Below are positions 1 to 63,805 of a stretch of 63,805 nt of DNA, piece after piece. Made by a program: the position numbers and the translations under genes. Source of the DNA: Myxococcales bacterium (GTDB taxonomy: Bacteria; Myxococcota; UBA727; GCA-2721815); assembly GCA_002721815.1 (NCBI GenBank), contig PBLQ01000056.1, positions 1 to 63,805 on the forward strand, given 5' to 3'. The notes beneath the pieces were generated by a model. That model worked only from the letters and a program-made list of their open reading frames with translations. It was not told the origin of the DNA and did no database searches. Each line of letters starts with the position of its first letter. The stretch's first letter is position 1.

Positions 1-540
1 AACAGCACAAGACAAAACGATGGTTCATGTGCGTGCGACAGTAACTACGAATGGAACAACAGCAGCACCGCCTGCCTCACGCCCTGCCCCAGCAACAGCA
101 CAAGACAAAATGATGACTCCTGTGCATGTGACAGCGATTACGAATGGAACAGCGGTAATACAACCTGTCTCGCCCTTTGCCCCGTCAGCAGCACAAGGCA
201 AGGTGATGAGTCGTGTGCCTGCGACAGCAACTACGAATGGAACAACAGCAGCACCGAATGTCTCGCGCTCTGCCCTGATAACAGCACAAGACAAGGCGAT
301 GATTCGTGCGCATGCGACAGCGACTATGAATGGAACGGGAACAACACCGTATGTCTCACACCCTGCCCCGATAACAGCACAAGACAAGACGATGATTCGT
401 GTGCATGCGACAGCAACTACGAATGGAACAGTGACAACACGCAATGCCTCACACCCTGCCCCGATACCAGCACAAGACAAGATGACGATACTTGTGCCTG
501 CGAAGAAGGCTATGTGTTAAACACAGACGCCAGCGCCTGT
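1..540 (+). repeat. 93-bp tandem repeats coding for a 31-aa Cys-rich unit
   Basis: Five full 93-bp units begin at 1, 94, 187, 280 and 373, and a degenerate sixth begins at 466. Each encodes N-S-T-R-Q-x-D-D-S-C-A-C-D-S-x-Y-E-W-N followed by two more Cys (C-L-x-P-C-P), so four Cys per unit. Four diverged copies recur in the same gene at about 1799-2160. The array probably continues left of the window. Confidence 0.9.
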
Positions 541-3390
541 GCGGTTGATGCGGACAATGATGGGGTTGAGGCTTCGCTGGATTGTAACGACCAAGATACC
601 AATGTAGGCGCAATTGCGCTTGATCCTGACTGTGATGGTGTGCCGACCATTCTTTCTGAATCGTGGAAGACTCGAACTGTGCCTAGAGATATGTCCTACG
701 AGAATAGCGCAACACAGGTTTTTGCTGCTGACGTGGATGGCGATGGCGATATGGATATTCTTTCAGCCTCTTATGGGGACGACCAAATTGCCTGGTATGA
801 AAACGATGGCGGTCAAGGCTTCACACATCACATTGTTACGAGCGATGCCAATGGGGCCTACGACGTTTTTGGTGTCGACGTGGATGGTGATGGTGATATG
901 GACATACTGTCTGCGTCTACAACGGATGATAAAATTGCGTGGTATAAAAATGACGGCAACCAAAACTTCACGGCGCATACCATCACCACCGATGCAGAGG
1001 GTGCACGAAGTGTTTTTGCCGCGGATCTAAACAACGACGGTGACGTCGATGTGCTGTCCGCTTCATATGGCGATGACAAGATTGCTTACTACAGAAACGT
1101 CAACCAAACTTTTACAGCTGTTGTCGTTAGCACCGATATGATGGGAGCTGCCGATGTTTATGCTGCCGATATAGATAACGATGGCGATATGGATATTCTA
1201 TCGTCGTCTGAAACAGACCGTAAAGTCGCTTGGCATGAAAACGATGGGGCTTATTCCCCGAGTTTTACGACGCACGTCATAATTGAGGATTATTTTGCTG
1301 TTGAGAATTATGGGTCACCCCACAGTATTTTTCCCGCTGACATGGACGGTGATGGTGACACCGATATACTCTCGGCGAACGTGTCCCAAGTCATTTGGCT
1401 CGAAAATGATGGCAGTCAATACTTTACGATGCACAATATCGCTACTGATTTAAGTGGTGCCATTAGTGTTGTCGCTGCTGATATGGATAATGATGGAGAT
1501 TTGGATGTGCTTTCGGCATCAGCGACCTGGGCGTATCCAGGGCCACAAATCGTGTGGTTTGAAAACGATGGCGATCAATCCTTCACCACGCACACAGTGA
1601 CAACACAAGCTGGTGCTAGAGCTGTTGTTGCCGATATGGATAATGATGGTCTGTTAGACATACTTTCTTCAACTGATCTGAATAATGAGATTTGTTGGTA
1701 TGAACAACTCTCACCTGACAATTGCCCATCTGACTCTAACCCGGAACAAGCAGATATCGATCGCAATGGCGTGGGTGATGCTTGTGAAGCATGTCCTGCC
1801 ACCACCACTCGTCAAGAGAATGGCCTATGTGGTTGTGATGAAGGATATGAATGGAGCGTATTTAGCAACCAATGTGAATTGCCCTGTCCAGTTTTAAGCA
1901 GCCGGCAGGCAGATAACTCATGTGCTTGCGATATTAGCAGCTACGAATGGAATAACGATAACACAGCATGTATTGCACCTTGCCGTACCAACAGCACCAG
2001 GCAAAATGATGATTCTTGCGCGTGCGATACCAACTACGAATGGAACTACGAAAACACAGAATGTGTTGAAGCGTGTCCCTCTAACAGCACCAGACAAAAT
2101 GACGACAGCTGCACCTGTAACGAAGGTTATGTCATCAGTATTGATGGTAATACGTGTTGGGCCGATTCGGATGGCGATGGTATCAGGGAGGCAGCGGATT
2201 GTGATGACTCAAATGCCGAACTGGGCGCTATAGACCTCGACCCAGATTGCGATGGCGTCCCCACCATCCCTGCGCACCCCTGGGCAACCCACGACATCAC
2301 CATCGAGTTGAACGGAGCCAACAGCGTTTACGCCACTGACTTAGATAAGGATGGGGACATGGATCTGCTCTCGGGCAATGCTTTTGAGCCCGATAAAATC
2401 GTATGGTACGAAAACAATGGCGATCAAGACTTTACAGCTTACACAATCACCACCAACGCGAACGGCCCTCAAGATATCTTCGTCGCTGATATCAATAATG
2501 ACGGCCACATGGACGTCGTGTCAGCATCACGCGTCGATGATAAAATCGCATGGTACGAAAATAATGGGAGTCAGGGTTTCAGCCGGCGTACGATCACCAC
2601 CGACGCAGATGGGGCCTACGGTGTCTTTGCGGCTGATATAAATAGTGACGGTCACATGGACGTACTCTCAGCGTCTAATTATGACGATAAAATCGCTTGG
2701 TACGAAAACAATGGCAGTCAGATCTTCACGGAGCGCGTCATTACCACCTCTGCGAACGGTGCTTTCGACGTTTTTGCGGCTGACATGGATGATGATGGCG
2801 ACATGGATATTCTCTCAGCTGCTACTTTAGATAATGAAATTACATGGTACGAAAACAATGGGTCAGAGGTCTTCACCGCCCACAGCATCACCACTGATGC
2901 GACTAAGGTCAAACGAGTTTTCGCCATCGACCTGGATAATGACGGTGACATGGATGTGTTATCAGCCGCTGAGTACGATGATGCTATTTTTTGGTACGAA
3001 AATGACGGATTCGAAGCTTTCACAACTCATACCATTACCACTGATGCCAACGGTGCTTACGATGTGTATGCCGCTGACGTTGACAACGATGGCGATATGG
3101 ACGTTCTTTCGGCATCTGAAGATGATGACAAAATCGCGTGGTACGAAAACGACGGTTCTTTAGACCCAAGCTTCACAACGCATATCGTTACTGCCGACGC
3201 ACTCGGCGCTCAAAGCGTTTTTGCCGCCGATGTAGACAGCGACGGCTACCTAGACATTCTTTCGGCATCTGCTGATGACGATTCCATTTGCTGGTATGAA
3301 CAACTCTCACCTGACAACTGCCCCGCCATCGCCAACGCAGATCAGACGGACACCGATGGTGATGGGGTCGGTGATGCGTGTGCAGAGTAA
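1..3390 (+). CDS. Giant secreted protein with two seven-blade FG-GAP propellers and Cys-rich repeats (5' partial)
   Basis: The reading frame is already open at base 1, so the gene starts upstream; at least 1129 residues are visible. The order is: 31-aa Cys-rich repeats (1 to about 510); a MopE-like acidic segment (DCNDQD...DPDCDGVP); seven FG-GAP/VCBS repeats of about 48 aa (roughly 717-1715), each with a D-x-D-x-DGD calcium loop and a W-Y-E-N-D/N-G strand; a thrombospondin-3 motif (DNCP...DRNGVGDACE); four more Cys-rich repeats; a second MopE-like segment; seven more FG-GAP repeats (roughly 2325-3310); and a final TSP3 motif ending at TAA. FG-GAP repeats form integrin-like seven-blade propellers that bind calcium and mediate adhesion. 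The role here (surface adhesin or matrix protein) is inferred. The signal peptide lies outside the window. Confidence 0.9.
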   Translation, partial: NSTRQNDGSCACDSNYEWNNSSTACLTPCPSNSTRQNDDSCACDSDYEWNSGNTTCLALCPVSSTRQGDESCACDSNYEWNNSSTECLALCPDNSTRQGDDSCACDSDYEWNGNNTVCLTPCPDNSTRQDDDSCACDSNYEWNSDNTQCLTPCPDTSTRQDDDTCACEEGYVLNTDASACAVDADNDGVEASLDCNDQDTNVGAIALDPDCDGVPTILSESWKTRTVPRDMSYENSATQVFAADVDGDGDMDILSASYGDDQIAWYENDGGQGFTHHIVTSDANGAYDVFGVDVDGDGDMDILSASTTDDKIAWYKNDGNQNFTAHTITTDAEGARSVFAADLNNDGDVDVLSASYGDDKIAYYRNVNQTFTAVVVSTDMMGAADVYAADIDNDGDMDILSSSETDRKVAWHENDGAYSPSFTTHVIIEDYFAVENYGSPHSIFPADMDGDGDTDILSANVSQVIWLENDGSQYFTMHNIATDLSGAISVVAADMDNDGDLDVLSASATWAYPGPQIVWFENDGDQSFTTHTVTTQAGARAVVADMDNDGLLDILSSTDLNNEICWYEQLSPDNCPSDSNPEQADIDRNGVGDACEACPATTTRQENGLCGCDEGYEWSVFSNQCELPCPVLSSRQADNSCACDISSYEWNNDNTACIAPCRTNSTRQNDDSCACDTNYEWNYENTECVEACPSNSTRQNDDSCTCNEGYVISIDGNTCWADSDGDGIREAADCDDSNAELGAIDLDPDCDGVPTIPAHPWATHDITIELNGANSVYATDLDKDGDMDLLSGNAFEPDKIVWYENNGDQDFTAYTITTNANGPQDIFVADINNDGHMDVVSASRVDDKIAWYENNGSQGFSRRTITTDADGAYGVFAADINSDGHMDVLSASNYDDKIAWYENNGSQIFTERVITTSANGAFDVFAADMDDDGDMDILSAATLDNEITWYENNGSEVFTAHSITTDATKVKRVFAIDLDNDGDMDVLSAAEYDDAIFWYENDGFEAFTTHTITTDANGAYDVYAADVDNDGDMDVLSASEDDDKIAWYENDGSLDPSFTTHIVTADALGAQSVFAADVDSDGYLDILSASADDDSICWYEQLSPDNCPAIANADQTDTDGDGVGDACAE

Positions 3391-3443
3391 CCTGTTAACA
3401 AAAGCACTCACTCTGAACCTTAATTGAATCTCAAGAGACCAAA

Positions 3444-4649
3444 ATGAAAAATACCTTCTCAAATTCCACAGGATGGCTCTCCATACTTTTCGCCCTCACA
3501 GGTTGCCTCACCCCCAACGATGCGCCGCCCCAGGAGCACCCGTGCCAAGTACAAAACCATTGCCTTCACGATCCTGAAACCAACGAATCGACCTGTGAAG
3601 AAGGTTACGAATGGGAAGATCTCAACGATTCAGACAATTACAACTGCGTTTTGGACTCCAACTTCGAAACAGATGCCGGTACCAACACGGGCACGAACAC
3701 GGGCAACAATACGAACGTGGATGTCTTGTCCACCCCATCCAACCCCAACCCAGCCCAAGGTGCATCCGATGTGAACGTATCCACCAACCTTTCGTGGACC
3801 GTTTCCACCAGCGATGGTTCGGCCATTCTCTGCGATGTGTGGATAAACGGCGGCGACGAAAACCTCACCTTTGAAGACCTCGACACCTTCAATGTAGCGG
3901 TGACAAAGCAAGCGGGCACCTCCTATGAATGGGGGGTCGAATGTACAAATGGCACCGAAACCCGGGCCAGTCCCACCTGGTCCTTCACCACCGCCTGCCA
4001 TGCACCCGCCCCTTGCCCAGACCTGCCCACCATGACCGATGATGACGGCAATACCTACGCCACCGTTCAAATCTGTAATCAGTGCTGGATGGCGGAAAAC
4101 ATGAATATTGGCTACCGCGTAGATGCAGAACTAAACGGCCAACTGGACAACGATGCCATCGAACGATTTTGCCCATCCATCAGCTACCTGCAAAACTCCG
4201 AGACGGGTTGCGACACCTACGGCGGTCTTTACCAATGGGATGAAGCCATGTACCACGGCGAGCGAGGCGATCGGGGCATCTGTCCGCCCGGCTGGCATGT
4301 GCCCACCGACTCAGATTGGCAAACCCTAGAAAAAGCATTGGGCATGCCCGCCAATGAAGCATCAGAATACACCACCGGTATGTTTCGGCGGGGTGAAGAT
4401 GCAGCGGTTGGTTCGCAGTTGGTGTCCGGTGGCTCATCAGGTTTTAACGCCCTCTTGAGCGGAAGCGCCATGGAGGTCATGGGCGGTAACTACGGCGCCA
4501 GCGCGGCGGGGACCGCGGGTTATTTTTGGACCTCTACCAGCGTGTCCAGCAATGCCATTTATCGCAGCATCTTCGATGATGAACCTGAAGTGCAACGCAA
4601 AAATGAAAAGAAAACCGCAGCGCTTTCTGTTCGATGCATTAAAAACTAA
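3444..4649 (+). CDS. FISUMP-domain lipoprotein
   Basis: A 401-aa protein with an AAGAGA ribosome site just upstream. The N-terminus is a lipoprotein signal with lipobox L-T-G-C at about residues 18-21. A Cys-rich segment (20-70) resembles the Y-E-W repeats of the upstream giant. A T-N-T-G-T-N linker is followed by a fibronectin III/Ig-like domain (about 95-180). Residues 195-401 match the Fibrobacter succinogenes major paralogous (FISUMP) domain: D-G-N-x-Y-x-T-V-x-I, C-W-M-A-E-N-M-N, C-P-x-G-W-H-V-P-T-D-x-D-W, Y-F-W-T-S-T and a terminal V-R-C-I-K-N. The domain's biochemical role is not known; it is typical of exported surface proteins. It lies 53 bp after the FG-GAP giant on the same strand and may be co-transcribed. 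Confidence 0.85.
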   Translation: MKNTFSNSTGWLSILFALTGCLTPNDAPPQEHPCQVQNHCLHDPETNESTCEEGYEWEDLNDSDNYNCVLDSNFETDAGTNTGTNTGNNTNVDVLSTPSNPNPAQGASDVNVSTNLSWTVSTSDGSAILCDVWINGGDENLTFEDLDTFNVAVTKQAGTSYEWGVECTNGTETRASPTWSFTTACHAPAPCPDLPTMTDDDGNTYATVQICNQCWMAENMNIGYRVDAELNGQLDNDAIERFCPSISYLQNSETGCDTYGGLYQWDEAMYHGERGDRGICPPGWHVPTDSDWQTLEKALGMPANEASEYTTGMFRRGEDAAVGSQLVSGGSSGFNALLSGSAMEVMGGNYGASAAGTAGYFWTSTSVSSNAIYRSIFDDEPEVQRKNEKKTAALSVRCIKN

Positions 4650-4743
4650 CCTGTTTTACCCGCGGGCAGCACAATACAGGGGTGGCTAACCGTTCCCATC
4701 ACAAATCCCTATTATCTATAAATTATTATTTTTAACTGCCCCG

Positions 4744-4773
4744 TTCGCTCCCTTAGCGAAACTGATCTATAAT
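4744..4773 (+). promoter_or_regulatory. Candidate promoter with a palindrome in the spacer
   Basis: A perfect -10 hexamer TATAAT lies at 4768-4773, 23 bases before the start of the 1905-aa lipoprotein gene. The -35 position is weak (TTCGCT at 4744-4749, 18-bp spacer). TTCGCT-CCCTT-AGCGAA (4744-4760) is a perfect 6-bp inverted repeat that overlaps the -35 and spacer, where an operator could sit. Function is inferred from position only. Confidence 0.4.
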
Positions 4774-4796
4774 GTGCATGGTTAGAGGGGGTATCT

Positions 4797-7700
4797 ATGC
4801 ACCGTTGGTTATTCTGCTGCTTTTTAAGCGCTGCGTTTTTGAATTTAGCCGGTTGTCCGGGTCAGGGTCTTGAAAACCCGCCCGATGATGCGCCCCAAGA
4901 CAAGCCCAAAGACGATCCACCAAAACCTCAAATGGATGCGGGCAGTGACACCCCTGAACCTGAAACAGATGCAGGCAATGAAACGCCGGAACCTGTAATT
5001 GATGCGGGCAGTGACACCCCTGAACCTGAAACAGATGCAGGCAATGAAACACCGGAACCCGAAATGGATGCGGGAAGTGATACCCCTGAACCTGAAACAG
5101 ATGCAGGCAATGAAACGCCGGAGCCTGAAATGGATGCGGGAAGTGATACCCCTGAGCCTGAAGCAGATGCAGGCAATGAAACGCCGGAGCCTGAAATGGA
5201 TGCGGGCAATGAAACGCCGGAGCCTGAAATGGATGCGGGCAGTGACACTCCTGAAACTGAAACAGATGCAGGTAATGAAACAACAGAACCCCAGGTAGAT
5301 GCAGGCAATGAAACCCCAGCTCCAGAAACAGACGCTGGCAACACAGTGGTGGCCGACACCACCCCGCCCGAAACCAGTTTGGATTCCCATCCCGAGGCTT
5401 TGACCAACAACCCGCAGGCCACCTTCGCCTTTAGTGCCAATGAATCACCTGCCACTTTTCAATGCAGTTTGAATGGTGCCAGCCCGGCTACGTGCACCTC
5501 ACCTCACTCACTCACCCTCAGCAACGATGGCGAACATAGTTTTTCGGTGTATGCCGTTGACGAAGCGGGCAATGCCGATGCCACGCCAGAAAGCTTTACG
5601 TGGACGTTGGATACCACGGCGCCGACCACCATCATCGACAGTGCGCCTGACGCCTTAACCAACCAAACCGAAGCGGTTTTCGAGTTTTACAGCAACGACG
5701 GCGAAGCCACTTATGAATGTCAGCTGGACAACGCCGATTTTTTGCCGTGTACCTCCCCGAAAGCTTATACCTTAACCCAAGACGGCCCCCATTTCTTTAC
5801 GGTGCGCGCCACCGATGCCCTGGGCAATGTTGAGAGCAATGGTGCAGGGTTTATTTGGGACTTGGACACCGCGGCGCCGGTGACCACTGTTTTGACGGGT
5901 CCAGAACCCATCAGTGCATCCGTTGATACCACCATTACTTTTGAAGCCGATGACTCGGTCGCTATTTTTTATTGTCGATTCAACAGTGACCCTTTCGAGA
6001 TCTGTACTTCACCTCACGTCTTTACAGGGCACGCCGAAGGTACTCACGTTTTTGAAATTTACGCGACCGACGCTTTAGGCAACCAAGAATCCCCTTCTGT
6101 CTTGTGGGCCTTTGAAATATCTATGTGTGGAAACCTTGTCATTGACGCTGGTGAAGCATGTGATGGGCCTCAAGATTGTGTTGCGATCGATGCGAATCGC
6201 TTCTCAGCGGGTGCTGCGTTATGCAGCGATGATTGCACCTCTCAAAGTCTGGATACTTGCAGCATTCAACTGTTTTCTGGTGAAGAAGAACCCAGCATTG
6301 CAATTCTGAACGACATCTATTTTCGTGACAACATGCATTCCCCAATGGACATCGGCGACATCGACGCTGATGGCGATCTTGATGTCATCGTAGGTTATAA
6401 CCGTAATTTTCACGACCCGCTCCTACGCATTTTTCTGAATGACGGTGCTGCCAATTTCACTGCCAGCAGTGAGGATTTTTCTTTAGACTTTTCTTCTTCC
6501 GCTCTGTCCGAAGTGGCCTTGATTGATGTGGATCAAGACGAACTGCTAGACATCATGGTCTACGTCAAAGGCTATTCCACCGATTATTCGGCTTGGCTCC
6601 GCAACACCGAAAATGGAGACTTCGATGAAGTCACCTACCAAAACGAAAACTACAACGGCAACTTCGGCGTCTTTGACATTAATGGTGATAACCGCATGGA
6701 TATGGTCGGAACCAACCCACTGCACTGGATGGCAAACAACTGGAACGATGAATTTCCCACAACCACCGTATTCAGCGCTGCGGACCATCATCATGTGCTT
6801 TGCTACGACTACGATCGCGATACAGACTTGGATTGCTTTGGCAGCAAAGATTACAGCTCTGCTGAGCGGGTTTATGTCTATACCAACACTGGGGAAAGCA
6901 CTTTTGAAACTGCCTATGGCAACCGAGACTACGTATTCATACTGTTAAAGGTGGTTCATCAATTTTTCTTTGCGGACATCACTGGAGACAATTGGCCGGA
7001 TTTGGTTGTCATCGATCTTGAAGGCGTTCACTGGTACCCAATCGATGCTCAAGGGTTCGTTTTTAAAAACGCCGATACCAACCATGCGGTAAAAAATACA
7101 ATCATGGAGTTTCCTCATTCCACCAACAGTTCCTGGAATGGTGGCGGGCGCGCAGCAGTTGCAGATCTCGACGACGACGGCGATTCAGACCTCGTGGTCG
7201 CGATCAAAGGCACACATTATAATGACTTCCAAAACGGTGAGCTGATTTGGCTTGAAAACGATGGCCGAGGGGACTTCGAAAGCCGTTTCATCACCAACCA
7301 AATAAACGACAACACAGATATCAAGGTGGGCGATTTCGACAGCGACAATGACCTCGATATTATTTACCTGTCCGAAAGCAACGAACAGCTGGGTTGGTTT
7401 AAAAACCTGCTTTATGATTGCGAACCCGGTTTCACAGGTGGTGTGACACCTGGTGCGTGCAACGCCTGTATGTCAAACAATGCCAACCTGCCCGATTGCA
7501 CCACTTGCAATGCAGGCTGGTCAGGCGCGTACTGCAACGTTCCACCTCCAACACCAACCACCACACTGATCGACACCCCTCCCACTCACACACCGGATGA
7601 TACAGCAGAATTCACCTTTTCCAGCGATGATGCCACTGCCACTTTTGAATGCCGCATCAATAATGATGATTTTGCTTCTTGCACTTCGCCTCATTCCGTA

Positions 7701-10514
7701 ACCATTCTTGTTGACAGTTTTAACACCTTTGAAGTTCGAGCGACCAGCGCACTGGGCCGAACCGAAACAATCCCAGCATTTTTCACCTGGACGCGGGACA
7801 ACATCGCCCCCCAAACCAGCAACCTCACTGGGCCCGAATCAATCCATCACGAAACAAGTGTCTCCTTTGATTTTGAAGCCACGGAAGACCACGTTTCCTT
7901 TTTCTGTCGAATGAATACCGACGCTTTTGAGCCGTGCAATACGCCCCATACTGTCACCGAACTTACGGAAGGCAATTATACTTTTGAAATCTACGCAGTC
8001 GATGCGGCAGGCAACACCGAAGCCACACCCAAACAACTGTCTTTCGAAATAGACTTTTGCGGTAACGGCATTTTGGATGCAGAAGAATTCTGTGATGCAC
8101 CCATGGAATGCACCACCATCGATAACGACCAATATATTGGTGGCAACGCAACCTGCAACGCCTCTTGCACCGGTTACGATGTCGAATCTTGCCAATTGCG
8201 CGTTTTCGGTTTGGCACCCGTTTACATTGACACCGATGAACGTCGTTATACGGCATTATTAGCAGCTGATATCAACGATGACGGCTATACGGACATTGTC
8301 GTGAACTCTTCCGCCGGGAGCGGTACCGAATTGGGTCTCGAGTGGTACGAAAACAACAGCGGCGAGGGCTATACCAAACATGAGATTCCTCCATTATACA
8401 ATTCCAGTGTGAGTGAAGTGTTTGTTACTGCGATCGATTTTGATGGGGACGGTGACAATGATATCATCACCCGCGGCTACGGTTTTTACGACCATCTGCT
8501 GTTTTGGCATAAGAATAACGGACAAAATGATTTCACAACCCAGTCTTATTCCTTTTTTCAAACGCAAGAGAACCTGCGAAGCGCCGACATCGCCGACCTG
8601 GATCGGGATGGCGATTGGGACATCATCACCAGCGGTGACTTAAAATACGTGGCCTGGCATGAAAATGACGGCAACGAAAACTTCACCTCTCACATCATTG
8701 AAAACGAATTATGGGAAATCAATGCTGCGCATCCCGTTGATCTTGATGAAGACGGTCACCAAGACCTTGTGGTGACCACCCGTGAAAACGATATTTTTTG
8801 GTATAAGCATGATGGTTTTGGAGGATTCTCCAAAAACGACATTAAAACGGTCACTCAAGACGGAAACACAAAATTGGCAATCGCAGATGTCGATAAAGAT
8901 GGTGATCTTGATATTGTTACTGGCACCCACATATCAAGCGGCGGTAGCACCCAAATAGCTTGGCTCGAAAATGATGGCAGTGAAAATTTCACAGCGAATA
9001 ATTTAAACACACCCTTTCAAGCTTATGTTTCTGTTTACGCCATGGATCTGGACGCGGACAATGACATTGATATCATTGCGGCTCCCAGAAGCAATGGTGA
9101 GCAAGCCATCTATTGGTACGAAAACGACGGAACGCAGAATTTTGAGCTGGGAACCATCATCGAAGATTACTACGTTTTATCCGCAGCAGATATGGATAAT
9201 GATGGTGATAAAGACATTGTTTTCAGCACGGAGTTTGACTGGCCCACACAGCAAATTGGAATCATCAATAATCAAAGATTCGATTGTGAATGGGGTTTTA
9301 CCGGTACCGACTGTGATCGCTGTACTTTTTCTAACCATGTTGCTGAAGGTGATTGTCCCATTGCGCCACACACCTTTTTGTTAACTGCTCCCGAATTTTC
9401 CTCTACAGACAATGAACCCGTATTTACATTTGTAGGGAATACAGATGACGCGACATTTGAGTGTCGTATCGATGAAGGGGACTATCTGCCCTGTATTTCT
9501 CCCTTTCAAACCAGCCCGCTCAGCGTGGGTTCGCACCGAGTCAATATTCGCTCCATCTCCGCTGAAGGTTTTGAAGACACCACCCCTACTGTTTCTATTT
9601 TCTGGGTCGAAGAAAACACCAACGAATGTGAACTCCAAACCGACAATTGCCACGCACTGGCCACTTGCACCGATACAGAAGACAGTTTTGAGTGTGACTG
9701 TCTCCCGGGGTATTCAGGTGATGGTGTGAGTTGTGAAGACATCGATGAATGCGATACGGGTGAACATGATTGCGTTCACCCCAACGCCTGCGAAAACACC
9801 ACCGGCAGCTTCCAATGCGTTTGCGCCGAGGGCTACACCGAGCAGCCCGAACACACCCCCTGCGCTGACATTGACGAATGCGCCCTCATTGCCGCTGATG
9901 TAACGGGCGAAACCCTCACCTATTTTAGCCCCGAAGAAATCATCCCCTGCTACGATGCACCGCGCATGAACCGTTGCCCCGATAATGCCGTGGCCATTGG
10001 CTTACATGCGGATTGGTACGTGTTCGCTAAAAACCTCGAACTCCTGTGCCAAGGCTTTGATGAAAATGGCGCTTTAAACGACAACACGCAAAACACCGCC
10101 GCCATGGGTGATCCGTCAACCAGCAGCGGTGAAGTGCTCTGTCCCGCCGGACAAGTGGCAGTGGCCGCGAGTCTCGAAATGTCTTTTGGTTCTCACTATT
10201 ATCGAATTGGCCGCATGCGTTTGGACTGTGCCCCCATCAGCGAAGTGCTCAGTGCCAATGCCAACCCCACCCTCACCCCAACCGATTGGGCGCCCACTTA
10301 CAGCATCCATGACACTGAACACAGCCACACCTGTCCCGCCGGAGCGGTGATTACGGGAATCGATGGCCAAATCCCCCAACTCAACAGTGATCATGTGGCC
10401 AATATTCGCGTGGCTTGCAGACCCCTGCAGCAAAGAAGCATGCCCCTTCACGATTGTGACGCTTCAACCACCTGCGTGAACGAGCCGGGAGGCTACACCT
10501 GCCAAAGCGACTAA
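4797..10514 (+). CDS. 1905-aa lipoprotein with Ig-like domains, two FG-GAP propellers and EGF-like modules
   Basis: Strong AGAGGGGG ribosome site before the ATG. Lipobox L-A-G-C at about 17-20. A D-A-G-S-D-T-P-E-P-E type spacer (about 46-185) would act as a stalk. Three bacterial Ig-like domains of the E-x-x-F-x-C-x-L-D...C-x-S-P-H type follow (about 190-440), then a CGN...G-E-x-C-D Cys module and seven FG-GAP repeats (about 515-865). Two more Ig-like domains and a second Cys module lead to a second set of seven FG-GAP repeats (about 1155-1500). After another Ig-like domain come calcium-binding EGF-like modules (about 1605-1700, D-I-D-E-C) and a C-terminal Cys-containing domain I do not recognise. 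Probably an outer-surface, calcium-dependent adhesin or matrix protein; the ligand is unknown. Confidence 0.88.
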   Translation: MHRWLFCCFLSAAFLNLAGCPGQGLENPPDDAPQDKPKDDPPKPQMDAGSDTPEPETDAGNETPEPVIDAGSDTPEPETDAGNETPEPEMDAGSDTPEPETDAGNETPEPEMDAGSDTPEPEADAGNETPEPEMDAGNETPEPEMDAGSDTPETETDAGNETTEPQVDAGNETPAPETDAGNTVVADTTPPETSLDSHPEALTNNPQATFAFSANESPATFQCSLNGASPATCTSPHSLTLSNDGEHSFSVYAVDEAGNADATPESFTWTLDTTAPTTIIDSAPDALTNQTEAVFEFYSNDGEATYECQLDNADFLPCTSPKAYTLTQDGPHFFTVRATDALGNVESNGAGFIWDLDTAAPVTTVLTGPEPISASVDTTITFEADDSVAIFYCRFNSDPFEICTSPHVFTGHAEGTHVFEIYATDALGNQESPSVLWAFEISMCGNLVIDAGEACDGPQDCVAIDANRFSAGAALCSDDCTSQSLDTCSIQLFSGEEEPSIAILNDIYFRDNMHSPMDIGDIDADGDLDVIVGYNRNFHDPLLRIFLNDGAANFTASSEDFSLDFSSSALSEVALIDVDQDELLDIMVYVKGYSTDYSAWLRNTENGDFDEVTYQNENYNGNFGVFDINGDNRMDMVGTNPLHWMANNWNDEFPTTTVFSAADHHHVLCYDYDRDTDLDCFGSKDYSSAERVYVYTNTGESTFETAYGNRDYVFILLKVVHQFFFADITGDNWPDLVVIDLEGVHWYPIDAQGFVFKNADTNHAVKNTIMEFPHSTNSSWNGGGRAAVADLDDDGDSDLVVAIKGTHYNDFQNGELIWLENDGRGDFESRFITNQINDNTDIKVGDFDSDNDLDIIYLSESNEQLGWFKNLLYDCEPGFTGGVTPGACNACMSNNANLPDCTTCNAGWSGAYCNVPPPTPTTTLIDTPPTHTPDDTAEFTFSSDDATATFECRINNDDFASCTSPHSVTILVDSFNTFEVRATSALGRTETIPAFFTWTRDNIAPQTSNLTGPESIHHETSVSFDFEATEDHVSFFCRMNTDAFEPCNTPHTVTELTEGNYTFEIYAVDAAGNTEATPKQLSFEIDFCGNGILDAEEFCDAPMECTTIDNDQYIGGNATCNASCTGYDVESCQLRVFGLAPVYIDTDERRYTALLAADINDDGYTDIVVNSSAGSGTELGLEWYENNSGEGYTKHEIPPLYNSSVSEVFVTAIDFDGDGDNDIITRGYGFYDHLLFWHKNNGQNDFTTQSYSFFQTQENLRSADIADLDRDGDWDIITSGDLKYVAWHENDGNENFTSHIIENELWEINAAHPVDLDEDGHQDLVVTTRENDIFWYKHDGFGGFSKNDIKTVTQDGNTKLAIADVDKDGDLDIVTGTHISSGGSTQIAWLENDGSENFTANNLNTPFQAYVSVYAMDLDADNDIDIIAAPRSNGEQAIYWYENDGTQNFELGTIIEDYYVLSAADMDNDGDKDIVFSTEFDWPTQQIGIINNQRFDCEWGFTGTDCDRCTFSNHVAEGDCPIAPHTFLLTAPEFSSTDNEPVFTFVGNTDDATFECRIDEGDYLPCISPFQTSPLSVGSHRVNIRSISAEGFEDTTPTVSIFWVEENTNECELQTDNCHALATCTDTEDSFECDCLPGYSGDGVSCEDIDECDTGEHDCVHPNACENTTGSFQCVCAEGYTEQPEHTPCADIDECALIAADVTGETLTYFSPEEIIPCYDAPRMNRCPDNAVAIGLHADWYVFAKNLELLCQGFDENGALNDNTQNTAAMGDPSTSSGEVLCPAGQVAVAASLEMSFGSHYYRIGRMRLDCAPISEVLSANANPTLTPTDWAPTYSIHDTEHSHTCPAGAVITGIDGQIPQLNSDHVANIRVACRPLQQRSMPLHDCDASTTCVNEPGGYTCQSD
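4933..5345 (+). repeat. 66-bp tandem repeat encoding an acidic Pro/Glu stalk
   Basis: About six units of 66 bp (22 aa: D-A-G-S-D-T-P-E-P-E-T then D-A-G-N-E-T-P-E-P-E-M), some shortened to the half unit. Near-identical copies keep the frame, so slippage or recombination would change stalk length without breaking the gene. Confidence 0.85.
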
Positions 10515-10587
10515 AGGGCCATTTCCTTTATGACCCAACCCTAAATATGTTACCTAAAAGGGCCTTCTCGCTCACGAACGGTACGCC

Positions 10588-12558
10588 ATGTCGCCTTTGA
10601 AAAATGCAGACACCCAAAAGCTCGTGCTCTCAGCGTTGGGACTCTTTGCATTGGCCATCGGCTTTCACCAATTCCTTTGGCATACCGATTCGCCCTACCT
10701 CTTCACGCGGGATGACAATCTCACTTATTTTTTACCGCTCATCAAATGGCACACCCAGGTGGTGTCCTCTTTTCACCTGCCCCGCATGAACTGGGCCCAC
10801 GGCGTAGGTTGGGACCCTTTCATGAGCTGGCAAGCCGGACTTTTTTATCCGCCTTATTTGGTGGCGCACTGGCTCAGTGAACTGATTCAAATGCCCCACG
10901 CCATCTTTGAAATCAGCTTTGTGATGCACCAAATGATTCTGGCCGTTTTTATTTTGCTTTGGGGGCCACAACGGCAGGTGCATCGCGTTTTGTTGGCCGT
11001 GGCATTGATGTTTGCCCCCGCATCTTTTTTATTGGGCACCAACTGGCATTTGTACGGCGTATCCCATGTTTGGTGGGTGGGCGGTGCGCTGTGGATACAT
11101 GGTCAAAACAAACAAGAGCGCCCTTTTGCATCATTGCAATCTAAAGCCATTTTATTTGCCATGGTGTTGATGTTTTTTTCCGTCAGCCATCCACAAATGT
11201 TTGTTTGGGGTGGGCTGTTTTGGGTCATGTGGTTGCTCATTCAATACCCCTTCCATCAGACATGGCGCCAAGCCCTTTTGCTATTGCTGTGCACCCTTCC
11301 TTTGTGGCCGTCTTTGATTCTTTTGAAATGGGTTTCACTCGGTTCCAGCGAAGTGAACCTCCGCGCCATCAATGATACCTTGGCGCTTGAGCGGGCCGTA
11401 CCCCTCTCTGTTTCCATGTTGGGCGCCTTGCTGGGCAATCTGGGCGATGTCATTCAAATCCCCATGCATAAAAACACGGCGCCGGACGGGGCTTTGGCTG
11501 GCATCTATTTCCAACCCGCCTTGTGGTGGTGTTTCTTTTTGGGAATTCGAAAACGCATGGGCTGGTTGCTGGTATCCTGCTGCTTGGTGCTGGCGCTGTT
11601 GGGCATTGAGAGTTTTCCTTTTTTGTCCGCCTTATTCGTGGGGCCTTTTGAAGGCTTTCGGTTGGTTTTTAAAATCATTATCTTTACCAGCCCACTTTTT
11701 TTGCTGTGCCTCATTCCTCATCTCGATGGTGCACCGTCGCAAAAAAATTCAGCGGTTGTCTTGGGACTAATTGGAATTGCCACCCTGGTGGTATGCTTTA
11801 AAGGAAGGCACATTGACGGGGTATATGAAACCTATGACACCCCTCACCATGCTGGCTCACTGCTCCAAGAGATGCACACGTGTTTTGAAGAGGCTCAAAT
11901 CCCACCGGGTGCACGCCTGGCCTACGTGGATGCGTATCAATTTTCCAAAAAACATTCTGCCCTGTTGCCCTTCCTTTTGTCGAACACGCCCAGCTTGCTG
12001 CAAAGGCATACCGTGCATTTGTACGAACCCTTGGAACCGGATACCCACGCTGAAGGGCACCTCAACCTGGACAGTTTTCACGGATTAAACCGGCCCACCC
12101 TGGCTCACAAACAGAATGCCATGCCCACCCTACAAGCCATTCAAAACATTGGCGGCACCCATGTGTTCACAAAAACGGCCGAACTGCTCCCTTCACCAAC
12201 GCGCACCTCTTGCACCGATGCCCAAGGCCATCCACTTTTCTTTCAAGCCGTTCCTGAGCCACGCGAAGGCCCATTTCCCCAGCTGAACGGAGCGCCCCAT
12301 GTGATCAAACAAGACCCTGATGGGCGACTGATGGTGGTCGCCCATGGTCAAGACGTCCCTGAAATCAATTCGGTCATCCCCATTCGATGGGAAAAAACAG
12401 CAACAGGATGGTTCGGTATTCCCAATCCCATTCACCCGCTTTGGGGGCTCAGCACCCTTCTTCTGGGCTTGCTGACGGCCTTTTTCTTTTGGCGTTTGGG
12501 CCAAGGCACCGCAGCCTCTGAACACATCGCCCCTCAAGCGCCCTCCGAAGAGGCATAA
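10588..12558 (+). CDS. Polytopic membrane protein, possibly a GT-C/YfhO-like glycosyltransferase
   Basis: A 656-aa protein. One N-terminal helix (about 13-30) is followed by a loop with R-D-D-N-L-T-Y-F-L-P and N-W-A-H-G-V-G-W-D-P, then roughly ten hydrophobic helices to about residue 420, a soluble domain (about 425-610) and a final helix near 620-640. An acidic pair in the first extracytoplasmic loop plus many helices is the usual layout of GT-C lipid-linked sugar transferases and YfhO-type proteins, but I see no decisive motif. No strong ribosome site. Its neighbours are exported proteins, so a role in envelope glycan or protein glycosylation is possible but inferred. Confidence 0.6.
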   Translation: MSPLKNADTQKLVLSALGLFALAIGFHQFLWHTDSPYLFTRDDNLTYFLPLIKWHTQVVSSFHLPRMNWAHGVGWDPFMSWQAGLFYPPYLVAHWLSELIQMPHAIFEISFVMHQMILAVFILLWGPQRQVHRVLLAVALMFAPASFLLGTNWHLYGVSHVWWVGGALWIHGQNKQERPFASLQSKAILFAMVLMFFSVSHPQMFVWGGLFWVMWLLIQYPFHQTWRQALLLLLCTLPLWPSLILLKWVSLGSSEVNLRAINDTLALERAVPLSVSMLGALLGNLGDVIQIPMHKNTAPDGALAGIYFQPALWWCFFLGIRKRMGWLLVSCCLVLALLGIESFPFLSALFVGPFEGFRLVFKIIIFTSPLFLLCLIPHLDGAPSQKNSAVVLGLIGIATLVVCFKGRHIDGVYETYDTPHHAGSLLQEMHTCFEEAQIPPGARLAYVDAYQFSKKHSALLPFLLSNTPSLLQRHTVHLYEPLEPDTHAEGHLNLDSFHGLNRPTLAHKQNAMPTLQAIQNIGGTHVFTKTAELLPSPTRTSCTDAQGHPLFFQAVPEPREGPFPQLNGAPHVIKQDPDGRLMVVAHGQDVPEINSVIPIRWEKTATGWFGIPNPIHPLWGLSTLLLGLLTAFFFWRLGQGTAASEHIAPQAPSEEA

Positions 12559-12595
12559 GCGCCTATTCCAAAACGAGTATTTAATAGACATCGCC

Positions 12596-12625
12596 TTGGT
12601 TTTTTCCCCTGCGATCGTCTAAAAT
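12596..12625 (+). promoter_or_regulatory. Candidate sigma-70 type promoter
   Basis: TTGGTT (12596-12601) and TAAAAT (12620-12625) with an 18-bp spacer lie 25 bases before the RCC1 lipoprotein start. The match is partial and the call rests on position. Confidence 0.3.
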
Positions 12626-12649
12626 GACAGCAATTAACCGAGGGCCTCT

Positions 12650-14560
12650 ATGCAACGACTTCTTCTAGTGACCACCCTGTTTTTACTTGCGCTCACCGGT
12701 TGTCCCGAAGAATCACCGGTGGATACCGAGGAGCCTAAAGAAGAGCCTCAAGGGAATGAAACGCCGGCCCCCGTTTGCGGTGATGGGGAAGTCACTGGCA
12801 ACGAGAGCTGCGATGATGGCAATACCGAAGACGGCGATGCTTGCACCAACGCGTGCACGGTCGCCACTTGTGGAGATGGTGTCACACGCACCGATGTTGA
12901 AGAAGGCGAAGATGGCTATGAAGCCTGCGATGATGGAAACGATGATGACAAAGATGCCTGTACCAGCGAATGCATAGAAGCAGTATGCGGCGATGGTATC
13001 ACCCGCACCGATTTAGAAGAAGGCGAAGATGGCTACGAAATATGCGACGATGCCAACGATGTGGAAGACGACAATTGTACCAGTCTTTGTCTACGGCCCG
13101 CTTGCGGCGATGGCATTCTTCAGGAGAGTTTGAACGAAGCTTGTGACGATGGCAACACCGACGCCTACGATGCTTGTACCGATACCTGCCAAGTGGCCAT
13201 TTGTGGTGATGGCATTTTAAGAGAAGATGTGGCCCCCGACGATCCTGCCTTTGAAACCTGCGATGATGGCAACGCGATCGATATTGACGAGTGTTCCAAT
13301 GCCTGTCGGCTTCCCGTGTGTGGCGATGGCATCGTCCAAGCAGGAGAACAATGTGACGACGGTAATTCCGATGACGATGATGGATGTTTTAACAGCTGCG
13401 AGGCTCCCGAGCCCACGACTGGCGTGATCGATTTACAGTCCTTCCAGCACCACACCTGCGCCCTGTTTGCCGATGGCGCGGTCAAATGCTGGGGGGCCAA
13501 TAACTACGGACAGCTGGGCGTGGCGCCTTCCACCGAACCCTACGCCACCCCTCAGTTGGTCGAAGGCCTGCCACCGGTGGTGGAACTGTCCGTGGGCTTC
13601 GTTCATAACTGCGCTCGCACCAACGAAGGGGATGTGTGGTGCTGGGGCTCCAATCGCGTGGGGCAAATCGGTGCCGCCCAAAATGCCGACATCGATACCT
13701 GCACCGATAATGATGTGGCCTGCTCTCACGTCCCCAACAAAGTAGAGATGGACACCAAAGCGTTACAAGTTTCTGTGGGTGCCAACCAAAGCTGTGTGGT
13801 GGATGAAAACAACGAACTGTTTTGTTGGGGCGACAATGCTTTATGCCAACTGGGCACCGGTGGCATTTGCGGGGAAGACACCGACGTGCGGTGGGAGCCT
13901 TTTATGGTTTTAGGGATGAGCGACAGCAACTTCGTGGCCGCGGGTGCTTTCTTCACCTGTGCCACTGTGAGCGATCTACAAACCGTCCGATGCTGGGGCA
14001 GCAGCATCATGGTCAGCACCGGCGTCTTGGGCAATGGCACCAATGACAGCGCCAACGAGCCTATGGACACGAACACCATCGCCAATGTGAGCAGTCTGTA
14101 CGCGGGCGCGGGCCACGTGTGCGGGCGCCAAGACAATGGTAATGTTTGGTGTTGGGGCGGCAACGGCATGGGACAAGTGGGCACGGGAGAAGAAATGGGC
14201 ATATTTGCCGGGGTATCCGAACCGGCTTTGGTGCTCACAGGTACCATGGACATGGGACGGGGCGCCTACCACACCTGCGCCATCATGAAGAACTACACCT
14301 TGAAATGCTGGGGCATGAACATGTACGGCCAAATCGGTGGCGGAGAAGTGGCACCAGGAGGCCAAGGCACCGACCAAACGTTGGCCCCAACACCCGCGGT
14401 GGCCATCGCTGGGGTCTATAAAGTTGCAGCGGGTGAAGGCCATACCTGTGCCCTGACCTACAGTGGAAAAGTCTACTGTTGGGGCGACAACCAACAAGTG
14501 CAATGTGCACACGAAGAAGAAGACATGAGCTTATTGCCGGTGGAAGTCTTAGGCCTTTAA
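12650..14560 (+). CDS. Lipoprotein with Cys-disulfide repeats and a seven-blade RCC1 propeller
   Basis: A 636-aa protein; GAGGG precedes the ATG. Lipobox L-T-G-C at about 15-18. Residues 42-245 hold six repeats of the C-G-D-G...C-D-D-G-N...C-x-x-x-C type (myxococcal Cys-rich/DUF4215 family). Residues 260-636 hold seven RCC1-like blades, each starting near H-T-C-A/S-C-V and ending C-W-G-x-N-x-x-G-Q-x-G. The two Cys of each blade could form a disulfide, which suits an exported propeller. RCC1 propellers usually bind protein partners; the target here is unknown. The last 12 bases overlap the convergent NUDIX-MBL gene. Confidence 0.88.
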   Translation: MQRLLLVTTLFLLALTGCPEESPVDTEEPKEEPQGNETPAPVCGDGEVTGNESCDDGNTEDGDACTNACTVATCGDGVTRTDVEEGEDGYEACDDGNDDDKDACTSECIEAVCGDGITRTDLEEGEDGYEICDDANDVEDDNCTSLCLRPACGDGILQESLNEACDDGNTDAYDACTDTCQVAICGDGILREDVAPDDPAFETCDDGNAIDIDECSNACRLPVCGDGIVQAGEQCDDGNSDDDDGCFNSCEAPEPTTGVIDLQSFQHHTCALFADGAVKCWGANNYGQLGVAPSTEPYATPQLVEGLPPVVELSVGFVHNCARTNEGDVWCWGSNRVGQIGAAQNADIDTCTDNDVACSHVPNKVEMDTKALQVSVGANQSCVVDENNELFCWGDNALCQLGTGGICGEDTDVRWEPFMVLGMSDSNFVAAGAFFTCATVSDLQTVRCWGSSIMVSTGVLGNGTNDSANEPMDTNTIANVSSLYAGAGHVCGRQDNGNVWCWGGNGMGQVGTGEEMGIFAGVSEPALVLTGTMDMGRGAYHTCAIMKNYTLKCWGMNMYGQIGGGEVAPGGQGTDQTLAPTPAVAIAGVYKVAAGEGHTCALTYSGKVYCWGDNQQVQCAHEEEDMSLLPVEVLGL

Positions 14561-16024
14561 AGACCAAGCATCGTTCTCACACACCACCGTACCTTGTTGC
14601 TCCAAATAGAGCAGCGACGATAAGACCGAGAGTTCTGCCAAAGGGTAGACCGCCTCGGGCACTTCGCCCACGTAAATGGACGCCACCAGTTGTCGTGCGG
14701 TCTGAGGTTCATCCTGCATCATTAAATTGCCTTGAATCTGTGTGACCCGTTTTTTGCGGTGGTCTAAGGTCTGCGCCAAAAGGTGGCTTCCATCGGTACG
14801 CAAATGGCCGTGAGAAGGCACCAACGAGCGCGGTTGCAAGGCGATCAAACGCTCCAAGCTTTGCATATAGGCTTTGAGGTCCCCGCCATCGTGGGGCTCG
14901 ATAATGATGGTGCTTTCTTCTGCCACCATGTCCGCTGCCACCAGGGCTCTTTTTTCCGCATGCCAAAAACACAAATGCCCGACGGCGTGCCCCGGGGTGT
15001 GTAGAAACTGCCACCCATCAAACGCGTCACCCTCTTCTAAATAACGATCAAATGTCATGCCCAACTTATCTGCCGTGCATTGATGCCCCCAAATGGGCAA
15101 TGACCAACGCTCGGCCACCCGTTGGGCATCGCCCACGTGGTCCGCATGGTGGTGCGATAACACCACCGCCTCAAAGCGCCGTCCCTCTGCCAGCAAACGC
15201 TTCACCAGTGCATCAAACCGCTCCTGCTCCGCAGCGTCAGGCGTGGCAGGATCCACAATGAGCAAACGGTGGCTTCCCAAAAAGAAGGTGTTGGTGTGCG
15301 CTGCGGGCGGTAAGGTCGGTGTGCGATAGGCTTGTACCCTTAACCCACCAATCACTTCGCGGCTTTCGATGGGATTGGATGGGTGCTCTTGCAGTTGCCG
15401 AATGGCGTTCTCCATCCGCCCCTCACCGCGCTCGCTGCCCAAAGCGCGCATCACTCTTAATATGGGTGGCAGGTAAAATGCTTCACCGTTCAACCAAGCC
15501 TGGTGAACATCATCCACGCGACGCCATTGAATGTCTGTCAGTTCATCTTGTGCTGGACAGATGGGATCGGGACAATCTTTGAGGAAGAACTGATGGACCT
15601 CAAAACGGTTGTCGCCGTAATCCGGCGATTGCACAGCCCCTACAAACACCAACTGACGGCCATCCAAAAAAAGGTCTTGGGTTTCCAACGATTTCTTGAG
15701 GTCGTTGTGTTCCAAAATGGCTCTTTGAAAACCTTCGAGTTGTTGCGAAGTAGGCGCCTCGCCTGTGCTTTGGGCCAACACATACCGACCGGTCTCTTCG
15801 CCCAATTCGCGTAAGGCACAAGCCACGTGGGTGGTGGATGTTTCCCACAAACGCACTTTAGCGCTGGTTAAAAGAGGGAGCTCTGCATCTTCGGGTTCAA
15901 CAGTGCCACCGGGGAAAACCCAATAGCCCTTGAAAGACCTTGCACCCTCACCACGCAGGCCGCACAGTACCTCTTCATGACGAAAAGGCACCACCGCTGC
16001 TGCTGGCCGATGGGCCACACCCAT
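14549..16024 (-). CDS. NUDIX hydrolase / metallo-beta-lactamase-fold fusion
   Basis: I chose the ATG at 16024, which lies one base after the TAA of the upstream gene; a GTG at 16033 would add three residues. The product is 491 aa. The N-terminal half is a NUDIX domain: F-P-G-G at 37-40 and R-E-L-G-E-E-T-G at 72-79, with an insert between the two parts as in NUDT19-like enzymes. From about residue 220 comes an MBL-fold hydrolase with S-H-H-H-A-D-H at about 290-296, later H-T-P-G-H and D-M-V, and a C-terminal winged-helix-like tail as in LACTB2. The fusion suggests hydrolysis of a nucleoside-diphosphate- or CoA-linked substrate plus a thioester, phosphodiester or RNA bond; the substrate cannot be told from sequence. 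No export signal, unlike the two upstream genes. Confidence 0.85.
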   Translation of the reverse strand: MGVAHRPAAAVVPFRHEEVLCGLRGEGARSFKGYWVFPGGTVEPEDAELPLLTSAKVRLWETSTTHVACALRELGEETGRYVLAQSTGEAPTSQQLEGFQRAILEHNDLKKSLETQDLFLDGRQLVFVGAVQSPDYGDNRFEVHQFFLKDCPDPICPAQDELTDIQWRRVDDVHQAWLNGEAFYLPPILRVMRALGSERGEGRMENAIRQLQEHPSNPIESREVIGGLRVQAYRTPTLPPAAHTNTFFLGSHRLLIVDPATPDAAEQERFDALVKRLLAEGRRFEAVVLSHHHADHVGDAQRVAERWSLPIWGHQCTADKLGMTFDRYLEEGDAFDGWQFLHTPGHAVGHLCFWHAEKRALVAADMVAEESTIIIEPHDGGDLKAYMQSLERLIALQPRSLVPSHGHLRTDGSHLLAQTLDHRKKRVTQIQGNLMMQDEPQTARQLVASIYVGEVPEAVYPLAELSVLSSLLYLEQQGTVVCENDAWSLKA

Positions 16025-16025
16025 C

Positions 16026-18821
16026 TTAAGCACGCACCCCTTTGCGACGCTGACGAGAGCAGAGCCACAAACAACCGATCAATGCCATCCACAGGATGGT
16101 TTCAGGACTTTGACCCGTGGCACCACAACTCCAAATGGCTGAGCCCGCCACATAGCTGTCTTCGGGGTAATCAATGTCGTCCTCGCAATTCTCTAAGTCG
16201 GGATCGCAATCATCGTCATCACCATCCAAGAGTTCTTCACCCCGAATGAAATCATCTGCACCATTGTCATCCCCAGGGTTCGAGACTGGATCTTGCCCAT
16301 TGGCTAATTCGGACGCATCGTCTTCGCCACCACGGTCGGTATCAGGATTGGTGGGGTCTGTTTCGGTTTCGTCCCACACCCCATTTCCGTTAATGTCTTC
16401 TTGACCGTCGATCAATGAATCGCCATCCGTATCAGCCACCAAAGGATTGGTGCGGTTGTTGCCTTGTCCCAAGGTACCTGGGTAATTCCCCACCAGTAAT
16501 TCGAGGTAATCAGACAGTCCATCCTGATCCGTATCGGCGGTACGCGGATTGGTTTCGTCTGGCCCTCTGACGCCGTCCAGGTTGCGATCTTCTCCCCCAG
16601 CGCAAATGGTCACTCCGTCTTCAATAACGCCCGTATCACCATCACACAGCCCATCGCCATCGGTATCGGGGTCCACCGGATTGGTTTGGGTGGACTTTTC
16701 GAGTTTGTCACCTAAATTATCGGCGTCCGTATCTTCAAGGTTGGGATCGGTTTCACCCACATCCACGATGGCATTGCCGTTCATGTCTTCGCCAGGTGTG
16801 CAAATCACGCTGTTGTTCACGGCACGCACCGTGGCATCTCCGTCACACAAACCATCGTCGTCCGAATCTGGATCCAGCGGATCGGTGGGGTTCACACCGT
16901 TTAATTCAGCCCCATCTAACACACCATCATCATCGCTATCTTCGTCGTTAGGATCTGTGCCTTCGATGTTTTCTTCACCGTCGGAAACGCCATCTTGGTC
17001 GGTATCTTCACCACCCACATCATCATCTGAAGGGTCTTGTGGGTCACGGCCCGTTTGCCTTTCGAGACCATCATTAACCCCGCCATTGTCTGTATCGGCC
17101 AAAGTGGGGTCGGATTCGTCCGGATCCACCAAACCGTTGGCGTTCAGATCTTCCGAACCATCATCGAGGCCGTCTCCATCCGTATCCGCCACATGGGCTA
17201 AGGTTTTTCCTTCGGCGTAATTTCCGTTCTTTTTCTCTAAGAAGTCTTCGAGGCCATCGTTGTCAGTATCATCACTATCAGCCCGGGTTTCACCCTCGTC
17301 TTGAATACCATTGGCATTGATATCTTCGCCACCCTCTTGGTCGGCACCAATACAGCCGGGCTCACCACCCGACGCTTGAACCGATATATTGCCATCACAC
17401 AAACCGTCATCATCGGTGTCTGGGTCTAACGGGTCCGATGTGACAACCACCGCATTGTTATCGCTGTCGGTTCCGCCGTTCACTTCAATACCGTCTGGTA
17501 AGCCGTCCCCATCGGTGTCAGGATTGTCAGGGTCGGTTTCCCCTTCGTCCACTTCACCGTTATCATTCACATCTTCTTGAATGTCTGAAAGGCCATCGCT
17601 GTCCGAATCAAAATCAGTCACCTGAAACACCGCTTGCACCACCACCACAGCGTCAGAGCCTGCTTGCAGACCAATCCGCAATGAATCGTAGATTTCGCCT
17701 TCCTCCATGGACTCACCGAAACTCCACCGGTCCACGTCAAAAGCGTTTGTGTTCGAAACCGAGGAAACACCTTCGTTGGATACCGTCTCGTTGAAGATAT
17801 TGCCCAGTGGGTTGGTACTGGAACTCATCGTTTCCATGTAGCCAAAAGCACAGTTGTCAGGGCAAAGGTCTACAAAGTCACAAGCTGCGCTTTCAGCACC
17901 GTTGGCATCTGGAATACATTCACCGGCATCCGGCAAATCCGCGTCGCCGCCCATGGTCACCAAAGATAAATCCCCACCGTCGCCCGCGTAGCTAAAGGGT
18001 AAAATGGGCGCAGTCACGTTCAAATAGACTTGCTCTGCGAATACCAGACCACGCAAAACCTGCATGTTTCTGGGTAAAATATCCTCAGGGTCGGAATACA
18101 CCATGAGCACTGAGAACGCACCTGCCGGGGTCAACGCATCCGCCACGGTCGTTCCGTCTGCCTCTGTATCTCGAAAGGGAGGGTTGGTGGTATCAATGGT
18201 CACCCCTGACAAATCGTAAGACCCATTGAGGCTTTGCAAGGTGAGAATGGTATCGGTGATATCCACTTGGCAAGACCAGTAACCCGAGCCATCTACATCT
18301 GGATCCGTGGTCACAAAACACGGGTCTTCAAATGCATCTGCACGAATCACATTGGCATTTTCATCCGTCGGTTCAGGGGTTGGCTCGGTATCCGAAGCGG
18401 TTCCAGCGTCGCCGGCTTCCTCTGTTGGGCCACCATCGGTCCCCTCGGCCAAAGGTTCGTCTTGGCCTTCGTAGTTGGCAATTACTTCATAGGTGACGCC
18501 GTTGGGCAGAACCAAGGTCACGTTTCGGTCAGGTTCTGTGCCTGATGCCATCCAAGAGAGCCAAACCCGATGGGCAATGCTTCCATCATTCAAATTTAAG
18601 GAGGCATTTCCTGCCACTGAAGCACCCTCGTCTCCCAATAAAGATGCGCCCACCACAGTGTGTTGGTACGCACCACGAATCCGCTCCACCGGGCTGAGTT
18701 GCTGGCCAAATGCAAACTGGGCTTGCACTGGCTGTGCCGAAAAAGTCGTCAAAGCAGCCACCAAGCAAATGGTTAGGCCCGCAATGGGGTTACGGTGTTG
18801 GTTGTTCATCCATGTGTTCAT
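16026..18821 (-). CDS. Exported thrombospondin-3 repeat protein with MYXO-CTERM-like tail
   Basis: The start at 18821 is supported by GAGGTC 4 bases upstream; an in-frame ATG at 18857 overlaps the previous stop (TAATG) and lacks such a site. The product is about 931 aa: a Sec signal ending A-Q-P-V-Q-A, an N-terminal globular region to about residue 390, then roughly twenty calcium-binding D-x-D-x-D-G repeats (D-T-D-G-D-G-L-x-D-G type) to about 880. The C-terminus is S-C-G-A-T-G, a hydrophobic helix (W-M-A-L-I-G-C-L-W-L) and R-Q-R-R-K, resembling myxosortase-type anchoring signals. Probably a surface-anchored calcium-stabilised rod. It sits between the ompA-like gene and the NUDIX-MBL gene, apparently in one operon. 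Confidence 0.85.
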   Translation of the reverse strand: MNTWMNNQHRNPIAGLTICLVAALTTFSAQPVQAQFAFGQQLSPVERIRGAYQHTVVGASLLGDEGASVAGNASLNLNDGSIAHRVWLSWMASGTEPDRNVTLVLPNGVTYEVIANYEGQDEPLAEGTDGGPTEEAGDAGTASDTEPTPEPTDENANVIRADAFEDPCFVTTDPDVDGSGYWSCQVDITDTILTLQSLNGSYDLSGVTIDTTNPPFRDTEADGTTVADALTPAGAFSVLMVYSDPEDILPRNMQVLRGLVFAEQVYLNVTAPILPFSYAGDGGDLSLVTMGGDADLPDAGECIPDANGAESAACDFVDLCPDNCAFGYMETMSSSTNPLGNIFNETVSNEGVSSVSNTNAFDVDRWSFGESMEEGEIYDSLRIGLQAGSDAVVVVQAVFQVTDFDSDSDGLSDIQEDVNDNGEVDEGETDPDNPDTDGDGLPDGIEVNGGTDSDNNAVVVTSDPLDPDTDDDGLCDGNISVQASGGEPGCIGADQEGGEDINANGIQDEGETRADSDDTDNDGLEDFLEKKNGNYAEGKTLAHVADTDGDGLDDGSEDLNANGLVDPDESDPTLADTDNGGVNDGLERQTGRDPQDPSDDDVGGEDTDQDGVSDGEENIEGTDPNDEDSDDDGVLDGAELNGVNPTDPLDPDSDDDGLCDGDATVRAVNNSVICTPGEDMNGNAIVDVGETDPNLEDTDADNLGDKLEKSTQTNPVDPDTDGDGLCDGDTGVIEDGVTICAGGEDRNLDGVRGPDETNPRTADTDQDGLSDYLELLVGNYPGTLGQGNNRTNPLVADTDGDSLIDGQEDINGNGVWDETETDPTNPDTDRGGEDDASELANGQDPVSNPGDDNGADDFIRGEELLDGDDDDCDPDLENCEDDIDYPEDSYVAGSAIWSCGATGQSPETILWMALIGCLWLCSRQRRKGVRA

Positions 18822-18856
18822 GATTGACCTCATTGTAATTCTTTGTGCCTTTTTCA

Positions 18857-20794
18857 TTATTCGTCACCATCAGGCATGCCGTCATCATCAGCATCTTCAG
18901 CATCTTCAGCATCTTCGGCTTCTTCGGCTTCTTCGGCTTCTTCGGCTTCTTCGGCATCTTCAGCTTCTTCGGCATCTTCAGCTTCTTCAACTTCTTCGGC
19001 TTCTTCGGCTTCTTCAGCTTCTTCGGCTTCCTCACCGTCTTTGATGGGGGCGGATTGAATAATGGCGGATTCCGTTTCTTCATCCACGAGCACGGCCGTG
19101 CTGTCCTCGATTTCAAGGATGTTGAACTCCACCCTTCGGTTGCGCTCTTTGCCTTCTTCGGTGCGGTTGTCCCAAACGGGGCGACTCTCACCGTATCCAA
19201 TGGCCTCTAAGCGCTCGCCAGCCACACCCGAGTTCATCAAGAATTCGCGTACCGAATCGGCCCGATCCTGACTGAGCTTTTGGTTGTAATTGGTGCTCCC
19301 GCTGGAGTCGGTGTGACCCTCTACAGAGATTCGCTTAATATAGGTGTGCTTGTTCAACACCGCTGCAATGGTGGTCAATAAGTCAAAACTCTTGATGGAA
19401 ATCTTGGCGGAACCCGTTTGAAAGAAAATCTTTTCGTGGATTTCAACGGCAGCTCTCTTCACGACCACTTTCACGTCATCGCCATCGGGGCAGCCATCTT
19501 CATCTTCAATGTCATTGAAATTTTCTGGATCGTTCGGACATTCGTCGCTTTCATCATCAATGCCATCTTGATCGTTATCGAAATCTGGACAGCCATCACC
19601 ATCTTCCCAGCCATCACGGTCTTCGGGCTTATCGGGGCATCGGTCGCGACGATCGAAGATGCGGTCTTTATCGTTATCCCGGTCGGGACAGCCATCTTCA
19701 TCCTCGAACCCATCTTTGTCTTCAGGTTGTTGCGGGCATTTGTCCTCGCTGTCTTTGATGCCATCGCTGTCTTGATCATTTTTCGGCAATGGTTTCACGT
19801 CAGGACAACCGTCCCCATCTTCAAATCCATTGATGGTTTCGGGGTCGTCAACGCACAGATCTTTTTTGTTGGGAATGCCGTCTTCATCACGGTCGTATGG
19901 CGTGCGTTGGTAGAAACCAGCACCAAAAAACACCCGGTATGAGGGTGTGCCGTAAGCGGGAATCAATCCGGTGCCAACACCGCCCTGCAAAAAGGCGCTG
20001 GCCAAGTAATAACGCAAACCCACTGCAGCCTCTAAGGGCATTTGGGTTGCACTGCCACCCAATGATGCGGGCGCCATTTGTCCAAAGATGTCTGCCACCA
20101 AGGTGTTCACTTCAGGAATCAGTTCAATTTCAGTGCCCATGCCGTAGGTGATGGCGTGGCCAATGGTGGTGTTCCCTACGGTGGTGGGCGAGCGAAACAA
20201 CATTCCAACATCAAAACCCAAGCGAAATGCTTCGTCTTCAAAACCAGTGGTCACAGCCAACTGGCCGTTGAACTGACCATCACCCGCCAAGGAGGTATTG
20301 GGGTTGAGTTGGCTTAATGGCATGTCCGAAGCCAGTCTGGCCGAAGCCACAAAACCGCGATTGTTGGAGGTGAGCAACGCTTTGACCATCAAGCGGGCAT
20401 CACCCAGCCCGAAGGAATTCAAGCCCTCTCCATCAAAACCGGCACCCTGCAAATAGAGCGTGGGTAAAGTGAAGCCCACTTCGAACCGATCGCCCAGGCC
20501 CAGCGCGAAAAACAAATCATTGGAAACACCATGAGCAACGATGGAATCCCCAATCTTCGCGCCATCAGAATTACGAAAAACCACCGGATCGGCGCCATAG
20601 CTGCCAAGCCACCCGGCGCTCAGCTTCATGTGAGGCAAAACTGCTGGTAAATTAGTCACTAAGAGGTTGTGAGGCCCGGGTGACGGTTGAAAATTATTAC
20701 TGGAAGCAGCTTGCGCGGTGGAAGCACAGAGCGCCACGGCGCCCAAAAGTCCCAGTGTTTTGGCGAAGGTTCGGATGGTTTTAAAACAATACAT
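18857..20794 (-). CDS. OmpA-family outer-membrane protein with TSP3 linker and Glu-Glu-Ala tail
   Basis: Start at 20794 (AAGG 8 bases upstream, clean signal peptide ending S-T-A-Q-A); a longer frame to 20875 lacks a signal-like start. The product is 645 aa. Residues 30-290 look like a beta-barrel, 300-440 are calcium-binding D-x-D-x-D-G/D-G-C-P-D repeats, and 455-570 are an OmpA peptidoglycan-binding domain with V-E-G-H-T-D-S-S-G and N-R-R-V-E-F. The last 60 residues are almost pure E-E-A/E-D-A repeats. OmpA proteins tie the outer membrane to peptidoglycan; the acidic tail is unusual. Its stop overlaps the next possible ATG by one base. Confidence 0.9.
   Translation of the reverse strand: MYCFKTIRTFAKTLGLLGAVALCASTAQAASSNNFQPSPGPHNLLVTNLPAVLPHMKLSAGWLGSYGADPVVFRNSDGAKIGDSIVAHGVSNDLFFALGLGDRFEVGFTLPTLYLQGAGFDGEGLNSFGLGDARLMVKALLTSNNRGFVASARLASDMPLSQLNPNTSLAGDGQFNGQLAVTTGFEDEAFRLGFDVGMLFRSPTTVGNTTIGHAITYGMGTEIELIPEVNTLVADIFGQMAPASLGGSATQMPLEAAVGLRYYLASAFLQGGVGTGLIPAYGTPSYRVFFGAGFYQRTPYDRDEDGIPNKKDLCVDDPETINGFEDGDGCPDVKPLPKNDQDSDGIKDSEDKCPQQPEDKDGFEDEDGCPDRDNDKDRIFDRRDRCPDKPEDRDGWEDGDGCPDFDNDQDGIDDESDECPNDPENFNDIEDEDGCPDGDDVKVVVKRAAVEIHEKIFFQTGSAKISIKSFDLLTTIAAVLNKHTYIKRISVEGHTDSSGSTNYNQKLSQDRADSVREFLMNSGVAGERLEAIGYGESRPVWDNRTEEGKERNRRVEFNILEIEDSTAVLVDEETESAIIQSAPIKDGEEAEEAEEAEEAEEVEEAEDAEEAEDAEEAEEAEEAEEAEDAEDAEDADDDGMPDGDE
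18885..19035 (-). repeat. 9-bp GAAGAAGCC-type repeat coding the acidic OmpA tail
   Basis: About sixteen head-to-tail copies of a 9-bp unit (variants with GAT) encode E-E-A and E-D-A. A gain or loss of units keeps the frame and only changes tail length. Confidence 0.85.
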
Positions 20795-20979
20795 AGTAAT
20801 AACCTTATAAGGGAACGCCGCACTTTGGCGCGCCAGGTACGACATCTCCCTACACCATTCAGAGCCAAGTGCCAAGAAACGGGTGCGGCCTCCGCCGCCG
20901 ATCGCCCCTTCATGTGGCCATCTGACGCAATTTAGCCCCTTCCTAAACTTGCCTTCTGCCCCGAAAGGTGGGAGAACTA

Positions 20980-21008
20980 TTCATAATTCATGCCGATTTA
21001 TCTAAAAT
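20980..21008 (+). promoter_or_regulatory. Candidate promoter for rpoN
   Basis: TTCATA (20980-20985) and TAAAAT (21003-21008) with a 17-bp spacer lie 30 bases before rpoN in the divergent gap between the ompA-like gene and rpoN. AAAGG at 21026-21030 is the likely ribosome site. Confidence 0.4.
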
Positions 21009-21037
21009 CGTAAGCAACTGTTTATAAAGGTTTTTTA

Positions 21038-22726
21038 ATGGCCCTGGACCTCCGCCAAAGCTTAAAATTACAGCAAAACTTGATGATGACGCCTCAATTG
21101 CAGATGGCCATCAAGCTGCTGGCCATGAATCGGATGGAGCTTCAAGAGGCCATCAATAACGAATTAGTAGAAAATCCGGTTTTAGAAGAGTCATATGATG
21201 GCGAAGGGGAAGATTTTAATCCCAACCCAGAAGACGGCGCAGATCCGAAGCAAAAAGACCCACAAGAGGTGAGCATCGGTACGGTGGGCGATAACCAACA
21301 GGGTGACAACAGCAAAGACATCGACTGGGAGGCTTACGCCGAACAGTTTTCTTACCTCCCAGCCAGCGCCGGCTCAGGAAAAGACTTTGCCCATTCGGAT
21401 TTACCCGGTGTGGATCAAACCCTCACGCGAGCGGAAACCCTTGAAGAACATTTGCGCTGGCAAATTCAAATGAGCGATCTCAATTCCCTCGAACGTGAAA
21501 TCGCTGTGCGGCTGATCGGGGAACTCACCAATGATGGTTATTTGGATGTGTCCAACACCTCCCAAGTCGAACCTGAAAAAGAGGCAGAAAAAAAGCCCAA
21601 AGCAGCAGCACCGGCTGAAAAAACCGGCAACAAAAAACGGCCCACCACCCTCGAACGACTCAAACAACTGCAAGAAGAAAAATCAAACAGCGAACCTGAA
21701 ACCGAAGCACCCACTTCTTCTATTGAACAGGTGAATGTCGCTAGTTTGGCGGCTGATGATCCAGTGGTGATCATCGCACAAGAAATGGAAAGCCCAGTGG
21801 AGTGGGTTGAAAAGATTCGGTTGCGCATCATGCGCGAAATGGACCCCATCGGTTGTTTGGCCAGAGATTTGCGAGAATGTCTGTTGGTGCAGCTTGATAA
21901 CTGGGGGTACGACAACGAATGTTTAGAGTATAACATCGTCGACCAGCACATGACCCACGTGGAGAAAAAGCAGTTTAAAAAAATCACCAAAGCCCTCTCG
22001 GTGAGCATGGAAGACATTGGCGAAGCCCTCAAGTTGATCGAACGGCTCGAGCCGCGACCCGGTCGAAACTTTTTGCCCATGGGCACCACAGCAGAATCCC
22101 AATACATCACACCCGATGTCTACGTTCATCGGGTCAGTGGTAAATACGTGGTGGACTGCAATGATGATGGTCTGCCCAAATTGCAGATTTCTGCTTTTTA
22201 CCGAAAGCAAATCAAAGAAGCGCTCAGGGGTGACCCCTCAAAAGCCTACATTCGCGACAAACTAAAATCGGCGGAATGGCTCATTCGCTCCATTCACCAA
22301 AGGCAAAAAACCATCTATCGGGTCATGGATTGCATTTTGGAAAAACAATACGAATGGTTCGAAGGCACCGGCCCCCTTAAACCGCTGGTGCTCAAGGATG
22401 TGGCCGAAGCCATTGAAATGCATGAAAGTTCCATCAGCCGGGTCACCACACGCAAATACGTCCACACCCACCGGGGCGTCTTCGAACTCAAATACTTCTT
22501 TAACTCCTCCATCAGCACCGCCGCAGGTGATTCGGTGGCCTCCGAAGCCGTTAAAGACGAAATTAAAAAGCTGGTGAGCGCCGAAGACCCCAAAAAACCT
22601 TTATCCGACAAAGCCATCACCGAATCTTTGGCCGACCAAGGCATGATCATCGCGCGCCGAACAGTGGCTAAATACAGAGAATTGCTTGGGATTCTCCCCT
22701 CCAGCAAACGCCGCCAAGTCTTCTGA
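21038..22726 (+). CDS. rpoN: RNA polymerase sigma-54 factor
   Basis: A 562-aa protein. Region I (1-50) has the Gln/Leu-rich L-K-L-Q-Q-N-L-M-M-T-P-Q-L-Q-M-A-I-K-L-L pattern. A long acidic and Lys-rich linker spans about 55-240, larger than in enteric RpoN. The core-binding and helix-turn-helix regions follow, and the RpoN box A-R-R-T-V-A-K-Y-R-E at 539-548 recognises the -24 element. Sigma-54 directs transcription that depends on AAA+ activators. It heads the PTS cluster, the usual arrangement in proteobacteria. Ends QVF-TGA, so TGA is a working stop here. Confidence 0.97.
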   Translation: MALDLRQSLKLQQNLMMTPQLQMAIKLLAMNRMELQEAINNELVENPVLEESYDGEGEDFNPNPEDGADPKQKDPQEVSIGTVGDNQQGDNSKDIDWEAYAEQFSYLPASAGSGKDFAHSDLPGVDQTLTRAETLEEHLRWQIQMSDLNSLEREIAVRLIGELTNDGYLDVSNTSQVEPEKEAEKKPKAAAPAEKTGNKKRPTTLERLKQLQEEKSNSEPETEAPTSSIEQVNVASLAADDPVVIIAQEMESPVEWVEKIRLRIMREMDPIGCLARDLRECLLVQLDNWGYDNECLEYNIVDQHMTHVEKKQFKKITKALSVSMEDIGEALKLIERLEPRPGRNFLPMGTTAESQYITPDVYVHRVSGKYVVDCNDDGLPKLQISAFYRKQIKEALRGDPSKAYIRDKLKSAEWLIRSIHQRQKTIYRVMDCILEKQYEWFEGTGPLKPLVLKDVAEAIEMHESSISRVTTRKYVHTHRGVFELKYFFNSSISTAAGDSVASEAVKDEIKKLVSAEDPKKPLSDKAITESLADQGMIIARRTVAKYRELLGILPSSKRRQVF

Positions 22727-22869
22727 TAATTATGGCCCGTCAGGCACGAAAACCTTCGACGACGGCCGCCTTCTTGCTATGTTTTTAATTCGCGGTCCCG
22801 CTGGAACAGATCCTTTTGCAGTGCTGTTCTAAGGGCCCTTCGCACCGCCCCACGGGCACAGGAGGCTAC

Positions 22870-23463
22870 ATGCAAGTTTCGGTTACCTTTAGACATATGG
22901 ACCCCACTCAAGCACTGAAGGACTTTGCACACGAAAAAGTCGCACGCATTGAGAAATACATCCACACCCCCATGGATGCCAATGTGGTTCTGAGTACCGA
23001 ACGATATATGCACAAAGCGGACATCACCATCAAAGCCCACGGGTTCATGATGCGTGGACAGGAAAAGTCAGAGGACATGTATTCATCGATCGATGGCGCT
23101 GTGGACAAGATAGAAAGACAAGTTCGTAAATATCGAAAGAAAATTACCAGTCACAAGCCTCGTGAAGGCCAACGCATGAAAGTGCGCCTCAATTACATGG
23201 AGCCCTACGAGGAGAATCTCGCAGACGATGAGGCCCAAGACCAAGAACTGAGCGAAATCAATGCCACCCCACCGCCGGCCATCGCCAAAACCCAAGAGCT
23301 CGATGCACAGCCCTTGTCCATCAACGAAGCCATCATTCAAATGGATTTGATGCACAACGATTTTCTGGTGTTCGTCAATGCTGATACCAATGAGGTGAAC
23401 GTCTTGTACCGGCGCGAAGATGAAGGATTGGGGCTCATCGAGACCCATGCCAGACCGAGCTAA
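22870..23463 (+). CDS. hpf: Ribosome hibernation promoting factor, long form
   Basis: The start at 22870 is fixed by GGAGG 4 bases upstream. The product is 197 aa: an N-terminal S30AE domain (about 1-100) that binds the 30S decoding region, and a C-terminal dimerisation domain (about 135-190, S-I-N-E-A-I...V-F-V-N-A-D-T-N-E-V-N-V-L-Y-R-R) that links ribosomes into 100S dimers. The gene order rpoN-hpf-ptsN is classical. Confidence 0.95.
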   Translation: MQVSVTFRHMDPTQALKDFAHEKVARIEKYIHTPMDANVVLSTERYMHKADITIKAHGFMMRGQEKSEDMYSSIDGAVDKIERQVRKYRKKITSHKPREGQRMKVRLNYMEPYEENLADDEAQDQELSEINATPPPAIAKTQELDAQPLSINEAIIQMDLMHNDFLVFVNADTNEVNVLYRREDEGLGLIETHARPS

Positions 23464-23482
23464 GCTGCCGCTGAAATACCCG

Positions 23483-23511
23483 AAAAAAGGCCTTTTTCAG
23501 GGCCTTTTTTC
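23483..23511 (+). terminator. Rho-independent terminator after hpf
   Basis: A 10-bp stem AAAAAAGGCC (23483-23492) / GGCCTTTTTT (23501-23510), an 8-base loop and a T run. It separates rpoN-hpf from ptsN, so the downstream genes probably have their own promoter or depend on read-through. Confidence 0.8.
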
Positions 23512-23591
23512 TTTGGTAAAAACATGCGCGAGGTCCTTTTCACAAAGGGCGTTTGGGGTCATACTGCAGATCCTTTTACGGAGCAATTCGC

Positions 23592-24071
23592 ATGAAACTC
23601 TTAGAACTCATGTCCACCAACCGAGTGGCCTACAGACTGACGGCATCAGATAAAGAAGGTGTCCTCAAAGAATTAGTGCAACGCTGCTTCATCCAAGATG
23701 CGGAAAATCTCGGCCTCAAAGAAGAGGACCAAAGCGGCATTCTCGAAGTCTTGAAAGAGCGAGAATCACTGGGCAGTACGGGCATTGGCGATGGCGTGGC
23801 CATTCCCCACGGTAAATTTCCCCGGTTGGGTCATTTGGCTGCAGGCATTGGCATTCACGAAGGCGGTGTGGATTTCGGCGCACTCGATGGCAACGAAAGT
23901 CAATTCTTTGTGGTGTTGTTGGCTCCCGAAGATTGCGCCGGTCAACACTTGAAAGCCTTGGCACGCATTGCACGACTCTTTCGGGATGCGGGCTTTAAGC
24001 GACGACTCATCGACGCCCAAACCACCCAAGAATTATTTGACCTCATCGCGCAAGAAGATGCGCGGCACTAA
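23592..24071 (+). CDS. ptsN: PTS-Ntr EIIA component
   Basis: The start at 23592 has GGAG about 9 bases upstream; the 159-aa length is normal. The family phosphohistidine is His73 in V-A-I-P-H-G-K. EIIA-Ntr takes phosphate from the PTS-Ntr chain and acts as a regulator rather than a sugar carrier. hprK follows after 24 bases. Confidence 0.95.
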   Translation: MKLLELMSTNRVAYRLTASDKEGVLKELVQRCFIQDAENLGLKEEDQSGILEVLKERESLGSTGIGDGVAIPHGKFPRLGHLAAGIGIHEGGVDFGALDGNESQFFVVLLAPEDCAGQHLKALARIARLFRDAGFKRRLIDAQTTQELFDLIAQEDARH

Positions 24072-24095
24072 TCTTTTTTCTGGGAGCTGAAATCC

Positions 24096-25058
24096 ATGTC
24101 CGTGGCCGTTGAAGAATTACTTGGAGAAGATGCTTCAGAACTCCAACTTGTGTTGCACACGGGTGACGTGGGGATGACCCGACAAATCAAAAAGGAACGT
24201 ATCCAAAAACCCGGACTGGCCCTCACCGGCTTCAATGTTTTCGTTCATAATGATCGGGTGCAAATATTGGGCAGTACCGAATTGGCTTTTCTCAACCAAA
24301 TGAATCCCAGCGCGCGGGAAGAAAGCTGCGCCTTCCTGTGCGAAGTGGCCCCGGTGTGCATTATTTGCACCAAAGGCATGGCCATTCCCGATGAATTAAT
24401 CCGGCAATGCAAACGAACCAATGTACCTTTGCTCTCCACCCCACAACTGTCGTCTGTTTTCATCTCTAGGGTACAAAGCTGGTTGGCCGATCGATTGGCC
24501 CCCAAAACCTCCATGCATGGGGTGCTCACCGATGTTTGGGGTGTGGGCGTCTTAATTCTGGGTCAAAGTGGCATTGGTAAAAGTGAATGCGTTTTAGACC
24601 TCATTCAGCGAGGGCACCGATTGGTGGCCGATGACGTAGTGCAAATTAAAAAACACAGCATGGAATTCGTTTACGGTTCGGGCACTGCATTGCTCAAACA
24701 TCACATTGAAATTAGAGGCCTTGGCATTCTCGACATCAAAGAAATGTTTGGGGTGTCCGCGGTTCGCGATCGAAAACGAATCGACCTCGTTGCAGAAATG
24801 GTCATGTGGCGTGATGATGAAGAATACGATCGGCTTGGGTTGGAGGAGCGGCGCTTCCCAATCCTTGATGTTGAGTTACCCCTAATCACGGTACCCGTGT
24901 GACCCGGTCGTAACATCGGCTCGATCATTGAAGTGGCAGCCCGTAACCAACTTCTCAAAAGTATGGGCACCAATACCGCCGCCAACATTCACGAAAAACT
25001 TAACAAAGAACTAGCCCTTGGTCGTCGACGTACCTTCATGGGCGACGAAGTGGAATAG
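24096..25058 (+). CDS. hprK: HPr kinase/phosphorylase interrupted by an in-frame TGA
   Basis: Codons 1-268 give the HprK N-domain and most of the catalytic domain: catalytic His141 (M-H-G-V-L), Walker A G-Q-S-G-I-G-K-S at 156-163, A-D-D near 179, and the signature I-R-G-L-G-I-L-D-I-K-E-M-F-G at 206-219. Codon 269 (24900-24902) is TGA. The same frame then continues with P-G-R-N-I-G-S-I-I-E-V-A-A and 38 more residues to TAG at 25056-25058, giving the normal 320-aa length. The TGA replaces the first Arg of the conserved R-P-G-R-N motif, one C-to-T change from CGA. The enzyme phosphorylates HPr on Ser47 of the downstream ptsH product. The TGA could be a real nonsense mutation, a sequence error or read-through; the following C gives UGAC, a leaky stop context. 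rapZ begins 5 bases after the distal stop. Confidence 0.88.
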
Positions 25059-25063
25059 CATCA

Positions 25064-25927
25064 ATGTCATCAAAACGAATTATCATTGTGAGCGGCATGG
25101 CTGGGGGTGGCAAATCTACTGCAGCAAAAGCGCTCGAAGATCTTGGTTTTTTCGTGGTCGACAACATGCCGCCCCAACTCCTCGAAACATTGGTTGCTTT
25201 GGTGGAACAGTCTGGAAGCGAACTGAGGCGGTTGGCTTTCGTGGTTGATGCCAGAAAGAAAAGTTTCCTCAAAGGTTTTTTGCCCATCTGGAAACGCTTT
25301 AAGGCCAGTGATGACGACACGTCTTTGGTCTTCTTGTCGGCGGCCCAAGATGAACTGATCAAACGCTTCAAAGAAACCAGAAGGCGCCATCCCTTAGATT
25401 CTGGTGCGGGTATCCTTGATGCCATTGCCACCGAACAAACCTTACTCCAGGAACTTAATGCCCATGCAGATTGGCACATTGATACCACCAGTCTCAGCGT
25501 CCACGATCTCAAGAGGAAAATCACCAATCACTTCGGAGAAACTGAAAGCCCATCAACCTCCCTCACCTTGATGAGTTTCGGATTCAAATACGGCTTGCCC
25601 CCTGAACTCGATCTCTGTTTCGATGCACGATTTCTGCCCAATCCCTTCTTTATCGCAGATTTGAGACACAAAACGGGCTTGGACCAAGATGTCCAAGATT
25701 ACGTGCTGTCCCACCGCGAAGCCCACGAATATCTGACCAAAATTAAGGACATGGTGACCTTTCTCATGCCCAAGTATCATCATGAAGGCAAAGCCTATGT
25801 GACCGTGGCCGTGGGCTGTACCGGCGGCAAACACCGTTCGGTGACCCTCATCGAAACCCTGGCCAAGGCCCTCACCAAGCAGGGGCTCGACTTTCAGATT
25901 CAACACCGGGACCGTGAAAAAACCTAA
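25064..25927 (+). CDS. rapZ: RapZ/YvcJ family nucleotide-binding RNase adapter
   Basis: A 287-aa protein. Walker A-like G-M-A-G-G-G-K-S-T at 11-19, V-V-D-N-M-P-P at about 31-37, and the C-terminal V-G-C-T-G-G-K-H-R-S-V motif of the RapZ effector domain. In enteric bacteria RapZ binds small RNAs and controls GlmS; in other phyla it sits with HPr kinase as here. It is tightly packed behind hprK. Confidence 0.95.
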   Translation: MSSKRIIIVSGMAGGGKSTAAKALEDLGFFVVDNMPPQLLETLVALVEQSGSELRRLAFVVDARKKSFLKGFLPIWKRFKASDDDTSLVFLSAAQDELIKRFKETRRRHPLDSGAGILDAIATEQTLLQELNAHADWHIDTTSLSVHDLKRKITNHFGETESPSTSLTLMSFGFKYGLPPELDLCFDARFLPNPFFIADLRHKTGLDQDVQDYVLSHREAHEYLTKIKDMVTFLMPKYHHEGKAYVTVAVGCTGGKHRSVTLIETLAKALTKQGLDFQIQHRDREKT

Positions 25928-25944
25928 CTTAACTGTATGATTTA

Positions 25945-25997
25945 AAACATTTTTAGTCCCCCACAATTCATGGGTGACAGACGACCCAAAAATGTTT
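25945..25997 (+). other. Long inverted-repeat structure between rapZ and the EIIA-Man gene
   Basis: AAACATTTTT (25945-25954) pairs perfectly with AAAAATGTTT (25988-25997). Inside, GTC-c-CCCA (25956-25963) pairs with TGGG-t-GAC (25971-25978) around a 7-base loop, with one mismatch. There is no T run after it, so it does not look like a standard terminator. It could be an RNA processing site, a protein-binding element or a DNA operator. Confidence 0.5.
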
Positions 25998-26026
25998 ATG
26001 CTGCGCATCCATCGGGGAGAGATGTC

Positions 26027-26521
26027 ATGAGCGCAATGGAAGAGAAAAAAGGCAAGACCAATCACATCGGAATCGTGGTAGCAGCACACGCACCACTGGG
26101 GACCGCTTTGGTCAAAGCAGCCGGTCTGGTTTTGGGAGAAGAAGAATCCAAAATACGGTTGATCGGCGTGGATTTAGCACTGACCAATGACCCCACTGAA
26201 TCCATCAATGCGCTGGAACAAGCCATTCGCAAAGTCAGACAAGGCGGCCCCGTTTTGGTGCTCGCAGATCTGTTCGGAGGCACCGCAGCCAACTTGGCCC
26301 TATCCCAGTTGGGACAAGATGTGGGCGAAGTGGTCACCGGCGCCAATTTGGCCATGGTAGTAACGGCATGCAACAAACGTGATCAAGTGAACAACGCCAA
26401 CGAGCTGGCCAAGTTAGCGGTTCAAGGCGCTCAAGACAGCATGGCCATCGCCGGCGCTTTTCTGAAGGGCCAAAGCGGTACCAGCAGCACCGATGATGCA
26501 AACGCCCAAGCCGCCAATTAA
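26027..26521 (+). CDS. PTS mannose-family EIIA protein
   Basis: Start at 26027 with GGGGAGA upstream. The 164-aa product covers the EIIA-Man fold; the phospho-acceptor is probably His21 in I-V-V-A-A-H-A-P-L-G, and the A-D-L-F-G-G-T-A-A-N loop is typical. No EIIB, EIIC or EIID gene is near, so it is likely a regulatory phosphate acceptor. Confidence 0.9.
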   Translation: MSAMEEKKGKTNHIGIVVAAHAPLGTALVKAAGLVLGEEESKIRLIGVDLALTNDPTESINALEQAIRKVRQGGPVLVLADLFGGTAANLALSQLGQDVGEVVTGANLAMVVTACNKRDQVNNANELAKLAVQGAQDSMAIAGAFLKGQSGTSSTDDANAQAAN

Positions 26522-26535
26522 TCAGGAATCATTTC

Positions 26536-26817
26536 GTGCAAATTGAAAAACAAATCTTAGTCCAAAACAAGCTCGGCTTGCACGCACGTGCTGCCGCCAA
26601 GCTCGTGAAAGAGGCCAGTGCCCACGCGGTGGACATTGAAATCGGACGCCCCGAACTCATGGTGAATGCAAAAAGCATCATGGGTATTTTGATGCTTGCA
26701 GCTGCTCAAGGAACCGAACTTTCCTTGCGTGTTCAAGGAGAATCGGCAGCGGCCTGTGAGACAGCCGCCAACTCCATTGACGCCCTGTTTGCAAACCTGT
26801 TCGGCGAAGGCGAATAG
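26536..26817 (+). CDS. ptsH: Phosphocarrier protein HPr
   Basis: GTG start with AGGA 8 bases upstream. A 93-aa protein with phospho-His16 in L-G-L-H-A-R-A-A and regulatory Ser47 in N-A-K-S-I-M-G-I-L, the target of HprK. Both sites are intact, so HPr could take phosphate from enzyme I or from HprK. Confidence 0.96.
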   Translation: MQIEKQILVQNKLGLHARAAAKLVKEASAHAVDIEIGRPELMVNAKSIMGILMLAAAQGTELSLRVQGESAAACETAANSIDALFANLFGEGE

Positions 26818-26827
26818 CTCCCATAAA

Positions 26828-26844
26828 GGTGCCCAAAAGGCACC
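26828..26844 (+). other. Intergenic hairpin between ptsH and ptsI
   Basis: GGTGCC (26828-26833), loop CAAAA, GGCACC (26839-26844). It lies 10 bases after the ptsH stop, with no T run. It may stabilise the ptsH message end or tune ptsI expression. Confidence 0.4.
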
Positions 26845-26885
26845 CAACATCCGCCCAGTCATCCCCAGCGACGGTTTGGCGACTG

Positions 26886-28694
26886 ATGAAAGATCAATCC
26901 TTGTCAACTACGAATAACGAACGAAAGCATTTAACAGGACTCAGCGGCTCGCAAGGCGTAGCCGTGGGCCAAGTTTATGTGTACGATCGGGTCCAAAAGC
27001 ACTTCCCACACAAAACCATCGCTGACGATGAAAAAGAACCCGAAGTGCAACGCGTTAAGGACGCCATTCAAAAATCAGTTTCAGACCTGTCCGTGCTTCG
27101 GCAAAAATTATTATCCCAGGGCATCGATGACAGCGGGGGCATTTTAGATGCCCACTTAATGATGATGCAAGATCCTTTGCTCTTTGAAGAAACACGTAAA
27201 GGAATCATCGACGATAACCATGGTGCCGAATGGGCCCTTCAAACGGCCATTAAAAAGATACAGCTCTTGTTCCAGAACATGGGAGATGACTACCTCAAAG
27301 AACGGCACGAAGATGTCCAGTTTGTGGGAGAGCGAATTTTTTCCACCCTTCAAGGACATGAAGCCCCCACCTTTGATGACCTGCCCGCTGAAGCGGTGGT
27401 GGTGGGACATGACTTGGCGCCCGCTGACTTTTTGGTACTCGCTAAAAAAAGAATTGCGGCAGTGGTGATTGAAAAGGGTGGACGCGCCAGTCACACCTCT
27501 ATTTTGGCGAGGGCTCACCGCATTCCCGCTGTGGTAGGCTGCAAACAGATTTTAGAAATGACCGACGAAAATGTGCCCATCATCGTAGACGGGTCACGTG
27601 GCGATGTCATTTTGAATCCAACCACAGAAGACATCCAAACTTACCAAGCCTTACGCGAAAGTGCGAAAGCCCGTTGGAAGCGTTTTAGAGATGAGGCCCA
27701 CGAACCTGCCACCACCCCGGATGGTCAAAGGGTATATGTGCTCGCCAATATTGAAGTGGCCAACGAAGTGGAACCCGCTCTGAAGGCAGGGGCCACTGGC
27801 ATTGGGTTATACCGAACCGAATTTCTGTACATGGATCAAGACGAACTGCCAGACGTTTCTAAACACGTGAACGCCTACACCAGTATTTACAAGCAGTTGG
27901 CCGAAGAACAACCTGCGATCTTTCGTACCTTTGATATTGGTGGTGATAAACTGTCCAAACACTTCCCACCCCACCAAGAGGACAATCCCGCATTGGGTTT
28001 GCGCGCCACCCGTTTTGCCCTCAAATACCCCGAAGTACTGCGCATTCAATTGCGAGGACTTTTAAAAGCGAGCAGCTGTAAACGAGGCGCCATTCTCTTC
28101 CCCATGATCGGCAGCGTGGAAGAATTTCGTTGGTGCAAAAAAATGCTTCAAGAGGAAGCACACAAACTAAAGGCAGCCGGTCACGAGGTTTGGGATGACA
28201 TTCCACTGGGTGCCATGATCGAACTGCCGGCGGCGGTTTGGATCGCAGATAAACTGGCCAAGGAATGTGACTTTTTCTCCGTGGGCACCAACGACCTTTT
28301 GCAGTACAGCCTTGCCGTCGACCGCGGCAATGAGGAACTCGGACGTCTTTACACGCCTTTTGGTCCTTCTAATTTGGCCATGCTTGCCCATTTGGTGGAA
28401 GCAGGTAGAAAGGCAGGCATTCCTGTTTCATTGTGCGGTGAAATGGCCAGTGAACCCTTGCTGACCCCGATTTGTATTGCGTTGGGCTTCAGTTCCATAT
28501 CGGTGAACCTGTCCATGATTCCGCGGGTAAAATGGCTTATTCGTCGCATTTCACTTTCGGAAGCACAGGCTATTTTACAAAAATGTCTTGCGATGGACAC
28601 TGCAAAAGAGGTCCGACATTATCTGATCCAAGAGATGACCCAACGGTTCCCTGAGATGAAAGAGCGTCTTGAAACCCGCGTCGAGGATAAATAA
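26886..28694 (+). CDS. ptsI: PTS enzyme I (phosphoenolpyruvate-protein phosphotransferase)
   Basis: I chose the ATG at 26886 (602 aa) because family similarity starts about 16 residues later (L-T-G-L-S-G-S-Q-G-V-A-V-G). The phospho-His is His203 in G-G-R-A-S-H-T-S-I-L-A-R. The PEP-binding barrel includes Y-R-T-E-F-L-Y-M and G-T-N-D-L-L-Q-Y-S-L-A-V-D-R and the catalytic L-C-G-E-M-A motif. It feeds phosphate from PEP to HPr and so to the two EIIA proteins of this cluster. It converges on the barrel gene with a 28-bp gap. Confidence 0.96.
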   Translation: MKDQSLSTTNNERKHLTGLSGSQGVAVGQVYVYDRVQKHFPHKTIADDEKEPEVQRVKDAIQKSVSDLSVLRQKLLSQGIDDSGGILDAHLMMMQDPLLFEETRKGIIDDNHGAEWALQTAIKKIQLLFQNMGDDYLKERHEDVQFVGERIFSTLQGHEAPTFDDLPAEAVVVGHDLAPADFLVLAKKRIAAVVIEKGGRASHTSILARAHRIPAVVGCKQILEMTDENVPIIVDGSRGDVILNPTTEDIQTYQALRESAKARWKRFRDEAHEPATTPDGQRVYVLANIEVANEVEPALKAGATGIGLYRTEFLYMDQDELPDVSKHVNAYTSIYKQLAEEQPAIFRTFDIGGDKLSKHFPPHQEDNPALGLRATRFALKYPEVLRIQLRGLLKASSCKRGAILFPMIGSVEEFRWCKKMLQEEAHKLKAAGHEVWDDIPLGAMIELPAAVWIADKLAKECDFFSVGTNDLLQYSLAVDRGNEELGRLYTPFGPSNLAMLAHLVEAGRKAGIPVSLCGEMASEPLLTPICIALGFSSISVNLSMIPRVKWLIRRISLSEAQAILQKCLAMDTAKEVRHYLIQEMTQRFPEMKERLETRVEDK

Positions 28695-28722
28695 AGCGTA
28701 GTTAGTGGGCCGCGCACGGCAC

Positions 28723-31269
28723 TTAAAACCCGTATCTCATTCCCAGTTGTACCCGCAGGGGATCAGCAAAAGGGTCTGCAACAACCGTTTCGTTCTCTGA
28801 GGCCAATGAATGGAGAAAGGCATCGGCATTCGCGTTGAACAAGTTGAGAACATCCACATAAAAGGCAACGGCGTTTTTGTTTTCCACGGGGGGCTGCCAA
28901 AGCATTCGGGTCTGCAACAAGAATTGATCAGCCAACCGTACTGTTTCGCCCTCTTGGGTTCGCATGATGGGCGCCCCGGTTTGGTAATGCCAAATCTGCG
29001 ATAAGGACAACCCTGGTCTTAGTGCCGCAGTGTAATGCAAATTGAGTTGGTGACGTACGTCGAATTCTAAAGCCCCATAATCGAAATCAAAGTTCGAAAA
29101 GTTTTGGCCACGATCGTCAAAGTAGTCGGCCACCGTGCCTTCCAGGTTACCTAATGTATAAGAAGCCCCCCAAGGCAGACCGTCTTGAATCATACCTTCG
29201 ACACCCAGGTGAAAACCCCAATAAGTCCGAAAAGCCCCGGCGTAGGTGGCCAACAACAAATGGGAGTCCGCGGTGCCATCTCCCGATCCAACGATGCGCT
29301 CTGTCCCACCGCTTCGTTGCAGGTTACTCTCATAAAATGCGTAAATATTGTCCGTTTGGCGATAGACTAAATCAAGAGATCCTCGGAGTTGATCGTCACC
29401 CATCCGCACGCCCCCCAACGCCTCATTAAGCTTGGGCAAAAGTAAATTGTCAGTCACGGTCAACATTCTGTTTTGACTGAGATTGTCCCCCATGGATTGC
29501 CACGTGCCCGACCCTTCGTCCCAGGACGCGACATTCAAATCACTGGGCCTGAAAGACTGGGTGAACAAGTCGAGCGTACCGGTGTCATTGTACTGAAAGA
29601 AACCACCTCGCACCTCAAAATCATTTGACTTCATGGGATATGCTTTAAAGCCCATCCGTGGCGCCACCCCGTCACTCACCACCTGGTTGCCATCTGAGGC
29701 GCTCCAAGACATGCGATCCCAACGCACCCCAGGTAAAAATGTGAGATATGAATTGATGCGAAAATGGGCGGACAAATACCAAGCAAAGAGTGTTTGTGTA
29801 CCGGTGAGCGCGTCACCCGCTGGCGACGATAATTGCAGGCTGGGCTCGTCTTGTTGGTAGGTGGTTAAAATGCCTGGCAGACGGCTTTCGTGCGCATATT
29901 CTAGAGATTGAAATTGTAACCCCGCTTTAACGGGCCACCGCCAGTGCAATAAGGGAACCGTGACGTTCAAGTCTGTCCCCGCGTCCAAGCGACTCCATCG
30001 ATGGTCGTTCTCCCAGCCGGGTAACCCACTGATGGTTGCCCCTGTATCGGGCAGATGCAGGTCGTTGCAGTTGCCCGCAGGACATCGTTCTGATGCACGG
30101 GTGGTACTGTTTCTATCGTAGGCTATTCTGTTTTCCCAACTCACAAGATCGGCCAACTGGGTCTCGTTTCGCAGTCGTACCCCCAAACCTTGCTCGTTCT
30201 CCATTTGGGTCATCTCATCGTTCAACGTCTGGTGCGTGTACCACGAGGAATTGGGTCGCCAATAGACCGCTAAGTCAGTGGCTTGTTTGGAGCTGGGTCG
30301 CCACAAGAGATCACCCTTGAGGATGCCCCCTTGAGACTGTTGGGTATGAGGAACATCGCCCAACCAGGCGTTGAGGTTGTCGCGAAAATGGGCATCTACA
30401 TTGACCCACAGTTTACGAGCCACCAATGGTGTAGACAACGTAAAGGCCGCACTGGTGTTTCCAAAACTTTGGTTGGCCAGTTCGGGTAAGAACAACGTGT
30501 CTTGAGGCTGCCACTGAATGCCCACTGTGGCGTTCAAATCGTCGCTCAATGGCCCTCTAAGCCACTCTATTTGCGCCCCTCCCCCGTATGCTTTTGAGGC
30601 ATCCAAGCCTCCCAACGACCAACGGGTTTTGGCCACCCCAGAAATATCTAAGGGGGTGAGCGGCCCGCCCTGCACAGGGTTGCGCCAATCGATGCCGTGA
30701 TAGTTGTAGCCCACAGTTCGAGGCATGGCGCCCAGCACAACGGGCGCATGAGGCGACAAATGGGATTGCACCAACCCCGGTAAATAACGGCCCCATGAAT
30801 TCACATGGGCCCCCAGAGGCATTCGCAGGTTGTCCCTGGCCGTACGCGAGTGACTGAGCAGGGTGGTCATTTGGGTTTGACCTTCCAGTCGAAAATTTAA
30901 CCGGTTGCCGAGCCGTTCCATGACCAAGTTTTGAGAAAGACTTTCCCCCTGAATATTGAAGGGCAGTTCAAAAACGATGGACGCGTTCGGCGCAGGAGAA
31001 AGAATCATTTTGTACAGCCCATCGCTCAAACCACAAAATTGATAGGCACCGCTTTCGTCAACAAAAATCCAATCACTGGCGAAGGCACTGGCATCCCTTT
31101 GTCCCATGATGGCAATGGAAATATTATCCGTTTTTAATGTTTCTTCAGCGACGATGCTGCCGAAGACACAATGCCCCATTTGCCCGGCCATCGCAGGTGC
31201 CCCCACGAACAATATTTGAGCAAAAAAGAGACCCAAAAGCTTGGAGCAAATCCTATTTCGACACATCAT
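28723..31269 (-). CDS. TonB-dependent-receptor-like outer-membrane barrel
   Basis: An 848-aa protein. Signal peptide ends near G-A-P-A-M-A. Residues 30-115 resemble a carboxypeptidase-regulatory/Ig-like domain and 125-230 a plug-like region (D-N-L-R-M-P-L-G). The rest is a beta-barrel of alternating aromatic strands ending in R-V-Q-L-G-M-R-Y-G-F, a barrel-assembly signature with terminal Phe. I see no clear TonB box. The start overlaps the upstream lipoprotein stop (ATGA at 31266-31269), so the two are translationally coupled. Transport substrate unknown. Confidence 0.75.
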   Translation of the reverse strand: MMCRNRICSKLLGLFFAQILFVGAPAMAGQMGHCVFGSIVAEETLKTDNISIAIMGQRDASAFASDWIFVDESGAYQFCGLSDGLYKMILSPAPNASIVFELPFNIQGESLSQNLVMERLGNRLNFRLEGQTQMTTLLSHSRTARDNLRMPLGAHVNSWGRYLPGLVQSHLSPHAPVVLGAMPRTVGYNYHGIDWRNPVQGGPLTPLDISGVAKTRWSLGGLDASKAYGGGAQIEWLRGPLSDDLNATVGIQWQPQDTLFLPELANQSFGNTSAAFTLSTPLVARKLWVNVDAHFRDNLNAWLGDVPHTQQSQGGILKGDLLWRPSSKQATDLAVYWRPNSSWYTHQTLNDEMTQMENEQGLGVRLRNETQLADLVSWENRIAYDRNSTTRASERCPAGNCNDLHLPDTGATISGLPGWENDHRWSRLDAGTDLNVTVPLLHWRWPVKAGLQFQSLEYAHESRLPGILTTYQQDEPSLQLSSPAGDALTGTQTLFAWYLSAHFRINSYLTFLPGVRWDRMSWSASDGNQVVSDGVAPRMGFKAYPMKSNDFEVRGGFFQYNDTGTLDLFTQSFRPSDLNVASWDEGSGTWQSMGDNLSQNRMLTVTDNLLLPKLNEALGGVRMGDDQLRGSLDLVYRQTDNIYAFYESNLQRSGGTERIVGSGDGTADSHLLLATYAGAFRTYWGFHLGVEGMIQDGLPWGASYTLGNLEGTVADYFDDRGQNFSNFDFDYGALEFDVRHQLNLHYTAALRPGLSLSQIWHYQTGAPIMRTQEGETVRLADQFLLQTRMLWQPPVENKNAVAFYVDVLNLFNANADAFLHSLASENETVVADPFADPLRVQLGMRYGF

Positions 31270-33806
31270 GGTGTACCTCCATCCACAGCCGACTCATCGT
31301 CGTCGCAGACAGTTCCCACACCGTCATCGTCAGCATCTGTTTGAGCGGGATTTGGGTTTTCAGGGCAATTATCAAGGATATCGCTCCATTCATCACCATC
31401 GGTATCCAAATCATCGTTACAAGCATCCCCCACACCATCAGCATCGGTATCGGTTTGTTCGGGATCGGAACTGGTGGGGCAAATATCGCAAGCATCGCCC
31501 ACTTGATCCTCATCCCCGTCTAGCTGTTCAGCATTACTTTGTGAGGGGCAGTTGTCCTCATCGTTGGAAACCCCATCGTTATCACGGTCTGCATCGCAGA
31601 CGTCACCCACATCATCATCGTCAGCATCTTCTTGATCAGGATTCGAAATGCCAACGCAGTTATCACAAACGTCGCCCAAGCCATCTTCATCTACATCGGT
31701 TTGTTCTGCATTACTTATCTTTCGGCAGTTATCGCATACATCACCTAGCCCATCTGCATCCTGGTCGCCTTGATCTGCGTTGGCAACGCTGGGACAATTA
31801 TCATTGGCATTAAAAATACCGTCCCCATCGTCGTCGGTGGTGTCTTCACAGATATCACCTATGCCATCATCATCCGCATCGGCTTGATCGGTATTGGCAT
31901 CCACCGGACAGTTGTCCTGTCCCTCGCAGACATCTGAAATCACCGCGTCCACACACACAGGACGCCCTAAGTCTCCCGCATCAGTACGGCACGGGTCGCA
32001 AATACCATCATCATCATCATCAGGATCGCACGCATTACCTTGCGCATCTTCATCGGAGTTCTCACCTCCTGCACACAGGCCCGATCGCAAACAAAGCGCA
32101 TTGTTTTCACCGCAATCACTATGGGTCACACAAACACGCCGTTCAGAGGCCACCAATAAACAAGCATCACAAGCATCCCCGATACCGTCTTGGTCGCTGT
32201 CCAGTTGAGACGCGTTTTCAGCCCATGGACAGTTATCGCAATAATCCCCCAGGCCATCCACATCCGAGTCTTCTTGATTGCTGTTGGATGTTAACAAGCA
32301 GTTGTCTTCGCTGTCATCCACACCATCGCCATCAGCGTCAACATCGCATGCATCCGAGACACCATCCGCATCCATATCTCTGGCATCAATACAAACACCG
32401 GACGGAAGGCAAATTCCCCCAGCCAAAAAACAGTCGTCGTCTTCTGTACACAATGGCTTGGTTTCGGGCCACGCGCAATCATCACATTGATCGCCGATTC
32501 CATCACCATCCACATCTGGCTCGGGTTCGGACAAATTGAGATATGCCGCCTTAGGGCACAGGTCACAGGCATCGCCTAAGCCGTCACCGTCGCGGTCACT
32601 TTGGTCCGTATTTATGACGGTCGGACAATTGTCTTCATCGTCGGCAACCCCATCCTCATCGTCATCATCATCGCAAGCATCACCCGCCAAGTCATCGTCG
32701 GAGTTAAGGTTGGCACTGTTTGAAGTATCGGGGCAATTATCACAAGCATCACCAACACCATCGCTGTCCTTGTCTTCTTGCGATGGGTTTTCCACCGAGG
32801 GGCAATTGTCTTCTTCATCGTTGAGGTCATCCCCGTCATCATCATCATCGCAGGCATCACCAGTGCCATCGCCATCCGTGTCTTCCTGTTCTGGGTTGGC
32901 CAAGTAAGGACAATTATCCAGGGGTATTTTTTCAACATCCTGCGTGGCTGCGTCGCATAAAATCGCGCCGTTGGCGCACCGATATTCATATGTGTCTATT
33001 TCATCCCCATCTCCGTCCACCGAACAGGCGGTCATGGGATAGCGTGTCAGGTATGGACAGGCGGAGTCGCCATTATCGTTACAGGCGTCTCCTCGTCCCA
33101 GATGATCCGTATTGACTTGTGCGGGATCAAAGACATCGGGACAGACATCACACACGTCACCCACACCATCCCCATCCCGGTCCTTTTGGTCGTAATTGGG
33201 GACGCCTGCGCAATTGTCATCGGGTCGCCCATCTCCATTCCGGTCGCTGTTGACCAAACCGTCAAAATCGATGTCTTCGATCTCTCCTTCGAGGGCAATG
33301 GCAACCTTCTTGAAATGTTGACCGTCTTCAAGTTTTGGAACGCTGGCGTAATTGGTCGCCCCCCAATCGCCTGCGGTAATCGGGTTACGCGCCAAGTCTG
33401 CAGGCAAAGCGGCCGCGCTGGCATCCCGATCGACCCAAGCCCAAACCGCTAATTCCGTATCAGTGGGAACCCGCAACGGTCCAAAGGACAGCTCCAACAC
33501 TTCGCCCTGTGGCGGAAAATCGACATTCAGCAACGCAGCACTGGCCAAGAGTGACTTGGGATTAAAAATGGGATCAGTATGAAGGGCGGGATGTCCTTTT
33601 TTGGCATCATAAACGGCAACGTAAATTGGCCCCAAATCGACATCTACCCCCAAGTCAGCCAATAATTCGGACGGAATCTGCACATTACCGGAAAGGTTGG
33701 CGTATTCAGCGGTGGGTCCTGACTGACAGGCCCCCAGCAGGGCCAGTGAGAGGCAAACCCCCAAAAAAGACCGGAAGTTCAAAGAAACCCTATAGTTTTT
33801 AGTCAT
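31266..33806 (-). CDS. Lipoprotein with thrombospondin-3 calcium-binding repeats
   Basis: An 846-aa protein; ATG at 33806, with an in-frame GTG at 33812 as alternative and GGAGG upstream of both. Lipobox L-L-G-A-C at about 23-27. Residues 30-190 are a globular region with no recognised family. From about 190 to the end it is built of D-N-C-P...N-x-x-Q-x-D-x-D-x-D-G-x-G-D-x-C-D units, the TSP3 pattern with paired Cys and many Asp. It ends A-V-D-G-G-T-P. Coupling to the barrel gene suggests both act together at the outer membrane. Confidence 0.85.
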   Translation of the reverse strand: MTKNYRVSLNFRSFLGVCLSLALLGACQSGPTAEYANLSGNVQIPSELLADLGVDVDLGPIYVAVYDAKKGHPALHTDPIFNPKSLLASAALLNVDFPPQGEVLELSFGPLRVPTDTELAVWAWVDRDASAAALPADLARNPITAGDWGATNYASVPKLEDGQHFKKVAIALEGEIEDIDFDGLVNSDRNGDGRPDDNCAGVPNYDQKDRDGDGVGDVCDVCPDVFDPAQVNTDHLGRGDACNDNGDSACPYLTRYPMTACSVDGDGDEIDTYEYRCANGAILCDAATQDVEKIPLDNCPYLANPEQEDTDGDGTGDACDDDDDGDDLNDEEDNCPSVENPSQEDKDSDGVGDACDNCPDTSNSANLNSDDDLAGDACDDDDDEDGVADDEDNCPTVINTDQSDRDGDGLGDACDLCPKAAYLNLSEPEPDVDGDGIGDQCDDCAWPETKPLCTEDDDCFLAGGICLPSGVCIDARDMDADGVSDACDVDADGDGVDDSEDNCLLTSNSNQEDSDVDGLGDYCDNCPWAENASQLDSDQDGIGDACDACLLVASERRVCVTHSDCGENNALCLRSGLCAGGENSDEDAQGNACDPDDDDDGICDPCRTDAGDLGRPVCVDAVISDVCEGQDNCPVDANTDQADADDDGIGDICEDTTDDDGDGIFNANDNCPSVANADQGDQDADGLGDVCDNCRKISNAEQTDVDEDGLGDVCDNCVGISNPDQEDADDDDVGDVCDADRDNDGVSNDEDNCPSQSNAEQLDGDEDQVGDACDICPTSSDPEQTDTDADGVGDACNDDLDTDGDEWSDILDNCPENPNPAQTDADDDGVGTVCDDDESAVDGGTP

Positions 33807-34046
33807 TTCCACGCTCTCCCTCCTAAGCAGTACAGGCCATCATACCCCGTGCTTTCAACCGCAGGCAAAGAATGCGGGAGACTTTCTGCTTTATTTTCGG
33901 TTTTTTGCCAAATTGCGGTCAAAATCCGTCAAATATGTGGAAATGAACCGCCTCTCCCGGTTGAAAGGTTGAATTGGATCGGTTAGGTCCCAGGAGTTGA
34001 TTTTGAAAAAGCCGCTTTTTGTGGCGTTAGAACTAAGGATAAAGTC

Positions 34047-34214
34047 ATGGCTAAAGCAAATCGCGAGTTGGTGAAACTCGAATCTACCGCGGGCACAGGC
34101 TATTTTTATGTCACCAGCAAAAACCGCAAAACCATGAAGGACAAGTTGGTCCTCAAAAAATACGACCCAAAAATTCGCAAGCACGTCGAATTCAAAGAAA
34201 CCAAACTGAAATAA
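34047..34214 (+). CDS. rpmG: 50S ribosomal protein L33 (bL33)
   Basis: A 55-aa protein starting [18 protein letters not shown] with [10 protein letters not shown], the L33 signature. The zinc Cys pairs are absent, as in the Cys-minus L33 type. AAGGAT 7 bases upstream is the ribosome site. The usual neighbours secE/nusG are not here; it stands 84 bases before lpd. Confidence 0.93.
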
Positions 34215-34298
34215 ATTTGGTTTGGTGATTAGGGTTCTTGATCCGGTGGCTTCTTATGGTTAGGAGGTCATCGGATTTTGCATTTCAAGGAGCAGGTC

Positions 34299-35699
34299 AT
34301 GGCAGAACAATTCGATGTTATTGTGGTGGGCTCAGGCCCCGGTGGATATGTTGCAGCAGCGAGAGCAGGTTCCCTCGGACTTAAAGTAGCCATCGTTGAA
34401 AAAGACGGCGCATTGGGCGGGACTTGTTTGCACCGCGGTTGTATTCCAACCAAAGCTTTGCTGCACGCTGCAGATGTGGTTTCAGAGTTCAAAGATGCGA
34501 GCAAGATGGGTATCGTTGCTGAAGGCATCAAAGTTGAATGGGACAAAGTCCAAAAGCACAAAAACCAAATCGTGAAATCCAATGCCGGTGGCGTCTCGCA
34601 CATCATGAAAAGCCGCAAAGTGGATGTCTTCAACGGCTTTGGCAAGCTCCAAGATAAAAACACGGTTTTGGTGAGCCACGCCGATGGTACCTCGACGACC
34701 CTCAGTGCCAAAAACATTATCTTGGCGGTGGGTTCAACCCCCCGTGCATTGCCTTTCGCCCCTTTCGACGGGGAACGCATCTTGAGTTCCGATCATATTT
34801 TAGGGGTTTCCGAAATCCCAGGGTCCCTCACCGTGATTGGTGGTGGCGTGATCGGCATCGAGTTCGCCTCTCTCTTTGTGCGGTTGGGCACAAAAGTCAC
34901 CGTGGTCGAAGCATTGCCACGCGTACTCATGCCTGCCGATGAAGAAGCAAGCAAACTGCTAACCCGTGAAATGGAGCGTCAAGGCACGAGCATCAAAACA
35001 AAATGCATGGTGCAATCCATCGAACGGACCGGCGACACAGTTAAAACAGTCTTTAAAGATGAAAAAGGCCAAGAAAACACCGTGGAAAGTGAACTGTGCC
35101 TGGTGGCCATCGGGCGCGGCCCATTGACCGAGAACATCGGCCTCGAAAACACACGCGTCAAAACTGAAAAAGGCTACATTGTGGTCAACGGAATGATGGA
35201 AACAGACGAGCCCGGGATTTACGCCATCGGGGATTGTGTTTGGACCCCACTCTTGGCCCACACGGCATCTGCCGAGGGCATTGTGGCAGCCGAACACATC
35301 GCCGGGGAAAGCCCAGCCGCCATTGAATACGATCACACCCCCTGGTGCGTATATTGTGAACCACCGGTCGCATGGGCGGGCTTGACTGAAGCAGAAGCTA
35401 AAGAGGCTGGTCACGACGTCAAAGTGGGCAAGTTCAACTTTGCTGCCAACCCCAAAGCAGCCATTTTGGGCAAAAAACGTGGTTTCGTGAAATTCATCAC
35501 TGATAAGCAATACGGCGAGATTTTAGGGGTTCACATCATCGGCCCACAAGCCACCGATCTTCTGGCTGAACCGGCCTATGCCATGGCCATGGAGACCACC
35601 ATCGAGGATGTGGCCAAGACGGTACATGCCCATCCGACGCTCTACGAAGCCATCTATGAAGCAGCAGCCATCGCGGCTGGGCGAGCGGTACACGGTTAG
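34299..35699 (+). CDS. lpd: Dihydrolipoyl dehydrogenase (E3)
   Basis: The ATG at 34299 has AAGGAG upstream. The 466-aa product has the FAD motif V-V-G-S-G-P-G-G-Y, the redox disulfide G-G-T-C-L-H-R-G-C-I-P-T-K, the NAD motif V-I-G-G-G-V-I-G-I-E and the C-terminal H-A-H-P-T-L-Y-E-A active-site dyad. It reoxidises the lipoyl arm of 2-oxo acid dehydrogenases. lipB starts 2 bases after its stop. Confidence 0.96.
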   Translation: MAEQFDVIVVGSGPGGYVAAARAGSLGLKVAIVEKDGALGGTCLHRGCIPTKALLHAADVVSEFKDASKMGIVAEGIKVEWDKVQKHKNQIVKSNAGGVSHIMKSRKVDVFNGFGKLQDKNTVLVSHADGTSTTLSAKNIILAVGSTPRALPFAPFDGERILSSDHILGVSEIPGSLTVIGGGVIGIEFASLFVRLGTKVTVVEALPRVLMPADEEASKLLTREMERQGTSIKTKCMVQSIERTGDTVKTVFKDEKGQENTVESELCLVAIGRGPLTENIGLENTRVKTEKGYIVVNGMMETDEPGIYAIGDCVWTPLLAHTASAEGIVAAEHIAGESPAAIEYDHTPWCVYCEPPVAWAGLTEAEAKEAGHDVKVGKFNFAANPKAAILGKKRGFVKFITDKQYGEILGVHIIGPQATDLLAEPAYAMAMETTIEDVAKTVHAHPTLYEAIYEAAAIAAGRAVHG

Positions 35700-35701
35700 T
35701 C

Positions 35702-36454
35702 ATGTCGCGACTCCGCGTGAAATGGCTGGGCCGAAACGTTCCCTACGACACCGGCTTGATGGCCATGCAACGTGCCGCCGAGGCGTTTCACCAGAAAAAA
35801 GAGGGTGCTGAAAACACCCTTTTTTTGTTGGAACATGAAGATGTCATCACCACCACCCACCAAGGCGGGCACCATTTTTTGCGAACAAACCCAGAAGCGT
35901 TGGAAACAGACGGGATTCAAATTTCAGAAGCGGCGCGTGGCGGTGACGTGACATTTCATGGCAAGGGACAGCTGGTGGGCTACCCCGTGATTCGGTTGCC
36001 TTTCATGGAAGGGCCACCGGCGGGTCGGGTGGATATATTACATTATCTCCGAACCCTTGAAGGGGCATTGGTGCAAACTTGCAATGATCTCAACCTTCCA
36101 GGGGTCCACACCCAAAAAGACATGACTGGGGTTTGGGTGCGCCCCCCCGAAACCATGGGCCGTGAAGCCAAACTGATCGCCATCGGCGTGGGCGTGAAAA
36201 GAGGCGTGACCCGGCACGGCTTCGCTTTTAACCTCCACACCCCCCTAGAGCGCTTTACCAAACACATCGTGCCCTGTGGGCTGGAAAATAAGGCCGTGAC
36301 CTCTCTCGAGCGCGCCCTCCCCTCAAATGAAGCTCAAATACCGCCTTTGCCACAAATTTGCCGAATAATTGCCGATCATTTAGCCCAGGGACTCAACCTG
36401 GAGACTCCCCCTAGCCCCGATTTTGAGGCAATTCCTGCATCTTTAGAACTCTGA
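35702..36454 (+). CDS. lipB: Lipoyl(octanoyl) transferase
   Basis: A 250-aa protein with R-G-G-D-V-T-F-H-G-K-G-Q-L-V-G-Y-P and the catalytic Lys (A-K-L-I-A-I-G) and Cys (I-V-P-C-G-L). It moves octanoate from acyl carrier protein to E2 lipoyl domains, the first step of de novo lipoylation. It lies in one unit with lpd, the E2 gene and lipA. Confidence 0.96.
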   Translation: MSRLRVKWLGRNVPYDTGLMAMQRAAEAFHQKKEGAENTLFLLEHEDVITTTHQGGHHFLRTNPEALETDGIQISEAARGGDVTFHGKGQLVGYPVIRLPFMEGPPAGRVDILHYLRTLEGALVQTCNDLNLPGVHTQKDMTGVWVRPPETMGREAKLIAIGVGVKRGVTRHGFAFNLHTPLERFTKHIVPCGLENKAVTSLERALPSNEAQIPPLPQICRIIADHLAQGLNLETPPSPDFEAIPASLEL

Positions 36455-36548
36455 CACAGCAGTGCGTCAAAAGTGCTTTCAGGGGTTGTGATTCTTGGTT
36501 TTTTTTGTCTTGATCCAGGGGCAAATCAAACATTTGGAGCAGCACATC

Positions 36549-37913
36549 ATGGCCGACAAAGTAATCATGCCCCAGCTGGGTGAATCCATCGCCGAAGGTA
36601 CCATCGTTAAATGGCTCAAAGCCCCCGGCGAAAGCGTTAAAAAAGATGAAGACCTCTTGGTCATTTCCACCGACAAGGTCGAGGCAGAAATTCCCGCGCC
36701 CTCTGACGGCGTATTGTTAACCATCGATGTACCAGAAGGCGAAACGGTCAACGTTGGAACCACTTTGGGTTACGTGGGTGCAGAAGGCGAAGCCACACCC
36801 AGTGGTGGCGACGCAGCTCCCGCAGCAGAGGCCGCCCCAGAACCTGAACCTCAGCCCGAACCCGCGGCACCGCCGGCACCAGAGCCTGCCGTCACATTAG
36901 AACCCCCCCCAGCACCACCTGCGCCAGCAGCCAGTGGCAATACTTTTATTTCACCGTTGGTTCGCAAAATCGCAGCCGAAAACGGAATTTCTGACGCTGA
37001 AATTTTTACCATTCCTGGTACCGGCAACAACGGACGCGTGACCAAAAAAGACTTAAAGAAATACATCGCAGCCAAAGCGGCAGGTACCGTCAGTACCCCT
37101 GCACCAGCGGCAGCGGCAGCGCCTGCACCGACGCCCGCTCCTGCGCCTGCCGCAGCCCCTGCACCAGCGCCTGCCGCACCGGCGGTGGTGATTCCGCAAG
37201 GCGAAAGAGAATTGGTCCAGCCCATGAGCACCATGCGTCGGGTGATCTCAGAAAACATGGTCGCATCCAAAGCCACCAGCCCACACGTGACCACTTTCTT
37301 CGACGTGGACTACACGGCCATCGATGCAGTGCGCAATCAATTCAAAGCTGCGTTCAAAGCAGAAGAAGGCGTGTCCCTCACCTACACCACCTTCCTCGCT
37401 TATGGCGTTTGCCAAGCACTCAAGCGTCATCCTTACGTGAATGCAGAGATTCGCGATGGCAACGTGGTGTTCAAAAAGGATGTTCACTTAGGCATCGCAG
37501 TGGCATTGTCCGATCCTGAACCCGGCTTGATGGTCCCCGTGATTCGCAATGCAGATCAAATGAACCTGCGCGGGATTGCACACGCCATTGCCGATTTGGC
37601 GTTGCGCGCTCGGACCAAGAAAATCAAACCCAACGAACTTTCTGGTGGGACTTTTACCATTACCAACCCCGGTAACTACGGGGCCATCATTGGCACTCCC
37701 ATCATCAACCAGCCACAAGTGGCTATTTTGGGCGTGGGTCGCATTCAAAAAGAACCGGTCGTTCTGGATGTCCAAGGCACGGACGCCATCGGCATTCGAA
37801 AAATGGGCGTCATGAGCCTGTCCTTCGATCACCGTTTGGTGGACGGCGCAACCGCGGATCTTTTCATGGCCGACGTCAAAAAGACACTGGAAACTTGGAA
37901 TGTGAATCCCTAG
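36549..37913 (+). CDS. 2-oxo acid dehydrogenase E2 (dihydrolipoamide acyltransferase)
   Basis: The ATG at 36549 has GGAG upstream; 454 aa. One lipoyl domain (1-78, lipoyl Lys in S-T-D-K-V-E-A-E), an Ala/Pro linker, an E1/E3-binding domain (about 135-172, S-P-L-V-R-K-I-A-A-E-N-G-I), a second Ala/Pro linker, then the catalytic domain with S-F-D-H-R-L-V-D-G-A near the end. Whether it serves 2-oxoglutarate or branched-chain substrates cannot be told from the motifs; no E1 gene is in the window. The E2 is the acceptor for LipB and LipA encoded on either side. Confidence 0.93.
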   Translation: MADKVIMPQLGESIAEGTIVKWLKAPGESVKKDEDLLVISTDKVEAEIPAPSDGVLLTIDVPEGETVNVGTTLGYVGAEGEATPSGGDAAPAAEAAPEPEPQPEPAAPPAPEPAVTLEPPPAPPAPAASGNTFISPLVRKIAAENGISDAEIFTIPGTGNNGRVTKKDLKKYIAAKAAGTVSTPAPAAAAAPAPTPAPAPAAAPAPAPAAPAVVIPQGERELVQPMSTMRRVISENMVASKATSPHVTTFFDVDYTAIDAVRNQFKAAFKAEEGVSLTYTTFLAYGVCQALKRHPYVNAEIRDGNVVFKKDVHLGIAVALSDPEPGLMVPVIRNADQMNLRGIAHAIADLALRARTKKIKPNELSGGTFTITNPGNYGAIIGTPIINQPQVAILGVGRIQKEPVVLDVQGTDAIGIRKMGVMSLSFDHRLVDGATADLFMADVKKTLETWNVNP

Positions 37914-37922
37914 GTTTCATTC

Positions 37923-38813
37923 ATGAGTGCTTTAAACATCATCGATAACGATATTCCTAACCCGCCCCCAAGCGCTAAGCCGCCTTGGTTGCGGGTGAAG
38001 GCGCCCAGCCGGGAAGGCGTGCTCAAATTAAAGCAACTCATCCAGCATCAGCGGCTTCATACCGTTTGTGAATCGGCGGCCTGCCCAAATATGGGCGAAT
38101 GTTGGCAAGCGGGAACCGCCACTTTTATGATTTTGGGTAACTTGTGTACCCGAGCCTGCCGTTTTTGTGATGTGAAAACCTCGGCCCGCCCCGGAGCCGT
38201 GGACCTGCATGAGCCCAAACGCTTGGCCGAAACGGTAGCAACCATGGGATTAAAACACGTGGTCCTGACCTCTGTGACCCGTGATGATTTGCCCGATGGT
38301 GGCGCGGCCCATTTTGTCCGTTGCATGGATAGCATTCGACAGGCGAAGAATGATGTGACGCTTGAAATACTCACCCCTGATTTTCGCGGGGATTTGAATG
38401 CGCTCCAAGTGGTATTGGATGGCGCGCCAGAAATTTTCAATCACAACCTCGAAACCATTCAACGGTTGACGCCCCGCATTCGTTCAGGGGCGGTTTATCA
38501 CCGTTCTTTGGATATTTTAGCTGAGGCAAAAAAACGGGCCCCACACATTAAAACAAAAAGTGGCTTAATGCTGGGTCTGGGCGAAACCAATGAAGAAGTT
38601 TTAGAATGCCTCGTTGATTTCAAAAAAGCCAACGTGGACATTGTAACTCTAGGTCAGTACCTCCGCCCGAGCCCAAAGCATCACAAAGTCATGCGATTTG
38701 TTTCGCCGGAAAGCTTTAATGAACTGGGAGCAGCGGCGAAAGACATGGGTTTTGCTCACGTGGAAAGCGGCCCATTGGTTCGTTCATCCTACCACGCAGA
38801 ACGCGCGCTTTAA
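37923..38813 (+). CDS. lipA: Lipoyl synthase
   Basis: A 296-aa radical SAM enzyme. Auxiliary cluster motif C-E-S-A-A-C-P-N-M-G-E-C and SAM cluster motif C-T-R-A-C-R-F-C, with the C-terminal R-S-S-Y-H-A. It inserts two sulfurs into octanoyl-E2. It begins 9 bases after the E2 stop and abuts the convergent Cys-repeat lipoprotein gene with no gap. Confidence 0.97.
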   Translation: MSALNIIDNDIPNPPPSAKPPWLRVKAPSREGVLKLKQLIQHQRLHTVCESAACPNMGECWQAGTATFMILGNLCTRACRFCDVKTSARPGAVDLHEPKRLAETVATMGLKHVVLTSVTRDDLPDGGAAHFVRCMDSIRQAKNDVTLEILTPDFRGDLNALQVVLDGAPEIFNHNLETIQRLTPRIRSGAVYHRSLDILAEAKKRAPHIKTKSGLMLGLGETNEEVLECLVDFKKANVDIVTLGQYLRPSPKHHKVMRFVSPESFNELGAAAKDMGFAHVESGPLVRSSYHAERAL

Positions 38814-40736
38814 TTATTCCCAGTCTCCGTCGCGCCGGTAATCTTCTGCCCGGCTCGCAGGAATCATCGCCGCCACATCGTACGTCACACACCCATTTTC
38901 GAGGATCATGCCACCCAACAGCGCATAGGCGATTAAATCGGCCCCCATTCCCTCTGCTGTCTCATCCAAAATGCTGGACAAAGTTGGAGGGGTGCTGTCA
39001 GATGTGGGCCTAAAACAACTGTTAAACTCTTTTTCTAATACAATGGTATCACCGCAAAGAGGGTCGGCGCCGTAGGTGTTGGTGGATTCATCGGTCAACA
39101 CCGCCGCCCCACAACAATGATCACGCAGGCAAAGGGCGTCCATCACGCGATTTTCAGCATGGGCCGCTGTACATTCCAATGAGGTGTTGGACACTTGCTC
39201 GATCGATTCTTTAATTTCGGTATCCGTGCAAGAACTATAAACCACAGTGTCAAAGTAAGGGTCACGGCACTCTTGGCATTCTTCACCCGCGACGAACCCA
39301 CAGACCGGTGGCTTGGGCAACATACCACCAGCATGTCCCTCACACCGTTGGTACACGACTTGTGACCCCTCACCTTCGTAACATACCAAGCAGGTTTCTT
39401 CGCCCGCCTGTCCATACACATAGTTCGACGCATATTCGCATTGGAGCGTTGGCTGAGGAAGCATACAAACCACTTCGCTGATCTCGTCCATGCCTTCACC
39501 GATGGCGCAAAAACGACAAAAAGTCTCATTTGCATCATCGTCGGTCTGCGTTCCCGTCATACAATGCTGTTCACAGCCATCCCCTTCACACGTCTTCGGC
39601 TCACACTCTTGCACCACCAAATCATTCACCTCATTAATACAGAACACACATGTTTCGTTGCGCGTTTCAATACGCTCGCACCGGTTAATGCGCCGGTCTA
39701 CAGGTTCACAGTCCTCTGAGATCACGTCGCCGCTCTCATCCAAGCACTGGATGCAACGGGTATTTTCATCGGGATAAACTTCTTCGCAATTTTGCTCTGA
39801 TGCACCGCTTGAGGGTGCGACTTCCTCGTTGTCGGTGCCATCATCAGTCCCGTCACCAGAACCATCGGCAGCACCGTCAGAGGAACCGTCAGAAGCGCCG
39901 TCATCGCTGCCACCTTGGGTGCCAGATCCACCCACGTTGCCTTGGTTTGGATCTCCATCGCTTGCCAACTCAGTATCATTCTCGAAGGCGGACAATCTTT
40001 CTTTCTCATTCTCCACATCACCGCCAATGCAGTGATGCCGAATCAACTTATCTTCGGCATTGTAAAAATCGCTGCAGCGCCAATCACTGCCGGCGTAGAC
40101 CGTTGCCGTCACAGGATCGATACTTTTCAATTTGCACTTCGAAAAGACCATGGTCCCATTGTCATCCGTGCATTGTTCGCAAAGATATGGCCCTTTATCG
40201 ATGTCTAGTACGCAAGTGGCATCTGTGGGTCGGCAGGTTTCTGAGATTTGATTGCCATCATTGTCCGTACAGATTTCACAATCCACCATGGCCCCTTCAC
40301 GGAATTGCTGTTGGGTTTCACAATCCCCTGTTTCTTCGGGGGCCAACATACAATCGTCGTAAACGGTTTCTCCCGATTGGGTTTGGCAAATTTGACAAGG
40401 ATCGCCATTGGGGTTTTCACTTTCGATGCAAACCACGCGAGTGAGCTGCCCATCGATACGGTGTTGGTATTCCTGATCAAAACAAACGGCCTGAACATTG
40501 GACCCGTCGATTTCGTTGATGCTCAGAGAATCGCATTCCATGGAGCCATGAAAACAACCACCCGTCACACCGAACTGACAGTCGATCCCGCCCATTTGAC
40601 CAAAGTCGCCACCTGCGCGCTCTGCCATGGCCATGTCACCTGCCGAGATGGCCCCTTCAGCACAACCGAAAAACAATGGCATGGCCAACAATGTGCCCAC
40701 CCACTTTAAAATCTGATTTTTCGTTTCAATCATCAT
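38814..40736 (-). CDS. Cys-rich lipoprotein with eight C-x2-C-x11-13-C repeats
   Basis: A 640-aa protein; GGAGG upstream. Lipobox L-F-F-G-C at 21-25. Close to fifty Cys. Eight copies of C-x2-C-x(11-13)-C occur at Cys114, 153, 186, 328, 363, 407, 449 and 487 (first Cys of each), usually with a Gly in the middle and V/I-x-x-x-C at the end. A Ser-Asp-Gly spacer (about 270-303) splits repeats three and four. A C-terminal region (505-640) has further Cys and ends in acidic residues. I do not recognise the family. The C-x2-C knuckles could be disulfides or metal sites. It diverges from the A gene at 40999. Confidence 0.8.
   Translation of the reverse strand: MMIETKNQILKWVGTLLAMPLFFGCAEGAISAGDMAMAERAGGDFGQMGGIDCQFGVTGGCFHGSMECDSLSINEIDGSNVQAVCFDQEYQHRIDGQLTRVVCIESENPNGDPCQICQTQSGETVYDDCMLAPEETGDCETQQQFREGAMVDCEICTDNDGNQISETCRPTDATCVLDIDKGPYLCEQCTDDNGTMVFSKCKLKSIDPVTATVYAGSDWRCSDFYNAEDKLIRHHCIGGDVENEKERLSAFENDTELASDGDPNQGNVGGSGTQGGSDDGASDGSSDGAADGSGDGTDDGTDNEEVAPSSGASEQNCEEVYPDENTRCIQCLDESGDVISEDCEPVDRRINRCERIETRNETCVFCINEVNDLVVQECEPKTCEGDGCEQHCMTGTQTDDDANETFCRFCAIGEGMDEISEVVCMLPQPTLQCEYASNYVYGQAGEETCLVCYEGEGSQVVYQRCEGHAGGMLPKPPVCGFVAGEECQECRDPYFDTVVYSSCTDTEIKESIEQVSNTSLECTAAHAENRVMDALCLRDHCCGAAVLTDESTNTYGADPLCGDTIVLEKEFNSCFRPTSDSTPPTLSSILDETAEGMGADLIAYALLGGMILENGCVTYDVAAMIPASRAEDYRRDGDWE
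39828..39929 (-). repeat. Ser-Asp-Gly low-complexity spacer repeat
   Basis: Short in-frame repeats encode G-G-S-D-D-G-A-S-D-G-S-S-D-G... within the Cys-repeat lipoprotein. The composition is like the spacers in the genes at 40999 and 44623. Confidence 0.7.
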
Positions 40737-40998
40737 GGTGCAAATCCTCCACGCTGAAGATTATGCAGTTTCCGTGCCGTTGAGGTGCTCATTTATACCA
40801 AATTTTATCTATAAAAATCAAATAGTTGAAAAACGGCCCAAGGCGGGCTGGGCCACCGGGCCCCAAATGCTGCGATCTGCACCTCGCAAGTGCCTACCGA
40901 GCGTCTCAGCCCCAATTATAGCCTCTTAACCCACTTGTGCAGACGCGATCAGGCCGCCATAAGATGCGCGTGATCACCTTAATCCCAGGACAACTTTC

Positions 40999-42681
40999 AT
41001 GAAAAAATCAACGCTACTTCTCATCACATCCTGCCTGATGGCAGCCAACGCCCAAGCGGACATTGGCGACCCCTGCGACCCAGCCACTTTCACGGAAATT
41101 TGCGATGGCGATGAAGTCATTTATTGCGATGACGATACCGAAGCTGCGTTGAATTGCGGCGCAACCTATGGAGAAGGCGCGACATGTGCATCACTGGACG
41201 AAGGCGTGCTTTGTGCCGCACCAACCGGCGTTCAATGCATCACCGTGATCGACGAAACCACTTACGCGCTCCCCTGCATTGACGATGGTACTGGTTGCGA
41301 TGCTGCGAGCGATTACCAATGCGTTGCGAACGGCCCGCAATGCACCCCTCCTGCCGAGGATGAAGAATTTGAACACGTGTGCCAGGACAACAAAGCGGTA
41401 TGGGCCTGTCCTTTCGAAGATTCCGCCATTTACGACGACTGCACCGTGGTGGGTGGGACATGCAGCGAAGGCGATTTCTGCATCGATGTGCAACTGGGCG
41501 GCAAATGCAACGCTGACAGCCCAAGTACTGAAGATGGCGATTGGTGGAGCTGTGCAGCAGATCTCACCTGCTATGGGGCCGACGATGGTGTGGGCAACTG
41601 CATCCCGGACCGAGATAACTGCGGCGATATCACCTGGGAAGGCTCCTGTGCGGGTGATGTGGCTGTGTACTGTAGCGATGAAAACAGCGACCCCAACGCA
41701 GATCTTCGCACCTTCGACTGCGGTAACATTACGGGCGATGGTGAAAACGTCGGCAACTGCCACGTCTACGAAGACATCGGAGCTTGGTGCGCGGTTAAAG
41801 AAGGCGATCGCTGTCGCTTTGTCAATTCCAGCAATAACAGCACCATTACATTCCCTTGTTACGATGTAGACAATCCTTCCGCTGAGCTTTTCTGCAACAT
41901 GGATACCGGACTGTGTGAAACCACCAGCACCACCTGCCCCGAAGGCCAGGAGTACACCTGCGATGGCGATCGTCTCTTGCGTTGTTCCAGCACTGGAATC
42001 GTTGCGGTGGATTGTACCTCAGACACTTACCAAGGAACGGGCTGTAGCAACGCAGCATGCGTGGGGCTGATCGAAGGCGCATTCTGTAATGACACCACTT
42101 TCTTGTGCGCCGAGGGTTTGGCCTGTGTGGGCTTATCAGACACCCAAGCGGGGGTATGCACGGCTGGGGTGGACATGGATGGCGGCATCGTACCGGTCAT
42201 CACCAGTGCAGACGGTGGCATGCCGGACACAATCGATGCAGACGGTGGCGTTTCCAACCCCGGCGCTGGTGTGGGCTTTGGCGATGATGATGACGATGAT
42301 GATCGTGAAGAACCAGAACCAACCCCAGATGCGGGCGTGGTCGATGATGGAATCGGTCATGGTGGGATCGATGGTGAAACGGACGGCGCCACAGACGGTG
42401 CCACAGATGGCACTGCAGATGGCACCACAGATGGCACCACAGATGGCACCACAGATGGCACCACAGATGGCACCGCAGATGGCACCACAGATGGCACCAC
42501 AGATGGCACCACAGATGGCACTGATGGAGAACAGAGCCCTGAGCCCCGTCAAGACGCACCGGCCACAGCACCCGCTACCAGTGGTTGCGGTTGTGAAGCT
42601 GCAACCCCACACTCAAGCTCCAACCCAATGATGTTGGGCTTCTTGTTGCTGCCACTGTTGGCCCGGCGCCGACGCTATTAG
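40999..42681 (+). CDS. Exported Cys-rich protein A, two modules, MYXO-CTERM-like tail
   Basis: A 560-aa protein. Sec signal ends N-A-Q-A. Two related Cys-rich modules (about 20-190 and 205-395) share E-x-C-x-G-D-x-x-x-Y-C, G-x-x-C and Cys-Val/Ala spacing. Then an acidic segment, a T-D-G-T repeat spacer (about 455-512) and a C-terminal signal: S-G-C-G-C, a hydrophobic helix (M-M-L-G-F-L-L-L-P-L-L) and A-R-R-R-R-Y. That tail resembles myxosortase-type surface anchoring. The second module aligns with the whole of the protein at 43598. Function unknown; an exported, surface-attached protein is inferred. Confidence 0.85.
   Translation: MKKSTLLLITSCLMAANAQADIGDPCDPATFTEICDGDEVIYCDDDTEAALNCGATYGEGATCASLDEGVLCAAPTGVQCITVIDETTYALPCIDDGTGCDAASDYQCVANGPQCTPPAEDEEFEHVCQDNKAVWACPFEDSAIYDDCTVVGGTCSEGDFCIDVQLGGKCNADSPSTEDGDWWSCAADLTCYGADDGVGNCIPDRDNCGDITWEGSCAGDVAVYCSDENSDPNADLRTFDCGNITGDGENVGNCHVYEDIGAWCAVKEGDRCRFVNSSNNSTITFPCYDVDNPSAELFCNMDTGLCETTSTTCPEGQEYTCDGDRLLRCSSTGIVAVDCTSDTYQGTGCSNAACVGLIEGAFCNDTTFLCAEGLACVGLSDTQAGVCTAGVDMDGGIVPVITSADGGMPDTIDADGGVSNPGAGVGFGDDDDDDDREEPEPTPDAGVVDDGIGHGGIDGETDGATDGATDGTADGTTDGTTDGTTDGTTDGTADGTTDGTTDGTTDGTDGEQSPEPRQDAPATAPATSGCGCEAATPHSSSNPMMLGFLLLPLLARRRRY
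42379..42522 (+). repeat. 12-bp ACAGATGGCACC tandem repeat (Thr-Asp-Gly-Thr)
   Basis: About twelve near-identical 12-bp units with a few C/G or T changes. They keep the frame of protein A, so copy-number change would only alter spacer length. Confidence 0.9.
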
Positions 42682-42699
42682 AAGGTAAATCGAATACCG

Positions 42700-42731
42700 T
42701 AAAAACGCCGAGGCTTTTTTCGGCGTTTTTA
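42700..42731. terminator. Terminator between A and B genes, usable on both strands
   Basis: A 12-bp stem TAAAAACGCCGA (42700-42711) / TCGGCGTTTTTA (42720-42731) with an 8-base loop and T tracts in both directions. Confidence 0.8.
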
Positions 42732-42806
42732 CATCCCAAATTTGAAATCAGCCCAGGGTCCTCATAATCTCACCCCTATGAATGAGATGCATGAAAAGAG
42801 GATCCC

Positions 42807-43442
42807 ATGAAACGGGTTTGGTTACTGGTTTTGGGGACCGCCTTACTTTGCGCCACCATTGGATACGCCAAATCCAAACGTCACAAGCGCGCAAAAACCC
42901 AACAGACCCCACAAGCACAAGTCGAAGAACAAAAGCCAATGACCCTTTCGGCCAGATGCATGGCTTATTGTGAGTTCACCCAAAATTGTCTGAGTGATAT
43001 TTGCACCGAGAACCCAACGGTGTCGGTGGAAACCTGTTTCAATCAATGTAAGGCCGCCAACGATCTCACCGACGAGGAGCTGCATCAAACGCGGCAAGCG
43101 GGTTGCCTCAGAACAAATGCTGTTTATTGCAGCTCGGGGCTGCTCGATAACAAACGTTGTAACTGCGAAGCTCCTAGGGCCCAATGCGCCCCTAACCAAC
43201 AATGCAATATCCCACTCAATGGCGACCGTTGGGCCTGCAGTGACAAACCCAACACACCCTCCAATCATCTTCCCTGTGATTTTTTTAATCCCTGCCAAAA
43301 GGGGAGCGTTTGTGTGGGCCAGTTCCCTGGCGCATCCAGTGGGGTTTGCGTGCTGACCTGCACCCCCCCTAAAAAACCTGGTGACATCCGTCAAAAACAG
43401 CCCGTAAACACGGAAGGCGTGGCTCAAGCATCCGATAAATAA
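42807..43442 (+). CDS. Exported Cys-rich protein B
   Basis: A 211-aa protein. Signal peptide (about 1-21), a basic segment, then a Cys-rich domain starting C-x3-C-x5-C-x4-C-x10-C-x3-C. This exact spacing recurs in the protein at 44623, and later Cys (C-x5-C-x5-C-x11-C-x3-C near the end) also match. No lipobox; ends in a polar tail. Family not recognised. It follows A and precedes A'. Confidence 0.82.
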   Translation: MKRVWLLVLGTALLCATIGYAKSKRHKRAKTQQTPQAQVEEQKPMTLSARCMAYCEFTQNCLSDICTENPTVSVETCFNQCKAANDLTDEELHQTRQAGCLRTNAVYCSSGLLDNKRCNCEAPRAQCAPNQQCNIPLNGDRWACSDKPNTPSNHLPCDFFNPCQKGSVCVGQFPGASSGVCVLTCTPPKKPGDIRQKQPVNTEGVAQASDK

Positions 43443-43597
43443 GAGCAATTTTTTAGTTCACCCCCTGCCCCTAATTCCGTATTGCGGGGCGTGGGTCTGT
43501 GTGCCACAACTCGGTTTCGATCAGGATCCAAACGGGTTTTACCCGGCCTGGCCGCAGTTGCTTTTCAACCCTTCTTCTTCTTTCGAGGTTTAGATTT

Positions 43598-44494
43598 ATG
43601 AAAAAATTAGCGATACTTTCTGTTCTTTTCGTTTCTTTTGTGGGCACCAATGCCTTGGCTGAAGAAACCTGTGGCGGCGCCGACTACGACAACGATGGCA
43701 CCAATGACCAAGTTACTTACGAAGGCCAATGTGATGGAACCGACGCCATCTACTGCACCGCGCCTGACGAAGAAGCAACGGCTGACAGTGCGCTCGAAAG
43801 AATCGCCTGTGCTGACCTTCTTGAAGACGGCAGCGTCGTTGGCACTTGCGCCATGCTGGATAACTGGGGCTCCTGGTGTGCTTTTCCGCAAGGCACCGGT
43901 TGTGCTTTCAGTGGTGGCGAAAGTAACATTTACTTCGCATGTGGCGACGCAAACGGTGCTGCATCCAACCTTTATTGTTCCTTGTCTACTGGCAAATGCG
44001 AAAGTGGAACTGGCACCTGTACACCCAGCGAAAACTACCAGCCCACCTGTGAGGGTAACGTGATGATGGCCAGCTGTCTGCCTTGGGGCCAAGCCATGGG
44101 CTACGACTGCACCAGCGCTGAAATCGGTGGTTCCAGCTGTACCTCCGGCGCTTGCGTGGGCATTCCTGCAGGCAACCCCTGTGACAACACCTATTTCAAA
44201 TGCGCTGACGGCCTGTTCTGTAACGGTGCAAGCTCCACGGCCATGGGCACCTGTGGCACCGAGCAGACCGGCACGGGTACTGGCACTGGCACTGGCACTG
44301 GCACTGGCACTGGCACCGGCACCGGCACCGGCACCGAAACTGGCGATACCAACGATGGTACCACCCGGACCGACGATGCAGAAGAACCAGCAGCCACCAC
44401 CGGATTTGGCTGTCAGGCCACAGGCGCAGGGAACGTCTCCTTGGCTGCCCTGTTCGCTTTCGGCTTGTTGGCCATCCGTCGCCGCCGCAAGTAA
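43598..44494 (+). CDS. Exported Cys-rich protein A', one module, MYXO-CTERM-like tail
   Basis: ATG at 43598 with GAGG upstream; a longer in-frame reading to 43499 has no signal-like start. The 298-aa product has a signal ending A-L-A, a single Cys-rich module matching the second module of protein A (E-G-x-C-x-G...C-x-x-x-x-x-x-G-x-W-C-A...A-C-V-G-I), a Gly-Thr repeat spacer, and a tail F-G-C-Q-A-T-G, hydrophobic helix and R-R-R-R-K. Likely surface-anchored. Confidence 0.85.
   Translation: MKKLAILSVLFVSFVGTNALAEETCGGADYDNDGTNDQVTYEGQCDGTDAIYCTAPDEEATADSALERIACADLLEDGSVVGTCAMLDNWGSWCAFPQGTGCAFSGGESNIYFACGDANGAASNLYCSLSTGKCESGTGTCTPSENYQPTCEGNVMMASCLPWGQAMGYDCTSAEIGGSSCTSGACVGIPAGNPCDNTYFKCADGLFCNGASSTAMGTCGTEQTGTGTGTGTGTGTGTGTGTGTGTETGDTNDGTTRTDDAEEPAATTGFGCQATGAGNVSLAALFAFGLLAIRRRRK
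44267..44340 (+). repeat. 6-bp GGCACT/GGCACC tandem repeat (Gly-Thr)
   Basis: About ten near-identical 6-bp units form the spacer of protein A'. Each unit is two codons, so slippage keeps the frame. Confidence 0.9.
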
Positions 44495-44520
44495 TCCTTT
44501 TTTAATAGGATAATCATCAA

Positions 44521-44547
44521 AAGGCTCCGATTTCGGAGCCTTTTTTT
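44521..44547 (+). terminator. Rho-independent terminator after A'
   Basis: Stem GGCTCCG (44523-44529), loop ATTT, CGGAGCC (44534-44540), then seven T. Confidence 0.88.
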
Positions 44548-44622
44548 GTTTCTACGTAGACCCCCTTGTCAGGGGTTTTCAATGGGTTACAAGCGAGACT
44601 TCATTTCTAAGGAGACCGTCGT

Positions 44623-45285
44623 ATGAAAAAATTGAACTGGACAATCGCACTCGCCACCTTACTGAGCCTCGCGCTTTTTCCCGCGTGTATCGACACCACC
44701 ACTGCTGTAGCAGATGATGATGACCGCGGCCTCAGCGCCCAAAATACGGATGGAAGTGGCGATGGTAGCAGCGATGGCAGCACCGATGGCAACAGCGATG
44801 GCAGCACCGATGGCAGTAGCGATGGTAGCACCGATGGTTCTTCCACCGACCTAACCGCTTTGTGTACCGAAGTCTGTGAAAAGACCAAGGAATGTATGGA
44901 CCCCGTGTGTACCCAAGACGTGGTCGGTGATATTGCGGCCTGTGCCAATCAATGCGCCGCAGACCCCAGCGCAACTGAAGTATCCCTCAATCAGTACCTC
45001 GCAGCCAGCTGCGACGAAATTGTGGCCGCGAACTGTACGGTGGCAGGAATCGCCGAAGTGTGCACCTGTCCAGAACCGTCCACGGGTGACTGTCCCGAGG
45101 GACTCTTCTGCATGGGATTCTCAGATGGCACCAACACCTTCTATCTTTGCTCTAATCAAGATGGCTCCTATCCTGCGGACGCCCCGATGTGTGACAACAG
45201 CAACCCCTGCGAAGCCACCCACATGTGTGTGGTCAGCAGTGCAGGCGCCACCTCTGGTTCTTGCTTGCAAACCTGCACCCAATAG
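44623..45285 (+). CDS. Cys-rich lipoprotein B', paralogue of B
   Basis: A 220-aa protein. Lipobox L-F-P-A-C at about 18-22. A T-D-G-S/S-D-G-S spacer (about 42-75) precedes a Cys-rich domain with C-x3-C-x5-C-x4-C-x10-C-x3-C and a C-terminal C-x5-C-x5-C-x11-C-x3-C, both as in B. B is soluble-secreted or periplasmic by its signal, while B' is lipid-anchored. Function unknown. Confidence 0.83.
   Translation: MKKLNWTIALATLLSLALFPACIDTTTAVADDDDRGLSAQNTDGSGDGSSDGSTDGNSDGSTDGSSDGSTDGSSTDLTALCTEVCEKTKECMDPVCTQDVVGDIAACANQCAADPSATEVSLNQYLAASCDEIVAANCTVAGIAEVCTCPEPSTGDCPEGLFCMGFSDGTNTFYLCSNQDGSYPADAPMCDNSNPCEATHMCVVSSAGATSGSCLQTCTQ
44751..44846 (+). repeat. 12-bp GATGGTAGCACC-type repeat (Ser-Asp-Gly-Ser/Thr)
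   Basis: About eight 12-bp units encode S-T-D-G and S-S-D-G in the spacer of B'. In frame, with imperfect third positions. Confidence 0.85.
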
Positions 45286-45339
45286 CAAGGATGGCAAACG
45301 CCACCCAAAAACAGTTCACACTGTAAACGCTCATCCGAA

Positions 45340-45373
45340 AAACCCTTTACTCACACGCGTAAAGGGTTTTTTT
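45340..45373 (+). terminator. Rho-independent terminator after B'
   Basis: An 11-bp stem AAACCCTTTAC (45340-45350) / GTAAAGGGTTT (45359-45369) with an 8-base loop, then a T run. Confidence 0.88.
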
Positions 45374-45405
45374 GTTATAAGTGGGGAACCCAACCAGGAA
45401 GCCAA

Positions 45406-46086
45406 ATGCCCCAAGAAGTCAAACTCCCAGACCTCAAAAATGAAGCGCTCGATCAGATTCCCCGGGCTTTTGCCCAAGGGGGTTTGAGTGCCTCTTTCGC
45501 AGCGGCTGGAGCGGGCGTGGCACGTACCCTGGCCACTCAGCGGAACATGAAAATCCACTGGCTCGCCGCTCTGATGGTCACCTTGGTGGCCACCGCACTC
45601 CCCTTCGATCTGTCCATTCGCGTGGCCTTAATTTTCTCCATCGCCCTGGTCTTGTTTGCCGAAATCTTAAATACGGCCTTAGAAGCATTCGTGGACTTAC
45701 ACATCAAAGACTATCATCGCCTGGCAATGCTGGCCAAAGATGCCGCGGCCGCGGGCGTATTGGTGTTGGCCTTAGGTACGGTGATCGTTTTCACAGAAAT
45801 GGTTTACCTGCAATGGCAGGTGGTTTTGGACAATCAACCCGCCGTTTGGACCACCGTGACCTGGGGCTTTCCCTTGGTCTTATCCGAGTGGGTTGGGCTC
45901 TTTTTGGTGAAAAGAAGCCCTTTGGCTTTCGGTAGGTTCGCCTTATCTCACGTGTTTTTGATGTTGTTGATTCCCATTAGTGCGGATCCTATCTTTTCTG
46001 CATTGGGTTTTATTTTGGTGTGGGTGGCTTTTTTGGCGCGACATATTTATCCCCACTCCGACATGGCCGAATTGGGTGAATCATGA
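45406..46086 (+). CDS. DgkA-type diacylglycerol/undecaprenol kinase with extended C-terminus
   Basis: A 226-aa protein. Residues 25-125 carry the DgkA core: A-x-x-G, R-N-x-x-I-H at about 46-51 and the signature F-A-E-I-L-N-T-A-L-E-A-F-V-D with D-A-A-A-A-G-V-L. The family is usually about 120 aa; here roughly 95 more residues add two or three membrane helices. It phosphorylates a lipid alcohol in the inner membrane. The stop overlaps the next start (ATGA), so it is coupled to the deacetylase. Confidence 0.85.
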   Translation: MPQEVKLPDLKNEALDQIPRAFAQGGLSASFAAAGAGVARTLATQRNMKIHWLAALMVTLVATALPFDLSIRVALIFSIALVLFAEILNTALEAFVDLHIKDYHRLAMLAKDAAAAGVLVLALGTVIVFTEMVYLQWQVVLDNQPAVWTTVTWGFPLVLSEWVGLFLVKRSPLAFGRFALSHVFLMLLIPISADPIFSALGFILVWVAFLARHIYPHSDMAELGES

Positions 46087-47084
46087 GCGGAACACATCAA
46101 CAACTGGGCTCGGTATCCATCGACGTAGACAGTACGGTTTGCTACCGACAAATACATGGCTTGCCTTTCCCGGAAGATGAAGCCGATCCCATTTATGAAA
46201 AAGCGTTACCTCGCTTTTTAGACGCCATGGCCAACTTGAACATCAAAGCCACACTTTTCGTCATCGGTCGTGACCTCGAAAATTCGGCCAATCGAAAAAT
46301 AATTGAACAAGCCGCCGCAGAGGGTCACGAAATAGCCAATCACTCATACCTTCACGATTACGCATTGAGTCGACTGCCCCAAGAGGACATGCGCCAGGAC
46401 GTTCGAAAAGCGCACGTGTTGATTCAAGAAGTAACGGGTCAGGCGCCAGTGGGTTTTCGTGCGCCAGGCTACAATCAAAGCGAAGCGCTCTTCGATGTGC
46501 TCGAAGATTTAGGCTATCAGTACGACTCCAGTTTCTTTCCCACGCCGGCTTATTTTGCGGCACGGGCCACCGCCATCGGCATGTACCAAATGCAAAAGAA
46601 AACCAGCCATTCTTTGGTGGGTGAAATGCGAGAATTTTTGGTGCCGCCCGAGCCCTTTTTCCCCATGCGCAACATTCGTTTTAAGCCGGCAAAACTTCAA
46701 GAGCATGCCCGTCGGATTTTAGAAGTGCCCATCAGCGTTGCGGGGCCAGCGAGGCTCCCTTGGCTCGGAACCACCTTGGTACTTGCCCCCGATCGCGTGG
46801 GGCAAATGATGACCCGGTCTGTGCTGCGACGAAAACAACCCGCGATTTTGGAGTTGCACGCCATCGACTTTGCCGACCCACAGGATGGTTTTGAGGATGC
46901 CCTTAAAACCGCACAAAACGATCTTAAAGTCCCCTTGAACGATAAACTGCGTCGCCTGGAAAACACTTTTCAAGAAATGGCGACGCAACGACAATTGGTC
47001 CCCATGAAAAAATTGGTGCAATCTTTGAGTTCCGTGTGCAAAGAAAAGCTCACTTGGCTGGGTGCGACACAACCCGTGTCATAA
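46083..47084 (+). CDS. Polysaccharide deacetylase family protein (NodB fold)
   Basis: A 333-aa protein. NodB motifs: S-I-D-V-D near the N-terminus, N-H-S-Y-L-H-D at about 92-98 (metal His), R-A-P-G-Y at about 126-130 and a late L-E-L-H-A-I-D. No signal peptide, so it is probably cytoplasmic and may act on a lipid-linked or nucleotide sugar. It overlaps the kinase by 4 bases. Confidence 0.88.
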   Translation: MSGTHQQLGSVSIDVDSTVCYRQIHGLPFPEDEADPIYEKALPRFLDAMANLNIKATLFVIGRDLENSANRKIIEQAAAEGHEIANHSYLHDYALSRLPQEDMRQDVRKAHVLIQEVTGQAPVGFRAPGYNQSEALFDVLEDLGYQYDSSFFPTPAYFAARATAIGMYQMQKKTSHSLVGEMREFLVPPEPFFPMRNIRFKPAKLQEHARRILEVPISVAGPARLPWLGTTLVLAPDRVGQMMTRSVLRRKQPAILELHAIDFADPQDGFEDALKTAQNDLKVPLNDKLRRLENTFQEMATQRQLVPMKKLVQSLSSVCKEKLTWLGATQPVS

Positions 47085-47087
47085 CTT

Positions 47088-48332
47088 TTAAGACAGGTTG
47101 GTTTCCAACCAATGAACGATGCCCTCGGCGATGGCTTTTTTACCCACCAAGCGAATTTCACCTTGGGCACTCACCAGGTATGCCACTTGTTCCCCCTGGG
47201 GCCCTTTGTCTTCGCCTCGGTTCGCGACCACGAGTGGCGTTCCCGCTGCGACCCTTTTTTGGGCAATGTCCATCAGCTGCTCGTGAGATACATTTTCTTG
47301 ATATTTAAAGGTCACGCGCGTGAGGTCTGGAAAAGCTTGTGCCACCTCGTCAATAACTTTTGCCGTGGGTTTCAGTGACACATCCCATTGGGCTTGACCA
47401 CTTTCGACCTTGCCAGACGTGGCTTCAATCGGCTCATAATCCGCCACCGCTGCGGAGAAGATGGCAGCATGAATGTCTTGGGATTTTAGTCGACTTTGTA
47501 CTGCCTGTCGGTATGCATTGTAGGAGGCCACCACTTCATGGGGAAGTCCCGATGGTGGCGTGAACGTACTTTGGCCGTGTATCAAATGCACATTGGCGCC
47601 TCTGGCGTAAAGCGCTTGCGCAATATCGGCGCCCAACCTTCCGGTGAATTTATTTGTAATGCGGCGCACATCATCTAAGAAAACGGGCGTGGGGCCCCCC
47701 GTCACAACGATGTTTTTTTCTTTTAGAGGAGACTTAGACATGGCTCGTGCCAAAGCCATCACCATGTTTTCCTCTTCCGGCAGGTTGTGTTTGCCGTAAT
47801 CATCACGCGGGGGAATAAAAAAGACGCCCATATCAGACAATGTTTTGATTGACCTTCGTAAGATGGCGTTGTTCATGTCACCGTGCATGGTGGGGGCAAA
47901 CAACACTTGGGCTTTCCCCTGTTCCATGCGCCCTAAAGCCGTGGCTAAGGTGGCAGTCACCGCCCCGTCTGCGATTCCCTGAGCCACCTTGTTAATGGTG
48001 TTATAAGTTGCAGGTGCAACCAAATAGGCATCGAAGGGTGCGCCATCAAAAAGATGCTCGGCCTTGGGCGTTAAGTGGGTCACTGCCTCCTGATTACAGC
48101 ACCAAGACATGGCCTCAGCAGTGACATATCGCGTGGCCTCCGATGACAAGAATGCCACCACATCAGCCCCATGTTTTCGTAAGGTCCGCGCGAACAGGGG
48201 CGCTTTAATGGCTGCGATCCCGCCCGTGATCAGCAAAGCCAACCGCTTGCCTTTCAGCAATTGGCTGAGCTCAGGCACATCATGATCGCCTAAAGGTGAT
48301 GGTTGGGCTTTTTCCCCGTTCCAGCTTTGCAT
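47088..48332 (-). CDS. coaBC: Bifunctional phosphopantothenoylcysteine decarboxylase / phosphopantothenate-cysteine ligase
   Basis: A 414-aa protein; GAGGA 6 bases before the ATG. An N-terminal extension of about 28 residues precedes the CoaC flavoprotein domain (I-T-G-G-I-A-A-I-K, A-P-A-T-Y-N-T, F-A-P-T-M-H); the CoaB domain starts with V-V-T-G-G-P-T-P-V and has V-A-D-Y and K. It makes 4'-phosphopantetheine for CoA. The usual substrate flap with C-G in G-x-x-A-C-G is replaced by P-P-R-D-D-Y-G-K-H-N-L-P, which lacks Cys. It follows the beta-helix gene by 13 bases. Confidence 0.9.
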   Translation of the reverse strand: MQSWNGEKAQPSPLGDHDVPELSQLLKGKRLALLITGGIAAIKAPLFARTLRKHGADVVAFLSSEATRYVTAEAMSWCCNQEAVTHLTPKAEHLFDGAPFDAYLVAPATYNTINKVAQGIADGAVTATLATALGRMEQGKAQVLFAPTMHGDMNNAILRRSIKTLSDMGVFFIPPRDDYGKHNLPEEENMVMALARAMSKSPLKEKNIVVTGGPTPVFLDDVRRITNKFTGRLGADIAQALYARGANVHLIHGQSTFTPPSGLPHEVVASYNAYRQAVQSRLKSQDIHAAIFSAAVADYEPIEATSGKVESGQAQWDVSLKPTAKVIDEVAQAFPDLTRVTFKYQENVSHEQLMDIAQKRVAAGTPLVVANRGEDKGPQGEQVAYLVSAQGEIRLVGKKAIAEGIVHWLETNLS

Positions 48333-48345
48333 GGAAAATCCTCGC

Positions 48346-49350
48346 TTATACCTGTTCCAAAGGATCCCCTATCTGCATTTTCGCCCTTTTTAAATGGGCT
48401 TCATCTAGTTTTGAGGCGGCTTCATCGGGGCGCCCCACCACCATGGCCCCTTTCGGCAGGTACACCCCAGCCTGAAAAAGTGCGCGTGCCCCCACCACAG
48501 CCCCATCGCCAATCCCCACGCCGATCACAGGCCGGTATAAGGTTTTCCCTTCTATTTCAGGGTATTGGCGGGGCAAGAGACCAAAAACACTCACCGCTGT
48601 GGTGACAAAGGCATCATCCCCCACCAAAGAATCGAACAAACCCAAGTTGGCGATGGTGGTGTTTTGGCCCACCACCACCCGCCGCAGATGCGTGTCCACG
48701 AGGGTTTGTGACCCGGCGCCCAAGACCGAGGTGTGCAAAACGCTGTTGGCTGCAACCCTAGACTTTTCACCTATTTGGCTGTCGATCACCGAGGCAAAAG
48801 CTTCTACGACAGCGTGATCTTTCAGCACCGCGCCCGTCACATGAGCGGTGGGGTGAATTTTAACGTTCCGACCCAGACGATTGTTGCTGGACAGCCCAAG
48901 CTGCTTCTTTTGCCAATAAAGCGCCATCAGATTGGTGTCCAAAACCTGACTCCAGTGAGTCAGATTGATGCCCCATGCCTCGTAAACAGGCAAAATCAGG
49001 TGATGAGGCTGAGGCCCATAAGGATCGGTCCTAAAACTTTTTTCTTCCAAGAGCTGGGTTTCAAAGGTGCCCATGTGACCACCGCCGGGCCGAAAGGTCA
49101 GTGTGGCCTGGGTGCCCGGGGAGCTAAAAGGCTGGAAAACATGAGTTTTTTTGGGCACCACCAAGTTCACGGCCCCATCGCAGCTCCCGCCCCTAGATTG
49201 GGCAACAAAGGCCCCCCAATTGGGCGTAACAAATAAATTCTCTGCCCAAGCTTCTCCCAAAGTATCTGCCTGTATTTGAGACCGTGCCTGGGCTTGCCAA
49301 TGGCTTAAGGATTGGTCCAAAACTCTCAACACACCCATGGGTGCCTGCAT
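48346..49350 (-). CDS. Left-handed beta-helix (hexapeptide repeat) protein, transferase-like
   Basis: The start is uncertain: I chose ATG 49350 (334 aa); ATG 49338 has a weak AGG upstream, and a longer frame runs to 49572 but would overlap the divergent PP2C gene and looks non-coding. The first 150 residues are a globular domain with F-R-P-G-G-G-H-M-G. Residues 165-310 are hexapeptide repeats (V-K-I-H-P-T-A-H-V-T-G-A-V-L) as in the helices of nucleotidyltransferases such as GlmU. No classic nucleotide-binding motif; acyl- or sugar-transfer activity is only inferred. Confidence 0.75.
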   Translation of the reverse strand: MQAPMGVLRVLDQSLSHWQAQARSQIQADTLGEAWAENLFVTPNWGAFVAQSRGGSCDGAVNLVVPKKTHVFQPFSSPGTQATLTFRPGGGHMGTFETQLLEEKSFRTDPYGPQPHHLILPVYEAWGINLTHWSQVLDTNLMALYWQKKQLGLSSNNRLGRNVKIHPTAHVTGAVLKDHAVVEAFASVIDSQIGEKSRVAANSVLHTSVLGAGSQTLVDTHLRRVVVGQNTTIANLGLFDSLVGDDAFVTTAVSVFGLLPRQYPEIEGKTLYRPVIGVGIGDGAVVGARALFQAGVYLPKGAMVVGRPDEAASKLDEAHLKRAKMQIGDPLEQV

Positions 49351-49519
49351 ATTTTGAACGTGGCTGGCTGGATTTGATTTCACACCATTGGACCTTTTTT
49401 GACGCGAATTGCTATTTCCCCCAACTAGGGTTTGACAGCAAGCCCCATATCTTGAAAAACTCTTGGGAGAATAAAGTGTTAAGGACATTTCTGTCACGCA
49501 TCTTTTGATTTGAGGAACC

Positions 49520-50305
49520 ATGAAACTCTTGGCCGCCGGCGCAACAAATGTAGGCATGAAGCGCACACACAACGAAGACTGTCTCGTTCAAGTGCCTGAA
49601 GAGAATCTGTTTGTGGTGGCTGATGGCATGGGCGGCCACGCATGTGGTGAAGTTGCTTCACAAATCGCAGTGGGTACGGTCGCCGAATTCTTTAAGAGCA
49701 CTTCTGAAGACCAAGAAATCACTTGGCCCTATAAAGAACGCCGCGGACTTCAATTCGAAGAGAACAGATTGGCCACTGGCATCAAACTGGCCAACCGACA
49801 AATTTTTGAAACGGCACAAACCGACGCGCGCAAGCGCGGCATGGGCACCACCATTGTTGCGGCCTTATTCAGCTCCGAAGGCATTTACACCGGGCACTGC
49901 GGGGACAGCCGCGCCTATCGATTTCGAGATGGCCAAATTGAACAAATCACAGAAGACCATTCACTGCTCAACGACTATCTCAAAAATCACACCTTAACGC
50001 CTGATGAAATCGAAAACTTTCCACACAAAAATGTCATCGTTCGTGCGCTCGGAATGAAAGACCAAGTGGAAGTAGATGTGAACCGAATGGAACCCAGCCC
50101 TGGTGACCTCTATATGCTGTGCACCGACGGGCTGAGCGGAATGATTAAAGATGAAGATATGAATGACATGGTTCAAGCGTATTTGAACGACGTGGAGAAA
50201 GCCAATGACGTTGAAGGCATGTGCCACGCTCTCATCGATCAAGCCAACGAAAATGGTGGCACAGACAACATCACAGTGGTCTGCGTCAAAGTATTAGCGG
50301 ATTAG
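49520..50305 (+). CDS. PP2C-type Ser/Thr protein phosphatase
   Basis: A 261-aa protein. PP2C motifs in order: R-x-H-N-E-D, V-V-A-D-G-M-G-G-H, G-M-G-T-T, G-H-C-G-D-S-R-A-Y-R, T-E-D-H-S, L-C-T-D-G-L-S-G and N-G-G-T-D-N-I-T at the end. A metal-dependent phosphatase, often partner of Hanks-type kinases; no kinase gene is in the window. The next gene starts 18 bases on. Confidence 0.95.
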   Translation: MKLLAAGATNVGMKRTHNEDCLVQVPEENLFVVADGMGGHACGEVASQIAVGTVAEFFKSTSEDQEITWPYKERRGLQFEENRLATGIKLANRQIFETAQTDARKRGMGTTIVAALFSSEGIYTGHCGDSRAYRFRDGQIEQITEDHSLLNDYLKNHTLTPDEIENFPHKNVIVRALGMKDQVEVDVNRMEPSPGDLYMLCTDGLSGMIKDEDMNDMVQAYLNDVEKANDVEGMCHALIDQANENGGTDNITVVCVKVLAD

Positions 50306-50323
50306 CCCGACAGGTTGTCTTCA

Positions 50324-51163
50324 ATGCGAATCTTTTCTCTCATTTCTGCTCTCCTCTTTTTGGTCAACAGCAATTGGGTACGAGCGCAAGAGAACAACGC
50401 CCCTGATACTGCGACGACAGAGGCCGCGGCCATATCCCCGGCTGAGCAGTTACCCTCCCCATCGGTAGCCCCTCAGAATACTGAAGAAAAGCAACCGGCG
50501 CCACCACCGGCGCTCCCACCTCCTCTCACGCAGTCAGCCAAACTGGATCAAAACGCGCCCACCATCGAAACGGTGATGGTGGCATCATCCAGTACAGCTT
50601 CTCCACCCATTGTCTCCGCGGTCTTGTTTGATGATCGCTCAGGCGTGGCGCTGGTGGAAGTACATTGGCGAGACAGTGCCGAGTCGGAATGGCAAACTAC
50701 CCCCATGATCGCCGGTACGGGGGGCATGTTCATGACCCGGCTTCCATTGGACTTGTCCAAAACAGGTTTCGAATACTTCGTGGTGGCCTATGACGAGGCG
50801 GGAAATGGTCCCAGTCGATACGCCTCCGCTGAAACACCCAAAAAAGTTAAAGCATCTCAAGAGAACACCTTGCAACGCATCCAACGCGTGGAGCCCAGCC
50901 GCACCGTTCATAGCGAAGACTCCTCCGGTTGGCTGATGTTTAACCTCGTACTGGCCGTGATCAGCGGTGGCACCAGCACTTTCTTTTGGGCCGATTATTT
51001 TCAAATCGAAGAAATGGTCAAAGATGACACGCTCCCAGAAGACTACGTGTCTGAGCTTAAAAATGCGCAAATCAACGATGCATTCATTGGTGGGGTCAGT
51101 GCCTTGGCCACTGCTGCAAGTTTGGGTGCATCCATTTATTTGATGACCGAACCCGGCGAATGA
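50324..51163 (+). CDS. Exported Pro-rich protein with Ig-like domain and two membrane helices
   Basis: ATG at 50324 with AGG upstream; 279 aa. Signal peptide ends N-W-V-R-A. A Pro/Ala-rich segment (about 25-75) is followed by a domain of Ig/fibronectin type (about 80-170: V-E-V-H-W-R-D, F-E-Y-F-V-V-A-Y-D-E-A-G-N) and two hydrophobic helices (about 205-225 and 250-270). No family name is certain. It follows the PP2C gene closely. Confidence 0.75.
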   Translation: MRIFSLISALLFLVNSNWVRAQENNAPDTATTEAAAISPAEQLPSPSVAPQNTEEKQPAPPPALPPPLTQSAKLDQNAPTIETVMVASSSTASPPIVSAVLFDDRSGVALVEVHWRDSAESEWQTTPMIAGTGGMFMTRLPLDLSKTGFEYFVVAYDEAGNGPSRYASAETPKKVKASQENTLQRIQRVEPSRTVHSEDSSGWLMFNLVLAVISGGTSTFFWADYFQIEEMVKDDTLPEDYVSELKNAQINDAFIGGVSALATAASLGASIYLMTEPGE

Positions 51164-51166
51164 AAC

Positions 51167-53827
51167 CTATTTTTTGATAAAATCCAACGGCGCGTCTTCG
51201 TCAGGTGACTCTTTGGCCACGGCCAAAATAGTATCCCCCGGCACAAATCGACCTTCGAGGATACATACCGACATGGGGTCTTGAACCAGCTTTTGAATGG
51301 CTCGCCTTAAAGGACGCGCTCCATAGGCCGGCTCGTAACCCGCGTCGATGACGATGGTTCGGGCTTCCTCGGTAAAATCGAGGGCCAACTCCTGGTAAGA
51401 GAGCAGGGTGTCCAATTTTTTAAACTGAATCGCGGCAATGGCCTCAATATTTTGTCGGGTCAAGCCATGAAACATGGTGATTTCGTCCACGCGATTTAAA
51501 AACTCGGGTCTAAAATGCGAGCGCAGCTCAGCCATGGCTTTTTCTTTTGCGTCGTCTTCAATGGTACCATCATCGATACTGGCCTCTAATAAGTGATAAG
51601 AACCGATATTTGAAGTCATGATAATCACAGTGTTTCGAAAATCCACCGGACGGGACTGGCTGTCGGTAAGCCGGCCTTCATCTAAAACCTGAAGCAAGAT
51701 ATTAAAGACGTCGGGATGGGCTTTTTCCACCTCGTCGAAGAGCACCACCGAGTAGGGTCGCCTGCGAACGGCCTCGGTCAGCTGCCCGCCTTCATCCGCT
51801 CCTTTATACCCGGGTGGCGCCCCAATCAAGCGTGCCACAGAGTGTTTTTCCATGAACTCCGACATGTCCAAACGCACCAACGCTTTTTCATTGTCGAAGA
51901 GAAAATGAGTCACCGCCTTGGCCAATTCTGTTTTGCCAACACCCGTGGGTCCCAAGAAGAAAAAGCTGCCCACAGGTCGAGAGGGGTCTTGCAAACCTGC
52001 ACGAGAACGACGAACCGCATCCGCAATTCCGCCAATGGCCTCTGCCTGTCCGATAACGCGTTCACCCAAACGTTGCTCCATTCGCACCAGCTTGGTCCGC
52101 TCCTCTTCGAGCATGCTTGCCACTGGGATGCCGGTGATCTCGCCCACCACCTCGGCAATGTCCTCAGCACAGACTTCTTGGTTGACCAGCTTCCCTTTTT
52201 GATGGAGGGCAGCGAGTTTCTCTTCGGTTTCCTTCAGCTCCTCTTTGAGGCGAGCGACCTGCTCCACAAGCTCCCCTGCCACTGTGATGGCTTTTTCTTC
52301 GCGGGCTTTGCTCAGTTCATCTTCACTGTGCGCCAAACTCTCGGTGAGGGCACCCATGGATTGAATCAAGCTCAACTCTTCTTCCCATTGCATTCTGAAG
52401 CCTTTTGCTTCCTCTCTCAACACGGTGATTTCGCCGTCCAATCTTTGTCGTTCTTTATTGGCGTCTTCGGTTTCTTCTTGACCCAGTGCTTCTTTTTCAA
52501 TCTGGAGCAACGTGATCTGCCTTTCGGCATTATCGATTTCGATGGGTACTGAATCGATTTCCACTTTCAATCGTGCTGCTGCCTCATCGACCAAATCCAG
52601 CGCCTTGTCCGGCAACGCACGGTCGGTGATGTATCGCTCTGCGAACTGTACTGCCGCCACCAACGCTGCATCCACCACTCGGACCCCATGGTAACTCTCG
52701 AAACGGTTTTTCACCCCGCGCAAAATGCGCAAAGCCTCGGCAGGCGTGGGCTCTTGAACCTGTACGGATTGAAACCGGCGATCCAGCGCCGCGTCTTTTT
52801 CAATGCTGTTGCGAAACTCATCAGGTGTGGTGGCGCCCAGTACCTGAATTTCCCCTCGCGCTAGTGCGGGCTTCAAAAGATTTGAGGCATCGGACGCCCC
52901 GTCGCCACCAGCCCCGACCAATGTATGTATTTCATCAACAAACAATAGGATTTGGCCGTCGGAGGATTTCACGGCCGACATCACCTGTTTTAAGCGGGCT
53001 TCGAACTGCCCTCTGAGGGTCGCTCCCGCCAACAATGCGCCGATATCCAAGGCCAAAAGTTCTTTACCCTTAAGCGCCGAAGGCACGTCGCCACTGGCGA
53101 TCCTCTGGGCCAACCCTTCAATGATGGCATTTTTACCAACTCCCGGTGTTCCGATCAGAACGGGGTTGTTTTTGGTGCGGCGAGACAAAACTTGAATGAT
53201 GCGGCGCATTTCTAAATCGCGACCAATGATTTTATTGAGTTCACCCGATTTGGCCATTTGAGTGAGGTTTCTTGTCACGCTGTCGAGCACTTCTCGATCG
53301 TTGGGCTTTGCGCCCGCCGTTTTCGGTTTGGCAGCGGCCACCGGTTGCGGCGCCGATTTTTTTTGTGTCTTGCCATTGGCAGATTTGGCGGTTGGCTGGC
53401 TTCTTTTGGTCCCCAAATTGAGCAAGTTCTTCTTGGTGAGTCCCGTGGAGCGCAAGATGCGCCCCGCCCCACTTTGGCAAATGGCACCATCGCTGATGGA
53501 AAACACCAGGTCCAAGAGACTGACTTCTTTTTCCCCTTTTTTGGTGGCCAACACTTCGGCCGCGGAGGTCACTTTGACCAACTGGGGAGAAAAATGCGTT
53601 TCCGCATCCACAGCGCGCGGGTATTTGGCCAGCTCCAGATCCAACCGGGACTGGATGTTCTGCGGGTTCACCGCCAATTTTTGCATCAACGCCCCCATGA
53701 TGCTGGTATCCATGAGCGCGGACAACAGGTGTTCGGGCTCCACGGCCCGATGCTCTTTTTCACGGGTCAGGGCCTGGGCGGCGGTCAAAACGGCCTGGGA
53801 TTCATTGGCATAACGGGACAGATTCAT
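51167..53827 (-). CDS. clpB: ClpB-like AAA+ disaggregase with altered first Walker A
   Basis: An 886-aa protein. Clp-N domain (1-140), a long Lys/Ala/Pro linker (about 142-178), NBD1 (about 190-410), a coiled-coil M domain (about 410-540), and NBD2 with G-P-T-G-V-G-K-T-E-L-A-K. ClpB rescues aggregated protein with DnaK. In NBD1 the Walker A reads G-T-P-G-V-G-K-N, with Asn (codon at 53129-53131) where Thr or Ser normally binds Mg. Walker B (L-F-V-D-E-I-H) and the arginine finger region are intact. A 53-aa acidic gene lies 3 bases upstream. Confidence 0.93.
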   Translation of the reverse strand: MNLSRYANESQAVLTAAQALTREKEHRAVEPEHLLSALMDTSIMGALMQKLAVNPQNIQSRLDLELAKYPRAVDAETHFSPQLVKVTSAAEVLATKKGEKEVSLLDLVFSISDGAICQSGAGRILRSTGLTKKNLLNLGTKRSQPTAKSANGKTQKKSAPQPVAAAKPKTAGAKPNDREVLDSVTRNLTQMAKSGELNKIIGRDLEMRRIIQVLSRRTKNNPVLIGTPGVGKNAIIEGLAQRIASGDVPSALKGKELLALDIGALLAGATLRGQFEARLKQVMSAVKSSDGQILLFVDEIHTLVGAGGDGASDASNLLKPALARGEIQVLGATTPDEFRNSIEKDAALDRRFQSVQVQEPTPAEALRILRGVKNRFESYHGVRVVDAALVAAVQFAERYITDRALPDKALDLVDEAAARLKVEIDSVPIEIDNAERQITLLQIEKEALGQEETEDANKERQRLDGEITVLREEAKGFRMQWEEELSLIQSMGALTESLAHSEDELSKAREEKAITVAGELVEQVARLKEELKETEEKLAALHQKGKLVNQEVCAEDIAEVVGEITGIPVASMLEEERTKLVRMEQRLGERVIGQAEAIGGIADAVRRSRAGLQDPSRPVGSFFFLGPTGVGKTELAKAVTHFLFDNEKALVRLDMSEFMEKHSVARLIGAPPGYKGADEGGQLTEAVRRRPYSVVLFDEVEKAHPDVFNILLQVLDEGRLTDSQSRPVDFRNTVIIMTSNIGSYHLLEASIDDGTIEDDAKEKAMAELRSHFRPEFLNRVDEITMFHGLTRQNIEAIAAIQFKKLDTLLSYQELALDFTEEARTIVIDAGYEPAYGARPLRRAIQKLVQDPMSVCILEGRFVPGDTILAVAKESPDEDAPLDFIKK

Positions 53828-53830
53828 GAT

Positions 53831-53992
53831 CTAGTCGTCCTCCTCGGGCTCTAAAGGCTCGGTAGGAATGGTCGCGGGATCGTACCCGAGATCTTCGCCT
53901 GGCGCTTCCCCGACCATCATGGTCCTGTAACGCTCTGATTTATCTTCTTTTTTTTCTTCGTCGGGTTGAATTTCGGGTTCTTTGGGATCCAT
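53831..53992 (-). CDS. Small acidic protein upstream of clpB
   Basis: A 53-aa reading frame, M-D-P-K-E-P-E-I-Q-P-D-E-E-K-K ending E-P-L-E-P-E-E-D-D. AGAGG lies 6 bases before the ATG at 53992, and the stop is 3 bases before the clpB start. The ribosome site and spacing support a real gene translated with clpB. No family recognised; an adaptor or charge-rich partner is speculation. Confidence 0.7.
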   Translation of the reverse strand: MDPKEPEIQPDEEKKEDKSERYRTMMVGEAPGEDLGYDPATIPTEPLEPEEDD

Positions 53993-54128
53993 GTTCGCCT
54001 CTTGAGGGGTGTGTTTATTATTTTACGACTTTCCATGGCTCGATCATAAGAAATTACCCCCTTTCGGATCCAAAAATCCATGCAAAATCCCTGTTGGCGG
54101 CACCCTTTTTGCGCGCTAGGGTGGTTTT

Positions 54129-55652
54129 ATGAGTGATTCTATTCCATTTCCAGAGCCGCCCCCCTCTTTTGAGGAGGATCCCGAAGCCGTAGACCCCACA
54201 GAAGGGCTGGTCCAAGCCACCCAGGCCACGCTGGGCAATTTGCTCGATGCATTGGCCGAAAAAAACGAGTCCATCGCCACCCAACAGGCAGGCGATATTC
54301 TCAAAACAGCACGGACCCCACCCCATGCCATGGATGCCGAACGCGCGGTCTTAGGTGGGTTGCTCTTGGATCCCCGCGCCTTTGATGAAGTCATGGACGA
54401 GGGTCTCGCGGGCGAAGATTTCTATCGACAATCACACGGGGTCATTTATGCATGTATGGGCAAACTTCATAATCATGGCGAGCCCATCGACACACTGACC
54501 GTCACCGACGCATTGATGAAGTCAGGCGAGATAGAACAAGCCGGAGGGGCCGCGGCCATTGCCCAACTGGCGTCTTTGCTGCCCACCACCGCACATGTCC
54601 GCGCGCACGCTAAACTGGTCCGCGAAAAAGCCTTGTTGCGCCGCATGATCGAGGCAGCGACGGGGATTGTCACCAATGCCTACCGCAATGACAAAAAAGT
54701 TGCTGAGGTGGTTGATGAAGCAGAAAGAGCAATTTTAGCTATCTCAGAGCGCTCCACCCGCAAAGGCTTTATTCCCATCGACGAACTGGTAAAACGGGTG
54801 ACCGCGAAACTTGAACAAATGTACGAACAGAAGTCTGCGGTGACCGGGATTCCGACAGGGTTTGTCGACCTCGACAAATACACCAGTGGGTTTCAACCCG
54901 GGGATTTGGTGATTGTTGCCGCCCGTCCCTCTATGGGCAAAACGGCCTTTACCCTCAACATCACCACCCATGTGGCCATGCGTGAGCAACGAGGGGTCGC
55001 TTTCTTCTCTTGTGAGATGGGCTCAGAACAACTGGTCATGCGCATGGTCGGGGCGGAGGCACGCATCGACTTGGGCAACCTCAAACGCGGTTTTATCAAG
55101 CAAAGCGAGTTCAGTGAGTTGGTACGGGCCTCGGGCGAATTGGGGGATGCCCCCATGTACATTGATGAAACCCCGAGCCTGAGCATCGGCGAAATGCGCA
55201 ACAAATGTCGGCGACTGAAACAACGTTATGACATTGATTTGATCATTGTGGATTACCTTCAACTCATGCACGGCCCACCGGGGATGGATAACAAGGCCAC
55301 CGAAGTGGGTGAGATTTCTCGCGGTCTCAAAGCCATCGCTCGTGAACTAAAGGTTCCAGTGATTGCATTGTCTCAGCTCAACCGTCAAGTGGAACAACGT
55401 GCTGACCGACGTCCCATGCTGTCTGACTTACGGGAGTCAGGGGCCATCGAACAAGATGCCGACGTCATCGCATTCCTGTATCGCGAAGAATATTATCTCC
55501 AAGAAAAAACACCCGAAGATAAGTTAGGGACCGCCGAACTCATCGTGGCCAAACATCGTAATGGCCCCACGGGAGTGGTGAACCTGCGTTTCTTCAACAA
55601 CATCACCCGATTTGAGAACTTAGATCGGTCGCAGGGTGATTACGCCCCATAA
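54129..55652 (+). CDS. dnaB: Replicative DNA helicase DnaB
   Basis: A 507-aa protein, AGGGTGG before the ATG. An N-terminal extension of about 55 residues precedes the DnaB N-domain (P-H-A-M-D-A-E-R-A-V-L-G-G). The RecA-like domain has Walker A A-A-R-P-S-M-G-K-T-A, Walker B L-I-I-V-D-Y-L-Q-L-M and S-Q-L-N-R-Q-V-E-Q-R. It unwinds DNA at the replication fork. The last 13 bases overlap the convergent outer-membrane gene. Confidence 0.97.
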   Translation: MSDSIPFPEPPPSFEEDPEAVDPTEGLVQATQATLGNLLDALAEKNESIATQQAGDILKTARTPPHAMDAERAVLGGLLLDPRAFDEVMDEGLAGEDFYRQSHGVIYACMGKLHNHGEPIDTLTVTDALMKSGEIEQAGGAAAIAQLASLLPTTAHVRAHAKLVREKALLRRMIEAATGIVTNAYRNDKKVAEVVDEAERAILAISERSTRKGFIPIDELVKRVTAKLEQMYEQKSAVTGIPTGFVDLDKYTSGFQPGDLVIVAARPSMGKTAFTLNITTHVAMREQRGVAFFSCEMGSEQLVMRMVGAEARIDLGNLKRGFIKQSEFSELVRASGELGDAPMYIDETPSLSIGEMRNKCRRLKQRYDIDLIIVDYLQLMHGPPGMDNKATEVGEISRGLKAIARELKVPVIALSQLNRQVEQRADRRPMLSDLRESGAIEQDADVIAFLYREEYYLQEKTPEDKLGTAELIVAKHRNGPTGVVNLRFFNNITRFENLDRSQGDYAP

Positions 55653-56602
55653 GGGTCGAAGAAAAATTTGAGGGCGAAACTCAACTGCCGCTCTGAAACC
55701 CAATCCAGGTTTTGACGAAAAGCCACATCAAAAGCGAAAGATGGAAAAATGCAGCCCGCGCCAGCGCTGAGGTGCTGTTTATCCATGTCCCAATCTTTCT
55801 CATATCCCATGCGTAAAGGCACAAACGACATTAGTAGGTACTCTGCCCCAACGCTCAACACACCGCGATCGCTTTACTGGGCGGGATAATGGTAATCCAC
55901 ACTCAGCCCCAAGTCTCTCAGTGGCCCCGAATTGGGCGCCAAGGGTTGCATCACCCCTGCAGGATTGGGCATGGCGCCCGCGACGGTTCCCGTTGATCCA
56001 AAAAGTGCCGAAAATGGCCCCAGGTTCCAGGCCAACCCCAAACCTACGGAAACAGGCATGCGGTCGCTCACCACCGGGACCAGATTGTAACCCACTGCTG
56101 CGAGGTTGAGGCCACCAGGAATCATCACCAACATTCCCAAGTCTGCGGATAGGATATTGTTAGGATTGCCAACCAGCGCATCCAAGAGATTCACATATTT
56201 TAGGCCAGTTCCCACATTCACGATGCTGGGCACCAGTGGCACGGCCAGCGCTAAGGTAGCGGTATGACTGCGTGAAATTTGCTCGTTATTCAAATCCCAA
56301 CCAGAAAAAGCATAACCGATTCCCGCGGAGACAAAAGGTGACTTTGAATCCACCACTGAAATATTGATGTCTTGTTGGCCTAAAGAGAAATCGGTCAAAT
56401 AATGGGCTTCAGGGCTGTATCTCGGCAGTTGTGGTAAACCCGCGGGATTAAAATAAATGGCATCATTTCCAGTGGCGATGGCCCGGTATGCCCCTCCCAA
56501 TGATTTGGCACGTGTTCCCACGAAATCCTGAGCCCAGGAAGGCGCGGTAAAGCCCGTAAAGCCCACCACCAGAACATAAAATAGGATGGAAAAACGTTTC
56601 AT
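55640..56602 (-). pseudogene. PorV/UPF0164-like outer-membrane protein split by an in-frame TAA
   Basis: ATG at 56602 (or 56605), with AAAGG upstream. Signal ends A-P-S-W-A. The protein has the N-terminal G-T-R-A-K-S-L-G-G-A-Y-R-A and Y-F-N-P-A-G-L pattern of FadL/PorV-like barrels. At codon 243 (55874-55876) the frame hits TAA after D-Y-H-Y-P-A-Q. The same frame then continues 76 residues (S-D-R-G-V-L-S-V-G-A-E-Y-L-L...) with matching barrel strands to a final TAA at 55640. The two parts are clearly one gene. A single base change explains it; sequence error is possible. Confidence 0.8.
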
Positions 56603-56823
56603 CATGGCGCCTTTGGCTGTCGTGCGGATTTTTGCAGAGTTTGGGCAATGAAGAAAGTTTTTGTTGGTGAACACCTCAGATCACTGATCGCGGGACTGGC
56701 AGGAACCTGCGTTACTTATTGAAACTTTAACAAGCAGAAAAATCGAAAAAGCATTATGCTACCACTGATCTTTAGATAATAACGGACGCTTTCGAGGGCG
56801 AGTTAAATGCCCGGGTGGAAACC

Positions 56824-57378
56824 ATGACGAACAAACACCAAGAAAAATGGGTATGGGTGGACTTGGAGATGACAGGCCTCGATCCAGAGACTTGCGTCAT
56901 CATCGAAGTGGCCGTCATTGTCACAGACACCGAGTTCAATGAAGAAGCTCAATATGAAGGTGTTATTTGGCAACCCGATGAACGCTTAGAAGAAATGATA
57001 CCCTTCGTGAAGCAAATGCACACTGCCAATGGGCTCATCCAAAAAGTGAAAAAAAGCCAACTCCAACTGGAGCAAGCTGAAGATGCGATTCTCGAAATGC
57101 TAAAGGCCAACGTGGCGGAGGGCAAAGGACTGTTGGCCGGCAATTCAGTATGGCAAGATCGAAGGTTCCTCACCAAGTATATGCCAAAGGTGGAAGCCTA
57201 TTTGCACTACCGCCAAATCGATGTGTCATCGCTCAAAGTCTTGGCCAGCGCATGGCACCCCAAAGATGGTTCCCCACCCAACAAAAGCAGCAACCACACC
57301 GCGCTTTCCGATATTCGCGCTTCTATGCAAGAGCTACAATTTTATCGCGGTCGTTTTTTTGAAAGTTCGGCCTCTTAA
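56824..57378 (+). CDS. orn: Oligoribonuclease
   Basis: ATG at 56824 (a GTG at 56815 is possible); 184 aa. DEDDh exonuclease residues: W-V-D-L-E-M-T-G-L-D, G-N-S-V-W-Q-D-R-R-F, Y-R-Q-I-D-V-S-S-L-K and N-H-T-A-L-S-D-I. It degrades 2-5 nt RNA and pGpG. The stop codons of orn and the convergent CsgG-like gene interlock (TTAA). Confidence 0.96.
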   Translation: MTNKHQEKWVWVDLEMTGLDPETCVIIEVAVIVTDTEFNEEAQYEGVIWQPDERLEEMIPFVKQMHTANGLIQKVKKSQLQLEQAEDAILEMLKANVAEGKGLLAGNSVWQDRRFLTKYMPKVEAYLHYRQIDVSSLKVLASAWHPKDGSPPNKSSNHTALSDIRASMQELQFYRGRFFESSAS

Positions 57379-58481
57379 AATTCGGCCATGGCATCGTCGA
57401 GAGACTCCGCGTCGACGCCCGAAAAATAAGCATCGGTAATTCCAAAAACCCAAACCAACGCGGCAGCTCCAGCGAAACCGCCAGCCAGTGAATACTGCAT
57501 GTTTGCGGTGGCACGCATTTCTGCCAGATTTACTTGATCTTCTTGGGTAACGTTAGCGCCCTCAACCGGTGCCCACGTTAGATAATTTTGCTCCAGACTA
57601 TAGCCCAAGCCGTAAGAAACACCGGCGGCCAACAAGGATGTGGCCATGGCCCCACCCACCACAGCTGCTTTCATTTTTTGTCGATTATAGAACTGGCCCC
57701 AGCCCGGTACCAACATGGAGCGTATGGCGGCGGCCCCCTTGGAGCGCAACACCACCGCATCCGCGGAGAATGCCAGCAAATCTCCTTTGGAGACTTCTAC
57801 CAACTCAGCCACAAACACTTGACCTGTCTTGGCGTCCACGACACGTGCCGTCACTTGAAAGGACGGCCCTTTGTCAATGACCTGCCCCACCACCAAAGCC
57901 TGGGCGCCAGCCAAAGCCCCCACAGAAACAGCTTTATCTGCGTCCACCAAACCCATTTGGGATAGTCCTTGCTCGGCGATGATTTGATTGAGAGAGCCGC
58001 GCTCCACGAGATTGAACCGATGGGTTCTCACCAAGTCTGTCATGATGTGTTCGCTCACCACCAAACCCAGTTGGCGATTTTCGGTCTCTTCGCCCACATT
58101 GTCGAAGGGAAATACAGCAAAAAATTGGTCGCGATGGTCACCGGGCAGGCGTTTAAGGCCCAGCGCCATTGCATCGCCGAGACGACGCATTTGAACGTCA
58201 AAGCCTGAAGCTTCCACTTTCCTGAAAGGCGGTGGGTTATCAGGGGCCTGCGTTGGAAGTGGTACCGTCTCCGAAGGACCGTTCATCTGCTTTAGGGCCT
58301 CTTCACTGGCCACCGCCTTTGCGGCAGTATCGTTTTCGGAGTCAATTGCAGCGTTATTTTCCTGTGGCTCAGAGGCTACAGTTTGTTGCTGTTCCCGCGC
58401 GTCCAAGTCGCTCGAAAACATTACCAAAGCGCATAGCACGCCGAGAGTCATCATTCGCAACTGCACCATGTTTTTTCCCAT
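57375..58481 (-). CDS. CsgG/FlgO-like protein with C-terminal DUF5683-like membrane domain
   Basis: ATG 58481 chosen (368 aa); 58469 also possible. Signal-like N-terminus. Residues 110-260 resemble the CsgG/TolB N-type fold (V-V-S-E-H-I-M-T-D-L, F-N-L-V-E-R-G-S-L-N-Q-I-I-A-E-Q-G-L-S, A-L-V-V-G-Q-V). From about 265 come M-L-V-P-G-W-G-Q-F-Y-N and membrane helices as in DUF5683 proteins. Probably an envelope assembly or accessory factor; exact role unknown. Confidence 0.75.
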   Translation of the reverse strand: MGKNMVQLRMMTLGVLCALVMFSSDLDAREQQQTVASEPQENNAAIDSENDTAAKAVASEEALKQMNGPSETVPLPTQAPDNPPPFRKVEASGFDVQMRRLGDAMALGLKRLPGDHRDQFFAVFPFDNVGEETENRQLGLVVSEHIMTDLVRTHRFNLVERGSLNQIIAEQGLSQMGLVDADKAVSVGALAGAQALVVGQVIDKGPSFQVTARVVDAKTGQVFVAELVEVSKGDLLAFSADAVVLRSKGAAAIRSMLVPGWGQFYNRQKMKAAVVGGAMATSLLAAGVSYGLGYSLEQNYLTWAPVEGANVTQEDQVNLAEMRATANMQYSLAGGFAGAAALVWVFGITDAYFSGVDAESLDDAMAEF

Positions 58482-58542
58482 CTGTCCGCTGGACGTCTGA
58501 AAAGTAACAAATCTGGCATTCAATGTCTCGTCTCAGCCAGAC

Positions 58543-58576
58543 AAAAAAAAACCGAGCCGCATTGGCTCGGTTTTTT
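58543..58576 (-). terminator. Terminator after the parvulin gene
   Basis: Stem ACCGAGCC (58551-58558) / GGCTCGGT (58564-58571), loop of 5, flanked by an A tract on the left and a T tract on the right, so it can stop transcription on either strand. On the minus strand it ends the parvulin transcript before the CsgG-like gene. Confidence 0.85.
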
Positions 58577-58595
58577 GTATCACTAACCCTTTGAG

Positions 58596-59798
58596 TTATT
58601 TCGCTTTCTTAGGAGCTTCTTTGTCTTTGGCATCTGCCGTTTTGTCCACAGGCTTTGGCCCAGGTAATTTGGCGCGCTTCACCAAGTCTTTAGGATTGAT
58701 GGGCTTACCGCCAGGTCCTGTGGGCTGAATGCTGGGTCGTTTGTTGTTAAGAGAAACGCCGGGCTCCAAAATGGCCACCTTGATCTCTTCTCGCAACTGC
58801 TTGAGCAGTTCACGTTTTTTCTTCGATTTTTCACGCGCAGTTAAAGTGGTTTTGATGGAGTCTTTCACTTCATCAAAAGAACGCTGACGCTCAGCCTTTT
58901 TATCGAACACTCGGATCACATGGAAACCAAACTGGGTTTCGATGGGACCGAGGGTAGCGCCTTTTTTGGCTTTAAATGCTGCGTCTTCAAATGCTTTCAC
59001 CATGCGGCCACGAGAGAAGAAACCCAAGTCACCACCACGGCTGGCCGTGGGGCCTTCGCTATTTTCTTTGGCCAATGCTGCGAAACCAGCGGCATCTGCT
59101 TTTTTGGCCTTTTTGAAAAGTTCTTTAGCCTTGGTTTGCTTTTCTTTTTTCTGGGCTGGCGTCATTTCTTTGCTGACCTTCAATAGGATATGACTCGCCT
59201 TCACTTGTTCACGTTGCTTGTAACGGTCAACGTTCTTTTCGTAGTAAGCTTTGGTGTCTTCGTCAGAAGGGTCACCCGCGCCCATAATTTTGGCGAACAG
59301 GTTTTCACGAAGCATGTTGGATTTGAGGTCTTTTTTGACGTCTTCAACCCCTTGCCCGGTACGCTCTAAATATTTCTGAAAGTTTTCATCTTTACCGAAA
59401 CGCTTTTTATGCTCTGCAAACTTCGTGTCGAGTTCGGCATCGGCCACAGTGATACCTTCTTTACCGGCTTTCACCTCGATCAAAGTATCGTCAACCAACT
59501 TACGAATGATATTCTCTTTAAGTCGCTTACCCAACGCTACTGGAATATCACGACCTGCACGCTCAAAGCGTTTTTTGGTGCGCGCCATTTGCTGGTTATA
59601 AGCGTCACGGGAGATCTCAATGTCGCCTACTTTTGCTACGGGGCCGGTACCACCTTCTGCGGGCTTGGTAGCGTTTGCCGGTTCACTTTTTTCTTCTACT
59701 TTGCTCGCATCTTTTTTGGCAGTGCAACCGGCGAAAGCCAGCGCGGCACCAAAAGCGGAGAACACTAAAACCTGAAAGGGCTTCTTTAGTTTAATCAC
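58596..59798 (-). CDS. Parvulin-type peptidyl-prolyl isomerase lipoprotein
   Basis: GTG at 59798, with AGAGG upstream, chosen over ATG 59837, which has no ribosome site; 400 aa. Lipobox F-A-G-C at about 21-24. A SurA/PrsA-like N-terminal chaperone region (about 50-195) and one parvulin domain (about 200-300: A-S-H-I-L-L, S-E-G-P-T-A-S-R-G-G-D-L-G-F-F, G-F-H-V-I-R-V). A Lys/Pro-rich tail follows. It helps fold exported proteins, many of which are encoded nearby. Confidence 0.92.
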   Translation of the reverse strand: MIKLKKPFQVLVFSAFGAALAFAGCTAKKDASKVEEKSEPANATKPAEGGTGPVAKVGDIEISRDAYNQQMARTKKRFERAGRDIPVALGKRLKENIIRKLVDDTLIEVKAGKEGITVADAELDTKFAEHKKRFGKDENFQKYLERTGQGVEDVKKDLKSNMLRENLFAKIMGAGDPSDEDTKAYYEKNVDRYKQREQVKASHILLKVSKEMTPAQKKEKQTKAKELFKKAKKADAAGFAALAKENSEGPTASRGGDLGFFSRGRMVKAFEDAAFKAKKGATLGPIETQFGFHVIRVFDKKAERQRSFDEVKDSIKTTLTAREKSKKKRELLKQLREEIKVAILEPGVSLNNKRPSIQPTGPGGKPINPKDLVKRAKLPGPKPVDKTADAKDKEAPKKAK

Positions 59799-59884
59799 GA
59801 TCCAACCTCTTCTTTTCTCGTTTAGAAACAACACCATTTAGCGGTGTCTTGATCGATTAAGTTTCAGGGGGGTGTTACCTCTGA

Positions 59885-59906
59885 ACCCACTTCCGTTCAA
59901 GTGGGT
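59885..59906. other. Perfect 8-bp hairpin upstream of the parvulin gene
   Basis: ACCCACTT (59885-59892), loop CCGTTC, AAGTGGGT (59899-59906). No T run on either side. It could be an operator or a message-end structure for the nucleotidyltransferase gene. Confidence 0.4.
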
Positions 59907-59925
59907 ATAGACGTTCAAAACGCTT

Positions 59926-60969
59926 TTAGGCGGGAATGAAGCCCCCAGGATACACAATTCCGTTGCTCAACTGGCTTCCGGGCGGAATTTCTGAATGGGA
60001 TTGGACAACCACCCGGTCAAGTATCACACCTTTACCTACCCGTACCCCTGGGCCAAGCACCACCTGATCGTTGAGAATCGCGCCCGGTTCCACCTGCACC
60101 TGCTCATCCACCAAGACCTGCGACCCTTGGAGGCTTCCGGATGCAAGACTGGCCGTCGCGTGCACAAAACACGATTCATTTTGCGGGTGCAAATGCGCCA
60201 TGGGATCGAAATGCTTCAGCTGCGTGATCCCGGACAAAACGTCCCAGTGCAACTGTAACAACCGCTCTGGTGTGCCGACGTCTTGAAAACAGCCAGGTTG
60301 GTCCACACCGATGATTTTTTCTTGTGCCATCAACGCCTTTGGGTAGGTTTCTTTATTCACACAAAAAACCTCTCCGCTTCCGTCGAGGTATTTTAAGAAC
60401 TTCTTTTGAAACAAATGCACCCCGCAAAACATCCGCTCTTGGACTGGTTTTTTGACGACGGGAATTCGGTCCACAAAGGAAACAACAAAATCATCTTCAT
60501 CCGTGCCGATGCACCCAAAATCTTTTGCGTTGGCCACATTTTTGAGCAACAAGGCTGAGCAGGCTTCAGTACTTTGCTGCCGAGTTAAAACATGGGTCAA
60601 GGACACGTCGATAAAGGCGTCTGCATTGAGTAAAAAAATAAGATCAAACTTCTCAAGAAAAGCACGCGCATTTTTGAGTCCCCCACCCGTCCCCAGGATT
60701 TCCTTTTCCTCTAAGAAAGTCAGCTGCATGCCTTCGAATTGGGAACCGAGCTGCCTTGGCAGGGCCTCGGGCAGATGATGGGTGTTGATCACCACCTCAG
60801 AAACGCCAGCTCGGGCCAAATGGGACAGATTGTGCGCAATGAGGGGTCGCCCAAAAACTTCTACCAAGGGCTTGGGGCGCTCTTCTGTGAGAGGGCGCAA
60901 ACGCGTGCCAAATCCGGCGGCAAGAACCATGGCGCCAATGTTGAGATCATTTGTGATGGGTTCGTTCAT
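59926..60969 (-). CDS. Sugar-phosphate nucleotidyltransferase
   Basis: ATG 60969 chosen (347 aa); the longer frame to 61044 would overlap the divergent sua5 gene. Signature V-L-A-A-G-F-G-T-R-L-R-P-L-T...P-K-P-L-V, G-T-G-G-G and N-A-D-A. The C-terminal third has hexapeptide-like turns (V-D-E-Q-V-Q-V-E-P-G-A). Likely makes an NDP-hexose, such as GDP-mannose or NDP-glucose, for envelope polysaccharide; the sugar is not certain. Confidence 0.88.
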   Translation of the reverse strand: MNEPITNDLNIGAMVLAAGFGTRLRPLTEERPKPLVEVFGRPLIAHNLSHLARAGVSEVVINTHHLPEALPRQLGSQFEGMQLTFLEEKEILGTGGGLKNARAFLEKFDLIFLLNADAFIDVSLTHVLTRQQSTEACSALLLKNVANAKDFGCIGTDEDDFVVSFVDRIPVVKKPVQERMFCGVHLFQKKFLKYLDGSGEVFCVNKETYPKALMAQEKIIGVDQPGCFQDVGTPERLLQLHWDVLSGITQLKHFDPMAHLHPQNESCFVHATASLASGSLQGSQVLVDEQVQVEPGAILNDQVVLGPGVRVGKGVILDRVVVQSHSEIPPGSQLSNGIVYPGGFIPA

Positions 60970-61015
60970 GGCTACCGGGTAGCAAATATCGGGGCAGCGT
61001 GTATAGCGCTTTTGT

Positions 61016-62089
61016 ATGAAAAAAATGGTCCCTTTAAAAAACACCCTGATTTTAAAAGCATCTCACCCAGCAGATGTCCGATACGCAGGCGCTCTACTCA
61101 AAGCCGGGCAAGTGGTGGCCATCCCCACCGAAACCGTTTACGGCCTTGGGGGATTGGGCCTTCATGCCCAATCCGTCGCCAGTATTTACGAGGCCAAAAA
61201 CCGACCGCAGCACAACCCACTCATCTTGCATGTGGCGAACCTCGAAATGGCCCTTTCCTTATGGAACCTCGATGGAGAAGACGGGGCACGGGTGCGAACC
61301 TGCATCGAGACGCTGGCGCAACTTTTTTGGCCCGGGCCCCTCACCCTGGTGGCGCCCAAAGCGGCGCATGTCCCCGGGTCGGTTTCAGCGGGGTTGAACT
61401 CCTTGGCCGTGCGCATGCCTGCACATCCGGTGACACGACAGCTCATCGAATGGGTGGGGGAGCCGCTCGCAGCGCCCAGCGCCAATGTGGCCAATCGCCC
61501 GAGTCCCACTCGGGCGGGTCATGTCATGAGAAGCCTGAGTGGGAGAATCGCCGCTGTTTTGGATGCGGGTCCCTGCGAGGCAGGCATTGAATCCACGGTG
61601 GTTGATGTTCGAAGTGATCCCATCAAAATTTTGCGGGCGGGTACCATCAGTGGGGCTGTGCTGTGCGACAAGCTCGCCATTTCAGACATATCGACCGCGA
61701 ATTTGGGTTCGCCGAGCCATGCGCCTGCCGTCCCCACTTCGCCAGGTCAGCTGTCCCGGCATTACGCCCCTTCAAACACCCGGCTGCATTTGTTGGGCCA
61801 TGAAAGCCTTCAAGAAGCCTGGCAAAGCGGCATGTCCGTTCTGATTCGAGCTGCCACCCAAGCCCGGCTTTCCCATGAGCTGGGGGACAGGCCTTTGAAT
61901 TCATTAACTTTTACCATGCCAGACAGCCCTGAGGCCTACGGGCGAGCCCTCTATGGCGCCTTCTACAACATCGAGGCGCAGGATCTGGAAGAGGTTGGCA
62001 TGGAGGATCTTGTGCCAACTTCGCCGATGAGTCCCTGGTGGGCCATTCAAGACAGACTGTTGCGGGCCAGTTATCAGGGCCCAAAATGA
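61016..62089 (+). CDS. sua5: Threonylcarbamoyl-AMP synthase, Sua5 type
   Basis: A 357-aa protein; ATG 61016 (61025 possible). YrdC domain with I-P-T-E-T-V-Y-G-L-G, K-N-R-P-x-x-x-P-L, S-A-N-V-A-N-R-P-S-P-T and S-T-V-V-D; then a linker with S-P-G-Q-L-S-R-H-Y-A-P and a Sua5 C-domain. It makes the intermediate for t6A in tRNAs that read ANN codons. Confidence 0.94.
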   Translation: MKKMVPLKNTLILKASHPADVRYAGALLKAGQVVAIPTETVYGLGGLGLHAQSVASIYEAKNRPQHNPLILHVANLEMALSLWNLDGEDGARVRTCIETLAQLFWPGPLTLVAPKAAHVPGSVSAGLNSLAVRMPAHPVTRQLIEWVGEPLAAPSANVANRPSPTRAGHVMRSLSGRIAAVLDAGPCEAGIESTVVDVRSDPIKILRAGTISGAVLCDKLAISDISTANLGSPSHAPAVPTSPGQLSRHYAPSNTRLHLLGHESLQEAWQSGMSVLIRAATQARLSHELGDRPLNSLTFTMPDSPEAYGRALYGAFYNIEAQDLEEVGMEDLVPTSPMSPWWAIQDRLLRASYQGPK

Positions 62090-62166
62090 CCAATATTTGC
62101 CCAACCCCCCTTGTTATCGACCGCCTACTTACGTTAAGAGCCCGGTGACTTTGGAAACATCACGAT

Positions 62167-62192
62167 TGCGAAAAAGAACTTTCGCAGTTTTT
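62167..62192 (+). other. Leader hairpin before the DsbA-like gene
   Basis: TGCGAAA (62167-62173), loop AAGAAC, TTTCGCA (62180-62186), then G and five T, directly before AGGAGAGA. It looks like a weak terminator or attenuator placed at the ribosome site. Confidence 0.35.
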
Positions 62193-62206
62193 AGGAGAGA
62201 GAAAAC

Positions 62207-62908
62207 ATGAAAAAAATCATCTGCGCATTGACTGTGTTGGCGTTTTCCGTGGCTTGCCAGCCGCCCGCCAATAACGAAGTTGCTCAAAAATTGGAAAAGC
62301 GTGTTGCCGAGCTCGAAAAGCAAGTTAAAGAGCTCAAAAAAGCACCCAAAAAACCACAACGCCCTCAGCCCAAGCCACAAACGGCTGCTTACAAGTTGCC
62401 TACCGGTGAAAGCGCTTCACACGGTGCCGGCAGCGTGGACATCACCCTTTTCAGTGATTTCCAATGCCCCTTCTGCGCTCGTGTAGACCCCATGCTCAAG
62501 CAAGCGGTTAACGATCCTGAGCTCAAAGGCAAAGTAAAGTTGGTCTTCAAGCACTTCCCCTTGTCTTTTCACAAAGACGCAAAGCCCGCATCTAAAGCTG
62601 CTATGGCCGCTGGTGAGCAAGGCAAGTTCTGGGAAATGTCTGAAAAATTGCTCGCGAACCAACGCGACCTGAAACCAGACAACTTCAAAAAATGGGCCAA
62701 AGAAATCGGCTTGAACGTTGGTAAATTTGAGAAAGACCTCAAGGCCAACGATGCCAAGTACGAAGCTCAAATCAAAGCCGACATGGAAATGGGCACCAAA
62801 GCAGCCAAAGTGCGCGGCACCCCCTCCATCTTCGTTGGCGGCTGGCAGCTGCAACAACGCAGTGTTGACGGCATCAAAAGCTTGCTGAAAGACAAAAAAC
62901 TTCTCTAA
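62207..62908 (+). CDS. DsbA-like thioredoxin-fold lipoprotein
   Basis: A 233-aa protein; AGGAGAGA upstream. Lipobox F-S-V-A-C at about 13-17. A short coiled coil (about 24-46) and a Lys/Pro linker precede the thioredoxin fold with the redox motif C-P-F-C at about 87-90 and cis-Pro loop R-G-T-P-S-I-F-V-G-G. A DsbA-family oxidase or isomerase tethered to a membrane fits the many disulfide-rich exported proteins here. Confidence 0.92.
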   Translation: MKKIICALTVLAFSVACQPPANNEVAQKLEKRVAELEKQVKELKKAPKKPQRPQPKPQTAAYKLPTGESASHGAGSVDITLFSDFQCPFCARVDPMLKQAVNDPELKGKVKLVFKHFPLSFHKDAKPASKAAMAAGEQGKFWEMSEKLLANQRDLKPDNFKKWAKEIGLNVGKFEKDLKANDAKYEAQIKADMEMGTKAAKVRGTPSIFVGGWQLQQRSVDGIKSLLKDKKLL

Positions 62909-62934
62909 GTTTCTTTCGTTCTTGCAAGTATGAC

Positions 62935-62963
62935 AAGGGGACCTTATTCAGGTCCCCTTTTTT
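62935..62963 (+). terminator. Rho-independent terminator after the DsbA-like gene
   Basis: A 10-bp stem AAGGGGACCT (62935-62944) / AGGTCCCCTT (62950-62959), loop TATTC, then T run. Confidence 0.88.
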
Positions 62964-62985
62964 ATGCCCAAAAAGTGATCCGACC

Positions 62986-63805
62986 ATGCATGGACTGAAC
63001 CCAGCACAAACTGAAGCCGTTCGCCACCGGGGCACCTCGTTATTGGTGTTGGCCGGCGCTGGAAGTGGCAAGACACGCGTGGTGACCACACGCATCGCAA
63101 AACTCCTCATGGAAGATGTGGCGCCCGAAAACATCGTGGGCGTTACTTTCACCAACAAAGCCGCCAAAGAAATGCGCGAACGCCTGGTGGGCCTGGTGGG
63201 GGCCGAACGCTGCCAAGGCATCAGCCTCAGCACGTTCCATTCCTTTTGTATTCGGCTGTTGCGCGAACACGGCAGCCATGTGGGTCTCAAGTCATTTTTC
63301 GCGATTGCAGACGTTGCCGATCAAGTGTCGCAGTTGATCGCTGCCGCAGGCAAACACAGCTCTGTGTTTAAAGCCTTTCCACCGCGGCAAATTCTTTCCC
63401 AAATATCATTATTTAAAAACCAAGGCCTATTACCAGAACAAGTCCCGAACGCCCACTCAGAACTGCAGAGCATTGCGCAAAGCCTCTACCCCCTTTACCA
63501 ACAAAACCTCAAGGCACTCCAGTTAGTGGACTTTGACGATTTATTATTGTTAGCGAGAGAACTGCTGCAACAAAATGTTGACATAAGAAACCAGCTCCAA
63601 GAACGCATTCACCACCTGCTTATCGACGAATATCAAGACACCAACCCATTACAGTTGTCCTTGATCCAGCTGCTCGCCAGCCCCCAATGTCAAGTGTGTG
63701 CGGTGGGCGATGATGATCAAGCCATCTACGCTTTTCGTGGGGCCAACATTGAAAACATTTTACGTTTTGAACAAGACTTCGCGCCATGCCGGGTGATCAA
63801 GCTTG
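62986..63805 (+). CDS. UvrD/Rep/PcrA-family DNA helicase (3' partial)
   Basis: ATG at 62986; the frame is open to the window end, 273 codons visible. Superfamily 1 motifs: L-N-P-A-Q-T-E-A-V (Q motif), A-G-A-G-S-G-K-T (Walker A), F-T-N-K-A-A-K-E-M-R-E-R, S-T-F-H-S-F-C, D-F-D-D-L-L, I-D-E-Y-Q-D-T-N (Walker B) and V-G-D-D-D-Q-A-I-Y-A-F-R-G-A. A repair or replication-restart helicase. Confidence 0.95.
   Translation, partial: MHGLNPAQTEAVRHRGTSLLVLAGAGSGKTRVVTTRIAKLLMEDVAPENIVGVTFTNKAAKEMRERLVGLVGAERCQGISLSTFHSFCIRLLREHGSHVGLKSFFAIADVADQVSQLIAAAGKHSSVFKAFPPRQILSQISLFKNQGLLPEQVPNAHSELQSIAQSLYPLYQQNLKALQLVDFDDLLLLARELLQQNVDIRNQLQERIHHLLIDEYQDTNPLQLSLIQLLASPQCQVCAVGDDDQAIYAFRGANIENILRFEQDFAPCRVIKL

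Follow-up and report, generated by a model that had tools for sequence, protein, structure and literature searches.

The hprK gene of this organism, which encodes HPr kinase, carries an in-frame TGA in a region where its relatives have a conserved sequence motif, and the question is what that codon represents. The original prediction named three options: a true nonsense mutation, a sequence error, or read-through giving two forms of the protein. The window analysed here is the whole stretch of 63,805 nucleotides that contains the locus. Within it, the hprK reading frame occupies positions 24096-24902 of the forward strand. Its 268 sense codons (24096..24899) encode the N-terminal domain, the P-loop GQSGIGKS and the HprK signature IEIRGLGIL, and are followed by the TGA at 24900-24902. 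Past this codon frame 0 stays open for 51 further codons, the 3' part of the gene (24903..25058), to a TAG at 25056-25058, and only 5 bases then separate it from the start of rapZ. The base directly after the TGA is a C, so that the stop reads UGAC. The ORF coordinates and the next base agree exactly with what had been noticed beforehand.

The gene lies in a cluster with the order rpoN-hpf-ptsN-hprK-rapZ-EIIA(man-type)-HPr-ptsI. Directly downstream of hprK on the forward strand is rapZ (25064..25927, from the ORF list), named from its sequence and context. The ptsH-like HPr gene, on the same strand at 26536..26817, gives a PF00381 match at 26542-26790 (E 2.1e-22); a serine site, NAKSIMGIL, can be read in its sequence, and its product is the expected substrate of HprK. 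Elsewhere in the window the ORF list includes large secreted-type proteins at 4797-10514 and 40999-42681, which carry repetitive acidic linkers (PETDAGNETPEPEMDAGS repeats and DGTTDGTTDG repeats).

The two parts of hprK belong together. With X at the stop, the translation scores 110.7 bits against PF02603 and 218.9 bits against PF07475, for which the cut-offs are 24 and 33.3, and the match to the HPr kinase C-terminal domain covers positions 2-170 of the 171 in the profile, with the stop inside it. Both the Walker A motif GxxxxGKS, as GQSGIGKS, and the HprK signature, as IEIRGLGIL, are present; the signature consensus is (I/L/M)E(I/V)RG(I/L/M/V)G(I/V)(I/L/M) (PMC2937029). Behind the stop the coding score is 11.3 in the hprK frame and at most -0.6 in each of the other five. 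Against five relatives of the same order, the part in front of the stop is 58-62% identical and the part behind it 60-71%. From the stop site to the end of the protein, 24 of 27 relatives have 45-56 residues and the other three 66-74; the distance is 47-49 within the order and 51 here. Profile, identity and length thus agree with the earlier claim for the 51 codons, and the segment, judged by its sequence, is a genuine HprK C-terminus without decay. If the stop is real, the intact 3' part makes the lesion a young one. Homology and the length of the 51 in-frame codons rule out a chance downstream open reading frame. A +1 frameshift at GTG TGA C is likewise rejected, since it does not restore the conserved frame and the downstream homology lies in frame 0.

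When the C-terminal Pfam profile was run against the whole genome (74 contigs, 4.6 Mb, 98% complete, contamination estimate 2.6%), it gave one match, which runs across the stop with one TGA inside (E 2.3e-65). The profile search found no second hprK in the genome, and the gene is single-copy.

An hprK match was found in 40 of 58 genomes searched, and only in the genome under study does it contain a stop. At the stop site 25 of 29 aligned relatives have Arg, two Gln, one Lys and one Ser. The expectation that Arg should stand at this position of the R-P-G-R-N motif therefore holds for most relatives, but the residue is not invariant. Conservation of the TGA, which the original prediction had proposed to look for among close relatives, is not seen: none of the 29 has a stop there, whereas programmed read-through would lead one to expect a shared stop; the closest relatives compared are other families of the same order. 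Among other genomes of the order that have an HPr match, hprK is present in five of five, and it seems that hprK is kept wherever HPr is kept. Genomes of the order with 4.6-7.7 Mb keep both genes. In a family of the same order with reduced genomes of 0.3-1.8 Mb (f5; G005, G007, G009 and G011-G015) no hprK exceeds the cut-off, and HPr is likewise absent from all of those searched for it (all but G015); a second family of the order (f2) also has no hprK over the cut-off, and no HPr where this was searched.

It was also claimed that the genetic code itself is unchanged, and for general decoding this stands. UGA remains a stop codon in this genome. It ends 141 of 602 long open reading frames (about 23%) in 1.63 Mb of sequence, and in the window rpoN, lipB and sua5 end in TGA, as had been said. 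The gene for release factor 2, prfB, is intact (496 bits, no stops). The anticodon of tRNA-Trp is CCA, and a UCA anticodon occurs only in tRNA-Sec; among 32 tRNA-family matches and tRNA-Sec in this 98% complete assembly there is no Arg/UCA or other suppressor tRNA. Reassignment of UGA (tables 4 or 25) is ruled out by the use of TGA as a stop, the intact prfB and the tRNA set, and the mutant UCA tRNA besides tRNA-Sec that would mark a nonsense suppressor strain was not found among these matches. What the claim did not take in is the selenocysteine machinery, which lies outside the letters on which it was based. The genome encodes tRNA-Sec (UCA), selA and selB together on one contig (positions 6826-10075 of the stretch C51:38000-57000), the selA gene being named by sequence and position, and selD on another (C14:29121-30032). 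Because this machinery is present, selenocysteine had to be excluded separately.

Whether the hprK stop is exceptional can be judged from the rest of the assembly. A codon-bias survey of about 1.9 Mb, N excluded (contig C25 contains about 74 kb of N), sought stops with a strong same-frame coding signal on both sides; its recall was 0.66 for stops injected into long open reading frames. Most matches in the real sequence are adjacent genes that share one frame. Six are intragenic, hprK included: two TGA, two TAG and two TAA. The other five are a TGA in a TPR/protein-kinase gene (C10:70944), with Pfam TPR matches on both sides of the stop; a TAG in an lpxB-like gene (C51:16917) and a TAA in argG (C9:57580), in both of which the alignment to relatives and to solved structures continues through the stop; a TAA in a metallo-hydrolase gene (C25:286351), where a Pfam match crosses the stop; and a TAG in the gene of a hydrolase-like lipoprotein (C14:27000), identified from coding signal and sequence reading only. 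Since the three stop codons are equally frequent among the six, the cause does not single out UGA. With the recall taken into account, about 20 genes with a lone stop are expected genome-wide. That number is an ordinary load of pseudogenes for one genome, and it fits a normal burden of young nonsense alleles or consensus errors alike. No clear intragenic frameshift was found, in a test whose recall was only 0.24 without start codons. A control survey of one relative (G002) gives no usable comparison, since codon bias does not work as a guide there (recall 0.07).

The hprK case does not differ from the single-nonsense pseudogenes, or the lone stops due to consensus error, that are ordinary in bacterial draft genomes: there is one stop, the frame is intact on both sides, the neighbouring genes are intact, and several unrelated genes are affected in one assembly, as in such draft genomes. 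Taken together, the ordinary readings, an allele that is real and young or an error in the consensus, very probably account for the stop, and there is no evidence of recoding. Taken by itself, against all the other readings together, we give about an even chance to the view that the base is real and that the TGA is a recent nonsense allele. A one-base change in the sole hprK would have turned a sense codon, most simply CGA or AGA, into TGA. Ribosomes would terminate there and release a protein of 268 residues, in which the N-terminal domain, P-loop and HprK signature are retained but the last 51 residues are missing. Among these is the C-terminal region on which dephosphorylation of P-Ser-HPr depends in other HprKs, and the product may be unstable, or it may be a kinase whose phosphorylase activity is slight. 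A real allele is consistent with the single copy of hprK, with UGA as a normal stop in a genome that has no suppressor tRNA, and with the absence of the stop from all relatives. It also has company within the roughly 1.9 Mb surveyed, where five further genes each have one lone stop followed by an intact frame; because the six stops span all three codons, they favor ordinary nonsense substitutions over a read-through specific to UGA. Against it, loss of hprK is not obviously neutral, as all five HPr-bearing genomes of the same order keep the gene, and the survey of lone stops depends on codon bias, with its incomplete recall.

It is quite possible, though we favor it less, that the stop is not in the living cell at all. 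The TGA may have arisen as an error in the assembly or the consensus, or the assembler may have chosen the variant of a minority strain; the cell would then have a sense codon and a normal HprK of 320 residues. The assembly is in many contigs and has some estimated contamination, the lone stops of all three kinds fall in otherwise intact genes, argG among them, nothing downstream of the hprK stop has decayed, and relatives retain HPr and hprK together; these observations speak for an error. The difficulty lies in the rate that errors would require. By our own estimate, a genome with about 20 nonsense errors should contain several hundred wrong bases in all, or roughly 1e-4 per base, which is high for a polished short-read assembly. 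The failure to find a clear intragenic frameshift also speaks against error, although that test was weak.

Rather improbable is a leaky stop, at which a minority of ribosomes would insert an amino acid and so yield, besides the short kinase-type protein, some of the full-length bifunctional form, whether by design or as a remnant of function. UGAC is a weak stop context in work on E. coli; Poole et al. 1995 reportedly deals with the way in which termination efficiency depends on the next base. The C that follows the hprK TGA is consistent with leakiness, but chance alone would put a C there in about a quarter of cases. The frame stays intact downstream, as read-through would require, and in the TPR/protein-kinase gene the TGA is followed, as in hprK, by the codon CCC, though with only two cases this may be chance. 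Read-through of UGA would leave unexplained the lone stops that are TAG and TAA, two of each, and the TGA itself is conserved in no relative. Nor does the RNA offer a signal: the stretch downstream of the TGA is no more stably folded than its shuffles (z -0.17), and no Rfam family comes near its curated threshold there. The set of three options put forward at the outset was the right one, but its designed form of read-through finds no support, in view of the relatives and of the TAG and TAA stops elsewhere. It is highly improbable that UGAC acts as a natural switch, in which termination would give a kinase-only HprK, read-through a bifunctional one, and the level of read-through would set the balance of P-Ser-HPr. 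If true, such a two-form arrangement would be a new way of setting the balance of kinase to phosphorylase in HprK.

That the truncation is real and selected, giving a kinase-only HprK like the short alpha-proteobacterial type, is very unlikely, and yet the position of the stop lends it some appeal. In structure alignments the TGA corresponds to residue 268 of L. casei HprK/P, directly after V267; V267 could be recognized because, at the position preceding the stop site, 2qmh has F where 1jb1 has V. The L. casei V267F mutant keeps its kinase and almost completely loses phosphorylase activity (PMC3198936), and a paper on the structure of this mutant is cited in PMC9138534. The lesions are adjacent, but V267F is a point mutant and the present one a truncation. 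The HprK of Brucella acts as a kinase and has hardly any dephosphorylating activity (PMC2937029), and the alpha-proteobacterial HprK sequences compared lack the R-P-G-R-N region and have a short C-terminal tail of their own. By analogy, the 268-residue product could be kinase-only if stable, or else unstable. It shares with the short enzymes of Brucella and Sinorhizobium a translated product without the R-P-G-R-N phosphorylase region; in contrast to them, it keeps the N-terminal domain, ends earlier, and would lack the tail that the alpha-type proteins carry beyond the stop point. With the bifunctional HPr kinase/phosphorylases (PF02603 and PF07475; 1jb1, 1ko7) the gene has in common both domains, the P-loop, the signature and the C-terminus behind the stop; the difference is a predicted end of translation at residue 268 of 320, which interrupts the phosphorylase region inside R-P-G-R-N. 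The 51 unchanged codons give no sign of a long-standing truncation, and nothing else sets this stop apart from a random lesion.

The weakest case is that for selenocysteine: despite the presence of tRNA-Sec (UCA), selA, selB and selD, with a base composition of C51 much like that of other contigs, it is barely conceivable that this UGA is read by the genome's own machinery, as the site expects a basic side chain, none of 29 relatives has Cys there (only R, K, Q or S), and the RNA downstream of the TGA shows no SECIS-like fold and no match to a SECIS family in Rfam, so that the combination of Cys or Sec with a SECIS element that marks a selenoprotein is not found. The sampled part of the genome yielded no identifiable selenoprotein gene, and three molybdopterin oxidoreductases have no in-frame stop.

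A real and recent nonsense allele in the sole hprK is therefore the explanation we favor, at the strength given above, and the stop should be accorded little biological weight until the reads are checked. For conserved genes of draft genomes in general, the case suggests that a lone stop is best judged against the rate at which such stops occur elsewhere in the same assembly.

Follow-up and report, generated by a model that had tools for sequence, protein, structure and literature searches.

An apparently undescribed four-cysteine module arrayed in tandem in a probable lipoprotein of a Myxococcales bacterium

The locus and its repeated unit

The window, by which is meant the whole stretch of 63,805 nucleotides of Myxococcales DNA analysed here, carries on its reverse strand the gene for a cysteine-rich, probable lipoprotein, whose coordinates had been given correctly in an earlier sequence-only reading. 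The features of the gene are listed below with their basis in brackets; the cysteines of a unit are numbered C1 to C4, and the slots of the array U0 to U10.

38814-40736, reverse strand: probable lipoprotein gene, Cys-rich, 640 residues, 48 Cys (open reading frame, alignment)
40662-40736, reverse strand: signal peptide with lipobox-like ...LFFGC, Cys25 (lipobox by eye; Cys aligned in 7 of 7 rows)
40452-40535, reverse strand: half-unit U0, residues 68-95; C1 and C3 kept, Q82 and D95 in place of C2 and C4 (alignment)
40350-40430, reverse strand: unit U1, residues 103-129 (pattern and alignment)
40233-40322, reverse strand: unit U2, residues 139-168 (pattern and alignment)
40134-40214, reverse strand: unit U3, residues 175-201 (pattern and alignment)
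40029-40106, reverse strand: half-unit U4, residues 211-236; C2 and C4 kept, A211 and F224 in place of C1 and C3 (alignment)
39789-40019, reverse strand: Ser/Gly/Asp-rich spacer, residues about 240-316, missing from six aligned relatives (alignment)
39708-39788, reverse strand: unit U5, residues 317-343 (pattern and alignment)
39603-39680, reverse strand: unit U6, residues 353-378 (pattern and alignment)
39465-39563, reverse strand: unit U7, residues 392-424; C1 (C392) aligned 8 columns off, ambiguous (pattern and alignment)
39342-39440, reverse strand: unit U8, residues 433-465 (pattern and alignment)
39228-39302, reverse strand: unit U9, residues 479-503 (pattern and alignment)
39129-39215, reverse strand: half-unit U10, residues 508-536; C2 and C4 kept, I508 and A525 in place of C1 and C3 (alignment)
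38817-39071, reverse strand: C-terminal domain, residues 556-640, diverged, with one of the three Cys of CxxCxC..G kept (alignment)

The lipobox of the window protein was read by eye and has an unusual Phe at -3. The column of Cys25 holds Cys in all seven rows of an alignment of the window protein with six relatives, and lipobox-like motifs, again picked by eye, are found in 11 relatives. The protein is likely to be a lipoprotein, as had been proposed, and would be anchored by lipid at its N-terminus.

The sequence-only reading described an eightfold C-x2-C-x11-13-C repeat spread over 390 residues. Eight such units are present, starting at residues 114, 153, 186, 328, 363, 407, 449 and 487 and covering residues 114-503; when the sequence downstream of Cys25 was shuffled 20,000 times, the mean was 0.71 and the maximum six. 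The unit has four Cys, however, and not three, as a leading Cys precedes the CxxC in every case. The stricter pattern in the window protein is C1-x7-15-C2-x2-C3-x11-13-C4, with 7-15 residues separating the leading Cys from the CxxC. Among the 90 units of 12 proteins, C1-x10-C2 (47 of 90) and C3-x11-C4 (57 of 90) are the most frequent spacings. No His follows any of the eight CxxC motifs of the window protein, and these are therefore not the CxxCH haem sites of c-type cytochromes.

Beside the lipoprotein gene, on the opposite strand, lie three genes for exported-looking proteins (40999-42681, 42807-43442 and 43499-44494, forward strand). The first two proteins are Cys-rich, the first having a long TDG repeat, whilst the first and third match MYXO-CTERM, for which the window protein has no NCBIfam match. 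A polysaccharide deacetylase is encoded 5 kb off, at 46083-47084, and nothing is read into it. The promoter scan gave no promoter-like site, and the terminator scan gave 5 terminator-like sites against 2.5 expected.

Relatives, slots and the C-terminal domain

With the window protein as query, matches were obtained in seven of 58 genomes, whilst a family profile and a three-unit profile matched in 13 and 12, respectively, of 195 genomes of the phylum, the window's own genome being included in each count. Seven full-length relatives were recovered from six other genomes (G008, G010, G003, G032 with two, G002 and G006); the six that were aligned are 24-27% identical to the window protein. A second copy was not found in the window's own genome at E<=0.001 with the protein query, and weaker matches there (E 0.113 and worse) cover the low-complexity spacer. 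A 19-row tandem alignment of relatives proved mis-stacked and was not used. Two genomes of the same order, G012 and G009, are about 0.3 and 0.5 million bases in size at 87% and 91% completeness, most others being far larger. Among ten hand-picked neighbours, two each from G008, G032, G002, G006 and G003, no gene common to the surroundings of the family was seen: Pfam assigned an FHA kinase, two sigma-54 activators, a DNA glycosylase, an aldolase-type protein, a polysaccharide deacetylase and an aldehyde dehydrogenase-like protein, and three were without family.

The seven full-length relatives show 11 slots. The term eightfold holds for the whole units of the window protein, which is better described as elevenfold with three degenerate members: eight of its slots are whole, the ambiguous U7 among them, and three lack one Cys pair. 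The 3+5 layout noted previously, with a stretch rich in Ser, Asp and Gly between the two groups, is likewise real, although it reflects an insertion between U4 and U5 of the 11-slot array, since the gap there is 80 residues in the window protein, mostly Ser/Gly/Asp-rich, as against 7-23 in the seven full-length relatives. The proteins of G001 and G004 carry inserts of 49 and 36 residues at the same joint, of other composition, suggesting that it has accepted inserts more than once.

All four Cys are kept in 82 of the 88 slots of the eight full-length proteins, the window's included. The exceptions in the window protein are U0, lacking C2 and C4, U4 and U10, lacking C1 and C3, and the ambiguous U7; in one of the two G032 proteins (G032b) U1 lacks C1 and C3 and U0 is absent. 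Furthermore, in G001 and G004 slots U2 and U3, as assigned in one alignment only, are without C1 and C3 whilst C2 and C4 lie at or near their usual distance.

The unit also occurs in other settings. In G033 and G049 units are found near the N-terminus of other probable lipoproteins, one of which has a long enzyme-like part without Pfam match. At one locus (L064:1-2160, reverse strand) two units stand close to the N-terminus of a protein that was read for 720 residues, its frame cut by the locus; the C-terminal half of this protein is enzyme-like and gave no Pfam match at E<=1. Proteins of G021 and G036 combine five units with Kazal and antistasin domains. This company gives some encouragement to the idea of an array that inhibits proteases or binds ligands, in which single units would bind targets and the array would give avidity, as in multi-Kazal or antistasin proteins. 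Such a role is nonetheless unlikely. Besides the Cys, one Gly alone reaches 90% conservation, as judged from 37 hand-picked units of the 90, and the slots are orthologous and near-constant in number in the eight full-length proteins, which would suit a scaffold of fixed length.

At the C-terminus, residues 556-640 of the window protein align with a domain that in the relatives carries C-x2-C-x-C-x2-G. Two copies of this domain were scanned against Pfam, with no match above cut-off, and its profile found nothing better than E 1.5. The profile matches in 10 of 195 genomes and misses the window's own copy, which is too diverged. A CUB protein in G017 (two copies) and Cys-rich proteins of a different type in G018, G035 and G044 likewise end in this domain. 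At four loci (L033, L086, L087 and L088) the CxxCxC..G domain ends unlike bodies, with CUB domains or Cys repeats of the CQSDxDCPxG type. That one domain ends other Cys-rich and CUB proteins could mean that function resides mainly there, with the array as a passive linker of no defined stiffness; the tolerance in the window protein of three half-units and of the long gap between U4 and U5 points the same way. We regard this as rather improbable, since keeping four Cys in so large a share of the slots is more than a passive linker needs, and it is the C-terminal domain of the window protein that is itself the diverged part.

Paired cysteine losses and the predicted fold

The CxxC pairs had earlier been thought to suit either metal binding or a disulfide ladder. 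Of these, the disulfides are favoured by the paired losses, the predicted strand register and the parity of the Cys count, and the metal knuckles are disfavoured. Six half-unit events can be counted: four unambiguous half-units in the eight full-length proteins, and two slots common to G001 and G004, whose shared losses are for that reason taken as two events. The proteins of G021, G036, G033 and G049 were left out, as were two slots of the full-length set, U7 of the window protein (C392 being 8 columns off) and the absent U0 of G032b; taken at face value, U7 would be a single loss of C1, contrary to the pattern. In each of the six events the lost pair is C1 with C3 (five) or C2 with C4 (one) and no other, so that all fit one of the three possible pairings. 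The four events in full-length proteins comprise eight losses as four such pairs, for which p is about 7e-9 under independent Cys loss, and, given double losses, p is 0.04 for all four falling in one pairing class; both values are weakened by shared ancestry and by the analyst's choice of columns.

These losses bear on the proposal that every intact unit forms a four-Cys metal site of zinc-knuckle or rubredoxin-like type, by which the protein would hold about eight ions as a surface metal store or scavenger. Four Cys per unit and the CxxC pairs themselves speak for it, and the unit profile finds in the PDB, at E<=10, three weak matches which are all to CxxC stretches, two in ribosomal protein uS14 (the better at E 0.051) and one in a ubiquitin ligase (E 0.46). 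The loss of C1 and C3, or of C2 and C4, however, leaves no CxxC, and is better accounted for by one lost disulfide than by a four-ligand site; this evidence comes from the half-units, which hold two Cys each, rather than from whole units. Arrays also co-occur with the disulfide-rich Kazal and antistasin domains. We regard a metal site as very unlikely, and disulfides are the preferred reading.

Cysteine parity is in keeping with disulfides. Downstream of the lipobox the Cys are even in number in all 11 relatives counted (58, 58, 56, 58, 58, 60, 58, 28, 30, 76 and 40), although, because the relatives share ancestry, neither parity nor Cys conservation is an independent test. The count leaves out G021, G036 and L064, where frames are cut by the locus, and depends on lipobox Cys picked by eye; in G008 and G010 two Cys are adjacent at the lipobox, and the lipid was assigned to the first, the choice of the second making the counts odd. 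In the window protein the number is odd, 47; C541 is additional there, and two Cys have been lost from the C-terminus. The window's genome has five DsbA-family matches, the two best resembling by eye the FrnE/HCCA-isomerase type, and one VKOR-family match; DsbB was not found in it. Within the window itself, 62207-62908 on the forward strand encodes a probable lipoprotein that is DsbA-like and has a CPFC motif; it might oxidise proteins of this kind.

AlphaFold2 was applied to residues 103-204, three units, with 10 alignment rows (pLDDT 86.1, pTM 0.49). Each unit is predicted as a three-stranded meander (strands 2-5/11-16/22-25, 36-44/47-55/61-68 and 72-79/82-88/94-101), with strand limits that set C1 opposite C3 and C2 opposite C4. 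Register was judged from the strand limits in place of coordinates or S-S distances, hairpin partners being residues of constant sum. For units 2 and 3, strands 1-2 give sums of 91 and 160-161 against 91 and 160 for C1+C3, and strands 2-3 give 115-116 and 182-183 against 117 and 183 for C2+C4; C1+C2 and C3+C4 miss the strand sums by 3-5. In unit 1 the register is less sharp (16-18 against 16, and 36-38 against 39). With 10 rows and this pTM the arrangement between units is unsure, and the model of the full-length protein is poor (pLDDT 52.8). Taken together, the paired losses and the predicted register make two crossed disulfides, C1-C3 and C2-C4, the most likely state of the unit.

Known families and the proposed role of the array

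The unit was earlier said to belong to no known family, and this holds for the libraries searched. Pfam and NCBIfam gave no family for the window protein at E<=1, and PDB sequences no match at E<=10; the family profile found in the PDB fibronectin 1qo6 alone, weakly (E 0.2), and there is no solved homologue. Foldseek with the three-unit model returned nothing at E<=0.001 (best 0.054, microvirin), and VIA-align reached a best Z of 3.1, with no clear fold match. No conclusion is drawn from these absent matches. A literature search found no title on the unit, although such searches cannot find an unnamed unit; the four-Cys module is apparently undescribed.

Several established repeats invite comparison. 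Fibronectin type I (FN1) and VWC modules are, like the window unit, short four-Cys beta modules, and have a C-x-C in the middle; FN1 has disulfides 1-3 and 2-4, the pairing proposed here; the window unit differs in its C-x2-C middle, its length of about 27 residues and its three predicted strands. The FN1 profile of Pfam gave no row for the window protein (E<=1) or ten relatives (E<=10), and that of VWC none for these or four more unit-bearing proteins. The Myxococcus disulfide repeat (TIGR02232/DUF4215) is likewise a disulfide-type Cys repeat, found in secreted proteins of myxobacteria, and its NCBIfam and Pfam profiles gave no row for the window protein or ten relatives. With FN1, VWC and this repeat all unmatched, the unit is filed under no known repeat family. 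Its second hairpin, C-Y-D-x-x-G-N-V, resembles MORN_2/YD-type hairpin repeats, which are without the four-Cys frame; MORN_2 reached E 0.0052 in G036 and 0.087 in G021, both below the curated cut-off.

A closer parallel is one of principle. TraA, the outer membrane exchange receptor of Myxococcus xanthus, is described as having a Cys-rich region, modelled as beta-hairpins, which is likely a presentation stalk and is predicted to be stiffened by disulfides (PMC12045341). As far as that description goes (PMC12045341), TraA shares with the window protein an extended, Cys-rich array of repeats that would present a domain at the surface of a myxobacterial cell. Their polarity differs, in that the variable recognition domain of TraA is N-terminal and its C-terminus bears a MYXO-CTERM tag, whereas in the window protein the probable lipobox anchor is N-terminal and the end domain C-terminal. 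By this analogy the TraA stalk would be the closest described principle, the module being new and the principle familiar.

We consider it probable that the window protein is a TraA-like stalk of 11 four-Cys modules, lipid-anchored and stiffened by disulfides, which presents the C-terminal domain. The module, its slots, the paired losses and the relatives are there to be read in the sequences, and to these the proposal adds a mechanism. The exported protein, probably held by an N-terminal lipid, would continue into the tandem array and then the end domain. Each module would be an antiparallel meander with C1 on strand 1, C2-x2-C3 on strand 2 and C4 on strand 3, with the cross-strand disulfides C1-C3 and C2-C4, rather than a hydrophobic core, stapling it together. 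Formed in vivo, these disulfides would make of the array an extended, rigid, protease-resistant stalk, exposed at the cell surface. In the window protein three unit disulfides would have been lost and a flexible spacer inserted mid-stalk.

It is attractive to consider, if rather speculative, that these proteins represent a bacterial counterpart of animal extracellular modules: an undescribed, freely shuffled four-Cys module (1-3, 2-4), which this phylum joins to Kazal, antistasin and enzyme-like parts and to an end domain that recurs, and from which a TraA-like set of surface receptors with stalks of this module may have been built. The analysis adds a module absent from the libraries searched and gives a disulfide map that can be tested. 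Finally, the recurrence of the C-terminal domain on different Cys-rich bodies within one phylum points to a set of candidate surface proteins for comparison with TraA.
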